Positions 1-64,000 of a DNA stretch of 64,000 nucleotides are shown here, piece by piece. The DNA comes from Glycomyces artemisiae (GTDB lineage Bacteria > Actinomycetota > Actinomycetes > Mycobacteriales > Micromonosporaceae). How positions within the stretch are numbered: position 1 is the stretch's first letter; each line of letters starts with the position of its first letter. The translations under genes were made by a program, and so were the position numbers. The stretch is taken from positions 62,001-126,000 of the forward strand of contig NZ_PVTJ01000011.1 of assembly GCF_003002955.1 (NCBI RefSeq), in the 5' to 3' direction. Below the pieces are notes generated by a model. The model did no database searches. It was given only the letters and a program-made list of their open reading frames with translations, and had not been told where the DNA came from.

Positions 1-999
1 GCGGACGGCGAACGGGAGGAGGCGGTGCTGCGGATCCTCGACCACTACCTCCACACCGCCGCCGCGGGGCTGCGACTGATCAACCCGATCCAGGACCGGG
101 TCGCGACCGCGCCCGCCCGCCCCGGCACCGCGCCGGAGGCGCTGGAGGACGGCAGGGCCGCGATGGCCTGGTTCGCCGCCGAGCACGCCGTGCTCCTCGC
201 CGCGGTCGAGCACGCCGCGGCCTCCGGACACGACGGCCACTGCTGGCGGTTGGCATGGACCGTCTCCGACTACCTCCACCGCAGCGGGCACTGGCACGAC
301 CTCGAAGCGTGCTGGGAGCGCGTCTACGCGTTCGTCGAGCCCCTCGGCGACCACGGGGTCCTCTCGCGGGTGCAGCGCCGCCTCGCGTTCGCCCACACGC
401 TCCTCGACCACTTCGAGGAGGCCGATGAACTCCTCGACCGGGCGCTGGAACGGTGCCGCAGGCCCGGATACGAGATCGATGAGGGCCACGTGCACCAGCT
501 GCGCGGCTACGTGTGGCGCAGGCAGGGCCGCGGCGACGCCGCCCTGGAATGCAACCGCCGCGCGCTCGAACTGTACCGGTCGGCCGGGCACCTCGGAGGC
601 GAGGCGATCGCGCTCAACTCGATCGGCTGGCACCTTGCCACGGTCGACGAGGAGTACGAGGAGGCGCTGGCCGACTGCGAGGCGGCACTGAAACTCGCGG
701 AGTCCGCGGGCGACCTCGCCGGGCAGGCCGCGGCGCGGGACAGCCTCGGGTACATATACCGCAAGCTGGACCGGTACGAGGAGGCCCTCGCCCACCACCG
801 CCGCTCGGTGGACCTCAACCGCGAGGCCGGACTGCGGTCCGGGGAGGCCGCCGCGCTCACCGGCCTCGGCGAGGTGCTCCTGGAGACCGGCGACCGCGGC
901 GGCGCGCGGAAGGCGTGGGCACAAGCACTCGCGGTGTTCGAGGACCTCGGCCACCCGGAAGCGGAGCGGATCCGCGGGCGGCTCGCCGAGCTCGGCTAG
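1..999 (+). CDS. SARP/AfsR-type transcriptional regulator, C-terminal TPR part (5' truncated)
   Basis: The reading frame is open from the first base, so only the C-terminal third of the gene lies in the window. It aligns by eye with the C-terminal half of the SARP at 43136-45886: shared pattern of a conserved 'HCW..W...DYL' element, then tetratricopeptide helices (for example EEALADCEAALKLAESAGD and RYEEALAHHRRSVDLN). In this family the TPR region is the sensor/multimerisation part behind a winged-helix, BTAD and NB-ARC module; those would lie upstream of the window. The GTG at 25 is an internal codon, not a start. The gene ends 149 bp before an iron box. Confidence 0.8.
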   Translation, partial: ADGEREEAVLRILDHYLHTAAAGLRLINPIQDRVATAPARPGTAPEALEDGRAAMAWFAAEHAVLLAAVEHAAASGHDGHCWRLAWTVSDYLHRSGHWHDLEACWERVYAFVEPLGDHGVLSRVQRRLAFAHTLLDHFEEADELLDRALERCRRPGYEIDEGHVHQLRGYVWRRQGRGDAALECNRRALELYRSAGHLGGEAIALNSIGWHLATVDEEYEEALADCEAALKLAESAGDLAGQAAARDSLGYIYRKLDRYEEALAHHRRSVDLNREAGLRSGEAAALTGLGEVLLETGDRGGARKAWAQALAVFEDLGHPEAERIRGRLAELG

Positions 1000-1147
1000 C
1001 CGCAGGGGGCCGGATCGGCCGAGCGGCCCCGGCCGCACGCGGACCCGCCCGTCCGCACTGCGAGCGGGCCGTGCCGCGACGGGCCCCGGCCCCACCACGG
1101 GCCCCGTACATACGTTCCCGTCACATCAGGGCACCGCCCGCCGGGAA

Positions 1148-1166
1148 CGAGGTTAGCCTCTCCTAA
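1148..1166 (+). promoter_or_regulatory. Iron box (DmdR/IdeR-type operator) overlapping the promoter of the siderophore operon
   Basis: A 19-bp element with core AGGTTAGCCTCTCCTAA matches 14 of 19 positions of the actinobacterial iron-box consensus TTAGGTTAGGCTAACCTAA. A -10-like TAATAT (1164-1169) overlaps its right end and lies 6 nt before the GTG start at 1176. Iron-loaded DmdR/IdeR bound here would block the promoter. No ribosome binding site fits between, so the mRNA is probably leaderless. The site and its position are read directly; the regulator is inferred. Confidence 0.75.
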
Positions 1167-1175
1167 TATCGGCTG

Positions 1176-2207
1176 GTGCCCGTCGCCCTCTCTGTCCCCC
1201 GGCCCGCCGCCACCGCCCGCGGCCGGGCCGCCGTGTGCGCTGCGGCGGCGGTCCTGTTGGGGCTCATCGTGATCGCCTCGCTCGCGTTCGGCGCGCGCGA
1301 CCTCTCCCCCGCCGAGGTGTGGGACGGCCTCACCCGCGCCGATCCGATCGCGGCCTCGGTCGTGTGGGACCAGCGCGTGCCGCGGACCCTCGTGGGCCTG
1401 CTCGCCGGGGCCGGGCTCGCGGTCGCCGGGGTCCTCATGCAGACCCTCACGCGCAACCCGCTCGCCGACCCGCGGATCTTCGGCGTCGCCGCCGGGGCGA
1501 GCCTCGGCGTGGTGCTCGGCATGAGCGTCCTCGGACTCACCGGCATGGGCCAGTACGTGTGGCTCGGCATCGCCGGAGCCCTGGTCGCCGGGGTCGTCGG
1601 GTACGCCGTCGCGACCCTCGCGACCCGCGCCGCCGGCGGCGGGACCGCCACGTACGCGCTCACCGGGGCCGCGATCGACGCGAGCCTCTCCGCGGTCGTG
1701 TACGCCGTCCTCGCCACGAACGTGCAGTCCTTCGACCGGTACCGGTTCTGGGCCGTCGGGTCGCTCGCCGGCCGCGGCGCCGACATCGCGATCGGCATGG
1801 CGCCGTTCCTCATCGCCGGGCTCCTCCTCGCGTTCCTCGCCGCACGCGGGCTCGACGGCCTGCAACTGGGCGCCGAGACCGCCGCCGGGCTCGGCCACCG
1901 CGTCGGCCTCGTGCGCGGGACCGCCGCGGTCACCGTCGCGCTCCTCACCGGCGCGGCCGTCGCCGCCGCGGGCCCGGTCGGGTTCATCGGCCTCGCGATC
2001 CCGCACCTCGCGCGCTGGGCCGTGGGCGCGGGCCACCGGCCGCAGCTCGCGCTGAGCCTCCTCCTCGGGCCCGCGATGCTCCTCGCCGCCGACGTCATCG
2101 GCCGCGTCATCGTGCCCGGAGAAGTCCCCGCCGGGATCATCTGCGCATGTCTGGGCGCGCCGCTGCTCATCGCGCTCGTGCGGCGCGCGAGGACGGTGCA
2201 CGCGTGA
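1176..2207 (+). CDS. FecCD-family siderophore ABC transporter permease (first subunit)
   Basis: A 343-residue, strongly hydrophobic protein with the FecCD permease pattern: 'RVPRTLVGLLAGAGLAVAG' near residue 70, then an NPLADP.I.G element, and a C-terminal GFIGLAIPHLAR segment that contacts the ATPase. It would form half of the inner-membrane channel for ferric siderophores. The GTG at 1176 is chosen because a -10 hexamer lies just upstream (leaderless). It overlaps the next permease by four bases (GTGA), so the two are translated together. The iron box at 1148 implies induction under iron limitation. Family certain, exact siderophore unknown. Confidence 0.92.
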   Translation: MPVALSVPRPAATARGRAAVCAAAAVLLGLIVIASLAFGARDLSPAEVWDGLTRADPIAASVVWDQRVPRTLVGLLAGAGLAVAGVLMQTLTRNPLADPRIFGVAAGASLGVVLGMSVLGLTGMGQYVWLGIAGALVAGVVGYAVATLATRAAGGGTATYALTGAAIDASLSAVVYAVLATNVQSFDRYRFWAVGSLAGRGADIAIGMAPFLIAGLLLAFLAARGLDGLQLGAETAAGLGHRVGLVRGTAAVTVALLTGAAVAAAGPVGFIGLAIPHLARWAVGAGHRPQLALSLLLGPAMLLAADVIGRVIVPGEVPAGIICACLGAPLLIALVRRARTVHA

Positions 2208-3319
2208 GCAAGGTGCAGCTCCCCGGGCGGTCCGTCGTCCGCGTCGGCAACCGCTCCGTGACGTGGCACCGGCGCAGCGCGCTCATGGGCGTGCTCCTGC
2301 TGGCCGTGCTCGCCGGGGCCGTGGTCGTCTCACTGTGCCTGGGCCACACGTACATCACGTTCGCCGACGTGTGGGCGACCCTCACCGGGACCACCGGCTA
2401 CGACCGCACGGTGGAGGTCCTGCGCCTGCCGCGCACCGTCCTCGCCGTCGCCGCCGGGGCCGCGCTCGCGCTCGGCGGCGCGCTCATCCAGTCCGTGGCC
2501 CGCAACCCCCTCGCGAGTCCCGACATCGTCGGCGTCACCGCCGGGGCCGGGCTCGCCGCGACCGCCGCGCTCACGTTCGGGCTCGGGTACGCGCTCCTCG
2601 CGCCGGCCGCGCTCGCGGGCGGGCTCGCCGCCGCCGTCCTCGTGCTGCTCGTGGCCGCCCGCGGCTCCCTCGCGGCGCCGCGGTTCGTCCTCGCGGGCGT
2701 CGCCGTCGCCGTGCTCCTCAAGTCCGGCATCCAGATCCTGCTGATCTCGGCCGACGCCATCGACGCCCAGCGCGCCCAGATCTGGCTCATCGGCACCCTC
2801 GGCGGCCGCGGCTGGACCGAGGCCGCGTTCCTCGGCGTCTTCCTCGCCGCCGCGCTGCCCGCGCTCGTATGGGCGCAGCGGGCGCTCGACACCACCGACC
2901 TCGACGACCCCACGGCCACCGGCATCGGCGTGCGCGTCACCGGCCAGCGCATCGGTCTCGCCGTCCTCGGCGTCGCGCTCGCCTCCGCGGCCGTGTCGCA
3001 GGTCGGCGCCGTCGAGTTCGTGGCCCTCGCCGCCCCGCAGATCGCGCGGCGCGTCGCCCGCACCCCGCGCCCGCCGCTGCTGGGCTCGGCCCTCACCGGC
3101 GCGATCCTGCTCGTCCTCGCGGACTGGCTGGGCCGCACCGCGTTCGGCGACTACCAGATGCCCGCCGGGGTGCTCACCGCCGCGCTCGGCGGCCTCTACC
3201 TGCTGTACCTCCTCCTGACGAAGGGAACCCGAAATGAGAAGACGACTGGCCGCCTCCGCCTTGGCAGCCGCCTGCGCGCTCGCGCTGGCCGCGTGCGGCA
3301 CCTCCGACCCGGCCGCTGA
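2204..3319 (+). CDS. FecCD-family siderophore ABC transporter permease (second subunit)
   Basis: A 371-residue permease of the same family: 'LRLPRTVLAVAAGAALALGG', NPLASPDIVGV, and the C-terminal VEFVALAAPQIAR coupling region, about ten membrane segments. It starts at a GTG overlapping the previous stop. Homologues usually end near the LLYLLLTK segment at about residue 341. Here no in-frame stop follows, so the frame runs 86 bp into the binding-protein gene, adding a basic tail of about 28 residues. That tail is probably just frame read-through rather than a functional part. Forms a heterodimer with the preceding gene product. Confidence 0.92.
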   Translation: MSKVQLPGRSVVRVGNRSVTWHRRSALMGVLLLAVLAGAVVVSLCLGHTYITFADVWATLTGTTGYDRTVEVLRLPRTVLAVAAGAALALGGALIQSVARNPLASPDIVGVTAGAGLAATAALTFGLGYALLAPAALAGGLAAAVLVLLVAARGSLAAPRFVLAGVAVAVLLKSGIQILLISADAIDAQRAQIWLIGTLGGRGWTEAAFLGVFLAAALPALVWAQRALDTTDLDDPTATGIGVRVTGQRIGLAVLGVALASAAVSQVGAVEFVALAAPQIARRVARTPRPPLLGSALTGAILLVLADWLGRTAFGDYQMPAGVLTAALGGLYLLYLLLTKGTRNEKTTGRLRLGSRLRARAGRVRHLRPGR

Positions 3320-4175
3320 GCGGAACGACGCCGAGGGCGAGACCCGCACCATCGAGCACGCCATGGGGACCACCGAGGTCCCCGCGGACCCGCAGCGGGT
3401 CGTCGTCCTCGACACGGACAAGATCGACACGGCGCTGTCGCTGGGGATCACGCCGGTCGGCGCGGCCCGCGCGAGCGAGTCCGAGCTGCCGACCTACCTC
3501 GGGGACCTCTCCGGCGTCACCGTCGTCGGCACCAGCGCCGAACCGGACCTGGAGGCGATCGAGCAGCTGAAGCCCGACCTGATCCTCGGCTCGAAGTTCC
3601 GGCAGGAGGCGTTCTACGACGAGCTCGACGCCATCGCGCCCACCGTGTTCACCGAGCTGGTCGGCCTGACGTGGAAGGAGAACTTCCTCCTCGACGGCGA
3701 AGCGCTCGGCAAGCAGGACGAGGCCGAGCGGCTCCTCGCGGACTACGAGGCCCGCGCGGGCGAGTTCGGCGGGTCGCTTGAGGAGGCCATCGCAACCGAG
3801 GTGAGCATCGTGCGGTTCATGCCCGACCAGATCCGCGTGTACGGCCCCGACTCGTTCTCCGGCATCGTCCTCGGCGACGTCGGCCTGGCCCGCCCTGAAC
3901 TCCAGCAGCTGAACGGGGCCGAGGACCGGCGCTTCGCCGAAGTGTCGGCCGAGGAGGTCGACACGCTGGGCGGCGACGTGGTCTTCTACTGCGCGTACGG
4001 CGACGACGGCGACGCGCAGCTCGCCGAGTACACCGGCGGCGCGCTGTGGCAGTCGATCCCCGCCGTGCAGGAGGGGAACGCGCACGAGGTCGACGACGAG
4101 GTGTGGATGACCGGCATCGGCGTCACCGCCGCGGGGATGATCCTCGACGATCTGGAGACGTACCTCGGCGCGTGA
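3234..4175 (+). CDS. Ferric siderophore-binding lipoprotein (FecB/FepB family)
   Basis: A 313-residue periplasmic-binding-type protein. The N-terminus has two or three arginines, a hydrophobic stretch and the lipobox LAAC with Cys at about residue 21, so it should be lipid-anchored outside the membrane. The body shows TEVPADPQRVVVLD followed by LEAIEQLKPDLILG, typical of cluster A2 siderophore-binding proteins. It is the third gene of the iron-box operon, downstream of both permeases. The ATPase subunit is missing from the window; it may be encoded elsewhere or shared with another uptake system. Confidence 0.92.
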   Translation: MRRRLAASALAAACALALAACGTSDPAAERNDAEGETRTIEHAMGTTEVPADPQRVVVLDTDKIDTALSLGITPVGAARASESELPTYLGDLSGVTVVGTSAEPDLEAIEQLKPDLILGSKFRQEAFYDELDAIAPTVFTELVGLTWKENFLLDGEALGKQDEAERLLADYEARAGEFGGSLEEAIATEVSIVRFMPDQIRVYGPDSFSGIVLGDVGLARPELQQLNGAEDRRFAEVSAEEVDTLGGDVVFYCAYGDDGDAQLAEYTGGALWQSIPAVQEGNAHEVDDEVWMTGIGVTAAGMILDDLETYLGA

Positions 4176-4236
4176 CTCCCGGGATCGTGCCGCCCGGGGC
4201 ACGCGGCGGCGGATCGCTGGCGAACGGGGCTTAAGG

Positions 4237-4266
4237 TTCACATCGCAAGCAACCGACGCTTACGAG
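4237..4266 (+). promoter_or_regulatory. Candidate promoter for the Asp-rich repeat protein
   Basis: TTCACA (4237-4242), an 18-bp spacer and TACGAG (4261-4266) precede the ATG at 4279 by 12 nt. No clear Shine-Dalgarno is present, so translation would be nearly leaderless. Visual match only. Confidence 0.35.
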
Positions 4267-4278
4267 ATTGGCAGTATC

Positions 4279-4749
4279 ATGAGCGACTTCTCCATCGACT
4301 CCGCAGGCGACGACTCGTACTCGACCGACGAGTACGAGACCGAGTCGACGGACACCTACTCCGCCGACGACTCGACGTCGTACTCCGAGGACACCTACTC
4401 GGACGACGTGTACACCGCGACCGCCGACACCGACATGGACGGCGACGGCGTGCTCGAATCGGTCTCGTACGACAACGACGGCGACGGCTTCAACGAGACC
4501 GTCGAGTCCGACACGGACGACAATGGCTGGGTCGACACGGTCTACACCGACGCCGACGCCGACGGCTACTCCGAGACGCTCCTCGTCGACACCGACAACG
4601 ACACCTTCCTCGACACGTACGCCACCGACACCGACCTCGACGGCTACGTCGACACGCTGGAGTCCGACACCGACGGCGACATGGTCATCGACACCGTCGC
4701 CACGGACACCGACGGCGACGGCACCTTCGAGACCGTCGAGTCGGTATAA
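4279..4749 (+). CDS. Acidic protein with tandem 13-residue Asp-rich (calcium-binding-like) repeats
   Basis: A 156-residue protein with no signal peptide or membrane segment. Residues 1-48 are Ser/Asp/Tyr/Thr-rich low complexity. From residue 65 to 155 it consists of seven uninterrupted 13-residue units of the form DTDxDGxxDTxxS/T, preceded by one 15-residue variant. The D-x-D-x-D-G core resembles EF-hand loops and thrombospondin type 3 repeats, so calcium binding is plausible; this is inference. Net charge is very negative. It is a single-gene unit between the siderophore operon and a convergent phosphotransferase gene, with a shared terminator at 4767. Function unknown. Confidence 0.7.
   Translation: MSDFSIDSAGDDSYSTDEYETESTDTYSADDSTSYSEDTYSDDVYTATADTDMDGDGVLESVSYDNDGDGFNETVESDTDDNGWVDTVYTDADADGYSETLLVDTDNDTFLDTYATDTDLDGYVDTLESDTDGDMVIDTVATDTDGDGTFETVESV
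4471..4743 (+). repeat. Seven tandem 39-bp coding repeats (13 residues each)
   Basis: In-frame units begin at 4471 and every 39 bp after that. Each encodes a D-rich unit such as DTDLDGYVDTLES or DTDGDGTFETVES. Units have diverged at synonymous and non-synonymous sites, so this is an old expansion kept under protein-level constraint, not a recent slippage array. Confidence 0.85.
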
Positions 4750-4766
4750 ACCAACCACTCCGGACA

Positions 4767-4803
4767 CGATCGGCGCGGCACCCCTTCAGTGCCGCGCCGA
4801 TCG
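4767..4803. terminator. Bidirectional hairpin terminator between convergent genes
   Basis: A perfect 15-bp inverted repeat (arms 4767-4781 and 4789-4803, core GATCGGCGCGGCAC) with a 7-nt loop lies between the stops of the repeat protein (4749) and the phosphotransferase (4810). It can serve both strands. Confidence 0.75.
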
Positions 4804-4809
4804 TCGTGT

Positions 4810-5670
4810 TCAGACCCGGGAGGCGTCCTCGGTGAGGACGTCGGCGATCATCCGGTGGCCCTGGGCCTCGAAGTCGGCGTCGCCGACGAGGTGCGCCCAG
4901 CAGGCGGTGCCGATCGCGGAGCGCACGCGCTGGCGCAGCCACGCGCCGGGCTCGCGCGGGTCCGCGCCGTAGCCGGAGACGAACGCCTCCTCGGCGCCGG
5001 GGTGGAGCCGGAACTCCTTGACGGCCAGGCGCTCGAAGTCCTCGGCCGCGGGGCGGAGGTCGGTGCGGCCGAAGTCGATCACGCGGAGCACGCCGCGGTC
5101 GAGGAGCCAGTTGCGGGTCTGCCAGTCGCCGTGGGACGGCGCGCAGACGGCTCCGGCGGCGGGCCAGGAGCGGACCAGCGCCGCCAGATGCGCGGCGGTC
5201 TCGGGCGCGATCCGGTGGGGGCGTTCGAGCCAGGCGAGGGCCTTCGCGTTCATGCGGGCCTCGTAGCCGGGGTCGTCGACGGCGGCCTGGTCGTGGAACT
5301 CGCGGAGCAGCGCCCCGGCCTGCTCGTAGACGGCGGGGTCCGCGGCCGCGGGCGTGTCCTTGACGAGCGTCCCGGGAAGGAACTCGGTCACCAGGATCTT
5401 CGCGTCCGTGTCGGCGTGGAGCATCCGGGCGGCCCGGCCGCGGCGCACCCACGGCCCGGTCCACTCGCGGTGCGCGCGAATCTCACGCTCGATCGACACG
5501 TCGGAGGCGCCGCCCGCCTTGACCACTACCGTGCGGCCGCCCGAGCGGACGCGCAGGACCGCGGTCTCGACGAGGCCCCACCCCATGTCGGCCTCGACGG
5601 CGGCGCCGGGGAGCCAGGTCCCGACCAGGTCGCGCTGGCGCTCGGAGAGCGCGTTCAGGGCTTCGGTCAC
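4810..5670 (-). CDS. Aminoglycoside phosphotransferase-family kinase
   Basis: A 286-residue member of the APH/choline-kinase fold. The catalytic Brenner motif HGDWQTRNWL is at about residues 180-189 and the metal-binding DFG at about 197; the N-lobe lysine is in TVVVKAG. Such proteins phosphorylate hydroxyls of small molecules; the substrate cannot be read from sequence and resistance is not implied. The start is GTG at 5670, placed 7 nt behind a TAGGCT -10 hexamer (5678-5683, minus strand), which suggests a leaderless mRNA independent of the mnh operon that ends at 5692. Confidence 0.82.
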   Translation of the reverse strand: MTEALNALSERQRDLVGTWLPGAAVEADMGWGLVETAVLRVRSGGRTVVVKAGGASDVSIEREIRAHREWTGPWVRRGRAARMLHADTDAKILVTEFLPGTLVKDTPAAADPAVYEQAGALLREFHDQAAVDDPGYEARMNAKALAWLERPHRIAPETAAHLAALVRSWPAAGAVCAPSHGDWQTRNWLLDRGVLRVIDFGRTDLRPAAEDFERLAVKEFRLHPGAEEAFVSGYGADPREPGAWLRQRVRSAIGTACWAHLVGDADFEAQGHRMIADVLTEDASRV

Positions 5671-5691
5671 CGGGCCCAGCCTAGTGTCGGG

Positions 5692-6090
5692 TCACTCGGG
5701 CGGGGTGGCGGGGAAGCGGCTCGGCTTGTCGTCGGGCTTGTCGCTGAAGCGGTCCAGGTGCGGGGCGAGCTCGTCGGTGAGGAGCAGGTCGGTGCGGGTC
5801 TGGCCGTCGCGGTAGGCGGCGCGGCCGACCATGTGGGCGGCGACGGGCGCGGTGGCGAGCTGGAAGACCGCGATGAGGACCATCGTGGTGATGTCGACGA
5901 CGGTGGCGATGCGGATCGCGCAGCCTGTGAGCATGAGCAGCAGCCCGAGGACCTGCGGTTTCGCGGCGGCGTGCATGCGGCTCAACAGGTCGGGGAAGCG
6001 CAGCAGGGCCACGCCCGCGGCGAGGCTGAGGAGGGCCCCGGTGACCATGAGGACCGCGGCGACCGCGTCGAGGACGCCTTGGAGGGTCAT
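5692..6090 (-). CDS. mnhG: Mrp-type cation/proton antiporter subunit G
   Basis: A 132-residue protein with three membrane helices of the PhaG/MnhG family; the SRMHAAAKPQVLG segment near residue 40 is characteristic. The C-terminal 40 residues are a hydrophilic tail longer than in the typical ~100-residue subunit. It is the last gene of the operon and its ATG overlaps the mnhF stop by four bases. Subunit G packs at the end of the Mrp complex in the membrane and is needed for assembly of the Na+/H+ antiporter. Confidence 0.92.
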   Translation of the reverse strand: MTLQGVLDAVAAVLMVTGALLSLAAGVALLRFPDLLSRMHAAAKPQVLGLLLMLTGCAIRIATVVDITTMVLIAVFQLATAPVAAHMVGRAAYRDGQTRTDLLLTDELAPHLDRFSDKPDDKPSRFPATPPE

Positions 6091-6350
6091 GAGTCCTGCT
6101 CCCGGCTGACGAAGCGGGCCACGGCGACCGAGCCGGTGATGCCCAGGAGGGACACCACCACGAGCACCGGCAGGGCCGTGGGGTCGCGGCTGAACGCGGC
6201 CTCGGCGAGGATCGCGGTGGCGGTGATCGCCAGGAGCACGTCCGTGGCGACGATCCGGTCCAGTGTGGTGGGTCCGCGGACGATGCGGACCAGAGTCATC
6301 GCGCATGCGGCGGTGAGCAGCACGGCGATGGCGACGGCGGCGTAGGTCAT
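6087..6350 (-). CDS. mnhF: Mrp-type cation/proton antiporter subunit F
   Basis: An 87-residue, three-helix protein. The motif VRGPTTLDRIVATDVL around residues 25-40 is the family signature; the Asp in 'LDR' is conserved in MnhF/PhaF and has been implicated in ion and bile-salt transport. ATGA overlaps on both sides show translational coupling with mnhE and mnhG. Length matches the family. Confidence 0.93.
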   Translation of the reverse strand: MTYAAVAIAVLLTAACAMTLVRIVRGPTTLDRIVATDVLLAITATAILAEAAFSRDPTALPVLVVVSLLGITGSVAVARFVSREQDS

Positions 6351-6931
6351 GCCGGGCGCTCCTCGCGGTCGGTGGGCACGGGCGCCTCGACCAGGCGCAG
6401 CTCCGCGTCGGATCCGATGGCGCGCACCAGCCGCGCCTCCAGTTGCAGGACCTCGGCGCGCAGGCGCTCCAGGTGCGCGGCGTCGCGGACCCCGAGCATG
6501 TGGATGTACAGGGTCCCCGTCTGGTGGTCGGCCTCGGCGATGAGGCTGCCGGGCACCAGCGAGACGGCTTCGGCGACGAGCGTCATGTTCAGGTCGGACT
6601 TGACGCGCAGCTCGACGGCGACGATCGCGCTCCGCGGCTCGCCGCGCCGGAACGCCAGGAACGCGACCTGGAAGCTCGCCACGGTGAGGTCGAAGAAGAA
6701 GCGCGCGAAGAACTTCACCACCGCGACGGGCCGCAGCCGCCCGCCGAACTTCACCGGCGGCAGCGGGAACACGACGAGGAGCGCCACGGCGATCACCGCG
6801 CCGGTGATCGTGTTCAGCCACGTGAACGCGCCCCACAGGAGGTTCCACACCAGGACCAGGCCGATGACGGCGATGGCCCTGCTGCGCAGGCGCTCGCGCT
6901 TGGTCAGCGCACTCGGTCGCTGGGGGCTCAT
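6347..6931 (-). CDS. mnhE: Mrp-type cation/proton antiporter subunit E
   Basis: A 194-residue protein. After a basic N-terminus it has two or three membrane helices (AVIGLVLVWNLLWGAF onward) and then the cytoplasmic domain with NMTLVAEAVSLVPGSL, typical of MnhE/PhaE. The start ATG at 6931 overlaps the mnhD stop by four bases. A long alternative frame that covers mnhD in another phase is a shadow. Confidence 0.92.
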   Translation of the reverse strand: MSPQRPSALTKRERLRSRAIAVIGLVLVWNLLWGAFTWLNTITGAVIAVALLVVFPLPPVKFGGRLRPVAVVKFFARFFFDLTVASFQVAFLAFRRGEPRSAIVAVELRVKSDLNMTLVAEAVSLVPGSLIAEADHQTGTLYIHMLGVRDAAHLERLRAEVLQLEARLVRAIGSDAELRLVEAPVPTDREERPA

Positions 6932-8451
6932 GGGGCACCGTCCGGGAAGACCGCCTCGATGTACGGCGTGCGGGTGATGAGGTCGGCCGCGGCCTCGGAG
7001 GTCACCGCGAACAGCGGCCCGGCCACGACGGTGAGCGCGACGCTGAACGCCACCAGCGCGATCGTCGGCGCGACCATGAGCTTCGGCAGCATCGCCCCGC
7101 CGTCGAAATCGGCGTCGTCGCGCGGCATGTCCGGGTGCGGCGTGCGCCAGAACGCGAGGTTCCACACCCGCCCGATCGCGTACAGCGTCAGGAGGCTCGT
7201 GAGGACCCCGCCCGCGACGACCGCCCACACGAGCGGGCCGGAGGCGTCGACGCCCGCCTGGAGCAGCCCGAGCTTCCCGAGGTAGCCCGAGAACGGCGGG
7301 ATGCCGGCGAGGTTGAGCGCGGGGATGAAGAACAGGACGGCCAGGACCGGCGCGATCTTCCCGAGCCCGCCGAGCCGTTCGAGCGCCGTGGAGCCGCCGC
7401 GGCGCTCGACGAGCCCCGCGGCGAGGAACAGGGTCGTCTGGATCGTGATGTGGTGCGCGATGTAGAAGATCGCGGCGCTCAGCCCCGCTTCGGTCGCGAG
7501 GGCCACGCCGAACAGCATGTACCCGATGTGGCTGATGAGCGTGAACGACAGGAGCCGCTTGATGTCCGACTGCGCGACGGCGCCGAGGATGCCGATCACC
7601 ATGGTGAGCAGGGAGATCACGAGGAGGACGTCGCCGATGCGCCCGTCGGGGAACAGGAGCGTCTCGGTGCGGATGATCGCGTACACGCCGACTTTGGTGA
7701 GGAGCCCGGCGAAGACGGCGGTGACGGGCGCGGGCGCGGTCGGGTACGAGTCGGGCAGCCACGCGCCGAGCGGGAACACCGCGGCCTTGATGCCGAACGC
7801 CAGCAGCAGCATCCCTTGGAGGAGCAGCCGCAGGTTGTCGGGCAGTTCGTCGAAGCGCCCGGCGAGCTGGGCCATGTTGAGCGTCCCGGTGGCGCCGTAG
7901 ACGAGGCCGAGGGCGCTCAGGAAGATCACCGAGGACAGGAGGCTGACGACGACGTACGTGGTGCCCGCGCGGATGCGGTTCTCGGTGCTGCCCAGGGTGA
8001 GGAGCACGTAGGAGGCGACGAGGAGGATCTCGAAGCCGACGTACAGGTTGAACAGGTCGCCCGAGAGGAACGCGTTCGTGACGCCGGCGGTCAGCGCCAG
8101 ATACGTGGGGTGGTAGACCGACATCGGCGTCTCCTCGTCGCCGTCGGCCGAGCCCTGCCCGATCGAGTAGACGAGGACGCACAGCGTGACCGCGGTGGAG
8201 ACCACGAGCATGAGGGCGGCGAGCTTGTCGGCGATGAGGACGATCCCCAGCGGCGGCGGCCAGCCGCCGACCGCGACCACCTGCGGGCCCTCGGTCACGG
8301 TGAGCGCCAGCAGCATCGAGGAGACCGCGAGGGTCGCGACGAGCGCGGTGAGGCTCACGGTGCGCTGGATCGCGGGCCGCCGGGCCATCATGAGCGTCAG
8401 CGCGGCCCCGAGCAGCGGGATGACGACCGGGAGCGGGACGAGGAAGGTCAT
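6928..8451 (-). CDS. mnhD: Mrp-type cation/proton antiporter subunit D (proton-channel-like)
   Basis: A 507-residue protein with about 14 helices, homologous to respiratory complex I NuoM/NuoN antiporter-like subunits. Visible landmarks are 'KAAVFPLGAWLPDSYPTAP' with its conserved Lys and 'LLTKVGVYAIIR', both lining the proton path. It forms one of the two ion-translocating subunits of the Mrp complex. It overlaps mnhC and mnhE by four bases each. Confidence 0.94.
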   Translation of the reverse strand: MTFLVPLPVVIPLLGAALTLMMARRPAIQRTVSLTALVATLAVSSMLLALTVTEGPQVVAVGGWPPPLGIVLIADKLAALMLVVSTAVTLCVLVYSIGQGSADGDEETPMSVYHPTYLALTAGVTNAFLSGDLFNLYVGFEILLVASYVLLTLGSTENRIRAGTTYVVVSLLSSVIFLSALGLVYGATGTLNMAQLAGRFDELPDNLRLLLQGMLLLAFGIKAAVFPLGAWLPDSYPTAPAPVTAVFAGLLTKVGVYAIIRTETLLFPDGRIGDVLLVISLLTMVIGILGAVAQSDIKRLLSFTLISHIGYMLFGVALATEAGLSAAIFYIAHHITIQTTLFLAAGLVERRGGSTALERLGGLGKIAPVLAVLFFIPALNLAGIPPFSGYLGKLGLLQAGVDASGPLVWAVVAGGVLTSLLTLYAIGRVWNLAFWRTPHPDMPRDDADFDGGAMLPKLMVAPTIALVAFSVALTVVAGPLFAVTSEAAADLITRTPYIEAVFPDGAP

Positions 8452-8891
8452 CGGCCCTCCTTCCCCGGGGCGCAGTGGTACACCGGGTGCGGGAGGCCGT
8501 CGTCGCCGTTCTCCTTGGCGTCGGGGCCCTCGTCGCGTTCGGCGAGGTCGATGATGCGGCGGTCCTCGGCGTCGTCCTGGACCTCGTCGTGGCCGAGGAG
8601 CTGCTGGCTGCGGTAGGCGAGCGCGAGCAGGAACGCGGTGATGCCGAGCGTGATGACGATGGCGGTGAGGATCATCGCCTGCGGCAGCGGGTCGCTCATG
8701 CCGTCCTCGGGGGTCTCGCCGACGATCGGCGGCGTGCCGAACTCCGAGCCGGTGAGGATGAGGACGTTGACGCCGTTGCCGACGAGCACGACCCCGATGA
8801 GCACGCGGGTGAGCGTGCGCTCCAGCAGGAGCGTGACGCCCGCGCCGATGAGGACGCCGACGACGACCACGTAGACCAGGTTCGGGATCAT
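8448..8891 (-). CDS. mnhC: Mrp-type cation/proton antiporter subunit C
   Basis: A 147-residue NuoK-like protein with three helices. The segments VLIGVVLVGNGVNVLIL and PLPQAMILTAIVITLG are family hallmarks (the latter with the conserved Gln before the third helix). It has an acidic hydrophilic C-terminal extension of about 35 residues. ATG at 8891 overlaps the mnhA stop. Confidence 0.94.
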   Translation of the reverse strand: MIPNLVYVVVVGVLIGAGVTLLLERTLTRVLIGVVLVGNGVNVLILTGSEFGTPPIVGETPEDGMSDPLPQAMILTAIVITLGITAFLLALAYRSQQLLGHDEVQDDAEDRRIIDLAERDEGPDAKENGDDGLPHPVYHCAPGKEGR

Positions 8892-11722
8892 GCGGGCTCC
8901 TTCTCGGGCGCGAGCGCCGGGGAGGGGTCTGCGGACTCGCCGTGGCGGTCGATCTCCGCGCCGAGGCTGCGGAGGATGTCGAGCACCAGGCCGACGACGA
9001 CGAGGTAGACGCCGATGTCGAAGAACGTTGAGGTGACGAAGTGGACGTGGCCGACGACGGGGAGCTCGAAGTCGAGGATCGCGCTCTGGAGGACCGTGCC
9101 GCCGAAGGCGAACGAGGCGGCGCCGGTGCCGACCGCGACGAGCAGGCCGGTGCCGAGGAGGCGCCCGGCGTCGACGGGCGCGGCGGCGTTCAGCTCGGCG
9201 CGTCCGCCCGCGAGGTACCGGAACATGAGCGCGAGCCCGGCGACGAGGCCGCCCGCGAAGCCGCCGCCGGGGTGGTTGTGGCCGGTGAAGAGCAGGTAGA
9301 TCGAGAACAGGACGATCGTGTGGAACAGCAGCCGGGTGACGACCTGGAGGATGACCGCCTGGTGGCTGCCGCTGGTCTCGGGCCGGGCGAGCCACTTGAC
9401 CTGCTCGCCGGTCTTCGGCGGCGCGGGCCGGGAGCCGCCGCGGCGGATGAGGAGCCGCTCGCGGCCGAAGATGAGGCTCGCGACGCCGGTGGCGGCCACG
9501 AGCAGGACCGCGATCTCGCCCATGGTGTCCCAGGCGCGGATGTCGACGAGGATGACGTTCACGATGTTGTGCCCGCCGCCGTAAGTGACGGCGGGGTCGG
9601 GGAATTGCTCCGAGATGGGGGCGGCGGTGCGGCCGGAGACGGCGACGAACGCCATCGCGGCGGCCACCACGCCGACGGCGACGCCGATGCCGACCCTGAA
9701 GCGCCGCACCAGTTTCAGGGGCCGCTCGGAGAAGCGGGCGGGCAGGCGGCGCAGGACCAGCACGAACATGACGATCGTGACGGTCTCGACGAGGAACTGG
9801 GTCAGGGCCAGGTCGGGGGCGCCGTGGAAGACGAACAGCATGGCGACGCCGTAGCCGGAGACGCCGGTGAGGATCATCGCGGTGAAGCGGCGCCGGGCCA
9901 GCGCGGCGGCGATGGCGGCGGTGACGATGACGGCGCCTGCGACGAGTTGCAGCGGCGTGTCGTACAGGCGGATCGCGTGCGGCCAGGGGCCGTCGAAGAC
10001 GAGGAGGCCGCCCGCGAAGGCGACGAGGGACACGAGGATCACGCCGAGGTAGAACGGCAGCGAGCCGCGCTGGGTGCGGCCGGTGAGTTCGACTGCGGCG
10101 CGGTCGACGCCGCCGAGGGCCTGCTTGTAGACGGTGCCGGAGGCGAGCGGGAGCTTCACGGAGCGCCAGGCGCTGGTGCGGTGCGTCGCGAAGTGGACGC
10201 CGATGCCGGTGAGGATCGCCAGGAGCGACAGGCCGAGTGCCGGGGTGAAGCCGTGCCAGAGGGCCAGGTGGTAGACGTGCCCGGTGTGCGGGTAGCGGTC
10301 GGCGTACGGGGAGAGGAGCCCGTCGGCGGCGGGGGCGAGGAAGCCCGCGGCGAGGCCCGCGGTTGCAAGGAGCATCGGCGCGGCGAGGAAGCCGGGTCCG
10401 GCGGGGGCGGCGTCGGTCTCGGCGGTGTCGGGTTTGCGGGCGAAGGCGCCCCACAGGAACCGCAGGCCGTAGGCGACGGTGAGGGCGGCGCCCGCGACGA
10501 GGACGGCGAGCATGGCGCGGTCCCAGGGGCCGCCGTTCCAGAACGCGGCGAGCATGGCCTCTTTGGCGACGAAGCCGAGGGTGGGCGGGAGGCCGATCAT
10601 GGAGGCGACGGCGACGACGGCGGTGGCGGCGAGGAGGGGCCTGCGGTCGCCGAGCCCTGAGAGCGAGTAGATCTCGCGGGTGCCGGCGGTCTTGTCGATG
10701 ATGCCGACGACGAGGAACAGCGCGGCTTTGAACATGGCGTGCCCGGCGAGGAGCGCGGCCCCGGCGAGCGCGGTGTCGTACGTGCCGGTGCCGAGGACGA
10801 TCGCGATCATGCCGAGCTGGCTGACGGTGCCGTAGGCGAGCATGAGCTTGAGGTCGGTCTGGCGCAGGGCGGTCCATCCTCCGAAGAGGAAGGTGAGGGC
10901 GCCGCAGGCCCAGATCGCCTGCCGCCAGGGCAGGTCGGCGGCGAACGCGGGGGTGAGCATGCCGATGAGGAAGACGCCCGCCTTGACCATGGCGGCGGCG
11001 TGGAGGTAGGCGCTGACGGGGGTGGGGGCGGCCATGGCGCTGGGGAGCCAGAAGCTGAAGGGGAAGACCGCGGATTTGGAGAGGGCGCCGAGGAGGATGA
11101 GGACGAGCGCGGCGACGAGGTAGGCGCCGCTCGGCAGGTCGGCGACCACTTCGGACAGGCGGTAGGTCCCGGCGTGCTGGCCGAGCATGATGAAGCCGAC
11201 GAGCATGGCGAGCCCGCCGAGGGTGGTGACGAGGAGGGCCTGCATGGCGGCCCAGCGGCTGGCGCTGCGGGCGGGGTCGTGGCCGATGAGGAGGTAGGAG
11301 AAGACCGAGGTCAGCTCCCAGAAGACGTAGAGCAGGAGCAGGTCGTCGGCGACGACGAGGCCGAACATGGCTCCGGCGAAGGCGACGAAGACGGCGGCGA
11401 AGCGGCCGAGTCCTTCCTCAGTGGAGGTGAAGTAGTGGGCGCTGTAGGCGAGGACGAGGGTGCCGACGCCGCTGACCAGGAGGACCATGATCCACGGGAA
11501 GGCGGTCATGCGGAACGCGAGTTCCTGGTCGAGTTCGGGCACCCAGGGGCGGGTCTCGGTGAGGGCGCCGCCGAGGCGCATGACGCCCGCGTGCGTGAGG
11601 GCCCAGACGAAGGTCGCCGCGGGCGCGGCGGCGACGGCGTAGAGGGCGCGGGGGCCCAGCATTCGGACGAGGGCGGGCGCGGCGATCGCCGCGATGGCGT
11701 GGCAGGCGAGTAGGACTAGCAA
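8888..11722 (-). CDS. mnhA: Mrp-type cation/proton antiporter subunit A, fused to subunit B
   Basis: A 944-residue protein, first gene of the operon. Residues ~1-700 are NuoL/MnhA-like (KSAVFPFSFWLPSAMAAPTPVSAYLH, HAMFKAALFL). The end carries a complete MnhB domain (VTRLLFHTIVLFSIYLLF then GHNHPGGGFAGG), so no separate mnhB exists. I chose the TTG at 11722 because homologues begin with this LLVLLACHA helix and because a TAGGGT -10 (11752-11757, minus) lies just upstream. The ATG at 11863 would add 47 poorly conserved residues across that promoter. The complex exports Na+ or K+ in exchange for protons. Confidence 0.88.
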   Translation of the reverse strand: MLVLLACHAIAAIAAPALVRMLGPRALYAVAAAPAATFVWALTHAGVMRLGGALTETRPWVPELDQELAFRMTAFPWIMVLLVSGVGTLVLAYSAHYFTSTEEGLGRFAAVFVAFAGAMFGLVVADDLLLLYVFWELTSVFSYLLIGHDPARSASRWAAMQALLVTTLGGLAMLVGFIMLGQHAGTYRLSEVVADLPSGAYLVAALVLILLGALSKSAVFPFSFWLPSAMAAPTPVSAYLHAAAMVKAGVFLIGMLTPAFAADLPWRQAIWACGALTFLFGGWTALRQTDLKLMLAYGTVSQLGMIAIVLGTGTYDTALAGAALLAGHAMFKAALFLVVGIIDKTAGTREIYSLSGLGDRRPLLAATAVVAVASMIGLPPTLGFVAKEAMLAAFWNGGPWDRAMLAVLVAGAALTVAYGLRFLWGAFARKPDTAETDAAPAGPGFLAAPMLLATAGLAAGFLAPAADGLLSPYADRYPHTGHVYHLALWHGFTPALGLSLLAILTGIGVHFATHRTSAWRSVKLPLASGTVYKQALGGVDRAAVELTGRTQRGSLPFYLGVILVSLVAFAGGLLVFDGPWPHAIRLYDTPLQLVAGAVIVTAAIAAALARRRFTAMILTGVSGYGVAMLFVFHGAPDLALTQFLVETVTIVMFVLVLRRLPARFSERPLKLVRRFRVGIGVAVGVVAAAMAFVAVSGRTAAPISEQFPDPAVTYGGGHNIVNVILVDIRAWDTMGEIAVLLVAATGVASLIFGRERLLIRRGGSRPAPPKTGEQVKWLARPETSGSHQAVILQVVTRLLFHTIVLFSIYLLFTGHNHPGGGFAGGLVAGLALMFRYLAGGRAELNAAAPVDAGRLLGTGLLVAVGTGAASFAFGGTVLQSAILDFELPVVGHVHFVTSTFFDIGVYLVVVGLVLDILRSLGAEIDRHGESADPSPALAPEKEPA

Positions 11723-11881
11723 ACGACCCCCGGGAAGATTCAGTTGGCCCGACCCTATCCGCTCGGGAGCGGCGGACGCCAAATTCGGCGCGCAGGAAAT
11801 CGGATTGTCTACAGGGTCCGGCGCGGGGAGCTGTGCGTCCGTCCGAAAGGCGCGCAATAACATGCGCGCTCATCGCGTTCT

Positions 11882-11899
11882 GTGCGCGTCTTCGCGCAC
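11882..11899 (-). terminator. Short hairpin downstream of uspA
   Basis: GTGCGCG and CGCGCAC arms (11882-11888, 11893-11899) with a 4-nt loop, 32 nt after the UspA stop, could end that transcript before the mnh promoter. Only seven base pairs and no U-tract, so modest support. Confidence 0.4.
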
Positions 11900-11930
11900 G
11901 TGCGTGACGCCCGTCTCCCCGCGCCCTGTG

Positions 11931-12362
11931 TCACTCCGCGGCGCGGATCACGACGACCGGGCAGTCGGCGTTGGTGACGCAGTGGAGGCTCACGGACCCC
12001 AGGAGCGTCCCCTTGATGCCGCCCTGTCCGCGGCTGCCGACCACGAGGAGGCCGGCGGTCTTCGACTGCTCGATGAGGACCTTCGCCGGGTGCCCGAGGG
12101 CCGCGGTGCGCTCCACGACGAGGTCCTCGCGCCCGTCGAGCGCCGCGTCGACCGACTCGTTCAGGGCGCGCTCGGCGGTCTCGGTGAAGCTCTCCCCCGG
12201 GACGGCCTCGACGGCGGTGCCGTAGACGACCGGGGGCTGCCAGCCGTACACGGCCGCGACGGCGGCCCCGGTCTTCTCGGCGTACCGCAGCGCCCAGGCC
12301 AGCGCCTCCATCGACACCGGCGATCCGTCGACGCCGACCACCACTCGCTCGGTCTGTTCCAT
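11931..12362 (-). CDS. Universal stress protein (UspA family)
   Basis: A 143-residue single Usp domain. It begins with VVVGVDGS and ends with the ATP-binding signature GSRGQGGIKGTLLGSVS (G-x2-G-x9-GS), so it should bind ATP in the MJ0577-like manner. Such proteins dimerise in the cytoplasm and modulate survival under nutrient or redox stress. It lies 67 bp downstream of the last gene of the leftward sulfur operon on the same strand and may be partly co-transcribed, although its link to sulfur use is only positional. Confidence 0.9.
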   Translation of the reverse strand: MEQTERVVVGVDGSPVSMEALAWALRYAEKTGAAVAAVYGWQPPVVYGTAVEAVPGESFTETAERALNESVDAALDGREDLVVERTAALGHPAKVLIEQSKTAGLLVVGSRGQGGIKGTLLGSVSLHCVTNADCPVVVIRAAE

Positions 12363-12429
12363 CCGGCCTCCTTCGGTCGCTTCGGGCCTTCCGGGTTCAG
12401 GCCCTCGGGCCCACAGGGTATGCGAGAGG

Positions 12430-13446
12430 TCAGTGTTGCGTGGAGGGACGCCAGCCGAGGCGCGGGGCGAGTTCTGTGGCGGTGTCGGTGAGGAGCCGCA
12501 CGTGCTCGTCGAAGTCGGGGACGCCGGGGACGAAGCTGACGAGCAGGTCGGTGGCGTGCTCCAGGGCCGGGTCGGCGGCGAGGTCGGCCGCGAGGCCCTC
12601 GGCCGGGCCGAGGAGGGTGCGGTCGCCTTCGAGGTAGTCGGCGACCGAGAGGCCGCCGACGTCGCGCTTGGCGGCGAACCACTCCTGCCAGCGCCGCACC
12701 CCGGGGGTCACGAGGCGCACGGCCTCGTCGCGGTCGGGGTGCGGGTAGACGGCGCGGGAGACCTGGACGCGCGGCGGCGCGGCCGAGGACCAGGCGGCGC
12801 GGTAGGCGCTGATCGTGTCGGCTTGGTGCGCTTGGGCTTCGAGGAGGGTGCCGCCGCGCCAGGCGGTGGCGCGGGAGAGCTGGAGCCCGTCGCCCGCTTT
12901 CGCGGCGGCGGCAGCACTGGCGAAGGCGACGGCGGGGTCGCTGGAGGTGGCCTGCCACAGGCGGGCCCGCACGCCGGTGCCGGGCGGGTGGAGGACTTCG
13001 CCGAGGCCGTTGAGGGCCTTGCCGTCGAGCACGTCGTGGAGGTGCTTCACGGCGGTGTCGAAGAGGCGGTGGCGTTCGGCGAGGTCGCGGCCGAAGGCCT
13101 CCCAGGCGCCGGGGAACGGCCCGGAGCCGACGCCGAGTTCGAGCCGCCCGCCGCTGAGCGCGTCCACTGTGGCCGCGTCCTCGGCGACCCGGAGGGGGTC
13201 TTCGAGCGGGAGCACGAGCACGCCGGTGCCGAGGCGGATGCGGCTCGTGTGCTGGGCGATCGCGGCGAGCACGACCAGGGGCGCGGAGACGTGCTCGTTG
13301 CCCTGCCGGAAGTGCCGCTGGATCACCCAGCCCGAGTCGTAGCCGAGGGCCTCGGCCGCCTGGAACAGCCCGATCGCGTCCCGGTAGGCGGCCGCGGGGT
13401 CCTGGTCGGCGTCGAGGTGGAGGAGGAAGCCGAGGCGCTCGACCAT
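12430..13446 (-). CDS. Luciferase-like FMN/F420-dependent monooxygenase
   Basis: A 338-residue TIM-barrel protein of the bacterial luciferase-like (LLM) superfamily. Markers are '[15 protein letters not shown]' near residue 35, [18 protein letters not shown], and [13 protein letters not shown] around residue 105. It would oxidise an organic substrate with reduced flavin and O2. It is the last enzyme of the leftward organosulfur operon, two bases downstream of the aldo/keto reductase. The substrate is unknown; FMN is more likely than F420 given the flavin reductase in the same locus. Confidence 0.82.
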
Positions 13447-13448
13447 GC

Positions 13449-14480
13449 TCAGCCCCGGGCCCGGCGCAGCGCGGACGGCTGGAGCGACGGGGTGTCGCGG
13501 CCCGTGTCGCGTTCGAGGAAGTGCGTGCCGGGGGCGACGATCGCGTCGATCCGGTCCAGGACCTCGTCGCTCAAGGTCACGTCGGCGGCCTTGAGGTAGG
13601 CGTCGAGGTGCTCCTGGGTTCGCGGGCCGATGATGACGCTGGATATCGCGGGGTGGCCCAGCGCGAAGGCGATCGCGAGGTCCACGAGGGTGAGGCCGTG
13701 GTCCTCGGCGAGGGTCGCGAGCGCGTCGGCGGCCGCGAGCTTGCGCTCGTTCTGCGGGGCGTCGACGTCGAAGCGGCCGGGGATGAGCCCGGCCCGCGCG
13801 GACTCGGGCTGCGGGCCGCCGACCCGGTACTTCCCGGAGAGCCAGCCCGCGGCGAGGGGTCCGTAGGAGATGACGCCGACGCCGTACTTCTGGACGACGG
13901 GGAAGACCTCCCGTTCGACCGTGCGGATGAGCAGGGAGTACGGGAGCTGCTCGCTGTGCGGGGCGATGAGGCCGTGCTTCTCGGCGAGCCAGTGGGCCTC
14001 CACGAGCTGGTGCGCGGGGAACACGGAGGTCCCGTAGTAGCGGATCTTCCCGGCTCGGATGAGGTCGTTCAGGGTCTGGAGGGTCTCCAGGAGGTCGGTG
14101 TGCGGATCGGGCCGGTGGGCCTGGTACAGGTCGATCCGGTCGGTGCCGAGGCGGCGGAGGCTGTCCTCGACGGCCTGGGTGATCCAGCGGCGCGAGTTGC
14201 CCTTGTGGAGCGGGTTGTCGCCGATCTGGCCGTGGAACTTGGTGGCGAGGAACAGGTCGTCGCGGCGGTCCTTGATCGCCTTGCCGACGACCTCTTCGGA
14301 GCGGCCCTGGGTGTAGACGTCGGCGGTGTCGACCGCGTTGATCCCGGCGTCGAGCGCGGCGTGGATGATGCGGATGCTCTCCGCCTCCTCCTGGGCGCCG
14401 CCGAAGTTCATGGCGCCCAAAGTGAGCGGAGTGAGCGGGACGCCGGTGCGGCCGAGCGTGCGGGTGGCTTCGAGGGTCAT
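13449..14480 (-). CDS. Aldo/keto reductase
   Basis: A 343-residue (α/β)8 NADPH-dependent oxidoreductase. The catalytic tetrad is visible: Asp and Tyr in DTADVY (about residues 51-56), Lys in ATKFHG, and His in YQAHRPD. The NADP-binding C-terminal part has [13 protein letters not shown]. Aldo/keto reductases turn aldehydes and ketones into alcohols. In this operon it may reduce the aldehyde left when a monooxygenase cleaves the C-S bond of a sulfonate; that role is inferred from position only. 22 bp follow the preceding gene's stop. Confidence 0.87.
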
Positions 14481-14502
14481 GTGCAGAGGTCCTTTCAGGA
14501 TT

Positions 14503-15714
14503 TCAGAAGAGCCCGGTCGTGGGCGGTTCCTCGCCGGTGATGCGATAGGCGCCGGCGACGGCGGCCTTCCACTGGCGCGGGTTGTGGTTGGCCACGGTGC
14601 GGGCGTTGCGCCAGTGCCGGTCGAAGCCGAGCGAGCGGTTGGTGATCGAGCCGCCCGCGACGTCGAAGACGAGTTCGGCGGCCTTCAGTGCGGACTCGAT
14701 CGCGATGACGCCGGTCTGGGCCACGGTGACCGAGGCTTCGGCCCCGGCGGCGCGGGCCTCGGCGCCGGTGAGGTGCCGGGTGGCCTCGATCGATTCCGCC
14801 GCGAGCAGGACCACGGACCGGGCGGCGTGGGCGCGGGCCGCGATCTGGCCGACGGTCTCGCGCACGTACGGGTCCTCGCTGGAGACCGCGGCACTGGAGT
14901 GCTTGATGGGGCGGGCCTTCTCGCGCGCGAACCACGCGGCGTCGTCCAGTGCGGCGGCGGCGATCCCGGCTTCGACGGCCGCGAGGTACAGCTGCGCGAA
15001 CGCGCCGAGCCACGGGATCTCCAACTGCGAGTTGTCGCGGGCGACCACCTCGTCGGCGGCCAGGCGCACGGCGTGGAGGCGGGTGGTGCCGCTGGCGGTG
15101 AGGCGCTGGCCGACGGCGTCGAAGTCGTCGAGGCGCTCGACGCCGGTGCGGTCGACCGGGACGGTGAAGCCGTACACGGTGCCGTCCTCGCCCTTCGCGG
15201 ACCCGGTGAACCAGTCCGCGTAGAGGCCGCCCGTGGAGTAGTACTTCTCGCCGTCGACCACCCAGCCGTCACGGTTGTCGGAGGCGCTGTCGCGGTGGAG
15301 GAGGGTGTTGACGGAGCCGCTGGCGCCGCCGGAGCGCTCGTTCGCGGTGCCCGCGAACAGGTGCCCGTCGCGCAGGCGGGCGAGCGTGACGGCCCGGTGC
15401 GGGAGATCGCGGCGGGAGGCGACCTGGTTGGCGGTCAGGAAGCTCGACCGGAGCGCCTGGGCCACATTGGAGTCGGCGCGGGCGATGGCGATGACGAGGT
15501 CGGCCACGTCGCGGACGGTCCCGCCCGCGCCGCCGTCGGCGGCGGCGATCCCGGTGAGGGTGATGCGCTCGGCCGCAAGGGCTTTCACCTCCTCGAAGGC
15601 GTACTGGCGTTCGCGCTCGCGTTCGGCGGCCCCTTCGCGGAGCCGGTCGAGCACGGGCGCGACGGCGGCGCGGATGCCCGCCACCGTGTATTCGGCGGTG
15701 TTGTCGGAGGTCAT
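14503..15714 (-). CDS. Acyl-CoA dehydrogenase-like flavoprotein (SfnB/DszC type)
   Basis: A 403-residue member of the acyl-CoA dehydrogenase fold. The arrangement WVVDGEKYYSTGG around residue 150, 'FDAVGQRLTASGTTRL' and the C-terminal 'DRHWRNARTVANHNP' are typical of SfnB and DszC-like enzymes, which use reduced FMN to oxygenate sulfur compounds instead of dehydrogenating CoA esters. Two more paralogues are in the rightward arm (24291 and 26672). Lies between an LLM gene and the aldo/keto reductase in the leftward operon. Confidence 0.85.
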   Translation of the reverse strand: MTSDNTAEYTVAGIRAAVAPVLDRLREGAAERERERQYAFEEVKALAAERITLTGIAAADGGAGGTVRDVADLVIAIARADSNVAQALRSSFLTANQVASRRDLPHRAVTLARLRDGHLFAGTANERSGGASGSVNTLLHRDSASDNRDGWVVDGEKYYSTGGLYADWFTGSAKGEDGTVYGFTVPVDRTGVERLDDFDAVGQRLTASGTTRLHAVRLAADEVVARDNSQLEIPWLGAFAQLYLAAVEAGIAAAALDDAAWFAREKARPIKHSSAAVSSEDPYVRETVGQIAARAHAARSVVLLAAESIEATRHLTGAEARAAGAEASVTVAQTGVIAIESALKAAELVFDVAGGSITNRSLGFDRHWRNARTVANHNPRQWKAAVAGAYRITGEEPPTTGLF

Positions 15715-15751
15715 GCGATCGCCGTCCTTTCAATCTGCGGGGCGGATTCGG

Positions 15752-16654
15752 TCACGACGCCACCGCTTCGCGGAGGCCGAAGGCGGCCCGCAGGGTCGGG
15801 TGCTCGGCCGGGTCGACCAGGAGCGGGACCAGCTCCCGCAAGACCGCCGACACCGCTTCGAGGTCCCCGGCGGGGACGAGCTCGAAACCGTCGAGGCGGT
15901 CGGCACCGGCCCAGGAGCGCAGGTCCGCGGCTAGGCCGGTGGCGTCGGTCAGGTCGGCGATCGGGACGCGGCCGACGAGCGCGGCCTCCGAGCGCGGCAG
16001 GCCCGCGGCGCGGAGCGCATCGGCAAGGGCCGCATCGGCTCCGGGCGATTCCGCGCGGTCCACGACGATGGCGTCGGCGCGTTCGGCGGCGGTGACGAAG
16101 CCGAGTCCGGCGAGGTCGGCGACGAGCACCGGGCGGCCCTGCACCGATGAGGGGCCGTCGATGGGGCCCGCGACCTTGTACAGCGGGCCGTCGTGGCCGA
16201 TCGGGCGGATCAGCTCGTCGTCCACGAACAGCGCCGCCTCCTGGTCCCCGATGAGGGCCTCGCACGGGAACGACTCCCACAGCCGCGCCAGCACCGCCGC
16301 GTATTCGCGCCAGCGCTCCGCCGGATGCGCGTTGGCCGGGCCCGAGACCTCGTCGCCCGCACCGGGAACGAGCACCGCGCCGAAGCGGCCGTCCGTGGCG
16401 CGGTCGAGCGACAGGAGCCGCCGGGCCGCGTTGTACGGCGCGTTGCCGGTGGTCGCCAGCTCCGGGACGAACGGGATGCGGTGCGCCCCTGCCAGATACG
16501 CAGCGGCCACAGTGGGCTCGATCGCGCCGGGCTCGTCGCGGAGCCGGATCGCGGCGACGCCGGTCTGCTCGGCGAGCGCGGCGATGGCGCCCGCGTCGGC
16601 GAGGGTCAGGCCGGTCTCGCCGACCGCGAGGGAGAGTTGGACGAACGTGCTCAT
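15752..16654 (-). CDS. Short luciferase-like monooxygenase family protein
   Basis: A 300-residue LLM-fold protein, shorter than the usual 330-450. The N-terminal 'LTLADAGAIAALAEQTGVAAIRLRDEP' and 'SLDRATDGRFGAVLVPGAGDEVSGP' match the barrel start and the phosphate-binding region. 'WREYAAVLARLWESFPCEALIGD' matches the helix preceding the substrate lid. Its ATG overlaps the stop of the preceding LLM gene by four bases. Such pairs of a full-length and a short LLM are common in sulfur-scavenging operons; whether this one is active is not clear. Confidence 0.75.
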   Translation of the reverse strand: MSTFVQLSLAVGETGLTLADAGAIAALAEQTGVAAIRLRDEPGAIEPTVAAAYLAGAHRIPFVPELATTGNAPYNAARRLLSLDRATDGRFGAVLVPGAGDEVSGPANAHPAERWREYAAVLARLWESFPCEALIGDQEAALFVDDELIRPIGHDGPLYKVAGPIDGPSSVQGRPVLVADLAGLGFVTAAERADAIVVDRAESPGADAALADALRAAGLPRSEAALVGRVPIADLTDATGLAADLRSWAGADRLDGFELVPAGDLEAVSAVLRELVPLLVDPAEHPTLRAAFGLREAVAS

Positions 16655-17892
16655 GCTGCCTCCAAGGCGGGGACGGGGCCGGCCGCGGCGGGGGCCGCGG
16701 GCAGGCCGAGGCCGAGGTGCGAGCGCAGGGTCGAGCCCTCGTACTCGCGGCGGAACAGGCCGCGCCGTTGCAGCTCGGGGACCACGTGGTCGGCGAAGTC
16801 GTCGAGGCCGGAGGGGAGCACGTCGGGCATGACGTTGAACCCGTCGGCCGCGCCGGAGCGGAACCACAGCTCGATGTCGTCGGCGACCTGCTCCGGCGTG
16901 CCGGTGACGATCCGGTGCCCGAAGCCGCCGCCGAGCTTGCGCAGGAGCTGGCGCAGCGTCGGGCGCTCGCGCTCCACGATGCCGCGGACCATGCGGTAGA
17001 AGGTCTGCGAGCCGCCGGCCTCGTCGGGGTCGAGGAGCCGGTCGAGCGGGAACGGCTCGTCGTCGTCCAGCTCGCCGACGTCGAACCCGACCTGGCCCGA
17101 GAGGCGCCCGCGCGCGTACACGTCGGGCAGCAGGTCGTCCAGGAGTTCCCTGCGGGCCTTCGCTTCCACCTCGGTCGAGCCGATCACGGTGGAGAGTCCG
17201 GGGAGGACGACGATGCCGTCGGGGCTGCGGCCGTGGGCGGCGGCGCCCGCGCGCAGCTCGGCGCGGAACGCCTTGGCGTGGTCGAGGTCCTGGTCCGCGG
17301 AGAACACCACTTCGGCGACGCGGGCCGCGAGGCGGCGGCCGTCGCTGGAGCCGCCCGCCTGGACCACCACGGGGCGGCCCTGCGGCGACACGAGGGAGGT
17401 CCGGGCGGCCCAGGAGGCCGCGGCGTGCTCGGTGAACGCGGCGGCGCGCTGGTAGCGGTAGGCGTGGGCCTGCTCGGCGTTGCGGCCGAAGTTGCGGGCC
17501 GCGACGGGCCCGGCCGTGGTCACCACGTTCCAGCCGAACCGGCCGCCCGAGACGTAGTCGAGGTCGCCGAGGCGCCGCGCCAGCTCATCGGGGTCGTTGT
17601 AGGACGACGAGAGGGTGCCGATGAGGCCGATCCGCTCGGTCTGCGCGGCGATCCGCGCGAGCACGGTGGACGGTTCGAGGTTGTTGCCCGCGCGGTGGCG
17701 GATCGCCGGGTCCAGGAGCGGCCCGTCGGCGAGGAACACCGCGTCGAGTTTCGCGGCCTCGGCTTTCTTCGCGATCGAGGTGTAGTGGTCGATCGTGTAG
17801 CTGGCGAGGGGGTCGGTGCCCGGGAGCCGCCACGAGCCGCCGAAGACGCCCGCGTTGAGAATGTTCACGTTGAGGTGCAGTTGATCTGGCAT
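16651..17892 (-). CDS. NtaA/SnaA/DszA-family FMN-dependent monooxygenase
   Basis: A 413-residue protein. NtaA/DszA signatures are clear: 'NILNAGVFGGSWRLPG' at the start, 'AKLDAVFLADGPLL', 'LGDLDYVSGGRFGWNVVTT', and SPQGRPVVVQAGGSSDGR. Members cleave C-S or C-N bonds using FMNH2 and O2. Between 'RYQRAAAFTEHAA' and SPQGRP, most relatives carry about 40 extra residues ending in a 'FxVRGPLNxxR' element that lines the substrate site; here that stretch is absent. Ten bases downstream of the ABC ATPase gene. The deletion may change specificity. Confidence 0.85.
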   Translation of the reverse strand: MPDQLHLNVNILNAGVFGGSWRLPGTDPLASYTIDHYTSIAKKAEAAKLDAVFLADGPLLDPAIRHRAGNNLEPSTVLARIAAQTERIGLIGTLSSSYNDPDELARRLGDLDYVSGGRFGWNVVTTAGPVAARNFGRNAEQAHAYRYQRAAAFTEHAAASWAARTSLVSPQGRPVVVQAGGSSDGRRLAARVAEVVFSADQDLDHAKAFRAELRAGAAAHGRSPDGIVVLPGLSTVIGSTEVEAKARRELLDDLLPDVYARGRLSGQVGFDVGELDDDEPFPLDRLLDPDEAGGSQTFYRMVRGIVERERPTLRQLLRKLGGGFGHRIVTGTPEQVADDIELWFRSGAADGFNVMPDVLPSGLDDFADHVVPELQRRGLFRREYEGSTLRSHLGLGLPAAPAAAGPVPALEAA

Positions 17893-17902
17893 GTTCGGCT
17901 CC

Positions 17903-19537
17903 TTATCGGACGGTTGCGGGCCTGGTGCCGGGGACCGCGGCGAGGAGTTCGCGGGTGTAGTCCGCCTCGGGGGCGGCGAGCACGGCCGCGGCGGGGCCGG
18001 ACTCGACGACGGCGCCTTCGCGCATCACCGTCACGTCGTCGGCGATGAGGCGGACCACCCCGAGGTCGTGGGTGACGAACACGTACGCGAGCCCGAACTC
18101 CCCCTGGAGGTCCACGAGCAGCCGCAGGATCTGCGCCTGCACCGACACGTCGAGGGCGCTCACGGCTTCGTCGAGGACGAGCACGTCAGGGTTCGGCGCG
18201 AGCGCCCGCGCGATGGCGACGCGCTGGCGCTGGCCGCCGGAGAGTTCGGCGGGCAGGCGGCCGAGGTGGGATTCGTCGAGGGCTACCGCTTCGAGGAGCT
18301 GCACCACGCGGGCCCGGCGGTCGCCGGGGATCTGCAAGGCGCGCAGGGGTTCGGCGATGATCCGCTCGACGGTGAAGCGCGGGTCGAGGGAGGTGAACGG
18401 GTTCTGGAACACGAACTGGAGGTCGCGGCGGACTTCGCGGAGGGCCTTGTGGCCCAGGCCGGTGAGCTCGCGGTCGCCGAGGTGGACGGTGCCGGGTTCG
18501 GGGGTGCGGTCGGGGGCGTCGAAGCCGACGAGGATGCGCGCGAGCGTGGACTTGCCGGCGCCGGACTCGCCGACGATCGCGTGGGTGGTCCCGCGGCGCA
18601 CGGCGAGGTCGACGCCGTCGAGGGCGCGCAGTTCGCGGCGTCCGCGCCCGCGCAGGCGGTAGGTCTTGGCGATGCCTTTGGCGCGCAGGACGATCGAGTC
18701 GTCCTCGGGGCGGGTCCCGGTGGCGGGTTCGAGGCGGCCGGTGTGGCGCGAGGGGGCCGCGTCGAGAAGGCGGCGCGTGTACGGGTCGGCGGCGTCCTCG
18801 ATGATGCGCGCGGTCGGGCCCTCTTCCACGATCAGACCGCCCTGCATGACGGCGATCCGGTCGGACCGGTCGAGCGCGACGCCGAGGTCGTGCGTGACCA
18901 GGAGGATGCCGATGCCGAGTTCTTCGCGGAGTGAAGCGAGGTGGTCGAGGATGCGGCGCTGCACGGTGACGTCGAGGGCGCTCGTGGGCTCGTCGGCGAG
19001 GATGAGCTTCGGCTTGCCCGCCAAGGCGATCGCGATGAGCGCCCGCTGCTTCATGCCGCCCGACAGCTCGTGCGGGTACTGGGCGAAGACGCGTTCGGCG
19101 TCGGCGAGCCCGGCGGTGCGCAGGCTCTCCAGGGCCGCGTCGCGCCACGCGGCGGCGTCGCGGCGCTTCGTCTCATTGAACTTGACCGCTTCGATGACCT
19201 GCTGCCCGATCTTCTTGACCGGGTTGAGCGAGGTGTTCGGGTCCTGCGGGATGAAGCCGACGTAGTTGCCGCGCACGAGGGCCATGCGGCGGTCGCTCCA
19301 GCCGGTGACGTCCACATCGGAGTACTGGACGGTGCCGGAGCTCTGGCGGGCCGCGGGCGGCAGGAGCCCGAGCGCGGCCTGCACGAGGGTGGTCTTGCCG
19401 GAGCCGGACTCGCCCACGAGGGACACGAACTCCCCCGGTTCGACATGGAGGGACGCGTCGCGGACGGCGGGCGTCCAGCGCCGCCCGGCGCGGTACTCGA
19501 CCGTGAGGTTCCGGAGGCGCAGCAGCGGGTCGGTCAT
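17903..19537 (-). CDS. Peptide-type ABC transporter, fused DppD-DppF ATPase
   Basis: A 544-residue protein with two complete ABC domains. The first has Walker A GESGSGKTTLV, signature LSGGMKQR and a DEPTSALD Walker B; the second has GESGAGKSTLA, LSGGQRQR and DEAVSALD. This is the fused form of the DppD and DppF subunits, so one polypeptide energises the permease pair. The ATG at 19537 overlaps the DppC-like stop by four bases. Given the neighbours, the cargo is more likely an organosulfur compound than a peptide. Confidence 0.92.
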   Translation of the reverse strand: MTDPLLRLRNLTVEYRAGRRWTPAVRDASLHVEPGEFVSLVGESGSGKTTLVQAALGLLPPAARQSSGTVQYSDVDVTGWSDRRMALVRGNYVGFIPQDPNTSLNPVKKIGQQVIEAVKFNETKRRDAAAWRDAALESLRTAGLADAERVFAQYPHELSGGMKQRALIAIALAGKPKLILADEPTSALDVTVQRRILDHLASLREELGIGILLVTHDLGVALDRSDRIAVMQGGLIVEEGPTARIIEDAADPYTRRLLDAAPSRHTGRLEPATGTRPEDDSIVLRAKGIAKTYRLRGRGRRELRALDGVDLAVRRGTTHAIVGESGAGKSTLARILVGFDAPDRTPEPGTVHLGDRELTGLGHKALREVRRDLQFVFQNPFTSLDPRFTVERIIAEPLRALQIPGDRRARVVQLLEAVALDESHLGRLPAELSGGQRQRVAIARALAPNPDVLVLDEAVSALDVSVQAQILRLLVDLQGEFGLAYVFVTHDLGVVRLIADDVTVMREGAVVESGPAAAVLAAPEADYTRELLAAVPGTRPATVR

Positions 19538-20367
19538 CGTCGCGGGTCCTTCCTGAGCGAGGTGGAGATGCGGTGCGCGGCGATCACGACGAGCGCGAGC
19601 GCGGTGCCGGGCAGGATCGAGATCCACGGGTGGACCGCCACGTAGTCGCGGCCCTCGGCGACCAGGAGGCCCCATTCGGGCTCGGGCGGCGGGGAGCCGT
19701 AGCCGAGGAACCCGAGCGAGGCCACGGCGAGGACGGCGGTGCCGACCTCCAAGGCCGCCAAGGCGATCACGGAGCTGAGCGAGTTGGGCACGACGTGTCT
19801 GGCGAGCACGGCGAGGCGGCCCGCGCCCGCGCCGTACGCGGCCTTCACGTAGTCCTGGCCGACGACGGCGAGCACTTCGGAGCGCATGACGCGCGCGAAC
19901 GACGCGATCGAGGAGATGCCGACCGCGAGCGCGATGTTGTTGGCGCTGTAGCCGAGGACGGAGACCACGACCATGGCGAGCAGGAGGCTCGGGATGGCGA
20001 GGAAGACGTCCACGACGCGCATGATCGCGTTGTCCCAGAGCCTCCCGAAGTACCCGGCGACCAGGCCGATCACGGTGCCGATGCCGAAGGCGACGACGAC
20101 GGCGAGGAGCGTCGCGGTGAGCGTGGTGCGGGCGCCGTAGACGCAGCGGGCGTACAGGTCGCGGCCGAGCCGGTCGGTGCCGAACCAGTGGTCGGCGCTC
20201 GGGGGCGCGAAGCTCGCGGTCGGGTCGCCGGTGTAGGGGCTGAAGCTGGTGAAGAGCTGCGGGAGCAGGGCCCAGCCGATCGCGAGGGCCACGACGACCC
20301 AGGCGGCGACGAGCACGGGTTGGCGGAGGAGGTCGCGGGTGGCGCGGGGCGCGGTGAGCACGGTCAT
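19534..20367 (-). CDS. Peptide-type ABC transporter permease, DppC-like
   Basis: A 277-residue permease. It has the OppC N-terminal region (PPSADHWFGTDRLGRDLYARC) and the EAA loop (YVKAAYGAGAGRLAVLARHVVPN) that docks with the ATPase, with about six helices. The ATG at 20367 overlaps the DppB-like gene by four bases. It forms the membrane channel with the next subunit. Confidence 0.92.
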   Translation of the reverse strand: MTVLTAPRATRDLLRQPVLVAAWVVVALAIGWALLPQLFTSFSPYTGDPTASFAPPSADHWFGTDRLGRDLYARCVYGARTTLTATLLAVVVAFGIGTVIGLVAGYFGRLWDNAIMRVVDVFLAIPSLLLAMVVVSVLGYSANNIALAVGISSIASFARVMRSEVLAVVGQDYVKAAYGAGAGRLAVLARHVVPNSLSSVIALAALEVGTAVLAVASLGFLGYGSPPPEPEWGLLVAEGRDYVAVHPWISILPGTALALVVIAAHRISTSLRKDPRR

Positions 20368-21314
20368 CGAGCCTCCAAAGCGAGCGTGGCCCGCAGGCGC
20401 GGGTCCAGCAGCGGGTAGACGAGGTCGACGGCGAGGTTGATGAACGCGAAGCTCGCGGCCACGAGGACCACGATCCCCTGCACGAGCGGCACGTCGAGGG
20501 TGTTGATCGCGGTCTGCGTGAGCCGTCCGACGCCTTCGCGGGCGAACACGGTCTCGGTGATGACCGATCCGGCGATGAGGTTCCCGAAGGTGATGCCGGT
20601 GATGGTGAGCGCGGGCAGGCTGGCGTTGCGGAAGACGTCGCCGGTGACGATCTGCTCCCGGGTGGCGCCCTTGGCGCGGCTGGTGGTGACGTACCCGGAT
20701 TCGAGCTCGGCGGTGAAGCGGCGCACCAGGAGCTGCGCGATGGGCCCGGAGACGGGGACCGCGAGCGTCACGAGCGGCAGGACCAGGCTCGCGGGGCCGT
20801 CGGAGCCGAACGCGGGGAACCAGCCGAGCTTGAACGCGAACACCTGGAGCAGCAGGATGCCGGAGAGGAACACCGGGACCGAGACGGCGGCCGAGGGGAG
20901 CGATTCGACGAGGTTGCGCAGCCAGGGCCGCCGCGTGGAGGTCGCGGTCAGGGCGATGCCGTAGGCGATGAGCGCGGCGAGCGCGAGGGCCCCGGCGGAG
21001 AGCAGGAGCGTGTTCGGGAGGACGCCGAGGACGGCTTCGGTGACGGGCTTGCCGGACTGGACGGAGTTGCCGAAGTCCCCGGCGAGGGCGCGGCCGAGGC
21101 GCTCGAAGTACTGGACGAGCACGGGTTCGTCGAAGCCGTAGTTGGCGGCGACCTGCTCGCGCACCTCGGGCGGGATGGTGTTGAGTTCGGCGGGGTCGAA
21201 CAGGAGGTCCTCGGGGTTCGCGGGGAGCACGAACAGCAGGACGAACGTGAGGGTGAACGCGGCCCAGACCACGAAGAGGGCCCGGCCGGTCTTCAGTGCG
21301 GCGTACCGGAGCAC
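20364..21314 (-). CDS. Peptide-type ABC transporter permease, DppB-like
   Basis: A 316-residue permease. Family marks are the N-terminal helix 'TGRALFVVWAAFTLTFVLLF', 'YGFDEPVLVQYFERLGRAL' with 'GDFGNSV', and the EAA loop 'SGYVTTSRAKGATREQIVTG'. It starts 54 bp downstream of the binding-protein gene and overlaps the DppC-like gene. Partner of the DppC-like permease. Confidence 0.92.
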   Translation of the reverse strand: MLRYAALKTGRALFVVWAAFTLTFVLLFVLPANPEDLLFDPAELNTIPPEVREQVAANYGFDEPVLVQYFERLGRALAGDFGNSVQSGKPVTEAVLGVLPNTLLLSAGALALAALIAYGIALTATSTRRPWLRNLVESLPSAAVSVPVFLSGILLLQVFAFKLGWFPAFGSDGPASLVLPLVTLAVPVSGPIAQLLVRRFTAELESGYVTTSRAKGATREQIVTGDVFRNASLPALTITGITFGNLIAGSVITETVFAREGVGRLTQTAINTLDVPLVQGIVVLVAASFAFINLAVDLVYPLLDPRLRATLALEAR

Positions 21315-21368
21315 GGTGGTTCCTTTCCGGACGGTCGCGGCGGCCGGGGGCCCGGCCGCCGCGGCGCG

Positions 21369-23090
21369 TCACTCGGACTTCCAGGCGTCCACGAAGTGGT
21401 TGCGGGACTGGGCGTCGAAGACGATCCCGTGGACGTATGGCGCCTGGGCGATCACCTGGGACGGGTTGTAGACCGGGCTGACGAGGGCGTACTGCTCCAG
21501 CAGGAGGTCCTGCGCGGCCTTCGCGTATTCGTCGCGGAGGTCCGGGTCGAGCGTGGTCTCCAGCTTCCCGAGGACCTCCGAGACCTGGCCGGCGTCGATG
21601 CCGGGCGAGTCGGCGGTGATGTAGGAGGCGTTGCCGAGCGCGGGGCTGTAGACGAGGTTGAGGACAGCCGGGTCGTTGCGGGACCGGTTGGCGGCCACCA
21701 CGTTCCAGTCGGTGGCGGCGGAGGCGAACGCGGCCGTGTAGTCCGGGATGGGGACGACGGTGAGCTGGAGGTCGATGCCGATGGCCTGGAGGTCCTGCTG
21801 GATCGACTCGTACGCGGGCTTGTTCACGACGAGGTTGTTGATTCCCAGGAGCTTCACTTCGAGGCGCTTGCCGTCCTTGGTGCGGATGCCGTCGTCGCCG
21901 GGGGTCCAGCCGGCCTCGTCGAGCAGGCGCGCGGCCTCGTCGGGGTCGTAGCGGAGCACGGAGTCCGAGTAGTCGGCGTGGCCCTGGACGGAGGGCGCGA
22001 GCACGGAGTCGGCGATCGAGTAGTTGTCGGTGAGGACGGTCTGCTCGACGGCCTCGCGGTTCCAGCCCAGTTGGATCGCCTTGCGCACGTTGACGTCGTT
22101 CGTGGGGAACAGCGAGGAGTTCAGGTTGAAGAAGATCGCGGTCCCGGAGACGCCGCGGCTGATGATGTCGAAGCCCTGGTCGGCGAGGGGCTGCTCGTCG
22201 GTGGTGCCGACGTCGAGGGTCGCGTCGAGTTCGCCGGAGACGAGCGAGCCGGTGCGCACGCTGGCTTCGGGGATGGTGTTGAAGACGACCCGGTCGAGGT
22301 AGGCCTCGCCGTCGTGGCCGAGCGCGGGCGGGGCCCAGTCGTAGCCCTCGCGCTTGACGAGCACGGTCTTGACCTGCTCTTCCCAGGACTCGTAGACGAA
22401 CGGGCCGGTGCCGATGATCTTGAGCGGGTCGGTGCGCTCCTCGGCGCTCAGCGCGAGCGTGGAGAGCGAGAGGAACCCGGGCTGGGCGTTCGCGGTGAAG
22501 GAGCTGGCCTGGAGGAAGCTCGCGAGCGGCTGCTCGAAGCGGATGACGGCCGTGTACGGGTCGGGCGTGAGGGTCTCGATGTACCCGGGGAGGAGCTGGG
22601 CGCCGTTCGGGTTGATGCCCAGGGCCTCGTCGCCGTGCACGTACTGGTCGAAGTTGGCCTTGACGACCTCGGAGTCGAAGGGCGTGCCGTCGGAGAAGGT
22701 GACGTCGTCGCGGAGGTGGAACGTGAACTCGGTGAGGTCGTCGTTGTACTCCCAGGACTCGGCGAGCCACGGCGTGATCTCGCCGGTGTCGGGGTCCTGC
22801 CAGGTGAGCTTGTCGGTGATGTTGTTGCCGATGGTGGATTCGGCGTAGTTGGTGCCCCACTGCGGGTCGGGGCTGCGCTGGTAGTCGATGAGCGCGAATT
22901 CGAGGGTGCCGCCGGTTATGGGGGCACTGTCGGGAGTGACGTTGTCAGCGGCGGTGTCGTCGCCGGAGGCGCGGGTGGCTCCGAGCCACGCGATCCCGGC
23001 GACGAGGACGAGGGCCGCGGCCCCTGCGATCCAGGGCCATTTGGGTCTGGGCTTCTCGGCGGCGGCGATGGTCTGGCTGAGTTCGGAAAT
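21369..23090 (-). CDS. Family 5 extracellular solute-binding protein, apparent ATT start
   Basis: A 573-residue SBP_bac_5 protein. Typical elements are 'DPDTGEITPWLAESWEYN', TFHLRDDVTFSDGTPF and 'AIQLGWNREAVEQTVLTDNY'. Reading upstream in frame from the GTG at 22640, homology continues for about 150 codons with no ATG, GTG, TTG or CTG until the TGA at 23145-23147. The ATT at 23090 is preceded by GGAG with a 7-nt spacer, so I take ATT as start. The N-terminus then has a membrane anchor (WPWIAGAAALVLVAGIAW) but no lipobox Cys. An assembly error or small deletion removing the start is the alternative. Delivers substrate to the DppBCDF-like transporter. Confidence 0.8.
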   Translation of the reverse strand: MSELSQTIAAAEKPRPKWPWIAGAAALVLVAGIAWLGATRASGDDTAADNVTPDSAPITGGTLEFALIDYQRSPDPQWGTNYAESTIGNNITDKLTWQDPDTGEITPWLAESWEYNDDLTEFTFHLRDDVTFSDGTPFDSEVVKANFDQYVHGDEALGINPNGAQLLPGYIETLTPDPYTAVIRFEQPLASFLQASSFTANAQPGFLSLSTLALSAEERTDPLKIIGTGPFVYESWEEQVKTVLVKREGYDWAPPALGHDGEAYLDRVVFNTIPEASVRTGSLVSGELDATLDVGTTDEQPLADQGFDIISRGVSGTAIFFNLNSSLFPTNDVNVRKAIQLGWNREAVEQTVLTDNYSIADSVLAPSVQGHADYSDSVLRYDPDEAARLLDEAGWTPGDDGIRTKDGKRLEVKLLGINNLVVNKPAYESIQQDLQAIGIDLQLTVVPIPDYTAAFASAATDWNVVAANRSRNDPAVLNLVYSPALGNASYITADSPGIDAGQVSEVLGKLETTLDPDLRDEYAKAAQDLLLEQYALVSPVYNPSQVIAQAPYVHGIVFDAQSRNHFVDAWKSE

Positions 23091-23144
23091 GGGAGTGCTC
23101 CAGTGGGCTCGGTGCCGGGGATGGGTTCTGGCTGGTCGGGGCGG

Positions 23145-23219
23145 TCAGCGCCGACAGAGCGCACCGGCGATGTGCGCGAGGTCGATCTCGCGGCGTGAGT
23201 ACAGGAGCGTCGTTCGCAT
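23145..23219 (-). CDS. Short sulfur-type leader peptide (24 residues)
   Basis: ATG at 23219 opens a 24-codon frame that begins MRTTLLYSRREIDL and ends GALCRR. The 'SRR..DL' core followed by a late Cys-Arg pair is the pattern of the small leader peptides found before many actinobacterial sulfur-uptake genes; in mycobacteria Cys-rich leaders act as cysteine-responsive attenuators. A -10 TAAGGT ends 7 nt before the ATG, so it is probably leaderless. The frame is the same as that of the binding protein, whose ATT start follows the leader stop by 54 nt. Ribosome stalling at the Cys codon is the inferred control. Confidence 0.72.
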   Translation of the reverse strand: MRTTLLYSRREIDLAHIAGALCRR

Positions 23220-23226
23220 ATACTCG

Positions 23227-23256
23227 ACCTTACCGATAGGATTAGTCGAGAATCAA
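23227..23256 (-). promoter_or_regulatory. Promoter of the leftward organosulfur operon
   Basis: On the minus strand TTGATT (23256-23251), an 18-bp spacer and TAAGGT (23232-23227) precede the leader-peptide ATG by 7 nt. The spacer holds CCTATC, the complement of the GATAGG found in the promoter region of the rightward arm. The -35 overlaps the last codons of the lysR gene. Confidence 0.6.
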
Positions 23257-24158
23257 GGGTGAGTTGCGCCATAGGCGGCCGAGCGCGCCGCGAGGAGCGC
23301 CGCCAGCCCGTCGACGGCGGCCGGGAGCCGCGCGGCCTTCCGGCGCAGCAGCCACATCGCGACCGGGGTCCGGTCGTCCTTGATGGGCCGCACGGTGATG
23401 AGGCCCCCGCGGGCGAGCGGGTCGCCGTGGACGGAGTAGTCGGGCAGGATCGTCGCGCCCAGGCCCTCGGCGACGAGCATCTTCCCCATCTCCGCGCCGT
23501 CCACGCTGTGCCACACCGCGGGCAGGCGGGAGCCGAAGAGCCGCATGGCGAACCGGTGCATGACGTAGCCCGCGCGCATCCCCACGAAGGTCTCCCCGCG
23601 CAGGTCCTCGGCGCTCACCTCCGCCTGCGCGGCGAGTGGGTGCGCGCCGGGAAGGACCGCCACGGGCCGGCCCCGTTTGAGTTCGGCCCCTCGGAGGTTC
23701 GCGGGGAAGGCGGGGTCGCCGAGGACGTTCACGAGGCCGAGGTCCAGGGAGCCGTCGGCGAGCCCGGCCTCGATCTCGTCCTGCTGGAGGGCGCGCACCT
23801 CGACGCGGGCACCGGGGCGGCCCAGCCGGAAGTCGCGGATCGCCGGGAGCAGGAGGCTCGCGGTGCCCGCGTTGACGGTGCCGACGCGGATCGCGCGGGC
23901 CGCAGTGGTCGCGGCCGCGGACTGGAGCCGGTCCACGGCGTCGAGCACGCCGACCATGTGCTCCAGGAGCTCCTTGCCGCGCAAGGTGATCCGCGCGCCG
24001 TCGCGGCGGCGCTCCAGGAGCGTGACGCCGAGTTCGCGCTCCAGCTTGCTCACGGCCTCGCTCAGCGCTGGCTGCGAGACGTGCAGGTGCTCGCTCGCGC
24101 GCCGCAGCGACCCGTGCCGCGCCACCGCCGCCACGTACTCCAGTTGTTCGATGCGCAT
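23253..24158 (-). CDS. LysR-family transcriptional regulator of the sulfur locus
   Basis: A 301-residue LysR protein. The winged helix-turn-helix is at residues 1-60 (MRIEQLEYVAAVARHGSLRRA, split by the recognition helix VSQPALSEAVSKLE), followed by the LysR substrate domain that binds a coinducer. It sits between the two divergent arms and is transcribed leftward. LysR regulators next to sulfonate genes (CysB/Cbl/SsuR types) sense sulfur status through O-acetylserine or sulfate/APS; which ligand this one uses is unknown. The 132-bp gap before 24291 would hold its operators. Confidence 0.9.
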   Translation of the reverse strand: MRIEQLEYVAAVARHGSLRRASEHLHVSQPALSEAVSKLERELGVTLLERRRDGARITLRGKELLEHMVGVLDAVDRLQSAAATTAARAIRVGTVNAGTASLLLPAIRDFRLGRPGARVEVRALQQDEIEAGLADGSLDLGLVNVLGDPAFPANLRGAELKRGRPVAVLPGAHPLAAQAEVSAEDLRGETFVGMRAGYVMHRFAMRLFGSRLPAVWHSVDGAEMGKMLVAEGLGATILPDYSVHGDPLARGGLITVRPIKDDRTPVAMWLLRRKAARLPAAVDGLAALLAARSAAYGATHP

Positions 24159-24241
24159 GCGCCGCCCGCCTCCGGTCTTCGGTGCGGCCGATGGGGTTCA
24201 AGGCCGAACCGATGGTCGAGAGCTGTTCCTTCGAATCATTT

Positions 24242-24258
24242 CCTAGTAACTTGATAGG
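24242..24258. promoter_or_regulatory. Candidate LysR-type operator in the divergent region
   Basis: An inverted repeat CCTA-N9-TAGG (CCTAGTAACTTGATAGG) lies 33-49 bp before the ATG at 24291 in an AT-rich patch. It contains GATAGGA, which also occurs at 23235-23241 in the leftward promoter. LysR proteins bind interrupted dyads of this kind. Assignment to the adjacent regulator is inference. Confidence 0.45.
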
Positions 24259-24290
24259 AAAAGACTACTCCGTGGAAGGGGTTCAGCACA

Positions 24291-25523
24291 ATGACGAACG
24301 GACAGGACGCGCCCGGCTGGTCGACGCGGCCGACGACGCCCGAAGGATGGGTCGAGCGCGCCAGGGAGGTCGCCGCGCGGCTCGCGGTCGACGCCGTGGC
24401 CCGCGACCGCGAGGGCGCGACTCCCTACGCGGAGGTCGAGCTGCTCAAGGACGCCGGGCTCGTCCCGCTCCTCGCCCCCGCCGAGTACGGCGGCGGCGGG
24501 CAGGACTGGACCACCGCGTACCGCGTGATCCGGGCCGTGGCCGCGGGCGACGGGTCCATCGGGCAGCTCCTCGGCTACCACTACCTGTGGGCCTGGGCCG
24601 CAAGGCTGGTCGGCACCCCCGCGCAGATCGAGGCCGTCGAGCGCCAGGCCGCCGAGGAGGGCTGGTTCTTCGGCGGAGCCGTCAACCCCCGCGACGACGA
24701 CCTCGTCATCCGCGAGGAGGGCGGCGAGCTGGTCTTCAACGGCCGCAAGACGTTCTCCACCGGCGGGAAGGTCTCCGACGTCACCGTGCTCGAAGGGGTC
24801 CTGGAGGGCACCGACAAGCACGTCTTCGCGATCGTGCCGACCGACCAGGACGGGATCGTGTTCGCCGGGGACTGGGACAACCTCGGCCAGCGCCTCACCG
24901 AGTCCGGCTCGGCGGTCATCGAGGACGTGCGCGTGCCGTGGGCGGCCGCCGCCGGGTACGTCGCCCGCGCCGACGGGTACGAGTTCGTGCCGCGCACCTA
25001 CAACACGCTGAACGTGCCGCTGATCCAGCTGGTGTTCACCAACTTCTACCTGGGGATCGCGCAGGGCGCGCTGGAGACGGCCGCCGCGTACACGCGCGAG
25101 AAGACCCGGGCGTGGCCGTACGCGGCGGACCGGAAGGAGCGCGGCGTCGACGAGTTCTACGTGCAGGAGGCGTACGGGGACCTCCAGTCGAAGCTGTGGG
25201 CCGCGGAGGCGCTCGCGGAGCGGGCCGCCGGGCTCATCGAATCGATCAATGCGCACGCCGACAACGTGACGCCCGAGGAGCGCGGCGAGGCCGCGGTGGT
25301 CATCGCCGCGGCGAAGCAGACCGCGATCGACGCGGGGCTGGAGATCGGCACGCGGATCTTCGAGGTGACGGGCGCGCGGGCGAGCGCGAACGCGGTGGGC
25401 CTGGACGTGTTCTGGCGCAACATCAGGACCCATTCGCTGCACGACCCGGTGGCGCACAAGCGGGCCGAGGTGGGCCGGTACGCGCTGACGGGCGAGCTGC
25501 CCGCGCCGACCTGGTACACGTGA
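24291..25523 (+). CDS. Acyl-CoA dehydrogenase-like monooxygenase (DszC/SfnB type)
   Basis: A 410-residue flavoprotein. Key regions are 'SIGQLLGYHYLWAWA' near residue 90, VFNGRKTFSTGGKVSDVTVL near 145, 'DWDNLGQRLTESGSAV', and the C-terminal VFWRNIRTHSLHDPVAHK. This combination is typical of DszC-like FMNH2-dependent enzymes that S-oxygenate sulfides or release sulfur. It is the first gene of the rightward arm. A purine-rich GGAAGGGG lies 10 nt before the ATG and serves as ribosome binding site. Exact substrate unknown. Confidence 0.87.
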   Translation: MTNGQDAPGWSTRPTTPEGWVERAREVAARLAVDAVARDREGATPYAEVELLKDAGLVPLLAPAEYGGGGQDWTTAYRVIRAVAAGDGSIGQLLGYHYLWAWAARLVGTPAQIEAVERQAAEEGWFFGGAVNPRDDDLVIREEGGELVFNGRKTFSTGGKVSDVTVLEGVLEGTDKHVFAIVPTDQDGIVFAGDWDNLGQRLTESGSAVIEDVRVPWAAAAGYVARADGYEFVPRTYNTLNVPLIQLVFTNFYLGIAQGALETAAAYTREKTRAWPYAADRKERGVDEFYVQEAYGDLQSKLWAAEALAERAAGLIESINAHADNVTPEERGEAAVVIAAAKQTAIDAGLEIGTRIFEVTGARASANAVGLDVFWRNIRTHSLHDPVAHKRAEVGRYALTGELPAPTWYT

Positions 25524-25568
25524 CCGTCCATTGACGACCGAATCCGATCCCCATTTCTGGAGCCGCAC

Positions 25569-26675
25569 ATGAGCACACCGTCAACCGAGCCGCTGCAATT
25601 CGCGTACTGGGTCCCGAACGTCTCGGGGGGCCTGGTGGTGTCGAAGATCGAGCAGCGCACCGACTGGAGCTACGAGTACAACGTGAAGCTCGCCCGCCTC
25701 GCCGAGGAGTCGGGGTTCGAGTACGCGCTCTCGCAGGTCCGCTACATCGCCTCGTACGGGGCGGCGTACCAGCACGAGTCCACGTCGTTCAGCCTCGCGC
25801 TGCTGCTGGCGACGCAGCGGCTCAAGGTCATCGCCGCGGTCCACCCGGGGCTGTGGCATCCGGGGGTCCTCGCGAAGTGGATCGCCACCGCCGACCGGCT
25901 GTCGGGCGGGAGGGCGGCGGTGAACGTCGTCTCGGGCTGGTTCAAGGACGAGTTCACGAAGCTCGGCGAGCCGTGGCTGGAGCACGGCGAGCGGTACCGG
26001 CGCTCCGAGGAGTTCATCCGGTACCTCAAGGAGATCTGGACGAGCGAGCACGCCGAGTTGAACGGCGACTTCTACCGGCTGCACGACTTCGACCTGAAGC
26101 CCAAGCCCGTCGCGGCCGAGGGCAGGCCGCACCCGGAGGTGTTCCAGGGCGGCAACTCCGTCGACGCGCGCGGCATGGCCGGGCGGGTCTCGGACTGGTA
26201 CTTCGCGAACGGGAACTCCCCCGAGGGCGTGGAGGCGCAGATCCGGGACGTGCGGGAGGTGGCCGCGGTCCACGGGCGCACGGTCCGCTTCGGCGTCAAC
26301 GGGTTCCTCATCGCCCGCGACACCGAGGCCGAGGCGCGGGCGGTCCTGCGGGAGATCGTCGACAAGGCCGACAGGGAGGCCGTCGAGGGCTTCGGGGCGG
26401 CCGTGAAGCAGGCCGGGCAGTCCACAGGCGACGGCCAGGGCATGTGGCAGGACTCCGGGTTCGAGGACCTCGTGCAGTACAACGACGGGTTCCGCACCGG
26501 CCTGATCGGCACGCCCGAGCAGATCGCGCACCGGATCATCGAGTACAAGCGGCGCGGCGCGAACCTGCTGCTGCTCGGGTTCCTGCACTACCTGGAGGAC
26601 GTGGAGTACTTCGGGCGGCACGTGCTGCCGATCGTGCGGGAGCTCGAAGCGGCGGAACTGGAGCGGGTGCCGTGA
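25569..26675 (+). CDS. sfnG: Dimethylsulfone monooxygenase SfnG
   Basis: A 368-residue LLM enzyme that matches Pseudomonas SfnG closely from memory: the start FAYWVPNVSGGLVVSKIEQR, 'AEESGFEYALSQVRY', AAVNVVSGWFKDEF and 'WLEHGERYRRSEEFIRYL'. SfnG uses FMNH2 and O2 to convert dimethylsulfone into methanesulfinate, which feeds sulfur assimilation. GGAG precedes the ATG with suitable spacing. Its GTGA stop/start overlap couples it to the next gene. Upregulation under sulfate starvation is expected. Confidence 0.9.
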   Translation: MSTPSTEPLQFAYWVPNVSGGLVVSKIEQRTDWSYEYNVKLARLAEESGFEYALSQVRYIASYGAAYQHESTSFSLALLLATQRLKVIAAVHPGLWHPGVLAKWIATADRLSGGRAAVNVVSGWFKDEFTKLGEPWLEHGERYRRSEEFIRYLKEIWTSEHAELNGDFYRLHDFDLKPKPVAAEGRPHPEVFQGGNSVDARGMAGRVSDWYFANGNSPEGVEAQIRDVREVAAVHGRTVRFGVNGFLIARDTEAEARAVLREIVDKADREAVEGFGAAVKQAGQSTGDGQGMWQDSGFEDLVQYNDGFRTGLIGTPEQIAHRIIEYKRRGANLLLLGFLHYLEDVEYFGRHVLPIVRELEAAELERVP

Positions 26676-27865
26676 GCGACCCCGTCTGTACCGTCCTCGA
26701 CGCCGCGGCCGCGCTCGGCGCGGCGTCGGGGCTCGCCGGCGAGTTCGCGGCGGGCGCCGCCGAGCGCGACGCCCGCCGGACCCTCCCGTACGCCGAGGTC
26801 GACCGGCTCGCGGCCTCGGGGCTCCTCGCGATCACCGTGCCGCGGGAGCACGGCGGCGCGGACCTGCCGACGTCGGTGGTCGCGGAGGTGTTCCGGCGCC
26901 TGGCCGCGGGCGACCCGAACATCGCGCAGATCCCCCACAGCCACTTCGTGTACGTGAACCAGCTGCGGTTGCGGGGCGACGGGGCGCAGCAGCGGCGCCT
27001 GTTCGCGGAAGTACTGCGCGGCAAGCGGTTCGGGAACGCGCAGACCGAGTTCGGGACGAAGCACGTGCGCGACCACCGGACCGCGCTGACCCCGGACGGG
27101 GAGGGCCGGTGGCGGCTCAACGGCACGAAGTTCTACTGCACGGGCGCGCTGTTCGCCGACTGGATCCCGGTGCTCGCGCACCTGGGGATCGACGGGCCGA
27201 TGCACGTGGCGTGGGTGCGCCGCGACGCCCAGGGCGTCGAAGTCGTGGACGACTGGGACGGCATCGGGCAGCGGACCACCGCGAGCGGCACGGTGCGGCT
27301 CCAGAACGTCGCGGTCACCGACGAGTGGATCACCCCCTACGCGTCCACCTTTGAAGGGCCGCAGACGTACGGGGCGTTCGCGCAGGTCCTGCACGCGGCG
27401 ATCGACGCCGGGATCGGCAGGGCCGCACTGGAGGAGGCCGCGGAGTTCGTGCGCACGAAGTCGCGGCCGTACCCGGACGCGGGCGTCGAGCGGGCCGCGG
27501 ACGACCCGCTGACAGTGCGCGCGTTCGGGGAGATGGAGCTGGCGCTGCGCGGCGCCGAGGCGCTGCTGAAGGAGGCGGCGTCCGCTGTGGACGAGGCGAA
27601 CGCGGACCTGACGGAGGAGTCCGCGGCGCGGGCGTCGCTGGCGGTCGCGGCGGCGCGGGCGGCAACCGCGAAGGCCGCGGTGGACACCGCGAGCCGGGTG
27701 TTCGAGGTCGCCGGGACGCGCAGCGCGCTGGCGGGACTGAACCTGGACCGGCACTGGCGCAACGCCCGCGTCCACACCCTGCACGACCCGGCGGCGTGGA
27801 AGGTCCAGCACCTGGGCCGGTGGGCCCTCGACGGGGCGCCGCCGCCGCGCCACGGCCAACTGTGA
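26672..27865 (+). CDS. sfnB: SfnB-family sulfur acquisition oxidoreductase
   Basis: A 397-residue acyl-CoA-dehydrogenase-like protein. 'AAGDPNIAQIPHSHFVYVNQLRL', 'GNAQTEFGTKHVRDH', 'LNGTKFYCTGALFADWIPV' and 'DGIGQRTTASGTVRLQNV' match the SfnB family, and genes of this type sit beside sfnG in many bacteria. The start is a GTG overlapping the sfnG stop. It is likely another flavin-dependent enzyme that feeds sulfur from sulfones or sulfonates; its biochemical reaction is less established than that of SfnG. Confidence 0.87.
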   Translation: MSDPVCTVLDAAAALGAASGLAGEFAAGAAERDARRTLPYAEVDRLAASGLLAITVPREHGGADLPTSVVAEVFRRLAAGDPNIAQIPHSHFVYVNQLRLRGDGAQQRRLFAEVLRGKRFGNAQTEFGTKHVRDHRTALTPDGEGRWRLNGTKFYCTGALFADWIPVLAHLGIDGPMHVAWVRRDAQGVEVVDDWDGIGQRTTASGTVRLQNVAVTDEWITPYASTFEGPQTYGAFAQVLHAAIDAGIGRAALEEAAEFVRTKSRPYPDAGVERAADDPLTVRAFGEMELALRGAEALLKEAASAVDEANADLTEESAARASLAVAAARAATAKAAVDTASRVFEVAGTRSALAGLNLDRHWRNARVHTLHDPAAWKVQHLGRWALDGAPPPRHGQL

Positions 27866-27876
27866 GGAGAGAAGCG

Positions 27877-29010
27877 TTGAGCGCGTTGCAGTTCCACTGG
27901 TTCCTGCCGACGAACGGCGGGGACGGACGGCAGGTCGTGGACGGCGGCCACGGGGTCGGGGCGGGGGCGTCGGCGCGGCCCGCGTCGGTGTCGTACCTGG
28001 GCCAGGTCGCGCGGGCGGCCGAGGACAACGGGTTCGCGGCGGCGCTGACGCCGACGGGCGCGTGGTGCGAGGACGCCTGGGTGTCCACGGCGATGCTCTC
28101 GCAGGTGTCGGCGCGGCTGAAGTTCCTCGTCGCGTTCCGACCCGGGATCGTCTCGCCGTACCTGGCCGCGCAGATGGCGGGCACGTTCCAGCATCTGACG
28201 GGCGGGCGGCTGCTCCTCAACGTCGTCACCGGCGGCGAATCGCACGAGCAGCGCATGTACGGCGACTTCGAGGACAAGGACGCCCGCTACGAGCGGTGCG
28301 GGGAGTTCCTGCACATCGTGCGGCGCCTGTGGGCCGGGGAGACCGTCGATTTCGAGGGGAAGCACCTGCGGGTCGAGGGCGCGCGGCTCGCGCAGCTCCC
28401 CGATCCGGTGCCGGACGTCTACTTCGGAGGGTCCTCGCCCGCGGCCGGGCTCGTCGCGGCCGAGCACGCGGACGTGTACCTGACCTGGGGCGAACCGCCC
28501 GCGGCCGTCGCGGAGAAGGTGCGCTGGATCAGGGGGCTCGCGGGCGGGCGGCCGATCCGGTTCGGGCTGCGCGTCCACGTCATCAACCGCGACACGTCGG
28601 AGGAGGCGTGGGCCGAGGCGGACCGGCTGCTCGCCGGGATCGGCGAGGACGACATCGCGCGCGTCCAGGCGGGCCTGCGGCGCTCGGAGTCCGAGGGCCA
28701 GCGCCGGATGCTCGACCTCAACGGCGGCAGCAAGTCCGGCCTGGAGATCCATCCCGGGCTGTGGGCCGGGATCGGGCTGGTGCGCGGCGGGGCGGGGACG
28801 GCGCTGGTCGGCTCGCACACCGAGGTCGCGGACCTCATCGAGGAGTACCGGAAGGTCGGGATCGAGGAGTTCGTGCTCTCGGCCTACCCGCATCTGGAGG
28901 GCGCGTACTGGTTCGGCGAAGGCGTCCTGCCGGAGCTGGGGCGGCGCGGCCTGTGGTCGCATCCGGCGCCGCCGCGCGCCCGGGCCGCGGCCGTCCCGTT
29001 CGCGAGCTGA
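27877..29010 (+). CDS. ssuD: FMNH2-dependent alkanesulfonate monooxygenase (SsuD-like)
   Basis: A 377-residue LLM enzyme. It starts at a TTG preceded by GAGGAGAG, giving an N-terminus LSALQFHWFLPTNGG that fits SsuD. Further family marks: 'TGAWCEDAWVSTAMLS', 'LKFLVAFRPGIVSPYLAAQ', 'GGRLLLNVVTGG' and 'YFGGSSPAAG'. SsuD cleaves alkanesulfonates to aldehyde and sulfite. A longer in-frame extension to 27796 overlaps sfnB and lacks a ribosome binding site. The flavin reductase needed for FMNH2 follows 22 bp later. Confidence 0.88.
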   Translation: MSALQFHWFLPTNGGDGRQVVDGGHGVGAGASARPASVSYLGQVARAAEDNGFAAALTPTGAWCEDAWVSTAMLSQVSARLKFLVAFRPGIVSPYLAAQMAGTFQHLTGGRLLLNVVTGGESHEQRMYGDFEDKDARYERCGEFLHIVRRLWAGETVDFEGKHLRVEGARLAQLPDPVPDVYFGGSSPAAGLVAAEHADVYLTWGEPPAAVAEKVRWIRGLAGGRPIRFGLRVHVINRDTSEEAWAEADRLLAGIGEDDIARVQAGLRRSESEGQRRMLDLNGGSKSGLEIHPGLWAGIGLVRGGAGTALVGSHTEVADLIEEYRKVGIEEFVLSAYPHLEGAYWFGEGVLPELGRRGLWSHPAPPRARAAAVPFAS

Positions 29011-29032
29011 ATCGACCCCCTAGGAGGCACCC

Positions 29033-29527
29033 ATGTCCCTGACCACCAACCAGGACCTCGACCCGCGACGGCTGCGGGAGGCGTTCGGCGCCTTCCCGAC
29101 CGGGGTGGTGGCCGTGGCCGCCGCCGTGGACGGGCGGGTGACCGGCCTGGCGGCATCCTCATTCACGTCGGTGAGCCTGGACCCGCCGCTCGTGTCGTTC
29201 TCGATCGCGACGTCCTCGAAGACCTGGCCGGACCTGCGCCGGGCCCGGCACCTGGGCCTGACGGTGCTCGCCGACCACCACGGGGCGGTATGCCGCCAGC
29301 TCGCCGGGGACCCGGCGACCCGGTTCGCGGGGCTCGCGGTGAGCGCCACGGAGGACGGCGCGGTGACCCTCGACGACGGCCTGGCGCGCTTCGACTGCTC
29401 CGTGTACCGGGAGGTCGAGGCGGGCGACCACGTGATCGTGCTGCTGCGGCTCCACGCCGTGGAGCACTCGGACACGACGGGGCCGCTGGTGTTCCACCGC
29501 AGCGGGTTCCGCAGCCTGGCGAACTGA
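29033..29527 (+). CDS. NAD(P)H:flavin reductase (HpaC/SsuE-partner type)
   Basis: A 164-residue flavin reductase-like domain. 'REAFGAFPTGVVAVAA', 'GLAASSFTSVSLDPPLVSFSI' and 'DHVIVLLRLHAVEHS' are the usual FMN-binding split-barrel motifs. It would supply free FMNH2 to SsuD, SfnG and the acyl-CoA-dehydrogenase-like enzymes of the locus. An excellent ribosome binding site (TAGGAGG) sits seven bases before the ATG. Last gene of the rightward arm; family length normal. Confidence 0.9.
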   Translation: MSLTTNQDLDPRRLREAFGAFPTGVVAVAAAVDGRVTGLAASSFTSVSLDPPLVSFSIATSSKTWPDLRRARHLGLTVLADHHGAVCRQLAGDPATRFAGLAVSATEDGAVTLDDGLARFDCSVYREVEAGDHVIVLLRLHAVEHSDTTGPLVFHRSGFRSLAN

Positions 29528-29531
29528 GGCG

Positions 29532-29560
29532 TGGACGGCCGTACACACCTAGTGTACGGT
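29532..29560 (+). promoter_or_regulatory. Promoter with embedded palindromic TetR-type operator
   Basis: TGGACG (29532-29537), a 17-bp spacer and TACGGT (29555-29560) precede the ATG at 29568 by 7 nt, so the mRNA is leaderless. The dyad CCGTACAC-N5-GTGTACGG (29539-29559) fills the space between -35 and -10, the position of a repressor. The TetR encoded second in this operon is the natural candidate. Confidence 0.65.
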
Positions 29561-29567
29561 CGTCCGC

Positions 29568-30152
29568 ATGACCGACCACTTCGCCGGGGACGACCGGACG
29601 ATGCGCGAGCGGATGCTCGCCGGGGACTTCTACCTCGCCGACGACCCCGAGCTGGAGGCGCTCATGGCGCGCGCCGCGGTGCTCGCCGAGCGGTACCGGG
29701 CCGATTTCACCGAGGACTACGAGGCGGCGCGGAAGCACCTGGAGGAACTCCTCGGGGAGCTGGGCGAGGGCGTGTTCATCCGGCCGCCGCTGTACGTCGA
29801 CTACGGGTCGAACATACGGATCGGGGCGCGGTCGTTCGCGAACCACGGGCTCGTCGCGCTCGACGTGGCGCCCATCGTCATCGGCGAGGACGTGCAGATC
29901 GGCCCGAACGTGCAGCTGCTGACCCCGACGCACCCGGTCGAGCCGGGCCCGCGGCGCGACAAGCTGGAGGCGGCGAAGCCGATCACCATCGACGACAACG
30001 TGTGGATCGGCGGCGGCGCGATCGTCTGCCCCGGCGTCCGCATCGGCGAGAACACGGTGGTGGGCGCGGGCGCGGTGGTCGTGAAGGACCTGCCCGCGAA
30101 CGTCGTCGCCGTCGGCAACCCCGCCAAGGTGATCCGGACGATCGGTGGGTGA
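29568..30152 (+). CDS. Sugar O-acetyltransferase (maltose/galactoside acetyltransferase family)
   Basis: A 194-residue left-handed β-helix enzyme. After the N-terminal Mac domain ('RERMLAGDFYLADDPELE') come hexapeptide repeats including 'VYIGEDVQIG'-like VIGEDVQIGPN and 'VWIGGGAIVCPGVRIG'. The catalytic His is in TPTHPV at about residue 125. It transfers acetyl from acetyl-CoA to a sugar hydroxyl. Leaderless start at 29568. Overlaps the TetR gene by 8 bases and is the first gene of a four-gene operon. Confidence 0.9.
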   Translation: MTDHFAGDDRTMRERMLAGDFYLADDPELEALMARAAVLAERYRADFTEDYEAARKHLEELLGELGEGVFIRPPLYVDYGSNIRIGARSFANHGLVALDVAPIVIGEDVQIGPNVQLLTPTHPVEPGPRRDKLEAAKPITIDDNVWIGGGAIVCPGVRIGENTVVGAGAVVVKDLPANVVAVGNPAKVIRTIGG

Positions 30153-30699
30153 GCCGCGGCCGCGGCGCCGCGACCCCGACCGGCGCGAGCGGATCATCGC
30201 CGCGTGCCTCGACGTGATCGCCGAGGCGGGCGTCGCGGGCACCTCGCACCGGAAGGTCGCCGCGGCCGCCGACGTGCCGCTCGGGTCGATGACCTACCAC
30301 TTCAGCGGGATGGACGAGCTGCTGCGCGAGGCGTTCACGCGGTTCGCGACCGGCGTCAGCGACGGGTTCGAGGCGGCCATGGCCGCGGCCGACGGGCCGG
30401 AGGAGGCCGAGGCGGCCGTGGTCGCGATCATCACCGACAGCGTGTTCGGCTCCCAGCGCGACCTGGTCCTCACCCACGAGCTGTACACGCTCGCCGCCCG
30501 CGAACCCGCATACCGGGCCCTCACCAACGCGTGGATGGCCCGGTCCCGCGCGGCCCTCGAACGCCACTTCGACCCCGCCACGGCCCGGATGGTCGACGCC
30601 CTCATCGAGGGGCTGACCATCCACCGCGCGCTCGACACCGAGCCCCGCGACCCGGGTATCGTCGCCGAAGCCGTCCGGCGGATCACCCGTCCCCGCTGA
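30145..30699 (+). CDS. TetR-family transcriptional regulator
   Basis: A 184-residue regulator. The N-terminal HTH is at residues 10-55 (RERIIAACLDVIAEAG, then TSHRKVAAAADVPLGSMTYHF). The C-terminal ligand domain resembles the RutR/TetR_C type with a conserved 'HELYTLAAREPAYRAL'. Start is a GTG overlapping the acetyltransferase gene. It likely represses its own operon at the palindrome 29539-29559, responding to the compound handled by the acetyltransferase, kinase or MATE pump. Confidence 0.87.
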   Translation: MGEPRPRRRDPDRRERIIAACLDVIAEAGVAGTSHRKVAAAADVPLGSMTYHFSGMDELLREAFTRFATGVSDGFEAAMAAADGPEEAEAAVVAIITDSVFGSQRDLVLTHELYTLAAREPAYRALTNAWMARSRAALERHFDPATARMVDALIEGLTIHRALDTEPRDPGIVAEAVRRITRPR

Positions 30700-30713
30700 A
30701 GCTGGAGCCCCCG

Positions 30714-31691
30714 ATGGAGAGCATCACCAAGAACCGCCAGACCCCGGACGCCCTGCGCGCCATGATCGCCCGCGCCTACGGGCCCGAGCAGGTCCCGGAC
30801 GGGGACGGCTTCGCCGAAGAGCTGGGGCACGGCTGGTTCAACGTCGCGTACCGGCTGCGCCTGCGCGACGGGTCGCAGGTCGTCCTCAAGATCGCGCCGC
30901 CGCCGGGCGTCGAGGTCATGACGTACGAGCGCGGCGCGATGGACATCGAGCTGGCCTCGCTCGCGCTCATCCGCGAGCACACCGACGTGCCGGTCCCGGA
31001 CGTGCACTTCGCCGACGCGAGCCTGGAGCTGTGCGACGCCCCGTACTTCTTCATGCCGTTCGTGGAGGGCGAGAACCTCGGGATCATCGCCGAGACGCTG
31101 AGCGGGGAGGAGCAGGAGCGGTACTGGGTGCGGCTCGGCGAGGCGACCGCGAAGCTCAACGCGATCAAGGGCACCGGGTTCGGGCCGCTCCTGGACCCGC
31201 GGTTCGGCACGTGGCGCGAGGCGTTCACCGCGATGTTCGGGAACGCCCTCGCCGACGGCGAGCGGCGCGGCGTCGACCTCGGGCACGGCTACGACTACCT
31301 GCGGGTCCTCCTTGCGCGCCATGCCGACAGCCTCGACGAGGTGACCGAGCCGCGGTTCTGCGAATGGGACCTGTGGCCCAGCAACGCCATGGTCGCGGAC
31401 GGGCGGATCGTCTGCGTCATCGACCACGAGCGGGCGTTCTGGGGCGACCCGCTCATGGAGGCCGGGTTCTGCGGGGCCGAGCTGCCCGCGATCTCCGACG
31501 CGGAGTCCTTCGCGCGCGGCTGGGGCCGCGGCCCCTTGACCGGGACCGAGCGCATCCGGCGCCGCCTCTACGGGCTGTACCTGCTGCTCGTCATGGTCGT
31601 CGAGACCGACTACCGCGGGCACACCGACACGAAGCAGTACGACTGGGCCCGAGCGGAACTCGACGGGCTCGTCGCCCGGTTCGAGGCGTGA
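30714..31691 (+). CDS. Aminoglycoside phosphotransferase-family kinase
   Basis: A 325-residue APH-fold protein. The nucleotide-binding N-lobe has 'LGHGWFNVAYRLRLRDGSQVVLK'. In place of the canonical HxDxxxxN, the catalytic loop reads CEWDLWPSNAMV (Asp at about residue 222), and the metal Asp is in CVIDHERAFWGDP. The His-to-Glu change at the loop start is unusual but seen in some family members. Ligand unknown. 14 bp behind the TetR gene and coupled to the MATE gene by a GTGA overlap. Confidence 0.82.
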   Translation: MESITKNRQTPDALRAMIARAYGPEQVPDGDGFAEELGHGWFNVAYRLRLRDGSQVVLKIAPPPGVEVMTYERGAMDIELASLALIREHTDVPVPDVHFADASLELCDAPYFFMPFVEGENLGIIAETLSGEEQERYWVRLGEATAKLNAIKGTGFGPLLDPRFGTWREAFTAMFGNALADGERRGVDLGHGYDYLRVLLARHADSLDEVTEPRFCEWDLWPSNAMVADGRIVCVIDHERAFWGDPLMEAGFCGAELPAISDAESFARGWGRGPLTGTERIRRRLYGLYLLLVMVVETDYRGHTDTKQYDWARAELDGLVARFEA

Positions 31692-33031
31692 GCACCCGGA
31701 CGGAGGGCGTCGGGGCGCTGGCCGACGCCCCCGTCGGCCGGCTCCTGTGGCGCGGCACCGCGCAGGCGACGATGTCCGTGGGGATCTACGGGATCTACGC
31801 GCTCACCAACGCCGCGTTCGTCGCCCACGGCGTGGGCCCGACCGCGATGGGCGCGGTCAACCTCGTCGCGCCCGTGCTCCTCGTCCTCAGCGCCCTGTCG
31901 ACCACGGTCGGCGCGGGCGGTGCGTCGCTGGTGTCGCGGGCCCTCGGCGCCGGGGACGCGGCCGGCGCGGCGCGCGCGGCAGGGAACGCGTTCACGCTGT
32001 TCTGGACCGGCGCCCTCGCGATGACCGTGGTCGGCCTGGCGTGCCTCGAACCGCTGCTCACCGCGCTCGGGGCCGAAGGGGGGATGCGCGGGTACGCCCG
32101 CGACTACGCCGTCGTCATCCTCGCCACGACGCTCGTCGGGACCGGGTTCTCCAGCCTCATGCGAGCCGAAGGGCGCCTTCGGTTCGCGACGATGCAGTGG
32201 GTCGTGCCGGTCCTCGTCCAGATCGTCCTGGACCCGGTCCTCATCTACGGGTTCGACATGGGCGTGCGCGGCGCGGCGCTCGGCACCGCGGGCGGGCAGG
32301 CCGTCTCGGCCGCGATGGCCCTGTGGTTCTTCTTCTGGCAGCGCGAGCGGCCCTACCGCGTGCGCGCCGCCCACCTGCTCCCCCACTGGCCGACGCTCCG
32401 GGCGCTCCTGGGGGTCGGCTCGCCGTCGATGCTCGCCGGGCTCGGCGCCACGGCGCTGGCGCTCCTGGTGAACAACCTCCTCGTCACCGCCGCCGCGGTC
32501 ACCGCGTACGCCGTCGCCGCGCGCGTCCAGGTCTTCGCGGTCATGCCGCAGCAGGGCATCAGCATGGGCATGCAGCCGATCGCCGGGTTCAACACCGGCC
32601 GCGACCGGCCCGACCGGGTCCGGCGCACCCGCGTCCTCGCCCTGCGCACCACCGCGGCCTACAGCGCCGCCGCTGCCGCGCTCACCGCGGCCCTGGCCGG
32701 GCCGATCACCACCGCGCTCCTCGGGTCCCCGTCGGCGGACGCCGCGACCGCCTTGCGGCTCATCGCGATCGGCATCGCCGCCTCCGGCGTGCCGCTCCTG
32801 GTCTCCGCGTACTTCCAGGCCGTGGGCGCGCCCCTGCCGTCGTACCTCATCTCGATCGGCACGCTCCTCGCCCTCAAGATCCCCGCCGTCCTCGCCTTCA
32901 GCGCCGCGGGCCCGACGGGCGTGTGGACCGGCCTCGCGGTCGGCGACCTCGCCGCCGCGGCGGCCGCGCTGGTCCTGCTGCGGGTGTTCGCGGTTGTACG
33001 CCCCGCGCGGGCCGTACCTCCCGCGATGTAG
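31688..33031 (+). CDS. MATE-family multidrug efflux transporter
   Basis: A 447-residue protein with 12 predicted helices in two homologous bundles. The first has 'GTAQATMSVGIYGIYALTNAAFVAHGVGPTAM' in two parts, 'STTVGAGGASLVSRALG' and 'FSSLMRAEGRLRFAT'; the second 'GMQPIAGFNTGRDRPDRVRR' and 'YFQAVGAPLPSY'. It exports cationic drugs in exchange for H+ or Na+. Last gene of the TetR-controlled operon, so the set (acetyltransferase, kinase, pump) could modify and expel a toxic compound. Confidence 0.88.
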   Translation: MSTRTEGVGALADAPVGRLLWRGTAQATMSVGIYGIYALTNAAFVAHGVGPTAMGAVNLVAPVLLVLSALSTTVGAGGASLVSRALGAGDAAGAARAAGNAFTLFWTGALAMTVVGLACLEPLLTALGAEGGMRGYARDYAVVILATTLVGTGFSSLMRAEGRLRFATMQWVVPVLVQIVLDPVLIYGFDMGVRGAALGTAGGQAVSAAMALWFFFWQRERPYRVRAAHLLPHWPTLRALLGVGSPSMLAGLGATALALLVNNLLVTAAAVTAYAVAARVQVFAVMPQQGISMGMQPIAGFNTGRDRPDRVRRTRVLALRTTAAYSAAAAALTAALAGPITTALLGSPSADAATALRLIAIGIAASGVPLLVSAYFQAVGAPLPSYLISIGTLLALKIPAVLAFSAAGPTGVWTGLAVGDLAAAAAALVLLRVFAVVRPARAVPPAM

Positions 33032-33089
33032 GGCGATTGACGACTCGGGGGCGATACCGGGCGGCGAGCGCGGCGGCAGACTGGCCCGC

Positions 33090-33512
33090 GTGAAACTGGT
33101 CTTCCTCGGGTGGACGCGCTTCGTCGTGATCCTCCTCGTCCTCCAAATCGGACTCGCCGGGTGGGGCGCCGTCTCCACGGGCGGCGAGCGCATCGAGCGG
33201 TTCATCGTCCACGCGGGCAACGGCGGCATGCTCATGTTCTGGCTCCTGATCTCCACGGTCCTGGCCCTCATCGCCCGCCCCGGCCTCAAGGCCGTGCTGC
33301 TGACCGCGTTGTCCACCTTCATGATCTGGATGCAGGGCGCGCTCGCGTACGGCTTCGGCACCGACGGGGTCCCGGGCGGCGTCGGCATCGCCCTCCATGC
33401 GACGAACGGCCTCGGCGTCCTCGTCATCCAGCTCGCGGTCGCGCGGCTCGCGAAGCGCGCGGTCGACGCCAAGCGCGCCGAGAAGGCCCTCGCGAAGGCG
33501 GTGCCCGCATGA
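33090..33512 (+). CDS. Small four-helix membrane protein, first of a tandem pair
   Basis: A 140-residue protein, GTG start. Four hydrophobic segments: FVVILLVLQIGLAGWGAV, MLMFWLLISTVLALIA, AVLLTALSTFMIW and 'ATNGLGVLVIQLAV'. His in 'IVHAGNGGML' and in 'ALHATNGLG' recur at equivalent places in the next gene ('HFRNGD', 'HALNGLA'), so the two are paralogues. The C-terminus is Lys/Arg/Ala rich. I do not recognise the family with certainty; the pattern fits actinobacterial small membrane proteins of unknown function. ATGA overlap with the next gene. Confidence 0.7.
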   Translation: MKLVFLGWTRFVVILLVLQIGLAGWGAVSTGGERIERFIVHAGNGGMLMFWLLISTVLALIARPGLKAVLLTALSTFMIWMQGALAYGFGTDGVPGGVGIALHATNGLGVLVIQLAVARLAKRAVDAKRAEKALAKAVPA

Positions 33513-33919
33513 ACCGGCCCTTCGCGATCCTCCTGCGCGCCTGGATGATCCTGCTCCTGGCGCTCCTGGTCGTGCAGTTCGCGCTGGCCGGGTTCGGCGT
33601 CGGCTACGGCGGCGGCATCGGCCCCGGCTTCGAGCTGCACTTCCGCAACGGCGACGCGCTGCTGTACCTGTACGCGGTCGCGGTGGTCCTCGCGCTCGCC
33701 GCGCGCCTCGGCGCGAAACCGGTGTGGCTCACCGCACTGGGCACGTTCCTGGTCCTCCTCCAGCACGGCATGGCCCTGGTCAACGTGCCGGGGACGCTCT
33801 GGGGCCAGTCGCTGTTCCTGGTCCACGCGCTCAACGGGCTCGCACTCATCCTGCTGACGTTCGGGATCGGGCGAGTCGTGAAGGGCCGCATGCGAAGCGG
33901 CGCGCCGGTGAGCGGCTGA
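33509..33919 (+). CDS. Small four-helix membrane protein, second of a tandem pair
   Basis: A 136-residue paralogue of the preceding product. Shared skeleton: 'LVVQFALAGFGV' for helix 1, 'H.RNGDALLYLYAVAVVLALAARLG' for helix 2, 'TALGTFLVLLQHGMA' for helix 3, 'VHALNGLALILLTFGIG' for helix 4. It lacks the Lys-rich tail. Paired histidines in helices 2 and 4 raise the possibility of heme or metal binding; that is speculation. Probably acts as a heterodimer with its neighbour. Confidence 0.7.
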   Translation: MNRPFAILLRAWMILLLALLVVQFALAGFGVGYGGGIGPGFELHFRNGDALLYLYAVAVVLALAARLGAKPVWLTALGTFLVLLQHGMALVNVPGTLWGQSLFLVHALNGLALILLTFGIGRVVKGRMRSGAPVSG

Positions 33920-33923
33920 AAGG

Positions 33924-33957
33924 GCGCTCTCCGCGGGCCGAGACCCGCGGAGAGCGC
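33924..33957. terminator. Strong bidirectional terminator
   Basis: Arms GCGCTCTCCGCGGG (33924-33937) and its exact complement (33944-33957) form a 14-bp stem with a 6-nt loop, followed on the plus strand by TCTCTCTT. It separates the membrane-protein pair from the convergent metallopeptidase gene. Confidence 0.8.
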
Positions 33958-33966
33958 TCTCTCTTG

Positions 33967-34449
33967 TCAGCAGCGGCAGATGACGATGCCCGCATCGAAG
34001 GCCGCGTTGCGGTCCCGCGGCTCCTCGCCGTGGCCCCAGCCGTCGGTGTGCGCCTTCTCGTGCGCGCCCACGCGGTCCCAGTCGTTCTGGCCCGCGCCCC
34101 AGCGCTCCATCTCGCACTTGTCGTAGACGATGTACCAGTCGCCCTCGGACCACCAGGTGGCGTAGGCGAGGACGTTGTCGTAGCAGTCGCCGCCGTAGTA
34201 GGTCGGCACGTTCCCGTCGAGGTCCGGCGGGTAGGTGTGCCCCTTGTCGCCGTGGTTGAGCGCGCCGAGGTCCGCTTCAGCGGCGGCCTCCTGCTGCTCG
34301 GGCGTGGGGTCGGTGATGACGCTCAGCGTCAGGACGTTGCCGGGGTGCTCGTGCTCGTGCTCCTCGGCGGCGGGCGCCGGGGCGTCCAGCGCCAGCGTGA
34401 ACATCAAGGCCAGCGTCCCGGCGGCGGCGAAGAGGGTCTTCAGGGGCAT
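33967..34449 (-). CDS. Small secreted metzincin-like protein
   Basis: A 160-residue protein with a signal peptide (MPLKTLFAAAGTLALMFTLA, cleavage after about residue 30). At residues 130-140 it has HEKAHTDGWGH, a full match to the metzincin zinc signature HExxHxxGxxH. No clear Met-turn follows; the protein stops 20 residues later at ICRC. Two cysteines near residues 90 and 112 may pair. A His-rich EEHEHEH begins the mature part. I chose ATG 34449 since GGAG lies upstream and the signal peptide starts there. A small extracellular metallopeptidase is likely, but the domain is shorter than known families. Confidence 0.65.
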   Translation of the reverse strand: MPLKTLFAAAGTLALMFTLALDAPAPAAEEHEHEHPGNVLTLSVITDPTPEQQEAAAEADLGALNHGDKGHTYPPDLDGNVPTYYGGDCYDNVLAYATWWSEGDWYIVYDKCEMERWGAGQNDWDRVGAHEKAHTDGWGHGEEPRDRNAAFDAGIVICRC

Positions 34450-34548
34450 AGGCGCTCCTTCGGGGGAGGGTGGAATTTCATTAAGGTTTGCATACAGATA
34501 CAGACCTGTCAATGAATCTCGTCCCTTTTTGCCCTGGTTCGCGACTTG

Positions 34549-35121
34549 CTACCGCTCGGCTTCGGACCCCTCGGAAGCAGCGCCCTCGGCAGCCGGGCCG
34601 GGCGGCGGGACGGTCTGCGCCCACTCGGCCCAGTCCGCAAGGGCCTCATAGAGTCTGATCCCGGCCTCGATGGTCATGCGCATGGACTTGACGGACGGCG
34701 CGTCGCCGTAGTCGCCGCGGTCCTTCGCCGCCGCGTACTCGCGGAACCCGGCCGCCGCGGCCCGGTAGAACGCCGCCTCCGACGCGAGGTGCTCCCCCAG
34801 GTCCTCGGGGTCCATGAGCCAGTAGAAGAGCGAACGGAGCAGGGCTTCGAGCCGGGCGGTGTGGTCGACGGGCTCCTCGGTGAGCCAGCGCCGCACCTCG
34901 GCGAGGCCCTCGGGGGTGATCGCGTAGACCTTGCGGCCCCGCGGGCCCTCGCTGTCGACGGCGATGAGCCCGGCGTCGGCGAGCTTGCCGAGTTCGCCGT
35001 AGATCTGCGGATGCTTTGCGGGCCAGATCATCTGAAGCTGCTTCTCGAAGCGCTGCGTGAGGTCGTACCCGCTCGCGGGGGAATCGGCGAGCAGCCCGAG
35101 CAGGGCGTACCGCAACGACAT
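34549..35121 (-). CDS. PadR-family transcriptional regulator
   Basis: A 190-residue PadR protein. Winged helix at residues 1-85 (LRYALLGLLADSPASGYDLT, then 'HPQIYGELGKLADAGLI' and 'GRKVYAITPEGLAEVRRWL'), followed by a C-terminal helical Vir_act_alpha-like domain and a Pro/Ala/Glu-rich tail. Start at ATG 35121, where homologues begin; longer in-frame extension crosses the divergent promoter. It should dimerise and repress the SDR gene through the ACATGTA sites at 35210-35243 until a small ligand releases it. Confidence 0.88.
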   Translation of the reverse strand: MSLRYALLGLLADSPASGYDLTQRFEKQLQMIWPAKHPQIYGELGKLADAGLIAVDSEGPRGRKVYAITPEGLAEVRRWLTEEPVDHTARLEALLRSLFYWLMDPEDLGEHLASEAAFYRAAAAGFREYAAAKDRGDYGDAPSVKSMRMTIEAGIRLYEALADWAEWAQTVPPPGPAAEGAASEGSEAER

Positions 35122-35191
35122 CGCTGTCCTCCTGACGTCGGCCCCGGCCCTCGGAGCTCGGATGAGTCTAGCCGCCGGCCCGGGAGGCGGG

Positions 35192-35243
35192 TTGACGCCC
35201 GAACATTCGACATGTAGTTTTGTACACGTCATAGTTTACATGT
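35192..35243 (+). promoter_or_regulatory. SDR promoter with PadR-type operators
   Basis: TTGACG (35192-35197), 17-bp spacer, TAGTTT (35215-35220). An ACATGTA half-site (35210-35216) overlaps the -10 and is mirrored by TACATGT (35237-35243), with TGTACA between them (35221-35226). PadR proteins bind ATGT-N8-ACAT-like dyads, so this region probably controls both the SDR and padR genes. Confidence 0.6.
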
Positions 35244-35266
35244 TCCTGCTTACTTCTGGAGCGATC

Positions 35267-36127
35267 ATGAACGACACCCCTGCGGTCCTGCTGACCGGCG
35301 CGAACGGCGGCATCGGCACTCCGGCCGCGCTCGAACTGGCCCGCCGCGGCTTCCTCGTCTACGCGGGCATGCGCCGCACCGGCCACGGCGCCTTCGACGG
35401 CGCCGACGGCATCCGCGAAGTGGCGCTCGACGTCGCCGACCCCGGCTCGGTGGCCGCCGCGGTCGAGCGGATCGCGGCCGAGCACGGCTCGCTGCACGCG
35501 GTCGTCAACAACGCGGGCGTCATCGTGCAGGGCCCGCTCGAACTCGTCCCCGACGAGGAGCTGCACCGCCAGTTCGCCGTCAACGTCTTCGGCCCGGTCC
35601 GCGTCGTCAAGGCCGCGCTGCCGCTCCTGCGCGCGGGCCGGGGCCGGATCGTGAACGTGGGCGCGCCGACCGCGTACCTGCCGATGCCGATGAACGGCCC
35701 GATCTCCGCGAGCAAGGCCGCCCTGCACTCGCTGACCGCGTCGATGCGCGGCGAGCTGGCCGCTTGGGGCATCCCCACCTCGGTCGTGGTCCCCGGACTG
35801 GTCGACACCCAGGTCTTCGTCAAGGCCGCCGAGGCCCAGCGCGCCGCATCGGTCCCGCCGGAGCGCCAGGCGCTCTACCGGAACCACCTTGCGGCGGTGG
35901 AGAAGGCGGGCGCGAACCAGAAGCCGGAGCCGACGACCGGCACCGTCCGGGCCATCGCCGCCGCGGTCACCGACCGCCACCCGAAGGCCGAGTACTTCAG
36001 CAGCCCCAACGCCCGCATCCTGTCCAAAGTGCTCCCGCGCCTCCCGCGGCCGATGCGCGAGGCGGCGATCCTCGGCGCGATCGGCCTGCGCGGCATCACC
36101 GCCCCCGCGGCCGATCTGGTGCGCTGA
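35267..36127 (+). CDS. Short-chain dehydrogenase-like protein lacking the catalytic Ser and Tyr
   Basis: A 286-residue SDR-fold protein. The NAD(P) motif TGANGGIG (residues 10-17) and NNAG (about 80) are intact. The active-site loop reads NVGAPTAYLPMPMNGPISASK: the YxxxK tyrosine is Ile and the position 13 residues before it (normally Ser) is Ala, while Lys remains. So it binds nucleotide but may not perform classical reduction. Otherwise typical length. Divergent from padR with shared operators; single-gene unit with terminator at 36140. It may act as an NmrA-like sensor, or use an unusual mechanism. Confidence 0.85.
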   Translation: MNDTPAVLLTGANGGIGTPAALELARRGFLVYAGMRRTGHGAFDGADGIREVALDVADPGSVAAAVERIAAEHGSLHAVVNNAGVIVQGPLELVPDEELHRQFAVNVFGPVRVVKAALPLLRAGRGRIVNVGAPTAYLPMPMNGPISASKAALHSLTASMRGELAAWGIPTSVVVPGLVDTQVFVKAAEAQRAASVPPERQALYRNHLAAVEKAGANQKPEPTTGTVRAIAAAVTDRHPKAEYFSSPNARILSKVLPRLPRPMREAAILGAIGLRGITAPAADLVR

Positions 36128-36139
36128 CGCGACGAGAAC

Positions 36140-36162
36140 GAGGCCGGGCATCGCCCGGCCTC
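36140..36162 (+). terminator. Hairpin terminator after the SDR gene
   Basis: A 10-bp stem GAGGCCGGGC / GCCCGGCCTC with a 3-nt loop starts 13 nt after the SDR stop. No U-tract. Confidence 0.6.
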
Positions 36163-36189
36163 GGCGCGCTTCGCCGGGTTTACACGGAC

Positions 36190-36214
36190 TCAGTAATATG
36201 TTACATATTACTGA
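36190..36214. promoter_or_regulatory. 25-bp near-perfect AT-rich palindrome before the secreted metallopeptidase gene
   Basis: Twelve-base arms TCAGTAATATGT and ACATATTACTGA flank a single central base. The dyad sits in the likely -35/-10 region: TTTACA at 36179-36184, then TACATA at 36202-36207 after 17 bp. Its TTACAT core resembles the half-sites in the padR-SDR region 970 bp upstream. Probably a repressor operator; the PadR is one candidate. Confidence 0.6.
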
Positions 36215-36250
36215 CATCGCTCAACCCCCATCAGACTCGGAGCGTGACAA

Positions 36251-38038
36251 GTGAAGACCCGCAATGCAAGTGCGCGCAGCGCAGTGATCGCGACCCTGGC
36301 GCTCGCCGCACTCCTCATCGGCGCGAGCCCGGCGCTCGCCGAGACCCCGGCGGTCGTCGAGGTCGGGGCGGACGGGACCGTCGCGGCCGACCCGTCGTTC
36401 GACGGCCCGCAGATCACCGAGGTCCGCGTCATCAACGAAGGGAGGTTCCTGGAGGTCTACTGGGACCGCTATGTGGACGAAGAGGCCGTCGTCAGCCCCG
36501 ACAACCTGACGCTCACCAACGGCGGCACCGAGATCGCCCTCAAGGCGAAGCCCGCCGCCGGGACCACCGACACGATCTTCTTCGACAGGGACAACCGGCA
36601 GATCGCCGGGACCGACGCGAACAGCATGGCCCGCCTGCCGGAGGACCTGCACCTCGCCAGCATCGCCTACACCGGGGCCATCGACCCCGACCAGCCCTTG
36701 ACGCTCACCGTCACCGGCTCGAACATCGAAGACGCCCAAGGCAGGCCCGCTGCCGACGCCGTCTACTCCGGCGTCCCGATGCTCGACTACTACACCCAGG
36801 AGCGGACCACCGCCACTGGCATCACCGTCAAGGCCGCCCCGCGCGTCGACCCGGCCACGCTGGACCTGGCCGCCGCACAAGTCGACGTGCAGCTCGCCAG
36901 GGGCGGCAACGGGATCGCCGAGACCATGGCCGACTTCGGGTGCTCGCTCGCGGTCTACGCCGCCCGCGAGAACGCCTACCTCGTGCCCGAGCACCGCGGC
37001 GGATACAACCCGGAGTCCTACGACGTCGAGGGCTTCGGCGGCAGCACCTGGAACGGCTGCGTCTCTTCGATCTCCGAGCGGAACGTGCTGCGCACCAGGG
37101 GGAACGACAACCCGTTCCTGAACACCGCCTATCCGAACGAGAACATCCTCGTCCACGAGTTCGGCCACGCCGTGCGCCTCGTCGGCATCGAGACCCAGGC
37201 CGACGAGTCCCTCTCGGACGAGCTGTACGCCGTCTACGAGCACGCGTACAACACCGGCCTGTGGCCCAACACGTACGCGATCTCCAACATCGACGAGTAC
37301 TTCGCCACGCTCTCCTCGGTCTGGTTCGACGCCATGGCCGAGAAGCCCGACTGGTCCGACGGCGTGCGCAGCCCCATCAACACCAGGGCGGAGCTCCAGG
37401 CGTACGACCCGACGGCCTACGCGTTCTTCGCGAAGGTCTACCCCGCGGACCTCATCCTCCCGGCCCCGTGGGACGTCCCGGGCCCCGACGACTACCACGG
37501 CGACTACACCGAGGTACCGCAGCTGCCCGAGCGCGTGGCCGCCGAGGACGTCGACTTCCGCACCGACACCTTCCGGATCGCCACCGACAGCCTGGGCACC
37601 GAGTACCAGATCGACCAGTACGCGGGCGACGCCGAGCACCCCGAGCGCGACGTCGTCGTGTGGGCGAAGTGGGGCGACGGCGTCTGGAAGCTCGACCGCA
37701 AGCACGGCCGGTACACGATCAGCGCCGCGGACGGCAGCGGCGTCCTGTCGGCGGTGTCCGACACCGAGGTCGCGTACCTCGGCGTCGAACCCGACAAGCA
37801 CGACCCGGCGCAGTGGTGGGAGTTCACCGCCGCCGCGGCCACCGAGTCGAACCCGTTCGACGGCGTGCTCGTCAACGCCGCCAACGGACTCGCGCTCACC
37901 CTCGACGGCCGCGCCGGGTCCGGGACGTCCCTGACGCTCACCGACCCGGGCGACGGCACGCGGTGGATCCTGGAGGACACCACCCGGACCGAAGCGCAGG
38001 GCACGGCCGCGTACCTCGTCCCCGACTGCGCGCGCTGA
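36251..38038 (+). CDS. Secreted zinc metallopeptidase (anthrax lethal factor-like/gluzincin) with C-terminal β-trefoil-like domain
   Basis: A 595-residue exported protein. Signal peptide at residues 1-32 ending ASPALA-E. A β-rich region (about 33-200) precedes the catalytic part, where NENILVHEFGHAVRLVG gives HEFGH at 302-306 and 'SNIDEYFATLSSVWFD' supplies a downstream Glu (E349); this pattern resembles ATLF-type peptidases of bacteria and fungi. Residues ~440-590 look like a ricin-type β-trefoil ('WAKWGDGVWKLD', 'QWWEFTAAA'), possibly a glycan-binding module. Behind a 25-bp palindrome. Substrate unknown; peptidase function is inferred from zinc motif and secretion. Confidence 0.75.
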   Translation: MKTRNASARSAVIATLALAALLIGASPALAETPAVVEVGADGTVAADPSFDGPQITEVRVINEGRFLEVYWDRYVDEEAVVSPDNLTLTNGGTEIALKAKPAAGTTDTIFFDRDNRQIAGTDANSMARLPEDLHLASIAYTGAIDPDQPLTLTVTGSNIEDAQGRPAADAVYSGVPMLDYYTQERTTATGITVKAAPRVDPATLDLAAAQVDVQLARGGNGIAETMADFGCSLAVYAARENAYLVPEHRGGYNPESYDVEGFGGSTWNGCVSSISERNVLRTRGNDNPFLNTAYPNENILVHEFGHAVRLVGIETQADESLSDELYAVYEHAYNTGLWPNTYAISNIDEYFATLSSVWFDAMAEKPDWSDGVRSPINTRAELQAYDPTAYAFFAKVYPADLILPAPWDVPGPDDYHGDYTEVPQLPERVAAEDVDFRTDTFRIATDSLGTEYQIDQYAGDAEHPERDVVVWAKWGDGVWKLDRKHGRYTISAADGSGVLSAVSDTEVAYLGVEPDKHDPAQWWEFTAAAATESNPFDGVLVNAANGLALTLDGRAGSGTSLTLTDPGDGTRWILEDTTRTEAQGTAAYLVPDCAR

Positions 38039-38076
38039 CCGGAAACGACGGAGTTCGGCGCGGCTATGCTGCGGCC

Positions 38077-38775
38077 ATGCCGAACTCCTCGTACCTGTGC
38101 GCGACCGACCTCAAGTCGCTCTACCCGTCCACCACCGACGCGTCCTTCACGCCGGAGACCGACGTCGTCGCCTACGACGTGCGCTGCGTGCCGCTCCTGT
38201 GGCTCGCCATGTTCCGCCCCGCCGACCTGGTCACCCAGTCGATCCTCATCGAGGCCGATCCCGACGCCGAGTACTTCGAGTTCGGCCCGGACGGCGACCT
38301 CGTGCCCGTCGAGGCCGACGAGGAGGAGCAGGACGAGATCGTGGAGGCCACCGCGCCGCTCACGACGAAGGATCGGGCGCTCGCGCAGCTCGACGCGGCC
38401 GTCCCGGTCCTCAACCGGCTCTTCGCCTCCGAAGGGCCGCTGGACGGGCACGCGGCCATGCTCCGTAAGGCGGTCGCCGCCGCGCCCGGCACCCACATCA
38501 CCGTCGAACTCGACGAGATCGAGGGCCTGTGGGAGCCGGGGACCTTCCAGCCCGCGCTGCGCGAAGCGCTCGCGGCCCTGGACGGCGCGGCCGGCCCGGA
38601 GGCCGGCCGCGCGCGTCTCATCGAGCTCGCGCAGCTGCGCGCGGGTCGGCCGTTCCCGCCCGCGCGGCTGCTGCTTGACGGCACCGAAGGAGTCGAGGAC
38701 GACGACTACTGGAACTTCGTGAGACTCCTCGGCGCGAACTTCCACGCCGAGGTCCCTTGGGAGCCTTCGAACTAG
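38077..38775 (+). CDS. Hypothetical cytoplasmic acidic protein
   Basis: A 232-residue protein with no signal peptide or membrane segment. It begins NSSYLCATDLKSLYPST and has 'VPLLWLAMFRPADLVTQSILI', an acidic run (EADEEEQDEIVEA), and the ending 'DDDYWNFVRLLGANFHAEVPW'. It resembles small actinobacterial proteins of unknown function with N-terminal Y/W-rich regions; no catalytic motif is seen. It sits 38 bp downstream of the metallopeptidase and may be in one transcript, though its own GGCATG-like spacing is unremarkable. Confidence 0.65.
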   Translation: MPNSSYLCATDLKSLYPSTTDASFTPETDVVAYDVRCVPLLWLAMFRPADLVTQSILIEADPDAEYFEFGPDGDLVPVEADEEEQDEIVEATAPLTTKDRALAQLDAAVPVLNRLFASEGPLDGHAAMLRKAVAAAPGTHITVELDEIEGLWEPGTFQPALREALAALDGAAGPEAGRARLIELAQLRAGRPFPPARLLLDGTEGVEDDDYWNFVRLLGANFHAEVPWEPSN

Positions 38776-38778
38776 GCG

Positions 38779-38967
38779 TCAGCAGCAGCGCGCTCGCGGG
38801 TGCTCGTCACCGCGGTCGGTGCGCCAGCGCTCGAACTCGCGCCGCGGCATGGCCGGGACGCCCGGGTGGGCGAGCCGGTGCCGCTCCACGTAGCGGTCGT
38901 AGGCGGTCTCGCCGGTGAGCTCCCGCAGGTACCACCGGACGAGACCGAGCAGGCGGCGCACCGTCAC
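38779..38967 (-). CDS. YbdD/YjiX-family small protein
   Basis: A 62-residue protein. 'LVRWYLRELTGETAYDRYVERH' followed by 'HPGVPAMPRREFERWR' is the YbdD/YjiX signature. The family is routinely encoded just after cstA, as here with a four-base ATGA overlap, and is thought to assist the CstA-type transporter. It ends in a vicinal cysteine pair (RARCC), a feature some members share. Confidence 0.9.
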   Translation of the reverse strand: MTVRRLLGLVRWYLRELTGETAYDRYVERHRLAHPGVPAMPRREFERWRTDRGDEHPRARCC

Positions 38968-41108
38968 GGCCGGTCCTCGGCCGTGCCGGACTCCTCAGCG
39001 GACGACACGCGTCCGGCGGGGACGAGGAGCTTCGACTCGACGTACGGCGCCTCCGTCGACGGCAGCGGCTCGGTCGCCCGCACCGCGCGCCAGCAGATCC
39101 AGGCCGCGTTGAGGATGACGATCACCACCAGCAGCGCGAAGAACGCCGCGAGCACGCCGTCCACCGTGGAGTTCGTGACGACCGTGCGCATCTGGTCGAG
39201 GTCCTTCGCCGGGGCGAGGACGTCGCCTTGGGCCAGCGCGTCGGCGTACCGCTCGCGCTGCGCGAAGAACCCGATCCGCGGGTCCTCGGAGAAGACCTTC
39301 TGCCAGCTCGCCGTCAGCGTGACGACGGCGACCCAGGCGAGCGGCACCGCCGTCACCCACGCCCATTTGAGGCGACCGCTCTTGACGAGCACGGTGGTGG
39401 CGACGGTGAGCGCGATGGCGGCGAGCAGCTGGTTCGCGATGCCGAACAGCGGGAACAGCTGGTTGATGCCGCCGAGCGGGTCGTTGACCCCGGCGTAGAG
39501 GAAGTAGCCCCACGCGAGGACGACGACGGCGCTGGTCGCCCAGATGCCCGGCTTCCAGGAGACCCGGCCGAGGGGCTTCCAGACGTTGCCGAGGGTGTCC
39601 TGGAGCATGAAGCGGCCCACGCGGGTTCCGGCGTCCACGGTGGTGAGGATGAACAGCGCCTCGAACATGATGGCGAAGTGGTACCAGAAGGCCTTGAGCC
39701 CGTCGCCGCCGAAGACCGAGGAGAGGATCTCCGACATGCCGACGGCGAGCGTCGGGGCGCCGCCGGTGCGGGCGACCAGGGACTCCTCCCCCACCGCGTC
39801 GGCGGCGGCTTGGAGGTCCTGCGGGCTGATGGTGAAGCCGAGGTTGGCGACGGCCGTCGAGGCGGACTCCACTGTGGTGCCGAGGACGCCGGCGGGGGCG
39901 TTCATGGCGTAGTAGAGGCCCGGGTCGAGGATGCACGCGGCGATGAGGGCCATGACGGCGACGAACGACTCCATGAGCATGGCGCCGTAGCCGATCATGC
40001 GGACCTGCGACTCCTTCTGGATCATCTTCGGCGTGGTGCCGGAGGCGATGAGCGAGTGGAAGCCGGACAGCGCGCCGCAGGCGATCGTGATGAACACGAA
40101 CGGGAACAGCTTGCCGGAGAACACCGGTCCGGTGCCGTCCAGGGCGAAGTCGGTGATCGCCTCGGTCTGGAGGACCGGGGCGACGATGAGGACGCCGACG
40201 GCGAGGAGCCCGATCGTGCCGATCTTCATGAACGTGGACAGGTAGTCGCGGGGCGCCAGGAGCATCCACACCGGGAGCACCGCGGCGACGAAGCCGTAGA
40301 TCACGAGGCAGAACACGAGGGTCTGCGGGCTGAGCGTGAACGCGTCGGCCCACGAGGAGGCCTGGACCCAGCCGCCCGCGATGATCGCGAGGACGAGCAG
40401 GGCGACGCCGATGAGGCTCGTCTCCAGGACTCTGCCGGGTCTGAGCGTGCGCATGTAGAAGCCCATGAGGAGCGCGATCGGGATGGTCATCGCGATCGAG
40501 AATGTGCCCCACGGGGACGCGGCGAGGGCGTTGACGACGACGAGCGCGAGCACCGCGAGCAGGATGATCATGATCGAGAAGACGCCGACGAGGGCGGCGG
40601 CGCCGCCGATCGGGCCGATCTCGTCTCGGGCGAGCTGGCCGAGGCTCCTGCCGTTGCGGCGCATGGAGATGAAGAGGACGACCATGTCCTGGACGCATCC
40701 GGCGAAGATGGCGCCGATGATGATCCACATGGTGCTGGGCAGGTAGCCCATCTGCGCGGCGAGGACGGGGCCGACCAGGGGCCCGGCGCCCGCGACGGCG
40801 GCGAAGTGGTGGCCGAGGAGCACGCGGCGGTCGGTGGGCTGGAAGTCCACGCCGTCGTCGAGGCGCTCGGCGGGCGTGGCGCGGGTGTCGTCGACCTGCA
40901 GGACGCGGTTGGCGATGAAGCGGGCGTAGAAGCGGTAGCCGATGGCGTAGGAGCCGAGGGCCGCGATGACGAGCCAGAATGCGGAGACCTCTTCGCCGCG
41001 GATCAGGGCGATGACGGCCCAGGCGATGGCCGCGGCGACGGAGATCGCCGTCCATATGAGGATGGAACGCCAGCTGGGCCGGGATCTGGTGCTGTCGGGG
41101 GTGGTCAT
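38964..41108 (-). CDS. cstA: Carbon starvation protein CstA-type pyruvate/peptide transporter
   Basis: A 714-residue polytopic membrane protein, about 16-18 helices. Family marks: 'YRFYARFIANRVLQVDD', 'LLGHHFAAVAGAGPLVGPVLAAQMGYLP' in two pieces, 'FISMRRNGRSLGQLARDEIG' and 'SGFHSLIASGTTPKMI'. CstA proteins import pyruvate (BtsT-like) or peptides during carbon limitation. Start at ATG 41108 with GGAGG eight bases upstream; an extension to 41183 is Pro/Ala/Arg-rich and lacks support. Operon with ybdD. Confidence 0.92.
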   Translation of the reverse strand: MTTPDSTRSRPSWRSILIWTAISVAAAIAWAVIALIRGEEVSAFWLVIAALGSYAIGYRFYARFIANRVLQVDDTRATPAERLDDGVDFQPTDRRVLLGHHFAAVAGAGPLVGPVLAAQMGYLPSTMWIIIGAIFAGCVQDMVVLFISMRRNGRSLGQLARDEIGPIGGAAALVGVFSIMIILLAVLALVVVNALAASPWGTFSIAMTIPIALLMGFYMRTLRPGRVLETSLIGVALLVLAIIAGGWVQASSWADAFTLSPQTLVFCLVIYGFVAAVLPVWMLLAPRDYLSTFMKIGTIGLLAVGVLIVAPVLQTEAITDFALDGTGPVFSGKLFPFVFITIACGALSGFHSLIASGTTPKMIQKESQVRMIGYGAMLMESFVAVMALIAACILDPGLYYAMNAPAGVLGTTVESASTAVANLGFTISPQDLQAAADAVGEESLVARTGGAPTLAVGMSEILSSVFGGDGLKAFWYHFAIMFEALFILTTVDAGTRVGRFMLQDTLGNVWKPLGRVSWKPGIWATSAVVVLAWGYFLYAGVNDPLGGINQLFPLFGIANQLLAAIALTVATTVLVKSGRLKWAWVTAVPLAWVAVVTLTASWQKVFSEDPRIGFFAQRERYADALAQGDVLAPAKDLDQMRTVVTNSTVDGVLAAFFALLVVIVILNAAWICWRAVRATEPLPSTEAPYVESKLLVPAGRVSSAEESGTAEDRP

Positions 41109-41450
41109 GTCGTCCTCCGGAGGTTCGGCCGCGGGGGCCGGGAGCAGGGCAGGAGCCGGGCGTCGCGCGGCGGGCCGCCGCACGGTGCCGGAAAGGCACT
41201 GTCAGGTAGGTAAATGCCTCGATTTCTATTCGCGGTTGTGTGTGCTGCGTCTCGCGGGTGCCGCCGCTTCGGTATTGGTTTACCAGTATTTCGTCCGGAT
41301 TTCCAGTGATCGCGCGTCGGACGCGCCGCGTCGTCCTGCCGATCGCGCGGAGCCGCCGCGTGTACGTTTCGTGTACCGCCCGTGTACATCCCGTTCCCTA
41401 CGCTGATCGAGGCCGCGTCGCCCCCTCGACCGGCCGGAAGGGAATGTCCG
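41109..41450. other. 342-bp divergent intergenic region between cstA and the metzincin operon
   Basis: No gene of credible length is seen. The part near cstA is GC-rich; 41200-41300 is AT-richer and has a TGGTTTACCA dyad (41274-41285 area) that could belong to either promoter. The right end contains three phased CGTGTAC repeats and a TACGCT hexamer, annotated separately. No convincing cstA -35/-10 pair could be fixed by eye. Confidence 0.5.
41359..41404 (+). promoter_or_regulatory. Three CGTGTAC direct repeats at 11-bp spacing upstream of a -10 (SARP-type operator)
   Basis: Identical heptamers CGTGTAC start at 41359, 41370 and 41381, exactly one helical turn apart. A TACGCT -10-like hexamer follows at 41399-41404, 11 nt behind the last copy, with no -35. 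SARP activators bind heptameric direct repeats with 11-bp period close to the -10, in place of a -35. A SARP gene lies at 43136 on the same strand. The repeats are read directly; the regulator link is inference. Confidence 0.6.
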
Positions 41451-42104
41451 ATGTCGATACCCTCTATCAGGCGGCTGAGCGTCAAGGCGGTGTGCCTGTC
41501 CGCCGCGGTCGTCACGACCGTGGCCGTCACGGCCGGGGTCGCCTGGGCGGCGTACACCGACAACATGTACCCCACCCAGTACGAGCAGTCGGGGTGCTTC
41601 AGCGAGAGCGGCCCCGACGGCCAGGTCTCGTGCCAGACCGACAATGCGACCCTCACGTACTACATGGACGGCGCCGGCACCAACATGCTGGAGACCGAGG
41701 ACCGGAACGTCGTCATCAGCGTGATGAACACCGTCTACGGCCCCACCGACTTCTCCGTCTCCCTCGACACGAGCCCGGAGTTCTCGGGCAGCGCCGAGAC
41801 CGACATCGTCTACGAGGAGAGCGCCGTCGGCATGTCCGAGAGCGCCGACGGCGTCACCTTCTGCAACAACGCCGCGTCCACCCTCAAATGCGACCAGCAG
41901 TACATCCGCATCCGCGGGGGCGGCCACTACGTGAAGGGCCTGACCTGCCACGAGACCGGCCACGCCGTGGGCCTGCTCCACGGCAACAAGTCGTCACCGA
42001 TGCGGTCCAACACCGACGAGCAGCTCGGGTGCATGGAGACACCGACCAGCGACGAGGAAGGGCTCCAGGCCAACAATATCGAGAACATCAACGCCACGTA
42101 CTGA
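41451..42104 (+). CDS. Secreted metzincin-type metallopeptidase
   Basis: A 217-residue exported protein. Signal peptide at residues 1-37 (SVKAVCLSAAVVTTVAVTAG, ending AWA-A). HETGHAVGLLH at 167-177 is a complete HExxHxxGxxH zinc motif, followed at 182-184 by SPM, the expected Met-turn. Four or more cysteines (CFSES, SCQT, FCNN, KCDQ) suggest disulfides. It resembles snapalysin/matrixin-like domains in size. Start chosen at ATG 41451 with GGAAGGG upstream. Forms an operon with the next secreted protein. Confidence 0.8.
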   Translation: MSIPSIRRLSVKAVCLSAAVVTTVAVTAGVAWAAYTDNMYPTQYEQSGCFSESGPDGQVSCQTDNATLTYYMDGAGTNMLETEDRNVVISVMNTVYGPTDFSVSLDTSPEFSGSAETDIVYEESAVGMSESADGVTFCNNAASTLKCDQQYIRIRGGGHYVKGLTCHETGHAVGLLHGNKSSPMRSNTDEQLGCMETPTSDEEGLQANNIENINATY

Positions 42105-42113
42105 GGAGGACCC

Positions 42114-42878
42114 GTGCGCATCAGAACCCGTATCGCAGCAGCGGTCGGCGCCGTCGCGGCCGCCTCCGCAGCCGGCATCGCCGTCGCGGCCATGGCCGCA
42201 CCCGCATCGGACCGCACCGCACCCGAACCCGAGGAAGTCCTGCTGGCGCAGGGCAGCGACCACCTCCCGAGCGTCACCGCCGCCGACTGGGTCACCTACG
42301 CCGACCACGTGATCGTCGTCGAAGCCGTCTCCGAGGAGGTGATCGAGCCCGACGCCGAAGCGCTCGAACGCGGCGAGGGCCTCATCGGCCGCACCGTCTC
42401 GCTCACGGTCGAGGACGTCCTGTGGTCGCGCGAGGGCGCCCCGCAGGCGGCCCCCGAGACCTGGGAGTACTCGGCGCTCGGGTGGCACTTCAACGCCGAG
42501 TCCGAGGAGCCGATCGAGATGGCGCTCGACGGCTTCCCGCGCGTCGAGGTGGGCCACCGGTACGTGATGGCCATCCGCTGGGAGGAGGCCGTCTGCACCG
42601 AGGGCGGCGACCACCGCCCGGCCCAGTGGCGCGGCCTCGGCGAAGGATCGGAGATCCCCTTCGACGACGGCACGATCGGCAACGGCGAGTCCGAAGGGAC
42701 CGTCAAGGACGCCGCGGCCTTCGCCGCCGACGCCGACGTCCACGTCGACGAAGGCGTCGAGGAGATCCTGGCCGGCGAGGGCGCCGACGAGCTGGTCGCG
42801 GCCCTGGAGGACGCGAAGCCCGACGAAGCCGCGCTGTCAGAGGTGCAGGCGCTCACCGCCGCGAACTCCTGCGATTGA
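42114..42878 (+). CDS. Secreted protein of unknown function, partner of the metzincin
   Basis: A 254-residue exported protein. Signal peptide at 1-29 (AAAVGAVAAASAAGIAVAAM). The middle has a β-rich segment 'DHVIVVEAVSEEVIEP...VSLTVEDVLW...GHRYVMAIRW' and the tail is acidic and helical. No catalytic motif recognised. GTG start with GAGGAGG overlapping the metzincin stop region, 9 bp gap, so co-translated. It could be an inhibitor, chaperone or substrate of the peptidase; that is guesswork from position. Confidence 0.65.
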   Translation: MRIRTRIAAAVGAVAAASAAGIAVAAMAAPASDRTAPEPEEVLLAQGSDHLPSVTAADWVTYADHVIVVEAVSEEVIEPDAEALERGEGLIGRTVSLTVEDVLWSREGAPQAAPETWEYSALGWHFNAESEEPIEMALDGFPRVEVGHRYVMAIRWEEAVCTEGGDHRPAQWRGLGEGSEIPFDDGTIGNGESEGTVKDAAAFAADADVHVDEGVEEILAGEGADELVAALEDAKPDEAALSEVQALTAANSCD

Positions 42879-42930
42879 CCGAACCGCCTGCCGCCGAACC
42901 GAATCCGTAGTAGAACGGCTGCTCGGCCGT

Positions 42931-42966
42931 GCGCGCCCGGTCCCCCGCCGCGGGGGCCGGGCGCGC
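42931..42966 (+). terminator. Long GC-rich hairpin terminator
   Basis: Arms 42931-42946 and 42952-42966 (GCGCGCCCGG...CCGGGCGCGC) give a 15-bp stem with one bulged T and a 5-nt loop, 52 nt behind the stop of the secreted partner protein. No U-tract. Confidence 0.6.
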
Positions 42967-42991
42967 GTGTCCGCCTGCGCCCGAAGCTGGA

Positions 42992-42997
42992 TATAGT
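42992..42997 (+). promoter_or_regulatory. Candidate -10 of the SARP gene
   Basis: TATAGT in an otherwise GC-rich region, about 140 bp before the ATG at 43136. No convincing -35, so activator dependence or a long leader is possible. Confidence 0.3.
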
Positions 42998-43135
42998 GGC
43001 CGCTGCCCCTTTCGGACTCGACCCCCAGCAGACCCTGGAGCCGAGTGCGGGGAGCCGCCGCGGCCGCCGGGCGCGCGGCGAGGACACGCCCCCGCACGGA
43101 CCACGGGGGCTCGATCCCGGTGAGGCTGTTGCGGT

Positions 43136-45886
43136 ATGCGCTTCTCGGTACTCGGTCCGCTCCGGGTCGAGACCGGCGGGCGGACGGTCGCCCTCGGCGG
43201 TCCGCGCCAGCGCGCCGTGCTCGCGGCGCTCCTGACCGCCCCCGGCGAATCCGTCAGCCGCACCCGCATCATGGACCTCGTCTGGGACGACCCGACCCCG
43301 TCGGCGGCGGTGAACCTCCGCGGCTACGTCTCGAAACTCCGTGCGGCCCTGCACGACCCGGCGGACCCCGAGCCGCGCATCGTGTGGGATCAGGGCCTGC
43401 GGCTGCGGGTCGCGCCCGGCGAGCTCGACATGTGGGAGTTCGACCGGCACACCGCCGCGGCGCACCGGCTGCGCGACGAAGGGCGGCTCGCCGAGGCCGC
43501 CGAGGCGTACCGGGCCGCGCTCGCGCTCGTGCGCGCCGACCCGTTCCAGGACGTCGAGGGCAGCACCAGGTTCGAGGAGGTGCGGACGCCGCTGCGAGAG
43601 CGCCGCGACCTCGCGTTCGAGCGGTACGTCGCCACGGGGCTCGAACTCGGGCGCCACGCCGAGCTGGTGGGCGAGCTGCGCGCATGGCATGCGCGCCAGC
43701 CGCTCTGGGAGCACCTCGCGGCGCAGCTCATGCTCGCGCTGTTCCGCTCCGGCAGGCGCAGCGAGGCGCTCGCGGTCTTCCAGGAGACCAGCGAGACCCT
43801 GGTGGACGAGCTCGGGACCGGGCCCGACCGCGAACTGCGGCAGATGCACCGGCGCATCCTCGCCGACGACCCCGGGCTCCAGGCGGCCACCCGCGGGCCC
43901 CGCGTCCCGGTGCCGCGGCAGCTCCCCGCCGCGTCGGCGCACTTCACCGGGCGCGCAACGGAACTGGCCGCATTGGACGGCCTGCTCGGGGACAGCGGCG
44001 AAGCGGTCGCGGTCCTGTCCGGGCCGGGCGGGATCGGCAAGACCGCGCTGGCACTCCACTGGGCCCAGCGCGTCGCCGAGAAGTTCCCCGACGGGCAGAT
44101 CCACCTCGACCTGCGCGGCTTCGACCCCGCCGCCGCACCCCTCGCCGCGGGCGAGGCGCTGCGGACGGTCCTCGACGCGCACGGCGTCCCCGCCGAGCAC
44201 CTCCCCGACGACACCGACGCCCGGTCCGCGCTGCTGCGCAGCGTCCTCGCCGACAAGCGCGTGCTCATGGTCCTCGACAACGCCCGCGACGCCGCGCAGG
44301 TGCGGCCGCTCCTGCCCGGCACCGCCGACAGCCTCGTCCTCGTCACCAGCCGCAACCGCCTTTCTGCGCTCACCGCCAACGGCGCCAGGCCCCTCCACCT
44401 GCCGGTCTTGGACGCCGCCGACGCCGAGCGGTTCCTGCGCCAGCGGCTGCGCGACCGGCGGCCCGCCGCCGAACCGGAGGCGCTCGGCCAGATCATCGCC
44501 TCCTGCGCCGGACTGCCGCTGGCGCTCGCGGTCGCCGCCGCGCGGGCCGTCAACGATCCGGCGTTTCCCCTTGCGGCCCTTGCCGAGGAGCTGCGGCCCG
44601 CCGAGCACCGGCTCGACGCGCTCGCCGACCCGGACGGGAGCACCGACCTCCGCACCGTCTTCGCCTGCTCCTACCGCGACCTCACTCCCGCAGGGGCGCG
44701 GCTCTTCCGGCTCCTCAGCGTCCATCCCGGACCGACGATCCCGCTCGCCGACGCGGCGGCCGTCGCGGGCGAGGCCCCGCGCGAGACCCGCCGCCTGCTC
44801 GCCGAGCTGACCCGCGCGAACCTTCTGGGCGAGCCCGTGCCCGGCCGCTACGGCTTCCACGACCTCACCCGCGCCTACGCCGCCGAGCTCGCCGGAGCCG
44901 AAGGCCGCGACGCCGTCCACCGGCTCCTCGACCGCCTCCTGCACACCGCCCACGCCGCGAACCACCTCATCGACCCCAACCGCGACCCGCTCCCCCTCGC
45001 CCCCGCGCTCGACGCGGCCGCCGTCGGCGCGTTCGCCGACGCCGAGGAGGCCATGGACTGGTTCCACACCGAGGCCGCGACGCTCACGGCCGCAGTCGGA
45101 CTCGCCGCCGACCACGGCTTCGACCGGCACTGCTGGCAGCTCTCCTGGACCATGCGCGACTACCTCGACCGCGGGCGCTGGCACGACCAGGCCGCCGTCT
45201 TCGGCACCGCGATCGAGGCCGCGCGCAGGCTCGGCGACGGCCCCGCCCAGATCAAGACCGGCCGCCTGCGCGCCGAAGCCCTGAGCTGCCTCGCCCGCCA
45301 TGCCGAGGCCGGGGCGCTCCTCGACCGGACGCTGGCGCTGTGCCGCGAGCGCGGCGACCTCGTGGAGCAGGCGCACACGTTCTACGTGCGCGCCCGCGTG
45401 GAGCACCGGCAGGGCCGGTTCGCCGCGGCCGTCGAGTGCAGCATGCGGGCGCTCGACCTGTACGGCCAGGTCGGCCACGACATCGGCAAGGCCAACGCCC
45501 TCAACGCGATCGGCTGGAACCACACGCTCTCGGGCGACCACGCCGGGGCGATCGGCTACTGCCGACGGGCGCTGGACCTCATGCGCGCCACCGGCGACCG
45601 CCACGGCCAGGCCGCGACCCTCGACAGCCTCGGGCACGCCCTCCGCGGGCTCGGGCGCCACGCCGAGGCCGTGGCGCACTTCAACGCCGCGCTCGACCTG
45701 TACCGCGGGCTCGGCAACAGCCACGAGGAGGCGTCCACGATCCTCAAGCTCGCCGACACCCACCACGCGACCGGCGACCGCGCCGCGGCCCGCCGCACCT
45801 GGGAGCGCGCCCTCGCGATCCTCGACGAGTTGAACCACCCCGACGCCCGCACCGTGCGCGAGAAGATCGCGTCGCTCGACCGCTGA
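43136..45886 (+). CDS. SARP/AfsR-type regulator with BTAD, NB-ARC and TPR domains
   Basis: A 916-residue regulator. Residues 1-90: OmpR-like winged helix (RFSVLGPLRVETGG... GGPRQRAVLAALL... VNLRGYVSKLRAAL). 95-245: bacterial transcriptional activator domain ('WEFDRHTAAAHRLRDEGRLAEA'). About 270-620: NB-ARC/AP-ATPase with Walker A GPGGIGKTAL (near 300), Walker B LMVLDNA. 640-916: TPRs. It resembles AfsR and binds direct-repeat operators as an ATP-dependent activator. It shares its C-terminal half with the truncated SARP at 1-999. The 11-bp-spaced repeats at 41359 are a candidate target. Confidence 0.9.
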   Translation: MRFSVLGPLRVETGGRTVALGGPRQRAVLAALLTAPGESVSRTRIMDLVWDDPTPSAAVNLRGYVSKLRAALHDPADPEPRIVWDQGLRLRVAPGELDMWEFDRHTAAAHRLRDEGRLAEAAEAYRAALALVRADPFQDVEGSTRFEEVRTPLRERRDLAFERYVATGLELGRHAELVGELRAWHARQPLWEHLAAQLMLALFRSGRRSEALAVFQETSETLVDELGTGPDRELRQMHRRILADDPGLQAATRGPRVPVPRQLPAASAHFTGRATELAALDGLLGDSGEAVAVLSGPGGIGKTALALHWAQRVAEKFPDGQIHLDLRGFDPAAAPLAAGEALRTVLDAHGVPAEHLPDDTDARSALLRSVLADKRVLMVLDNARDAAQVRPLLPGTADSLVLVTSRNRLSALTANGARPLHLPVLDAADAERFLRQRLRDRRPAAEPEALGQIIASCAGLPLALAVAAARAVNDPAFPLAALAEELRPAEHRLDALADPDGSTDLRTVFACSYRDLTPAGARLFRLLSVHPGPTIPLADAAAVAGEAPRETRRLLAELTRANLLGEPVPGRYGFHDLTRAYAAELAGAEGRDAVHRLLDRLLHTAHAANHLIDPNRDPLPLAPALDAAAVGAFADAEEAMDWFHTEAATLTAAVGLAADHGFDRHCWQLSWTMRDYLDRGRWHDQAAVFGTAIEAARRLGDGPAQIKTGRLRAEALSCLARHAEAGALLDRTLALCRERGDLVEQAHTFYVRARVEHRQGRFAAAVECSMRALDLYGQVGHDIGKANALNAIGWNHTLSGDHAGAIGYCRRALDLMRATGDRHGQAATLDSLGHALRGLGRHAEAVAHFNAALDLYRGLGNSHEEASTILKLADTHHATGDRAAARRTWERALAILDELNHPDARTVREKIASLDR

Positions 45887-45960
45887 GCGCCGGGCGGCCC
45901 TTGGGACTGGTGTCCGAAACCAGGTCGCTCCGGGTGCGGGGCGGGTGGCATGATCGGCGG

Positions 45961-47343
45961 GTGCTGCTGACGATCACGACCACCGCGAGGCCCGCGACCG
46001 ACCTGGGCCGGCTGCTGCGCAAGCACCCCGACCGGGTGCAGTCGTTCGAGCAGACCTTCGGGACCGCGTGGGTGTGCTATCCGGAGGCGGGCGAGGAGCG
46101 GTGCACGGCCGCGCTCCTGCTCGAAGTGGACGCCGCGCGCCTGGCGCGGTCGCACGCGCGCGCCTCGGGCGACGCGACCCTCAAGCAGTACGTGAACGAC
46201 CGGCCCTACGCGGCCTCGTCGCTGCTGGCCGTGGCGCTCGGGAAGGTCTTCTCCACCGCCCGGACCGGCGTCAGCGAGGAGCGGCCCGAGCTGGCCGCCG
46301 CCGCGATGCCGCTGGAGATCGCGCTGCCCGCCGTCCCGTGCACGGGCGGGCCGCGGCTCGTGCGGGACCTGTTCGAGCCCCTCGGCTGGGAGGTGCAGGC
46401 CGAGGCGGTGCCGCTGCCGGGGTTCGACGCGGACTCGCGGCACGTGAGCGTGCGCCTGCGCGGCGAGGTGCGTCTCTCGGACGCGTTGAGCCACTTGTAC
46501 GTGCTGCTGCCGGTCCTCGACGACGCGAAGCACTACTGGGTCGACATCGGCGAGGTCGACAAGCTCGTGCGCTCCGGCGGCGAGTGGCTCGCCGCGCACC
46601 CGCTGCGCGGCCTCATCGCCGGCCGGTATCTCGCGCACCGGAAGTCGTACGAGCGGGCGGCGTTCGCCCGGCTCGAAGAGGTCGCGGAGGCCGTGGAGTC
46701 CGATGCGGACATCGCCGAGGACGCGGACACCGCTGAGCAGTCACTCCCGCTGCACCGCATCAGGATCGGCGCCGTCATGGACGCGCTCGCCGCGTCCGGC
46801 GCCGCCTCGGTGCTCGACCTGGGGTGCGGTTCCGGGAAGCTCCTCGCCGCGCTCCTGGACGATCCGCGGTACACCCGGATCACCGGCGCGGACGTCTCGT
46901 CCCGCGCGCTCGGCATGGCGGAGCGGGCGCTGCGGCTCGACCGGATGGGCGAGCGGCAGCGTCAGCGCCTCCAGCTCATCCAAGGCTCGGTCGTCTACCG
47001 CGACAAGCGGTTCGCCGGGTTCGACGCGGCGGTCCTCATGGAGGTGATCGAGCACCTCGACCCCGGGCGGCTGCCCGCGATGGAGCGGGTCGTGTTCGGC
47101 GACGCCCGGCCGCGGACCGTCATCGTGACGACGCCGAACGCCGAGTTCAACGCCCGGTACGGCCTGGGCGCGCACGAGATGCGGCACGCCGACCACCGCT
47201 TCGAATGGGAACGGGACCGCTTCGCCGCATGGGCCGAGGGAGTCGCGGCCCGGTACGGCTACCGGGTCCGGATCGAGGGGGTCGGCACCGTCGACCCCGA
47301 AGCGGGGAGTCCGACGCAGATGGGAGTGTTCGACCGTGACTGA
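45961..47343 (+). CDS. hen1: Bacterial Hen1: 3'-terminal RNA ribose 2'-O-methyltransferase
   Basis: A 460-residue protein. The N-terminal Hen1_L-like domain spans about 1-240 ('YVNDRPYAASSLLAVALGKVF' is typical of bacterial Hen1). The SAM-binding methyltransferase has LDLGCGSGKLL (about 283-293) and the Mg-binding EVIEH (361-365), followed by 'TPNAEFNARYG' and 'RHADHRFEWERDRF', whose His and Glu complete the metal site. It 2'-O-methylates a broken RNA 3' end before sealing by Pnkp, so the repaired RNA resists re-cutting. A CATGAT -10 lies 6 nt before the GTG start (leaderless). Overlaps pnkp by 8 bases. Confidence 0.93.
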   Translation: MLLTITTTARPATDLGRLLRKHPDRVQSFEQTFGTAWVCYPEAGEERCTAALLLEVDAARLARSHARASGDATLKQYVNDRPYAASSLLAVALGKVFSTARTGVSEERPELAAAAMPLEIALPAVPCTGGPRLVRDLFEPLGWEVQAEAVPLPGFDADSRHVSVRLRGEVRLSDALSHLYVLLPVLDDAKHYWVDIGEVDKLVRSGGEWLAAHPLRGLIAGRYLAHRKSYERAAFARLEEVAEAVESDADIAEDADTAEQSLPLHRIRIGAVMDALAASGAASVLDLGCGSGKLLAALLDDPRYTRITGADVSSRALGMAERALRLDRMGERQRQRLQLIQGSVVYRDKRFAGFDAAVLMEVIEHLDPGRLPAMERVVFGDARPRTVIVTTPNAEFNARYGLGAHEMRHADHRFEWERDRFAAWAEGVAARYGYRVRIEGVGTVDPEAGSPTQMGVFDRD

Positions 47344-49888
47344 CGCGACCGTGACCGAGCCGCAGACGATCAGCGTCCCCGAACTGTCCCTTGTCGTCCT
47401 CATCGGCGTCTCCGGGTCCGGGAAGTCGACGTTCGCCGCGACGCATTTCAAACCCACGCAGGTGATCTCGTCGGACTACTGCCGGGGCCTCGTCGCCGAC
47501 GACGAGACCGACCAGGCCGCGACGGCCGAGGCGTTCAAGCTGCTCCACCACATCGTGGGGACGCGGCTGCGGCTCGGGCTGCTCACCGTCGTGGACGCCA
47601 CGAACGTGCAGGAGCGCGCCCGAACCGAACTGGTCGAGCTGGCGCGGTCGCACCACGTCCTCGTGGACGCGATCGTCCTCGACGTCGAGCCGTCGGTGGC
47701 CGTGGAGCGCAACGCCGCCCGGCCGGACCGGGACTTCGGCGAGTCCGTCGTGCGCCGCCACCACCGCGACCTCAAGCGCAGCCTCAAGCACCTGAAGAAG
47801 GAGGGGTTCCGGCGCGTCCACCACCTCGCCGGGGCCGAGGCCGTCGCCGCCGCGCGGGTCGTCACCGAGAAGTCCTGGAACGACCGCAAGGAGGAGACCG
47901 GCCCGTTCGACCTGATCGGCGACGTGCACGGCTGCCGCGCCGAACTCGAAGCGCTGCTTGGGGACCTGGGCTGGACGATCGAGCGCGACGGGCAGGGCCG
48001 TGCCGTGGGCGCCGCGCACCCGGAGGGCCGCAAGGCGGTGTTCGTGGGCGACCTGGTCGACCGCGGGCCCGACACGCCGGGTGTGCTGCGCCTGGTCATG
48101 GGCATGGTGAAGGCCGGGACGGCGCTGTGCGTGCAGGGCAACCACGAGCACAAGCTCGTGCGGGCCCTGAACGGCCGCAAGGTGAAGGCGACGCACGGCC
48201 TGGCCGAGTCCCTCGAACAGCTCGGCGCCGAGGACGAGGCGTTCCGCGAGGAGGCCCGCGCCTTCATGGACGGGCTGCGGGCGCACCTGCTGCTCGACGG
48301 CGGGAGCCTCGTCGTCGCGCACGCGGGTCTGAAAGAGGAGTTCCACGGCCGCGCCTCGGGGGCGGTGCGCTCGTTCGCGCTGTACGGCGACACCACCGGG
48401 GAGACCGACGAGTACGGGCTGCCGGTGCGCCTGCCGTGGGCCGAGGAGTACCGCGGCGCGGCCGCGGTCGTCTACGGCCACACCCCCACCGTCGATCCCC
48501 AGTGGATCAACAACACGATCTGCCTCGACACCGGCTGCTGCTTCGGCGGGAAGCTCACCGCGCTGCGCTACCCCGAGCGCGAACTGGTCGCCGTCGACGC
48601 CGAGCGCGAGTGGTACGAGCCCGTCCGGCCCCTCGCCCCCGTTGCGGCCGAACGGGATGCGGCGACGCTCGACATCACCGACGTGGCCGGCGACCGGCAC
48701 CTGGAGACCGGGCTCGTGGGCACGGTGAAGGTGCGGGCCGAGAACGCGGCGGCGGCACTGGAGGTCATGAGCCGCTTCGCGGACGACCCGCGGCGCCTGC
48801 TGTACCTGCCGCCGACCATGGCGCCCGTCGACGCCTCCGACACGGACGGCTACCTGGAGCACCCGGCGCAGGCGTTCGCGCAGTACCGCGGGCGCGCCGA
48901 GCGGGTGGTGTGCCAGGAGAAGCACATGGGGTCGCGGGCCGTCGCGCTCGTGTGCCGCGACCCTGAGACCGCGAAGCGGCGCTTCGGCCTCGACGCGGCG
49001 CCGTGGGGCGCGCTCCTGACGCGGACCGGCCGGGCGTTCTTCGAGGACGAGGCGCTCACGACCGGCGTGCTCGACCGCGTCGCGGCCGCCGCTGCCGCGG
49101 CGGGTCTGTGGGAGCGGCTCGACACCGACTGGATGCTCCTCGACTGCGAGCTGCTCCCCTGGTCGGCGAAGGCCCGGGACCTCATCGAGGACCAGTTCGC
49201 GGGCGTCGCGGCCGCGGGCCTCGCCGCGCTCCCGGCCGCTGCGGCGGTGCTGGAGGCCGCGGCGGCGCGGGGACTGGACGTGGCCGGCCTCGCCGCGCGG
49301 ACCGATTCGCGGCGTTCCAATATGGAGGCGTTCGCGGAGGTGTACCAGCGGTACTGCTGGCCCACTGAGGGTCTCGACGGGGTGCGGCTCGCGCCGTTCC
49401 AGGTCCTCGCCACGGAGGGCCGCAACCGCGCCGACCACCGGCACGACCGGCACCTGGAGTGGATCGACGCGCTCACCGCCGCCGACGGCTCGGGGCTGCT
49501 GCTGGAGACGCGGCGGCGGTTCGTCGCACTCGGCACCGCCGACGAGGACGAGGCGACCCGGTGGTGGATCGACCTGTGCGCCGACGGCGGTGAAGGCATG
49601 GTCGTCAAGCCGGTCCTGGAGGACCGCCCGAAACTGCAACCGGGCCTGAAGGTCCGCGGCCGGGAGTACCTGCGGATCATCTACGGCGCCGACTACACCG
49701 AGCCCGAGCGGCTCGTCGCGCTGCGCCAGCGCCGCTTGCAGCACAAGCGGTCCCAGGCGCTGCGCGAGTACGCCCTCGGCGTCGAGGCGCTCGACCTGAC
49801 CGCCGAGAACGCTCCACTGTGGCAGATCCACCAGTACGTGTTCGCGGTGCTGGCCCTGGAATCCGAGCCGGTGGACCCGCGGCTGTGA
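47336..49888 (+). CDS. pnkp: Polynucleotide kinase-phosphatase-ligase (Pnkp) of RNA repair
   Basis: An 850-residue three-domain enzyme. Kinase, residues ~15-175: Walker A GVSGSGKST (near 24-32). Phosphatase, ~190-430: binuclear metallophosphoesterase with DVHG (196), 'GDLVDRGPDTPG', GNHE and 'GHTPT'. Ligase-like adenylyltransferase, ~470-850: EKHMGSRAV with the nucleophilic Lys near 529, and 'EGMVVKP'. It heals 5'-OH and 2',3'-cyclic phosphate ends and, together with Hen1, seals cleaved RNA such as tRNA cut by ribotoxins. All catalytic motifs appear intact. Confidence 0.94.
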   Translation: MTDATVTEPQTISVPELSLVVLIGVSGSGKSTFAATHFKPTQVISSDYCRGLVADDETDQAATAEAFKLLHHIVGTRLRLGLLTVVDATNVQERARTELVELARSHHVLVDAIVLDVEPSVAVERNAARPDRDFGESVVRRHHRDLKRSLKHLKKEGFRRVHHLAGAEAVAAARVVTEKSWNDRKEETGPFDLIGDVHGCRAELEALLGDLGWTIERDGQGRAVGAAHPEGRKAVFVGDLVDRGPDTPGVLRLVMGMVKAGTALCVQGNHEHKLVRALNGRKVKATHGLAESLEQLGAEDEAFREEARAFMDGLRAHLLLDGGSLVVAHAGLKEEFHGRASGAVRSFALYGDTTGETDEYGLPVRLPWAEEYRGAAAVVYGHTPTVDPQWINNTICLDTGCCFGGKLTALRYPERELVAVDAEREWYEPVRPLAPVAAERDAATLDITDVAGDRHLETGLVGTVKVRAENAAAALEVMSRFADDPRRLLYLPPTMAPVDASDTDGYLEHPAQAFAQYRGRAERVVCQEKHMGSRAVALVCRDPETAKRRFGLDAAPWGALLTRTGRAFFEDEALTTGVLDRVAAAAAAAGLWERLDTDWMLLDCELLPWSAKARDLIEDQFAGVAAAGLAALPAAAAVLEAAAARGLDVAGLAARTDSRRSNMEAFAEVYQRYCWPTEGLDGVRLAPFQVLATEGRNRADHRHDRHLEWIDALTAADGSGLLLETRRRFVALGTADEDEATRWWIDLCADGGEGMVVKPVLEDRPKLQPGLKVRGREYLRIIYGADYTEPERLVALRQRRLQHKRSQALREYALGVEALDLTAENAPLWQIHQYVFAVLALESEPVDPRL

Positions 49889-49899
49889 ACGGAGACGAC

Positions 49900-50700
49900 A
49901 TGACCGCCGGTCTTGACGCTGTTGCTCGCGCCAACGAGATCCTGCGGACTGAGGCGGGCTCGGGCGTCCACGGGCTCGCCATCGCCGGGGTCAGCGACCA
50001 TGACGAGAACGGCGTGTTCATCGAGCCCGCCGAGCACGTCATGGGCCTGGCCGGGCCCCTGGACCACTACACGCGGCGCGACCGCCCCGAGGGCCACCGG
50101 TCCCAGGCCGGGGACCGCGAATGCACCCTGTACTCGCTGCGGAAGTTCCTGCGCCTCGCCGTCGCGGGCAACCCGAACCTGCTGCTGGTCCTCTACGCGC
50201 CCAAGGAGTCCGTGTTCCGCTCGACGCCACTCGGCGACGAGCTGCGCGCCCTCGGCCCGGCGTTCCTCTCCCAGCAGGCGGCGCGCCGGACCGTCGGGTA
50301 CCTCGACGGCCAGGTCGCGATGCTCCTGGGCCGCGGCCGTCAGAAGGACATGCCGAAGCGGCCCGAACTCGTCGCGGCCCACGGCTACGACACGAAGTTC
50401 GCGTCCCACGCCCTCCGGCTCGGCCTCCAGGGCCTGGAGATGACCGAGCACGCCCGCCTGACCCTGCCGATGCCCGCTGAGCAGCGCGAGCGCGTGCTCG
50501 CCGTCAAGTCCGGGGCCGTCCCCGACCTCGACGCCGTGCTCGCGGAGATCGCCGCGGTCCGCGACCGCATCGAATCGCTCCTCGACGCCGGAACGACGCC
50601 GCTCCCCGCCGAGCCGGACACGGACCGCATCTCGGCGTGGTCGGTCGAGGCGCACCTGCGGCACTGGGCCGCTACCGCTCCCAGAGGGGATCGCCGTTGA
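49900..50700 (+). CDS. rlaP: RNA repair pathway nucleotidyltransferase (RlaP family)
   Basis: A 266-residue DNA polymerase-β-superfamily protein. 'GLAIAGVSDHDENGVFI' near residue 20-35 has the acidic pair of the nucleotidyltransferase site; 'ECTLYSLRKFLRLAVAGNPNLLLVLYAP' and 'KFASHALRLGLQGLEM' fit the RlaP family, which co-occurs with RNA ligases. It starts 11 bases after pnkp with GGAG at good spacing; a GTG at 49885 overlapping the pnkp stop is an alternative. It may add nucleotides to RNA ends before sealing; that role is not established. Its 3' end overlaps a convergent lipoprotein gene by 29 bp. Confidence 0.85.
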   Translation: MTAGLDAVARANEILRTEAGSGVHGLAIAGVSDHDENGVFIEPAEHVMGLAGPLDHYTRRDRPEGHRSQAGDRECTLYSLRKFLRLAVAGNPNLLLVLYAPKESVFRSTPLGDELRALGPAFLSQQAARRTVGYLDGQVAMLLGRGRQKDMPKRPELVAAHGYDTKFASHALRLGLQGLEMTEHARLTLPMPAEQRERVLAVKSGAVPDLDAVLAEIAAVRDRIESLLDAGTTPLPAEPDTDRISAWSVEAHLRHWAATAPRGDRR

Positions 50701-51307
50701 CCACCGCGAGCGCGAGCAGCGCATCCGCGGTCTCCTCCTTCGTCATGCCCGCGTTGTCGATCGCGCCCCCGCCGGTGACCACGACGTGCCCGCTCCTCGC
50801 GGTGAACCAGTAGTCGCTGAACGCTTCCGAATCCGCGTCGGCGAGCGCGTACGACGCCTGGTCCCACTCCGGCGACGGGTGCTCCTCCCCCTGCGCCCGG
50901 TCGGCGTACGCGTCGGCGGCGCTCTCCTCGAAGAGGTAGACGCTGAAGGTGACGTTCACGAAGTCGGCGTCGTCGATCCAGAAGAAGCACTCGACCGCGC
51001 TCGCGACCTCGCGCAGCGAGTCCGCGTCGGGGTCCCCGTTGTCGTAGACCGCGACCGCGGTGTCGAGCGCGTCGGTGTACACCTCGGCCTCGGTCCGCTC
51101 GAAGCCCGTCATCGCCGGGAACGCCTCAAGGACCTGCGCTTCTGTCGGGCACACGTCGGCGGTCGGGTGGAACTCGTACGGCAGCGCCTCCGCGTACTCG
51201 GCGGCGCTCGCGCCTGGCATCTCCGATTCCCAAGGGGCGGGCGGGCCCTGGCATCCCGCGGCGGCCAGCAGCCCGAGAACCCCTGCGATCAACACGAATC
51301 GGCGCAC
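50672..51307 (-). CDS. Secreted lipoprotein of unknown function
   Basis: A 211-residue protein with a lipobox (LLAAAGC, Cys at about residue 19), so it is lipid-anchored outside the membrane. The mature part has 'YEFHPTADVCPTEAQVLEAF', 'VECFFWIDDADFVNVTFSVYLFEESAADAYADR' (as two stretches) and 'HVVVTGGGAIDNAG', which fits the DUF3558-like group of actinobacterial lipoproteins only loosely. The two later cysteines may pair. Monocistronic, convergent with rlaP. Confidence 0.72.
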   Translation of the reverse strand: MRRFVLIAGVLGLLAAAGCQGPPAPWESEMPGASAAEYAEALPYEFHPTADVCPTEAQVLEAFPAMTGFERTEAEVYTDALDTAVAVYDNGDPDADSLREVASAVECFFWIDDADFVNVTFSVYLFEESAADAYADRAQGEEHPSPEWDQASYALADADSEAFSDYWFTARSGHVVVTGGGAIDNAGMTKEETADALLALAVVNGDPLWER

Positions 51308-51337
51308 GATCCACCATATCCGGCGCCGTCAATCCCC

Positions 51338-51343
51338 TAGACT
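51338..51343 (+). promoter_or_regulatory. -10 hexamer of alkB
   Basis: TAGACT is followed after 8 nt by the GTG at 51352. This supports a leaderless alkB mRNA and selects GTG over the in-frame TTG at 51343, which would overlap the hexamer. No good -35 was found. Confidence 0.45.
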
Positions 51344-51351
51344 TGACGGCC

Positions 51352-51993
51352 GTGAGCGACGAGCTGTTCCCAAGGAGCCGGACCGAGGTGGCGCCCGGCG
51401 CCGTCCTCGTGCCCGACTGGCTCGACGCCGACGGCCAGCGAGACCTCGTCGCCGCCTGCCGCGAGTGGGCCCGGAACCCGGCGGGCATGCGCACGGTCCG
51501 CACGCCGGGCGGCGGCACGATGACCGCGAAGCAGGTGTGCCTCGGTTGGCACTGGCGGCCGTACGCGTACTCGAAGACCACCGACGACGGCGCCCCCGTC
51601 AAACCGTTCCCGCCCGAACTCGGCGACCTCGCCCGCGGGGCGCTCGCCGCCGCGTACGGCGAGGCGCCGCCCGCGGTGTACGACATGGCGCTGGTGAACT
51701 TCTACGACGCCGACGCGCACATGGGCATGCACCAGGACCGGGAGGAGCGCTCGGACGCGCCGGTGGTCTCGGTGAGCCTGGGCGACACGTGCGTCTTCCG
51801 GTTCGGCAACACCGAGACGCGCTCGCGGCCGTACACCGACCTGGAGCTGCGCAGCGGCGACCTGTTCGTCTTCGGCGGGCCCTCGCGCCTGGCGTTCCAC
51901 GGCGTCCCGCGCATCCTCCCGGGCACCGCCCCGGCCGGGCTCGGTCTGACCGGGCGGCTGAACCTGACGCTGCGCGCGAGCGGGCTCGGGTGA
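51352..51993 (+). CDS. alkB: AlkB-type 2-oxoglutarate/Fe(II)-dependent DNA/RNA demethylase
   Basis: A 213-residue dioxygenase close to E. coli AlkB (216). Iron ligands: HQD in 'AHMGMHQDREE' and His in 'RLAFHGVPRILPG'; the 2-oxoglutarate arginines are in GRLNLTLR. 'LGDTCVFRFGN' and 'GDLFVFGGPSRL' match the family. It removes 1-methyladenine and 3-methylcytosine by oxidative demethylation. Leaderless GTG start. Located next to the RNA repair operon, though apparently on its own transcript. Confidence 0.93.
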   Translation: MSDELFPRSRTEVAPGAVLVPDWLDADGQRDLVAACREWARNPAGMRTVRTPGGGTMTAKQVCLGWHWRPYAYSKTTDDGAPVKPFPPELGDLARGALAAAYGEAPPAVYDMALVNFYDADAHMGMHQDREERSDAPVVSVSLGDTCVFRFGNTETRSRPYTDLELRSGDLFVFGGPSRLAFHGVPRILPGTAPAGLGLTGRLNLTLRASGLG

Positions 51994-52053
51994 CGGTAAA
52001 GGTCACGTCCTTTTCCGTTTGTCACGCGCGGTCGGCGCGGTCATCATGGACCG

Positions 52054-52968
52054 ATGCCCGTCCGCCATGTTCTGCTCGCCGTGGCCGTCGCCGTGATGTG
52101 GGGTCTCAACTTCATCGCCATCGACGCCTCGCTCCAGCACTTCCCGCCGATGTTCCTCGTCGCGCTCCGGTTCGCGCTCATCGCGATCCCCACGGTCCTG
52201 CTGGTCAAGCGCCCTGATGTGCCGCTGCGCTGGCTGATCGGGTACGGGTTCGGCTTCGGCGTGCTCCAGTTCCTGTTCCTGTACTGGGGCCTGGCCGCGG
52301 GGATGCCCACGGGTCTGGCGTCGCTGGTGCTCCAGGCGTCGGGGCCGTTCACGATGCTCCTGGGCGCGACGTTCCTGCGCGAGCGCGTCTCCGGGCCGCA
52401 GCTGCTCGGCATCCTCGTCGCGGTCGGAGGCCTCGCGGTGGTCGGCTGGCAGCGGGCCGAGCACGCGAGCGTGATCCCGTTCCTCCTGACGCTCGCGGGC
52501 GCGCTCGGCTGGGCGATCGGCAACGTCGCGAACCGGCAGGCGCGGGCCGCGAACCCGCTGCACCTGACGCTGTGGATGTCCGTGGTCCCGCCGCTGCCGA
52601 TGCTCGCGCTCGCGCTGGTCGTCGAGGGGCCCTCGCGGATCGCGTTCTCGCTCACCGACTACAGCGACCCGGGCGCGCTCGCGGCCGTGCTCGGGCTGCT
52701 CTACACCGTGCTCGTCGGCACGGTCGTCGGCTCCGGCCTGTGGACCTGGCTCATGTCCCGCCACCCGGCGGGCGTGGTCGCCCCGTTCTCGATGCTCGTG
52801 CCGGTCACCGGCATGACCGCGGCCTGGCTCATCCTCGGCGAGACCGTCACGCTCCCCGAAGCGCTCGGCGGCGTCCTGGTCGTCGGCGGCGTCCTTCTGG
52901 GAAGCATCCGCCGCCGCAAGCCCCGGCTCCTGCCACCGGTCGCGGCGCCCGCGGCTGCGCAGGCTTAG
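52054..52968 (+). CDS. EamA-family (DMT superfamily) transporter
   Basis: A 304-residue protein with ten helices in two EamA repeats ('AVAVAVMWGLNFIAIDASL' and 'LAGALGWAIGNVANRQA'). The segments 'LVLQASGPFTMLLGATFLRERVS' and 'VAPFSMLVPVTGMTAAWLILGETV' end each repeat. Resembles RhaT/YdcZ-like exporters such as amino acid effluxers. Substrate unknown. Monocistronic. Confidence 0.88.
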   Translation: MPVRHVLLAVAVAVMWGLNFIAIDASLQHFPPMFLVALRFALIAIPTVLLVKRPDVPLRWLIGYGFGFGVLQFLFLYWGLAAGMPTGLASLVLQASGPFTMLLGATFLRERVSGPQLLGILVAVGGLAVVGWQRAEHASVIPFLLTLAGALGWAIGNVANRQARAANPLHLTLWMSVVPPLPMLALALVVEGPSRIAFSLTDYSDPGALAAVLGLLYTVLVGTVVGSGLWTWLMSRHPAGVVAPFSMLVPVTGMTAAWLILGETVTLPEALGGVLVVGGVLLGSIRRRKPRLLPPVAAPAAAQA

Positions 52969-53020
52969 ACCGGTCCGGCAGCGCTGCAACCGCTCCCGCG
53001 GCGGGCGGCGTCTTCCACCC

Positions 53021-54220
53021 ATGAAACGAAGAACAACATCATGGGCCCGCGCGGCCGGATCGATCGGCGGCGCGGCCCTCGTCATGACGGCCTTGGGCTG
53101 CAACGGATCGGACGAAGGGTCCGATGACGCGGCGGGCGGCGGGGGCCTCCTCGACGCCGCGCAGCTGATCGAGATCGCCAACGAGAACATCCGCCTCGAC
53201 ATGGAACTGAGCGCCGCCGAGGACCGGATCATCGCCGAATGCCTTGAGGCGCAGGGCTTCACCGTCCACGACATGGTCTATCTGGGCCAGAACGAGCCCT
53301 ACGAGGTCGACACCGTGGTCTACTCCTATCCCGCCGACCCGTTCCTGCCGACCGTCGACGACGCGGCGCAGTACGGGTTCGGCTGGTGGGCCGACACCGA
53401 GGAGATGTGGGAGTCCCAGGAGACCCAGGACTACTACGAGGCGACCAGCGACCTCGGACCCGAGACGCCCGAGTTCGACAATTCCGCGTTCGACGCCCTC
53501 TCCGAAGCGGAGCGCCGTGCCTGGCGCGTCGCCTACCAGGGCGAGGAGGCGGTCGAGGCGCTCGAATACGACCCCGAGGCGGGCGGCGAGGACGCCGGCG
53601 GCGGCGAAGACGGCGCGCTCGACTTCGGCGGCGGCGGCGAGAGCGGGCCGGAGCCCGGCGGCTGCCAGCTGGAGATGATCGAGCAGCTCTACGACGCTCC
53701 ATACCAGGTCGAGATCGAAGGGACCGACCAAGTGGACTGGGAGTGGCGCCCGCGGGCGCCGGAGATCGACCTCGAAGCCGCCGGCGCCGAGTACGCCGCC
53801 CGGATCGCCGACGCCAACGGCGGCTTCCTCGACTGCATCGACGAGCGCGGCTACCCCGGCTGGGAGTTCAACGACGAAGGCACGCTCGCGATGATCGACT
53901 ACTCGTCGCTGCTGTACACCGGCGAGACCTACGACGAGGGGGTCCCCGACGGCGAGGACCGCGCCGAGGACACGAACCCGCCTGTGCCCGACCTCCCCGA
54001 GGACGTCCCCGACGACTTCGACGGCAAGCGGGCCTACGAGACCGACATGGCCGTGGCCTTCGCCGAATGCGGTGACGAGACCGGCTACCGCGACACCGCG
54101 ACCTCGACGTACGACCAGGTGGTCGCCGAGCTGTACACGGCGATCGAGACCGACATCTACGCCTGGCAGGGCGAGATCAAGGACTACACCGCCAAGGCCC
54201 AGGAGCTGATCTCGGGCTGA
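53021..54220 (+). CDS. Large acidic lipoprotein of unknown function
   Basis: A 399-residue protein with lipobox TALGC (Cys at about residue 27). After a Gly/Asp-rich linker, the mature part is very acidic and rich in Tyr and Trp. A pattern 'ECLEAQGF' (about 68) and 'DCIDERGYPGWEF' (about 270) and 'FAECGDETGYRD' recurs, as in actinobacterial lipoproteins with repeated Cys-x-x-E-x-G motifs. A central Gly/Glu linker (GGEDAGGGEDG) separates two domains. No enzymatic motif visible. Confidence 0.72.
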   Translation: MKRRTTSWARAAGSIGGAALVMTALGCNGSDEGSDDAAGGGGLLDAAQLIEIANENIRLDMELSAAEDRIIAECLEAQGFTVHDMVYLGQNEPYEVDTVVYSYPADPFLPTVDDAAQYGFGWWADTEEMWESQETQDYYEATSDLGPETPEFDNSAFDALSEAERRAWRVAYQGEEAVEALEYDPEAGGEDAGGGEDGALDFGGGGESGPEPGGCQLEMIEQLYDAPYQVEIEGTDQVDWEWRPRAPEIDLEAAGAEYAARIADANGGFLDCIDERGYPGWEFNDEGTLAMIDYSSLLYTGETYDEGVPDGEDRAEDTNPPVPDLPEDVPDDFDGKRAYETDMAVAFAECGDETGYRDTATSTYDQVVAELYTAIETDIYAWQGEIKDYTAKAQELISG

Positions 54221-54378
54221 CCTTCGCCGCTCGGCCCCGTGGTGCGCGGGGGCCGGGCGGACGCGGCGAGGCATCGGAGACGGACACGGGGCGGCGGTTC
54301 GCGGGGAACGCGCCGACCCGGATCGGACCGGGATCGCGGAAGAGGCTCGGGCGGCCCGGGCGGACGTAGGATGGCGGC

Positions 54379-54738
54379 ATGCCCGAACGCGAGACACCTG
54401 CTCCTGCAAAGCCCTTGCACCACGCCTCCCCCAGCGGCGAGCAGTTCGCCAATGCCGCATCGGTGTTCGCGCTCCTGGCCGACTCGACCCGCCTGCACCT
54501 GCTGTGGGTCCTCGCCCAGGACGAGGCCGACGTGTCCGCACTGACCGAGGCCACCGGGGCGGCGCGGCCCGCCGTGAGCCAGCACCTGGCGAAGCTGCGG
54601 CTCGCCGGGCTGGTGCAGCCGCGGCGCGAGGGGCGGCGGGCGGTCTACTCGCTCACCGACGGGCACCTGCGCAGGCTCGTCGTCGAGGCCCTGAGCCGCG
54701 CGGACCACCAGGTCACCGGGGAGCCCTGGCACCAGTAG
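54379..54738 (+). CDS. ArsR-family transcriptional regulator
   Basis: A 119-residue winged-helix repressor. 'VFALLADSTRLHLLWVLA' and 'RPAVSQHLAKLRLAGLVQPRREGRRAVYSL' are the ArsR HTH and wing. No CxC or His metal site of the classical α3/α5 kinds is obvious, but an N-terminal 'LHHAS' and C-terminal 'DHQVTGEPWHQ' His cluster might coordinate metal. It precedes an MFS exporter by 84 bp with a palindromic operator between, so it probably controls the exporter. Confidence 0.88.
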   Translation: MPERETPAPAKPLHHASPSGEQFANAASVFALLADSTRLHLLWVLAQDEADVSALTEATGAARPAVSQHLAKLRLAGLVQPRREGRRAVYSLTDGHLRRLVVEALSRADHQVTGEPWHQ

Positions 54739-54758
54739 GCTCGCACATATGGGCGACG

Positions 54759-54776
54759 TGTGCGCAAGTGCGCACA
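54759..54776 (+). promoter_or_regulatory. ArsR-type operator between arsR and the MFS gene
   Basis: Perfect dyad TGTGCGCA-AG-TGCGCACA (8-2-8), followed by TACGGT at 54783-54788, a possible -10 for the MFS gene at 54823. Half-site similarity CGCACAT also appears at 54742-54748. The 8-2-8 shape is typical for ArsR-family repressors. Confidence 0.65.
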
Positions 54777-54822
54777 TGATGGTACGGTCGGAGCATCAGC
54801 ATCCCCGGACCGAGGACCCGCC

Positions 54823-56073
54823 GTGCTCTCCGTACTCTGTTCCCGCACCTACCGCCACCTGTTCGCCGCGCAGGTCATCGCCCTGACCGGCACCGGACTC
54901 GCGACCGTGGCGCTGAGCCTCCTCGCGTACGACCTCGCCGGGGCGCGGGCGGGCGCGGTCCTCGGGACCGCGCTGGCGGTCAAGATGCTCGCGTACCTCG
55001 TCGTCGGCCCGATCGCGACCGCCCTCGCCGAGCGCGTCTCGCGCCAGAAGCTCATGGTGGGCATGGACATCGCACGGGCCGCGGTCGCGCTGGCGCTGCC
55101 GTTCACGACCGAGGTGTGGCAGGTGTACGTCCTCGTCCTGGTCCTCCAGTCCGCATCGGCGGCCTTCACTCCCACATTCCAGGCGACGATCCCCGACGTC
55201 CTCACCGAGGAGGAGGACTACACGAAGGCGCTGTCGCTCTCGCGCCTCGCCTACGACCTGGAGAGCCTCTTCAGCCCAATGCTCGCCGCGGCCCTGCTGG
55301 CGGCCGTCTCCTACAACTGGCTGTTCACGGGCACCGCGATCGGCTTCCTCGCCTCGGCAGTCCTGGTGGTCTCGGTCGCGCTGCCGAAGCTCGCGCCCGC
55401 CGCGCACGGCGAAGGCCGGTGGGCCAAGACCACCCGCGGGTTCCGTCTCTACGCCGCAACGCCACGGCTGCGGGGTCTGCTGCTGGCGCACCTGGCCGTG
55501 GCCGCCGCGACGGCGATGGTCGTGGTCGACACCGTGGTCCTGGTGCAGGACGTGCTCGGCCGCGGCAACGGCGACGTCGCCATCGCGTTGGGCGCCTTCG
55601 GCATCGGCTCGATGACCGCCGCACTCGCCCTGCCGCGGCTGCTGCGGCGAGTCAACGACCGGACCGTCATGGTCCCGGCCGCGTTCACCCTCGCCGCGGG
55701 ACTGGCGCTCCTGACCGCCGCACTCGGCGGCGGCGTCCTCGGCTGGGCGGGGCTCCTCTCGCTGTGGACGGTCCTCGGTGTCGCGACCGGCGCGATCCTC
55801 ACCCCGACCGGGCGGATCGTCACCGCCTCCTCCACGCCGACCGGCCGGCCCGCCGCGTTCGCCGCGCAGTTCTCCCTGTCCCACGGCTGGTTCCTCCTCA
55901 CCTACCCGCTCGCCGGATGGCTTGCCGCGCAGGCGAACACGGGGACGGCCGCAGCCGTCCTCGCCGCGGTGGCGCTCACTGCGGCCGTCGCCGCGCTCCT
56001 CGCCTGGCCCTCCCGCGACTCCGCCACGGTCACCGCGGCGCGCGAGACCGAGCAGAAGGTCCTTGCCGCATAG
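54823..56073 (+). CDS. MFS transporter (drug/metal efflux type)
   Basis: A 416-residue protein with 12 helices. Motif A variant in 'GPIATALAERVSRQKLMVGMD' between helices 2 and 3; 'ATIPDVLTEEEDYTKALSLSRLAYDLESL' in two pieces is typical of MFS_3 exporters controlled by ArsR regulators. GTG start at 54823 with GAGGA upstream; the longer in-frame ATG at 54760 lies within the operator. Expected to export whatever de-represses the ArsR regulator. Confidence 0.87.
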   Translation: MLSVLCSRTYRHLFAAQVIALTGTGLATVALSLLAYDLAGARAGAVLGTALAVKMLAYLVVGPIATALAERVSRQKLMVGMDIARAAVALALPFTTEVWQVYVLVLVLQSASAAFTPTFQATIPDVLTEEEDYTKALSLSRLAYDLESLFSPMLAAALLAAVSYNWLFTGTAIGFLASAVLVVSVALPKLAPAAHGEGRWAKTTRGFRLYAATPRLRGLLLAHLAVAAATAMVVVDTVVLVQDVLGRGNGDVAIALGAFGIGSMTAALALPRLLRRVNDRTVMVPAAFTLAAGLALLTAALGGGVLGWAGLLSLWTVLGVATGAILTPTGRIVTASSTPTGRPAAFAAQFSLSHGWFLLTYPLAGWLAAQANTGTAAAVLAAVALTAAVAALLAWPSRDSATVTAARETEQKVLAA

Positions 56074-56118
56074 GCGCAATCATCAGACCTCTTTTTTGTT
56101 TGGTAAGGCAATCAAACA

Positions 56119-56146
56119 TTGACATGTCTTCCGGGATATATAAGAA
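56119..56146 (+). promoter_or_regulatory. Promoter of the GH12 gene
   Basis: Consensus TTGACA (56119-56124), 16-bp spacer, TAAGAA (56141-56146), in a clear AT-rich window. Transcription would start about 80 nt before the ATG at 56239, leaving a leader with AGGAAGGA. Confidence 0.6.
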
Positions 56147-56238
56147 TGTCCATGTATCAGGCCGGACTCCCACGCGCGGCGGCATCCGCGCGACGGGGTG
56201 GGAGCCGCACGGCCGTGCAGGCAGGAAGGAATGGTCAG

Positions 56239-56988
56239 ATGAAAGCAGTCGACAAGAAGGCGGTCTTCGCGCAGATGGTGCTCGCCGTCCTCGTGATCGC
56301 CGGACTCCTGGGCTTCGCGACCCCGGCGCAGGCGCAGGTGTACTCCACGTGCGACCGCTGGGGCAGCTACACGCAGGGGTCCTGGACGAACTACAACAAC
56401 ATCTGGGGCGACAACGCCGGGAGTCAGTGCCTCACGGTGAACAGCATCAAGTCCTGGTACGTCGACGCGACGCACACCGGCGGCGGGATCAAGTCCTACC
56501 CGAACACCTCGACCAGGCTCCAGACCCCCCTGTCGCAGCTGAACTCGGCGGGCTTCTGGTACAACACCTCTTCGGCGCCGGTGGGCGGCAGCGACCACTG
56601 GAACTGGACGAGCGACCTCTGGTCGACGAACAACCAGGACGAGATCATGGTCTTCACCGACTGGTCGGGGAACTCCGCGGGCGGCTGGGGCAGCCAGATC
56701 GCGTCCAACGTGACCATCGGCGGCGTCCTCTACGCCTCGGTCTGGCAGGCCGACCCGGGCTGGAACGTCCTCCAGCTCATACCGGCCCAGAAGACGACCA
56801 CCGGCACCGTCGACGCCTCGGCCGTGTGGCGCTGGGCGGCGGACAACGGCCGACTGCGCAACACCACGTTCGACACGATGCAGTTCGGCCTGGAGATCAC
56901 CTCGACCAGCGGCGTGCAGAAGCGGTACTCGCTCAACAGCTACAGCGCCTGGTGGAGCAACACCTCCGGCGGCGGATCGAACATCTGA
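56239..56988 (+). CDS. Secreted glycoside hydrolase family 12 (endoglucanase/xyloglucanase)
   Basis: A 249-residue exported protein. Signal peptide at 1-35 (MVLAVLVIAGLLGFATPAQA-Q). The mature β-sandwich starts 'CDRWGSYTQGSWTNYNNIWG', followed by 'QCLTVN', 'DEIMVFTDWSG' (first catalytic Glu, about residue 135) and 'TMQFGLEITSTSG' (second Glu, about 218), as in GH12. The family cleaves β-1,4-glucan or xyloglucan with retention. Longer in-frame upstream extension is not supported by ribosome binding sites. Terminator at 56997. Confidence 0.85.
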   Translation: MKAVDKKAVFAQMVLAVLVIAGLLGFATPAQAQVYSTCDRWGSYTQGSWTNYNNIWGDNAGSQCLTVNSIKSWYVDATHTGGGIKSYPNTSTRLQTPLSQLNSAGFWYNTSSAPVGGSDHWNWTSDLWSTNNQDEIMVFTDWSGNSAGGWGSQIASNVTIGGVLYASVWQADPGWNVLQLIPAQKTTTGTVDASAVWRWAADNGRLRNTTFDTMQFGLEITSTSGVQKRYSLNSYSAWWSNTSGGGSNI

Positions 56989-56996
56989 TCCGAGCC

Positions 56997-57041
56997 GTCG
57001 CGCCCCGTCCCGGACCCGCGCGGTCCGCGGCGGGGTGCGAC
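56997..57041 (+). terminator. Terminator after the GH12 gene
   Basis: Outer arms GTCGCGCCCCG / CGGGGTGCGAC (one G-U pair) and inner arms CGGACC / GGTCCG form an extended hairpin starting 8 nt after the stop codon. Confidence 0.7.
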
Positions 57042-57124
57042 CCGTTCGCCGATTCATTCGATCTATTCGATTCGCCAGTCGCGCGATCTCCGAGATTCGG
57101 CGCGGAATTCTGGACGTTCTCCCC

Positions 57125-57154
57125 TTGACGCTTCAGTCGCCACTACGGGATGAT
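57125..57154 (+). promoter_or_regulatory. Promoter of the GH36-GH42 operon
   Basis: TTGACG (57125-57130), 18-bp spacer, GATGAT (57149-57154); the predicted start of transcription is within a few bases of the ATG at 57164, so the mRNA would be nearly leaderless. Confidence 0.5.
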
Positions 57155-57163
57155 CGTAAAGAT

Positions 57164-59215
57164 ATGACCTTTGATGCATCGATGAGCGGAACCGAGTTCG
57201 CCTGGGACCGGCCCGGGCTGCACCTGCGGTTCGCGTACGACGACGGGCCCGTGCGCCTCGTCCGGCTCGCCGCGGGCCCCGAGGCGGCGTCCGCGGTGGC
57301 GCCCTGCCCGATCGTGGAGCTGCACACCGGAGGCCGCAACCGCGAGCACAATACCCAGATCTACGTGCGGTCGGCGACCGGGGTGCGGCTGCGCTACGTC
57401 GACCACGAGTCCGACGGGGACGTGCTGCGCGTGCGCCAGCGCGAAGAGGGCCGCGGCATCGAGGTCACGACCGCCTTCCGCGCCGCCGGGCCAGGGCTCC
57501 AGATCACGCAGACCGTGCGCAACACCGGCGACCGCGACCTCGTGCTCACCATGCTGACGTCCGCGGTCTTCACGGTCCCCGGCACCGGGTACGACGTGCT
57601 GTGGGGCCGCAGCGAGTGGCTCGGGGAAGGGCGCTGGGAGCAGCGGCCGATCGCCGAGCTGCTGCCGGACCTGGCGTTCGCGCAGTTCGGGTACGCCGGC
57701 CGCGGGCATTTCGCGGTGACCAGCCACGGGTCGTGGTCGAGCGGCGAGGTGCTGCCCACTGGCGTGCTCGCCTCGGAGCACGGGACATCGGTCGCGTGGC
57801 AAGTGGAGACGAGCGCGGGGTGGCACTGGGAGCTGTCGCGCGGGGCGGACTCGGTGACCGTGGGGGTCCTCGGGCCGACCGACCTGGAGCACCAGTTCGC
57901 CGAGCGGCTGGCGCCGGGCGCGGAGTTCACGAGCGTGCCCGCGGGGGTGGCCGTGGCCGACGGCGGCCGGGACGCGGCGTTCGCGGCGCTGACCGGGTAC
58001 CGGCGGGCGATCCGGGTGCCGCGCACGGCGGACACGCGGCTGCCGGTCGTCTACAACGACTACATGAACACGCTCATGGGCGATCCGTCCACAGAGAAGC
58101 TGCTGCCGCTCATCGAGGCCGCGGCGGCCGCGGGCGCGGAGTACTTCTGCATCGACGCGGGCTGGTTCTCGGCGCCCGGGGAGGGCTGGTGGTCCGGCGC
58201 GGGCGAGTGGCGCGAGGGCGCCGGCCGGTTCACGGACGGGCTGCTGGCGGTGACCGACGCGATCCGCCGCGCGGGGATGCGGCCGGGCCTGTGGCTGGAG
58301 CCGGAGGGCGTGGGCGTCGATTCGCCGGTCGCGGCGACGCTGCCGGACGAGGCGCTGTTCTGCCGGTACGGCGAGCGCGTCGTCGAGGGGAACCACTTCC
58401 AGCTGGACCTGCGGCACCCTGCGGCGCGCGCGCTGCTGGACGAGACCGTGGACCGGCTCGTCGACGAGTTCGGGATCGGGTTCTTCAAGCTCGACTACAA
58501 CGTCAACATCGGCGCCGGGACTGACGTCGGCGCGGCCGCGCCGGGCGCGGGGCTGCTGGGGCACACGCGGGCGCTGCGGGACTGGATCCTCGCGGTGCAG
58601 GAGCGGCATCCGCGGCTGCTGATCGAGAGCTGCTCGTCGGGCGGCATGCGCATGGACCACCACCTGCTGTCGGCCGTCCATCTCCAGTCCACGAGCGACC
58701 AGCAGGACTACCGGCGGTACGCGACGATCGCCGCGGCGGCGCCCGCGAGCGTCCTGCCCGAGCAGGCCGGGAACTGGGCGTATCCCGACGCGGGCATGAC
58801 GCCCGAGGCGACCGCGTTCGCGATGACCGCGGGCGTCATGGGCCGCATGTACCTCTCGGGGTTCCTGCACGAGCTCGGCGACGAGCAGTCCGCGCTGGTC
58901 CGCGAAGCGGTTGCGCTGCACCGGGACCGGCGCTCACGGCTCGCGGTCTCCCGCCCGGCGTGGCCGCTGGGGCTCCCCGGGTGGGACGACGAGGTGATCG
59001 CGCTGCTCCTTGAGGCCGATGCGGGGTCGCTGCTGGCGGTCTGGTCGCGCGGCGACGCCGCCGAGATCGCACTGCCCGAGCTGCGGGGGCGCGCGGTGCG
59101 GCAGGTCTACCCCGCGTCGCTGCCGGAGTGGAAGTGGACGGACCGGGACGGCGTGCCCGTGCTCGACGTCCCGCCGGGCCCGAGCGCCCGGATCTTCGAA
59201 GTCGCCCCTCACTGA
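57164..59215 (+). CDS. α-Galactosidase, glycoside hydrolase family 36
   Basis: A 683-residue enzyme without signal peptide. N-terminal β-sandwich to about residue 300, then the catalytic barrel: 'YFCIDAGWFSAPGEGWW', 'MRPGLWLEPEGVG', FFKLDYN with the nucleophile Asp (about residue 444), 'LLIESCSSGGMRMD', and STSDQQDYRR with the acid/base Asp. It would hydrolyse α-galactosides in the cytoplasm. Start chosen at ATG 57164, just behind the promoter. Followed after 36 bp by the GH42 gene, so α- and β-galactoside removal are coupled. Confidence 0.93.
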   Translation: MTFDASMSGTEFAWDRPGLHLRFAYDDGPVRLVRLAAGPEAASAVAPCPIVELHTGGRNREHNTQIYVRSATGVRLRYVDHESDGDVLRVRQREEGRGIEVTTAFRAAGPGLQITQTVRNTGDRDLVLTMLTSAVFTVPGTGYDVLWGRSEWLGEGRWEQRPIAELLPDLAFAQFGYAGRGHFAVTSHGSWSSGEVLPTGVLASEHGTSVAWQVETSAGWHWELSRGADSVTVGVLGPTDLEHQFAERLAPGAEFTSVPAGVAVADGGRDAAFAALTGYRRAIRVPRTADTRLPVVYNDYMNTLMGDPSTEKLLPLIEAAAAAGAEYFCIDAGWFSAPGEGWWSGAGEWREGAGRFTDGLLAVTDAIRRAGMRPGLWLEPEGVGVDSPVAATLPDEALFCRYGERVVEGNHFQLDLRHPAARALLDETVDRLVDEFGIGFFKLDYNVNIGAGTDVGAAAPGAGLLGHTRALRDWILAVQERHPRLLIESCSSGGMRMDHHLLSAVHLQSTSDQQDYRRYATIAAAAPASVLPEQAGNWAYPDAGMTPEATAFAMTAGVMGRMYLSGFLHELGDEQSALVREAVALHRDRRSRLAVSRPAWPLGLPGWDDEVIALLLEADAGSLLAVWSRGDAAEIALPELRGRAVRQVYPASLPEWKWTDRDGVPVLDVPPGPSARIFEVAPH

Positions 59216-59251
59216 ACAACACCCAGATCACTTGACGACTAAGGAAACCTG

Positions 59252-61363
59252 ATGTCCGACTGGCCCCAGCCGATCCTGTTCGGCGCCGCCTACTACTACG
59301 AGTACCAGCCCGACGTCCTCGGCGGGTTCGAGACCGAGAGCGCGAAACAGCGCCTGGAGGAGGACCTCGACCTCATGGCCGAGGCCGGGTTCTCGGTGAT
59401 CCGCGTCGGCGAGTCCGTGTGGAGCACTTGGGAACCCGAGAACGGGCGCTTCGACCTCGACTGGCTCCAGCCCGTCCTGGACGGCGCGCTGGAGCACGGC
59501 ATCGGCGTCGTCCTGGGCACGCCGACGTACGCGGTGCCGCCGTGGCTGGCGCGCCAGTACCCCGAGATCGCCGGGGACCGCCGCACCGGGGAGCGCATCC
59601 CTTGGGGCGGACGGCAAGAAGTCGACTACACGCATCCGGGCTTCCGGTTCCACGCCGAGCGCGTGATCCGCAAGATCCTCGCGCGGTACGCCGACCACCC
59701 GGCCGTGATCGGCTTCCAGGTCGACAACGAGCCCGGTCTCCACCTGTTCTCGAACGAGGGCGTGTTCCAGCGGTTCACCGACTACCTGCGGCACCAGTAC
59801 GGCGACGTGGAGACCCTCAACCGCGAATGGGGCCTGGTCTACTGGTCCCACAAGCTGTCCACGTGGGCGGACCTGTGGCGGCCGGACGGCAATGCGCAGC
59901 CGCAGTACGAGCAGGCGTGGCGGCGGTTCCAGGCGGAGCTGACGACCGAGTTCATCGGCTGGCAGGCCGACATCACCCGCGAGTACGCGCACGAGGACCA
60001 GTTCGTCACCACCTGCATCTCCTACGGCAGGCCCGGGATCGACGAGCGGGCCGTGGCCGAGCGGATGTCGGTCACCGCCGGGAACCCGTACTACCGGATG
60101 CAGGACTCGCTCGCGCTGCCGCAGGCGCCGGCCGACGACCGGCACTGGTCGCAGGAGGGGGTCTGGGCGCTGTACCGGTCCGCGGACGCGATGTACGGGG
60201 CGCGGCAGGAGCCGTTCCTCGTGACGGAGACGAACGCGCAGGCCATCGGCGAGTCATTCCACAACATGCCCGCGTACGACGGGCAGTGGCGCCAGGCCGC
60301 GTGGGCGCTGGTGTCGCGAGGGGCGCGCATGATCGAGTACTGGCACTGGCACACGCTCCACTTCGGCACCGAGACCTACTGGGGCGGCATCCTCCCCCAC
60401 AGCCAGCGGCCCGGCCGGACCTACCGCGAGCTCGCGCGCCTGGGCGCGGAGCTGCGGAAGGCGGGCGCGGACCTGGACGGGCTGGTGCCGGACGTCGACG
60501 TCGCGGTCCTGCACTCCAAGGAGAGCGAGTGGGCGCTCGCGGCGCAGCCCGCGCTGGCGAAGCCGGGCGGCGGCGCCGACCGCGACTCGTTCCACACGAT
60601 CGCGGGCGCGTTCTACAAGGGGGCGTTCGACGCCGGTCTTCAGACGCGGGTGGTCCACACCGAGCAGCTCGGCGAGCCGGGCGAGGCGGTCGCGCAGTTC
60701 CCGGTGCTCGTGGCGGCGGGGATCTACGCGGCCGACGACGGTCTGCTGGACTGGCTGGACCGCTATGCGGCGGCGGGCGGGCACCTGGTGCTCGGTCCGC
60801 GCACCGGGTACGCCGACGAGGAGGCGCGGGCCCGCCTGGAAGTGAAGCCCGCGCGGCTCCACGAGGCGGCCGGCGTCTGGTACGACGAGTTCGCGAACCT
60901 GCCCGCGCCGGTCCCGGTGCGGGCCGCGGACGGCTCGCCGCTGCGCTTCGACGCGGCGGCCGGGGTGCAGTGGGCCGACGGCCTGATCCTCGAAGGGGCC
61001 GAAGCGCTCGCGGAGTACGAGCACCCGCACTACGGCCGGTTCCCGGCCGTGACGACGAAGGCGCACGGGCAGGGGCGCGTGACCTGCGTCGGCACGGTGC
61101 CCGACGCCGCGCTCGGCGCGGCGCTGTTCGCGTGGCTCGCTCCTGCCTCCGCTTGGCGGCCGGAGCACGCGAGCGTGACGGCGACCAGCGGCGTGACGGC
61201 CGCGGGCGAGACGATCCGCTTCGTGCACAACTGGTCCTGGGACGAGACCGAGGTGGCCCTCCCGGCCGCGGCGGTCGACCTCCTCGGGGAGGTCGAATAC
61301 GCCGCCGGCGCGTCGCTTCCCTTGGGCCCGTGGGACGTGAAGGTCCTCCGCGAAACCCGCTGA
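59252..61363 (+). CDS. β-Galactosidase, glycoside hydrolase family 42
   Basis: A 703-residue enzyme. 'LFGAAYYYEYQP' and 'EAGFSVIRVGESVWSTWEPENG' (in parts) begin the barrel; 'VIGFQVDNEPG' carries the acid/base Glu (about 158) and 'FLVTETNAQA' the nucleophile Glu (about 327). A trimerisation domain with 'AGIYAADDGLLDWLDRY' and a C-terminal β domain follow. No signal peptide: cytoplasmic. It would release galactose from plant-type galactosides; no transporter gene is present beside it. Stop at 61363 closes the glycan region. Confidence 0.93.
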   Translation: MSDWPQPILFGAAYYYEYQPDVLGGFETESAKQRLEEDLDLMAEAGFSVIRVGESVWSTWEPENGRFDLDWLQPVLDGALEHGIGVVLGTPTYAVPPWLARQYPEIAGDRRTGERIPWGGRQEVDYTHPGFRFHAERVIRKILARYADHPAVIGFQVDNEPGLHLFSNEGVFQRFTDYLRHQYGDVETLNREWGLVYWSHKLSTWADLWRPDGNAQPQYEQAWRRFQAELTTEFIGWQADITREYAHEDQFVTTCISYGRPGIDERAVAERMSVTAGNPYYRMQDSLALPQAPADDRHWSQEGVWALYRSADAMYGARQEPFLVTETNAQAIGESFHNMPAYDGQWRQAAWALVSRGARMIEYWHWHTLHFGTETYWGGILPHSQRPGRTYRELARLGAELRKAGADLDGLVPDVDVAVLHSKESEWALAAQPALAKPGGGADRDSFHTIAGAFYKGAFDAGLQTRVVHTEQLGEPGEAVAQFPVLVAAGIYAADDGLLDWLDRYAAAGGHLVLGPRTGYADEEARARLEVKPARLHEAAGVWYDEFANLPAPVPVRAADGSPLRFDAAAGVQWADGLILEGAEALAEYEHPHYGRFPAVTTKAHGQGRVTCVGTVPDAALGAALFAWLAPASAWRPEHASVTATSGVTAAGETIRFVHNWSWDETEVALPAAAVDLLGEVEYAAGASLPLGPWDVKVLRETR

Positions 61364-61482
61364 AGACCTGAAGGCCGTATAGCCATCCCTAGCCCCCACC
61401 CATCCGTGGATGACGGTTTCACCAAACACCTACGCCCGCTTTAGGTCGTATGTGATGGTGTCACTAGTCATGAGGGATTGCA

Positions 61483-62193
61483 ATGGCAAACAAGGGAACC
61501 ACCCGCCGGGCTGCGCTGCGACGGACGGGTCTGCGGATCGTCGGGGTGGTCCGTCTGTCACGGGTGACGGACGTGACCACCTCGCCCGAGCGGCAGAAGG
61601 AGTCGATCGAGCGGTGGGCGGCCGAGGCTGGCCACCGCATTGTCGGCTGGGCCGAGGACCTCGACGTCTCCGGCTCGACTGACCCGTTCGAACGCGAGGA
61701 ACTCGGCCCGTGGCTCTCGGAGCGGTCCGGTGAGTTCGACGGGCTGTGCGCGGCGAAGATCGACCGGTGGGCACGCTCGATCGTGCACTTCTCGCGACTG
61801 CTGGCCTGGTGCGAGGAGCACGGCAAGCTCGCCGCCACCGCCGACCGGCAGCTCAACACCGCCGAACCGTCGGGCAAGCTCATCGCCTACGTCGCGGCGA
61901 TCTTCACCGAGATGGAACTCGACGCCATCTCCGAACGCGTCACCTCCGCCCGTGCGAAACTGCGCCAGCAGGGCAAGTGGCCTGGCGGCACGATCCCCTT
62001 CGGTTACCGCACCGCCCACGACGCTGAAGGCCGCACCACCGGCCTCGAGATCGACGAGGAACGCGCCCAGTGGGCACGGGCGATGGTCGCCAAGCGATTG
62101 GAGGGCTGGTCGTTCCAGAAGATCGCCGACTGGCTCAACGAGCAAGGCGTCACCAGCGGCAAAGGCAAACCAAAAGCCCCCGCGGTTCGCTGA
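61483..62193 (+). pseudogene. Serine recombinase, truncated inside the recombinase domain
   Basis: A 236-residue frame. The resolvase catalytic domain is complete: VGVVRLSRVTDVTTSPERQ with the nucleophilic Ser (about residue 26), 'FDGLCAAKIDRWARS' and a long E helix. The next domain starts normally ('KLRQQGKWPGGTIPFGYR', 'RLEGWSFQKIADWLNEQGV') but the frame stops at KAPAVR, where relatives continue with a 'W...TVRRILRNP' segment and a zinc-ribbon/coiled coil for 200 or more residues. So DNA-binding is lost. The 3' end overlaps the convergent GNAT gene by 44 bp. A remnant integrase of a former mobile element. Confidence 0.8.
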
Positions 62194-63091
62194 GCACGGG
62201 GAACCCGATGATTAAGAGGGCCAGGACTCGTGTGTGCATGAGCCCGAGATCGCTGAGTCCGTCGGCTCGGCAGATCCGGTCCGAGGGGCTATCGAGTTCG
62301 GTCTGCAGAAGCTGGTAGGCGGCATCGTTGGCGCTGCCCCACCGCATCGCGGCCCGCCAGAGGGCTCGCCCGAATCCCCTAGCCCGGAACTCGGGCAGGA
62401 CCGCGAAGTATTGGCCGAGCAGCCGCAGACGACCGCGCGAGTCGGGGAGGGTACGCATCGGGCCGATCGCACCGACGACCTTCATGGAGTCCTTGACAGT
62501 AAGCACCGGCCCGTCGTCGATTCCCTGGTCAATGCGCTCGGCCAGGAAGGGGAACCCCTCGCCCGCATTAACCGCAAACGCGCGGAAGCCGCTGGCTGAT
62601 GCAGGGGGTTGTTCGACACACACGGCTACATGCTCGGAGTCCGTGCACGAATTGCTGCCGCGCACGAACGTCTTGAGCTGCACGCGGACGGTCCGCTGGG
62701 CGTGCCTGTCAGGCAATTTGCCGAACCAGACGAGTCGAGCACGGGCGACGCCATGGTCCGCTGCAAGCTTTGCCCCCACGTCGCCTCCCGTCCGGCGAGC
62801 GCGCTCAAGATTCCCGTAGCAGTAGAGGTCCACCGTGCCCGCACCCCTTTGATTGAGCACGGGGATGAGAACGTACGCGTCCGAATCGACGATCGCCTTG
62901 GTGAGGATGCGGGCGGTCTTCCTTCCGCCCCAGACCCGATCCTTGTCGTACGGGAGGTATTCTCCCGCCTCGGTGGTCGCGAGGAGTTCGGACCAGATCG
63001 CGGCGGCGTCCTCGTCGGGGTGGATCGGCCCGAGCGACGGCAGGCAGGGAGCCTTGCCGACCACCTCGGCAAGCGCTGCGGGATCGGTCAT
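62150..63091 (-). CDS. GNAT-family N-acetyltransferase-like protein in the RiPP island
   Basis: A 313-residue protein. The C-terminal half has the acetyl-CoA motif: 'YFAVLPEFRARGFGRALWRAA' with RxxGxG/A near residue 240, and 'LDSPSDRICRADGLSDLG'. The N-terminal half ('PYDKDRVWGGRKTARILTKA', 'VDLYCYGNLERARRTGGDVG') is not one I recognise. The last 20 or so residues (after ALLIIGF) are read from DNA antisense to the truncated recombinase, so its 3' end may be abnormal. ATG 63091 chosen; a TTG at 63100 is possible. Separated from the precursor gene by a strong hairpin. Might acetylate the peptide product or give immunity. Confidence 0.7.
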   Translation of the reverse strand: MTDPAALAEVVGKAPCLPSLGPIHPDEDAAAIWSELLATTEAGEYLPYDKDRVWGGRKTARILTKAIVDSDAYVLIPVLNQRGAGTVDLYCYGNLERARRTGGDVGAKLAADHGVARARLVWFGKLPDRHAQRTVRVQLKTFVRGSNSCTDSEHVAVCVEQPPASASGFRAFAVNAGEGFPFLAERIDQGIDDGPVLTVKDSMKVVGAIGPMRTLPDSRGRLRLLGQYFAVLPEFRARGFGRALWRAAMRWGSANDAAYQLLQTELDSPSDRICRADGLSDLGLMHTRVLALLIIGFPVLSEPRGLLVCLCRW

Positions 63092-63112
63092 AGTCCCCAA
63101 CCGTATCGGGAG

Positions 63113-63153
63113 CGCGCGGGCACCGGTGGGTATCCAGCACCGGTGCCCGCGCG
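63113..63153 (-). terminator. Strong hairpin (attenuator) between precursor and GNAT genes
   Basis: A perfect 16-bp inverted repeat (arms 63113-63128 and 63138-63153, core GGGCACCGGTG) with a 9-nt loop begins 8 nt after the precursor stop codon. It would cut most transcripts there, keeping precursor mRNA more abundant than GNAT mRNA, a common RiPP arrangement. Confidence 0.75.
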
Positions 63154-63160
63154 ATCTTCT

Positions 63161-63316
63161 CTAGTAGGGGTTGTCGTCCCCGGCGTTGCACGAGCAGGCG
63201 GCTGACTCGACGAGGACGTCGAGGTCATCGACGAACTCGGGCGCGGTCTGGTCGGTCTCGTACTCATCGGTCGATCTGAACGGCTTGAGTTCGAGGGTGA
63301 TCGGCATCGCAGCCAT
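63161..63316 (-). CDS. RiPP precursor-like peptide (51 residues)
   Basis: A 51-residue peptide, too short for usual gene calls. Leader-like N-terminus MAAMPITLELKPFRSTDEYE, an acidic middle with FVDDLDVLVE, and a small-residue/Cys core SAACSCNAGDDNPY at the C-terminus. A near-perfect Shine-Dalgarno GGAGGTGA (63330-63323, minus) lies 6 nt before the ATG and inside the end of the radical SAM gene; the ATG is 2 nt after that gene's stop. Two cysteines spaced C-x-C next to N and D residues are suitable for thioether cross-links made by radical SAM/SPASM enzymes. The modification and product are inferred; I do not recognise a named family. Confidence 0.7.
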   Translation of the reverse strand: MAAMPITLELKPFRSTDEYETDQTAPEFVDDLDVLVESAACSCNAGDDNPY

Positions 63317-63318
63317 GG

Positions 63319-64000
63319 CTATTCACCTCCCCTCGGTTCTCCGTGCTGGCAGTACATCCCCAAGGGGGCCTTCGACTCCTGGTACTGCTTTGCGAGCGGA
63401 CGGCAGGTCCAGCAGGTACCGGAGAGCGCACATCCGGAGCAGCCCCCGGTGCGGAGCATGAGCCGGTCGGCGACCTCCTTGAGGCGGGTGAGTCCGAGCA
63501 GACCCTCGGTCATGAGCGAAATCGCGTCGTCGCGGCCGATCTTGCAGATCGACGCTCGTCCGAACGGGTCGGAGTGAAAGAACGTGTGCCCGGCGTTGCA
63601 GCCTTTGAACGGTTCACGTTTCCGCAGGTATTCGGTCGATTGGACTTGGAGAGGCTCACCGCCCCCGTAAATGGTCGGGCTCATGTTGACGAAGGTGTGG
63701 AACGGAAGGCCGAATGAGCGTGCGAGGTCCTCCATCGCCGCCACCTCGTGGTCGTTGGTCGAGGTGACGATGTTGTTGAGTTTGATCGGCAGACCGGCCT
63801 CAACTCCGGCTTCGAGCCCTGCGATGAACCGCCGGTACGCTCCGTGGCGCTTGGTGAGCTTGTCGTAGGACTCCTCGGTCGCACCGTAGACGGATAGCGT
63901 GATGCGGTACGGGCGCAAGCGCTTGAGCATGGCAAGGATGCGCGGGTCGGACAAGCGAGACCCGTTTGAGGAAACCGAGATCATCATTCCCAGTGCGAAG
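63319..64000 (-). CDS. Radical SAM/SPASM peptide maturase (5' end beyond window)
   Basis: The visible C-terminal 227 residues of a radical SAM protein; the frame is open to the right edge, so the CxxxCxxC cluster motif lies outside. Seen are the barrel strands 'MISVSSNGSRLSD', 'LRPYRITLSVYGATEESYDKLTKRHGAY', 'LPIKLNNIVTSTNDHEV', and a Cys-rich SPASM end: CNAGHTFFHSDPFGRASICKIG, 'CSGCALSGTCWTCRPL' and 'MYCQHGE' (eight cysteines for auxiliary Fe-S clusters). This pattern is that of RiPP-modifying enzymes (sacti/ranthipeptide type). Located directly upstream of the precursor gene on the same transcript. Confidence 0.85.
   Translation of the reverse strand, partial: FALGMMISVSSNGSRLSDPRILAMLKRLRPYRITLSVYGATEESYDKLTKRHGAYRRFIAGLEAGVEAGLPIKLNNIVTSTNDHEVAAMEDLARSFGLPFHTFVNMSPTIYGGGEPLQVQSTEYLRKREPFKGCNAGHTFFHSDPFGRASICKIGRDDAISLMTEGLLGLTRLKEVADRLMLRTGGCSGCALSGTCWTCRPLAKQYQESKAPLGMYCQHGEPRGGE

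What the first reader, a model, noticed from the sequence alone, without database searches (positions are those of the whole stretch)
62150..64000. Possible undescribed radical SAM RiPP module with a CSC/DDNPY core peptide
A SPASM radical SAM gene, a 51-codon peptide gene 2 nt behind it with an excellent ribosome binding site, a 16-bp attenuator hairpin and a GNAT gene form a compact leftward cassette. The peptide ends in SAACSCNAGDDNPY: two cysteines followed by Asn/Asp, which a multi-cluster SPASM enzyme could link as thioethers to the Asp/Asn positions. No aromatic residue is followed by two further residues in the core, so a three-residue cyclophane is unlikely. I cannot place it in a named RiPP family.
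Basis: partly seen in the sequence, partly recalled or inferred. Interest (0 to 1): 0.85.

Follow-up and report, generated by a model that had tools for sequence, protein, structure and literature searches.

The report
Mobile radical-SAM peptide cassette in actinomycetes
The short gene at the end of this window belongs to an apparently undescribed family of enzyme-modified peptides that actinomycetes, their plasmids and at least one phage carry as a small gene cassette, and the cassette gives chemists a ready set of testable peptides.

Summary
Extending the contig gives a complete 372-aa radical SAM enzyme with an RRE-like N-terminal fold and a seven-cysteine SPASM-type C-terminus. Relatives occur across Actinomycetota, on plasmids, in viral contigs and in the isolated Streptomyces phage Success. 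In the 106 loci studied, every one carries a short peptide gene directly behind the enzyme (105 complete, one running off a contig). Its end is conserved, mostly as C-[SN]-C-x-A-[GS]-D-D-[NQ]-P-[YHF] or G-C-x-x-D-N-P-Y. The next gene is usually a GNAT or an APH-like kinase, rarely both. Counting phage Success and leaving out one cut locus, all 70 kinase-bearing loci have Tyr at the end of the core; 31 of 36 kinase-less loci have His, Phe or Asn. This fits a kinase acting on that Tyr, but few independent switches exist and a phylogenetic test is not significant. Relatives of both enzymes also occur in genomes where the radical SAM enzyme was not found. The likeliest reading is an unnamed radical-SAM RiPP family in which the enzyme cross-links Cys to Asp/Asn and the kinase or GNAT modifies the product as immunity or tailoring. 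Chemistry and function are untested. Here the cassette sits on a 9-kb island.

The parts
63319..64000 (-). 3' part of the radical SAM/SPASM gene (the complete gene is 372 aa, G000:C11:125319-126437, i.e. up to window-equivalent 64437, outside the window)
   Evidence: Pfam Radical_SAM E 2e-18; CxxxCxxC and seven further Cys invariant in 16 of 16 aligned relatives
63323..63330 (-). GGAGGTGA ribosome binding site of the peptide gene, inside the end of the radical SAM gene
   Evidence: sequence
63161..63316 (-). precursor peptide gene, 51 aa, MAAMPITLELKPFRSTDEYETDQTAPEFVDDLDVLVESAACSCNAGDDNPY
   Evidence: counterpart present in 106 of 106 loci
63164..63196 (-). conserved core CSCNAGDDNPY (class A core)
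   Evidence: column counts on 76 distinct class A peptides
63110..63156 (-). stem-loop between the peptide gene and the GNAT gene
   Evidence: 94 of 105 loci have z < -2 in the 90 nt at the end of the peptide gene
62150..63091 (-). GNAT-fold acetyltransferase gene (two-domain architecture in the model); C-terminal ~20 residues not shared by relatives
61483..62193 (+). truncated large serine recombinase gene at the left end of the island
   Evidence: Resolvase domain complete, Recombinase domain only 39 of 102 positions
61406..64000 (.). left part of an island of about 9,077 bp (G000:C11:123406-132482 by alignment edges); the empty site is seen in a related genome
   Evidence: L003:3230-6406 and 15484-17282 lie 3 nt apart in G511

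Best explanation
This is one member of a widespread actinobacterial family of radical-SAM RiPP cassettes: radical SAM/SPASM enzyme, precursor peptide, hairpin, then an APH-like kinase and/or a GNAT. Shown: the conserved gene order, the conserved C-terminal core, the two core classes, the kinase/GNAT alternation, the mobile contexts. Inferred: the enzyme's N-terminal RRE-like domain holds the leader; the 5'-deoxyadenosyl radical and the SPASM clusters join core Cys to the Asp-Asp-Asn segment, most simply as a Cys thioether to an Asp side-chain carbon. The kinase then phosphorylates the terminal Tyr, or the GNAT acetylates the product elsewhere. This second step most likely protects the producer from its own product, less likely finishes the active product. 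In the window's cassette the GNAT alone would do this.
Against: No chemistry was measured. Class B cores lack Cys-X3-Asp and have one Cys. No single Asp is invariant in class A. The Tyr-kinase link is not significant once ancestry is counted (3 and 5 independent pairs, p 0.25-0.5, none contrary; before L042 was found to have both enzymes p ranged up to 1), and 4 GNAT-only loci, the window's among them, and 1 locus with neither enzyme keep Tyr. Six of 64 kinases have Glu for the catalytic Asp of HTD. Orphan kinases may serve other substrates; 13 of the 14 are only 38-56% identical to a cassette kinase. No dedicated exporter or protease was seen, which is unusual for a secreted toxin.
Confidence: 0.5

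Rival explanations
1. Tailoring, not immunity: the kinase and the GNAT are biosynthetic steps that complete the active product, with the alternative enzymes giving different final caps.
For: An APH-family (PF01636) gene is assigned to dehydration/cyclization in the pristinin lanthipeptide cluster (PMC7794033, passages seen). The third gene stands in the same order in 101 of 106 loci by gene calling, and tblastn adds L029 and L105. Some loci carry both enzymes (L042; G787 and G885).
Against: Relatives of both enzymes occur in genomes where the radical SAM enzyme was not found. Two loci of 106 (L021, L027) have neither within 4 kb.
Confidence: 0.3
2. Peptide signal: the modified peptide is the ligand of the HTH regulator encoded next to the cassette, as in other peptide-sensing systems, and helps a phage or plasmid decide when to act.
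For: 77 of 92 loci with enough flank have a regulator of six HTH families within 4.5 kb upstream, against 3 of 92 in the matching downstream stretch. The window's own cassette faces an NsdA-family TPR-like regulator (NF053720, 237 bits).
Against: The regulator families differ between loci and such genes are common in streptomycetes (more than 10 WhiJ paralogues each, PMC4255298, passages seen; that the DUF5753 type here is WhiJ-like is recalled). No exporter or importer was seen among annotated neighbours. A signal would not obviously need a kinase that can be lost.
Confidence: 0.2
3. Cofactor-type product, as with mycofactocin or PQQ: the peptide end is cut out and used inside the cell.
For: A mostly conserved C-terminal aromatic residue, no exporter seen, and partial similarity to the mycofactocin maturase model in 69 of 69 members.
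Against: The match to the mycofactocin model is 63 bits (L024) and 56 bits (window) against a cut-off of 265. The terminal residue varies (Y, H, F, N). Sporadic presence, 2 of 22 genomes of the genus, and phage carriage do not fit a core cofactor.
Confidence: 0.1
4. The peptide gene is a chance ORF or a regulatory leader and not a substrate.
For: It is short and matches no known family.
Against: Amino acids of the core stay while codons vary; the end is conserved in 106 of 106 loci; 5 of 2010 control positions pass the same filter.
Confidence: 0.01

Closest known systems
PapB/PapA (freyrasin), ranthipeptides
   Same: SPASM radical SAM enzyme acting on Cys and Asp (PMC9413430, passages); class A cores hold Cys-X3-Asp
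   Different: PapA has six motifs; here one or two Cys in a short C-terminal core; class B spacing is shorter; third gene is a kinase or GNAT; no thioether shown
SkfB and SuiB (sactipeptide and streptide enzymes)
   Same: Same overall fold, aligned from residue 3 of the model
   Different: Low sequence identity (18% and 12-14%); precursor and neighbours differ (recalled for SkfB and SuiB)
Mycofactocin (MftC) and PQQ (PqqE)
   Same: Short precursor with a conserved end (recalled for those systems), no exporter seen here
   Different: Scores far below the curated cut-offs; variable last residue; mycofactocin partner genes were not searched for
Class V lanthipeptides (pristinin-type clusters)
   Same: An APH-family kinase gene sits in a RiPP cluster (PMC7794033, passages)
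   Different: The window's island has no kinase and no lyase match; class B cores mostly have no Ser/Thr, so dehydration of a core Ser is not a shared step

Membership tests
Radical SAM RiPP (general) | Radical SAM enzyme with CxxxCxxC and auxiliary-cluster cysteines | tested here: met
   C89, C93, C96 and C280, C298, C333, C336, C342, C345, C363 invariant in 16 of 16; in the 69-row set nine of the ten are invariant and the tenth is at least 90% conserved
Radical SAM RiPP (general) | Adjacent short precursor with variable leader and conserved core | tested here: met
   106 of 106 loci
Radical SAM RiPP (general) | RRE domain | tested here: inconclusive
   Fold level only: the model of the 82% identical L024 enzyme has three strands then helices at the N-terminus and aligns with SuiB over 3..363 with 324 residues, so at least half of the N-terminal 73 residues must be included. 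No PqqD match by sequence at E 0.1 in 69 members
Radical SAM RiPP (general) | Modified peptide observed | not testable with these tools
   needs mass spectrometry
Ranthipeptide (PapB type) | Cys-X3-Asp/Glu acceptor motif | tested here: inconclusive
   Present in class A (Asp 74, Glu 1 of 76 distinct peptides), absent from class B; PapB tolerates other spacings
Ranthipeptide (PapB type) | Thioether to a non-alpha carbon | not testable with these tools
   chemistry not measured
Sactipeptide (StsB, SkfB type) | Match to the curated maturase models above cut-off | tested here: not met
   Window enzyme: StsB model 58.7 bits against 625, SkfB model 37.7 against 300, both over the radical SAM core only; L024: StsB 63.7
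Mycofactocin | MftC model above cut-off | tested here: not met
   56.1 bits (window) and 63.4 bits (L024) against 265
Three-residue cyclophane | Aromatic residue followed by two residues in the core | tested here: not met
   In the window core Tyr is the last residue. In relatives the aromatic is last or followed by one residue; exceptions are L166 (NPYGD) and L054 with Phe between the two Cys
Class V lanthipeptide | Kinase plus HopA1-like lyase | tested here: not met
   For the window's island: none of its annotated proteins matches a kinase or a HopA1 model. Other loci have the kinase; a lyase was not specifically searched for there

The most novel reading that the evidence does not exclude
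A new RiPP class carried by actinophages, plasmids and islands as a small weapon-and-immunity cassette: a radical SAM cross-linked C-terminal peptide that is neutralised inside the producer by phosphorylation of its terminal Tyr or, after gain of a GNAT, by acetylation. Producers that gained the GNAT lost the kinase and then changed Tyr to His or Phe, so that kinase-bearing neighbours are no longer protected. Orphan kinases and GNATs in non-producers would be resistance genes. Immunity to a RiPP by tyrosine phosphorylation would be new as far as I know (recalled, not searched).
Probability: 0.25. Interest if true: 0.88.

Novelty: new variant of a known kind. Interest (0 to 1): 0.72.

Why it matters
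It defines an apparently unnamed, genetically simple radical SAM peptide family: three genes, short C-terminal cores, 102 distinct precursors with 45 distinct core strings to test. The natural switch between a kinase and an acetyltransferase, together with the Tyr/His/Phe change in the core, makes the role of the third gene directly testable. A sequenced phage isolated on Streptomyces lividans carries a complete copy, so the system can be studied in a laboratory host.

Tried and rejected
Named families: Pfam, NCBIfam, PHROGs and PADLOC gave only generic radical SAM, HTH/TPR-regulator, GNAT, APH and NUDIX matches for cassette genes, plus a TrlF-type ATPase in the island. The PADLOC viperin match of the enzyme (58 bits) was set aside as general radical SAM similarity.

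The Ser between the two Cys as kinase target: rejected, because class B cores have no such Ser, and the class B loci in which a third gene could be recognised have the kinase.

Strict alternation of kinase and GNAT: rejected, because L042 and the loci of G787 and G885 carry both.

Literature: ten searches, read as listings. Passages were seen of eleven papers (and the same calls' papers); none was read whole. The only paper holding a core string is, by its title, about a cancer gene; the only one holding DUF6415 is, by its title, about spider peptidase inhibitors. 'Not described' therefore rests on these open-licence texts and on the family libraries; RODEO and RRE-Finder could not be run. Exact count of papers with passages seen: nine (PMC9413430, PMC7794033, PMC4255298, PMC13118837, PMC7159879, PMC8939145, PMC9062424, PMC7470986, PMC12924846); read 'eleven' above as nine.

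Sigma-70 promoter scan found nothing and the terminator scan was at chance. PDB sequence search with the phage kinase gave only weak, mostly unrelated matches.

Rows dropped: of 40 viral-contig loci, the 22 with 24-31% identity over short stretches (L117-L138) were not examined. In one search the tool kept 80 of 119 relatives. One of eight plasmid records that cover 80% of the enzyme (H8, same organism as H7) was not fetched. Some of the 106 are identical to each other (for example L108, L109, L110 and L116). L094 was left out of the kinase count because its contig ends.

The leader-motif pattern (78 of 102 distinct peptides, 7.9 expected in shuffles) was written after looking at the peptides, so it is descriptive only. 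The variant ends of five peptides were accepted by eye.

Full report
OBSERVATION. The window is G000:C11:62001-126000. The listed features are present: a 51-codon peptide gene at 63161-63316 (-) 2 nt behind the radical SAM gene, a GGAGGTGA site, a strong stem-loop and a GNAT gene. Extending the contig gives the whole enzyme, 372 aa from a GTG codon with AGGAG upstream. The gene order leftward is a 196-aa protein without a Pfam or NCBIfam match, radical SAM, peptide, stem-loop, GNAT. Divergent from it stand an NsdA-family TPR-like regulator with an HTH (NF053720, 237 bits) and a NUDIX gene, then a TrlF-family ATPase (NF045780, 531 bits).

ISLAND. In a related genome (G511) the DNA left of L003:6406 and right of L003:15484 is contiguous but for 3 nt. 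The cassette therefore lies on an insertion of about 9,077 bp between a GH42 beta-galactosidase gene and an ORF of 552 aa that matched no Pfam family at E 0.001 (substrate-binding-protein-like by my reading only). A serine recombinase gene with only the start of its Recombinase domain (39 of 102 positions) lies at the left end, and imperfect inverted repeats lie at both ends. Only 2 of 22 genomes of the genus hold the enzyme. The other one matches at the same 82% identity as L024, Glycomyces sp. TRM65418, so the host is probably a Glycomyces (inferred).

FAMILY. I collected 106 loci: the window's, 80 from genome contigs (the tool kept 80 of 119), 18 viral contigs and 7 records of the plasmid collection. 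In 100 of 106 an ORF passing a motif filter starts within 40 nt of the radical SAM stop. Five more have a variant end accepted by eye. In L094 the core is present but the contig ends before a stop codon. At 2010 random positions in the same loci 5 pass the filter. Across samples the enzyme is sporadic: 6 of 396 genomes of the phylum at E 1e-30 and 18 of 200 of the family at E 1e-40. Streptomyces phage Success (NC_073472), isolated on S. lividans, has all three genes, annotated oxidoreductase, hypothetical protein and kinase.

CORE. Class A (76 distinct peptides): Cys 76, Ser 64 or Asn 10, Cys 76, variable, Ala 69, Gly 54 or Ser 17, Asp 74, Asp 73, Asn 44 or Gln 27, Pro 75, then Tyr 50, His 21, Phe 4, Asn 1. 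Class B (24 distinct): Gly 24, Cys 24, Gly/Asn/Ser, Asp/Glu/Asn, Asp 24, Asn 24, Pro 24, Tyr 23 or Phe 1, with one more residue in 18. Codons vary synonymously in the class A core, which points to selection on the peptide. On a quick enzyme tree the core class changes at least twice and the kinase/GNAT state at least four times.

ORPHANS. In 394 genomes the GNAT profile hits 11 places in 10 genomes at E 1e-25; 7 of 11 lie with the radical SAM gene and peptide. The other 4 lie in genomes where the enzyme was not found at E 1e-20. For the kinase, 41 of 388 genomes matched and 30 loci were read: 12 lie with the enzyme, 4 with a different radical SAM gene, 14 with none in view. In 12 of those 14 genomes the enzyme was not found; one has it on another contig and one has a fragment. 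This is expected of immunity or resistance genes, and also of enzymes with other substrates.

SURROUNDINGS. 77 of 92 loci have a gene of six HTH-regulator families within 4.5 kb upstream against 3 of 92 in a matching downstream stretch. One representative each of five of the six families was checked by Pfam: all show an HTH, one a clear DUF5753, two weak TPR matches. The 90 nt at the end of the peptide gene fold strongly (z < -2) in 94 of 105 loci, but not in the nearest relative L024 (z -1.2). Among the shared neighbour families that I annotated no protease was seen and the only transporter-type one, an ABC ATPase, is in 10 loci at varying distance; many rarer families were not annotated.

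MECHANISM. Shown: architecture, conservation, alternation, mobility. Inferred with my estimates, which overlap: RiPP-type modification (0.95); cross-link through Cys, simplest as a thioether to an Asp side chain by analogy with PapB, whose natural motif is Cys-X3-Asp and which accepts n = 0-6 (PMC9413430, abstract and passages) (0.6); kinase acting on the terminal Tyr (0.5); third gene as immunity (0.45) against tailoring (0.3). A signal read by the neighbouring regulator is a serious rival (0.2).

NOVELTY. The family libraries and the open-licence papers searched gave no name for this family. The kind of system, a radical SAM RiPP, is known; the core, the kinase/GNAT partners and the phage carriage make it a new variant.

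Noticed in passing
L003:12063-15173 (G000:C11:129062-132172, just right of the window): The same island carries a TrlF-family AAA-like ATPase (NF045780, 531 bits; weaker PADLOC Ppl and Mad matches), so the element looks like a small cargo island with a defence-like gene.
   Followed up: partly
window 61483-62193: The serine recombinase gene of the island is truncated in its Recombinase domain where the GNAT ORF's 3' end overlaps it, so the island may no longer move by itself.
   Followed up: partly
L202, L203 (also L210, L211): Related APH-like kinases sit behind a different radical SAM gene (23-29% identity); in L202 and L203 the C-terminus of that ORF is rich in Cys and ends SGCNPRN or SGCNPRY, which resembles a built-in core. 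Possibly a second radical SAM-kinase system.
   Followed up: no
L042, and the loci of G787 and G885 (L178, L179, L192, L195): Cassettes with both GNAT and kinase behind the peptide, likely intermediates of the swap; in G787 one copy has a stop in the GNAT and a split kinase match, the other a split radical SAM match.
   Followed up: partly
L018:10804-11847: An S66-family peptidase gene is annotated downstream of the GNAT in one Streptomyces plasmid cassette; microcin C immunity protein MccF is of that family (recalled).
   Followed up: no
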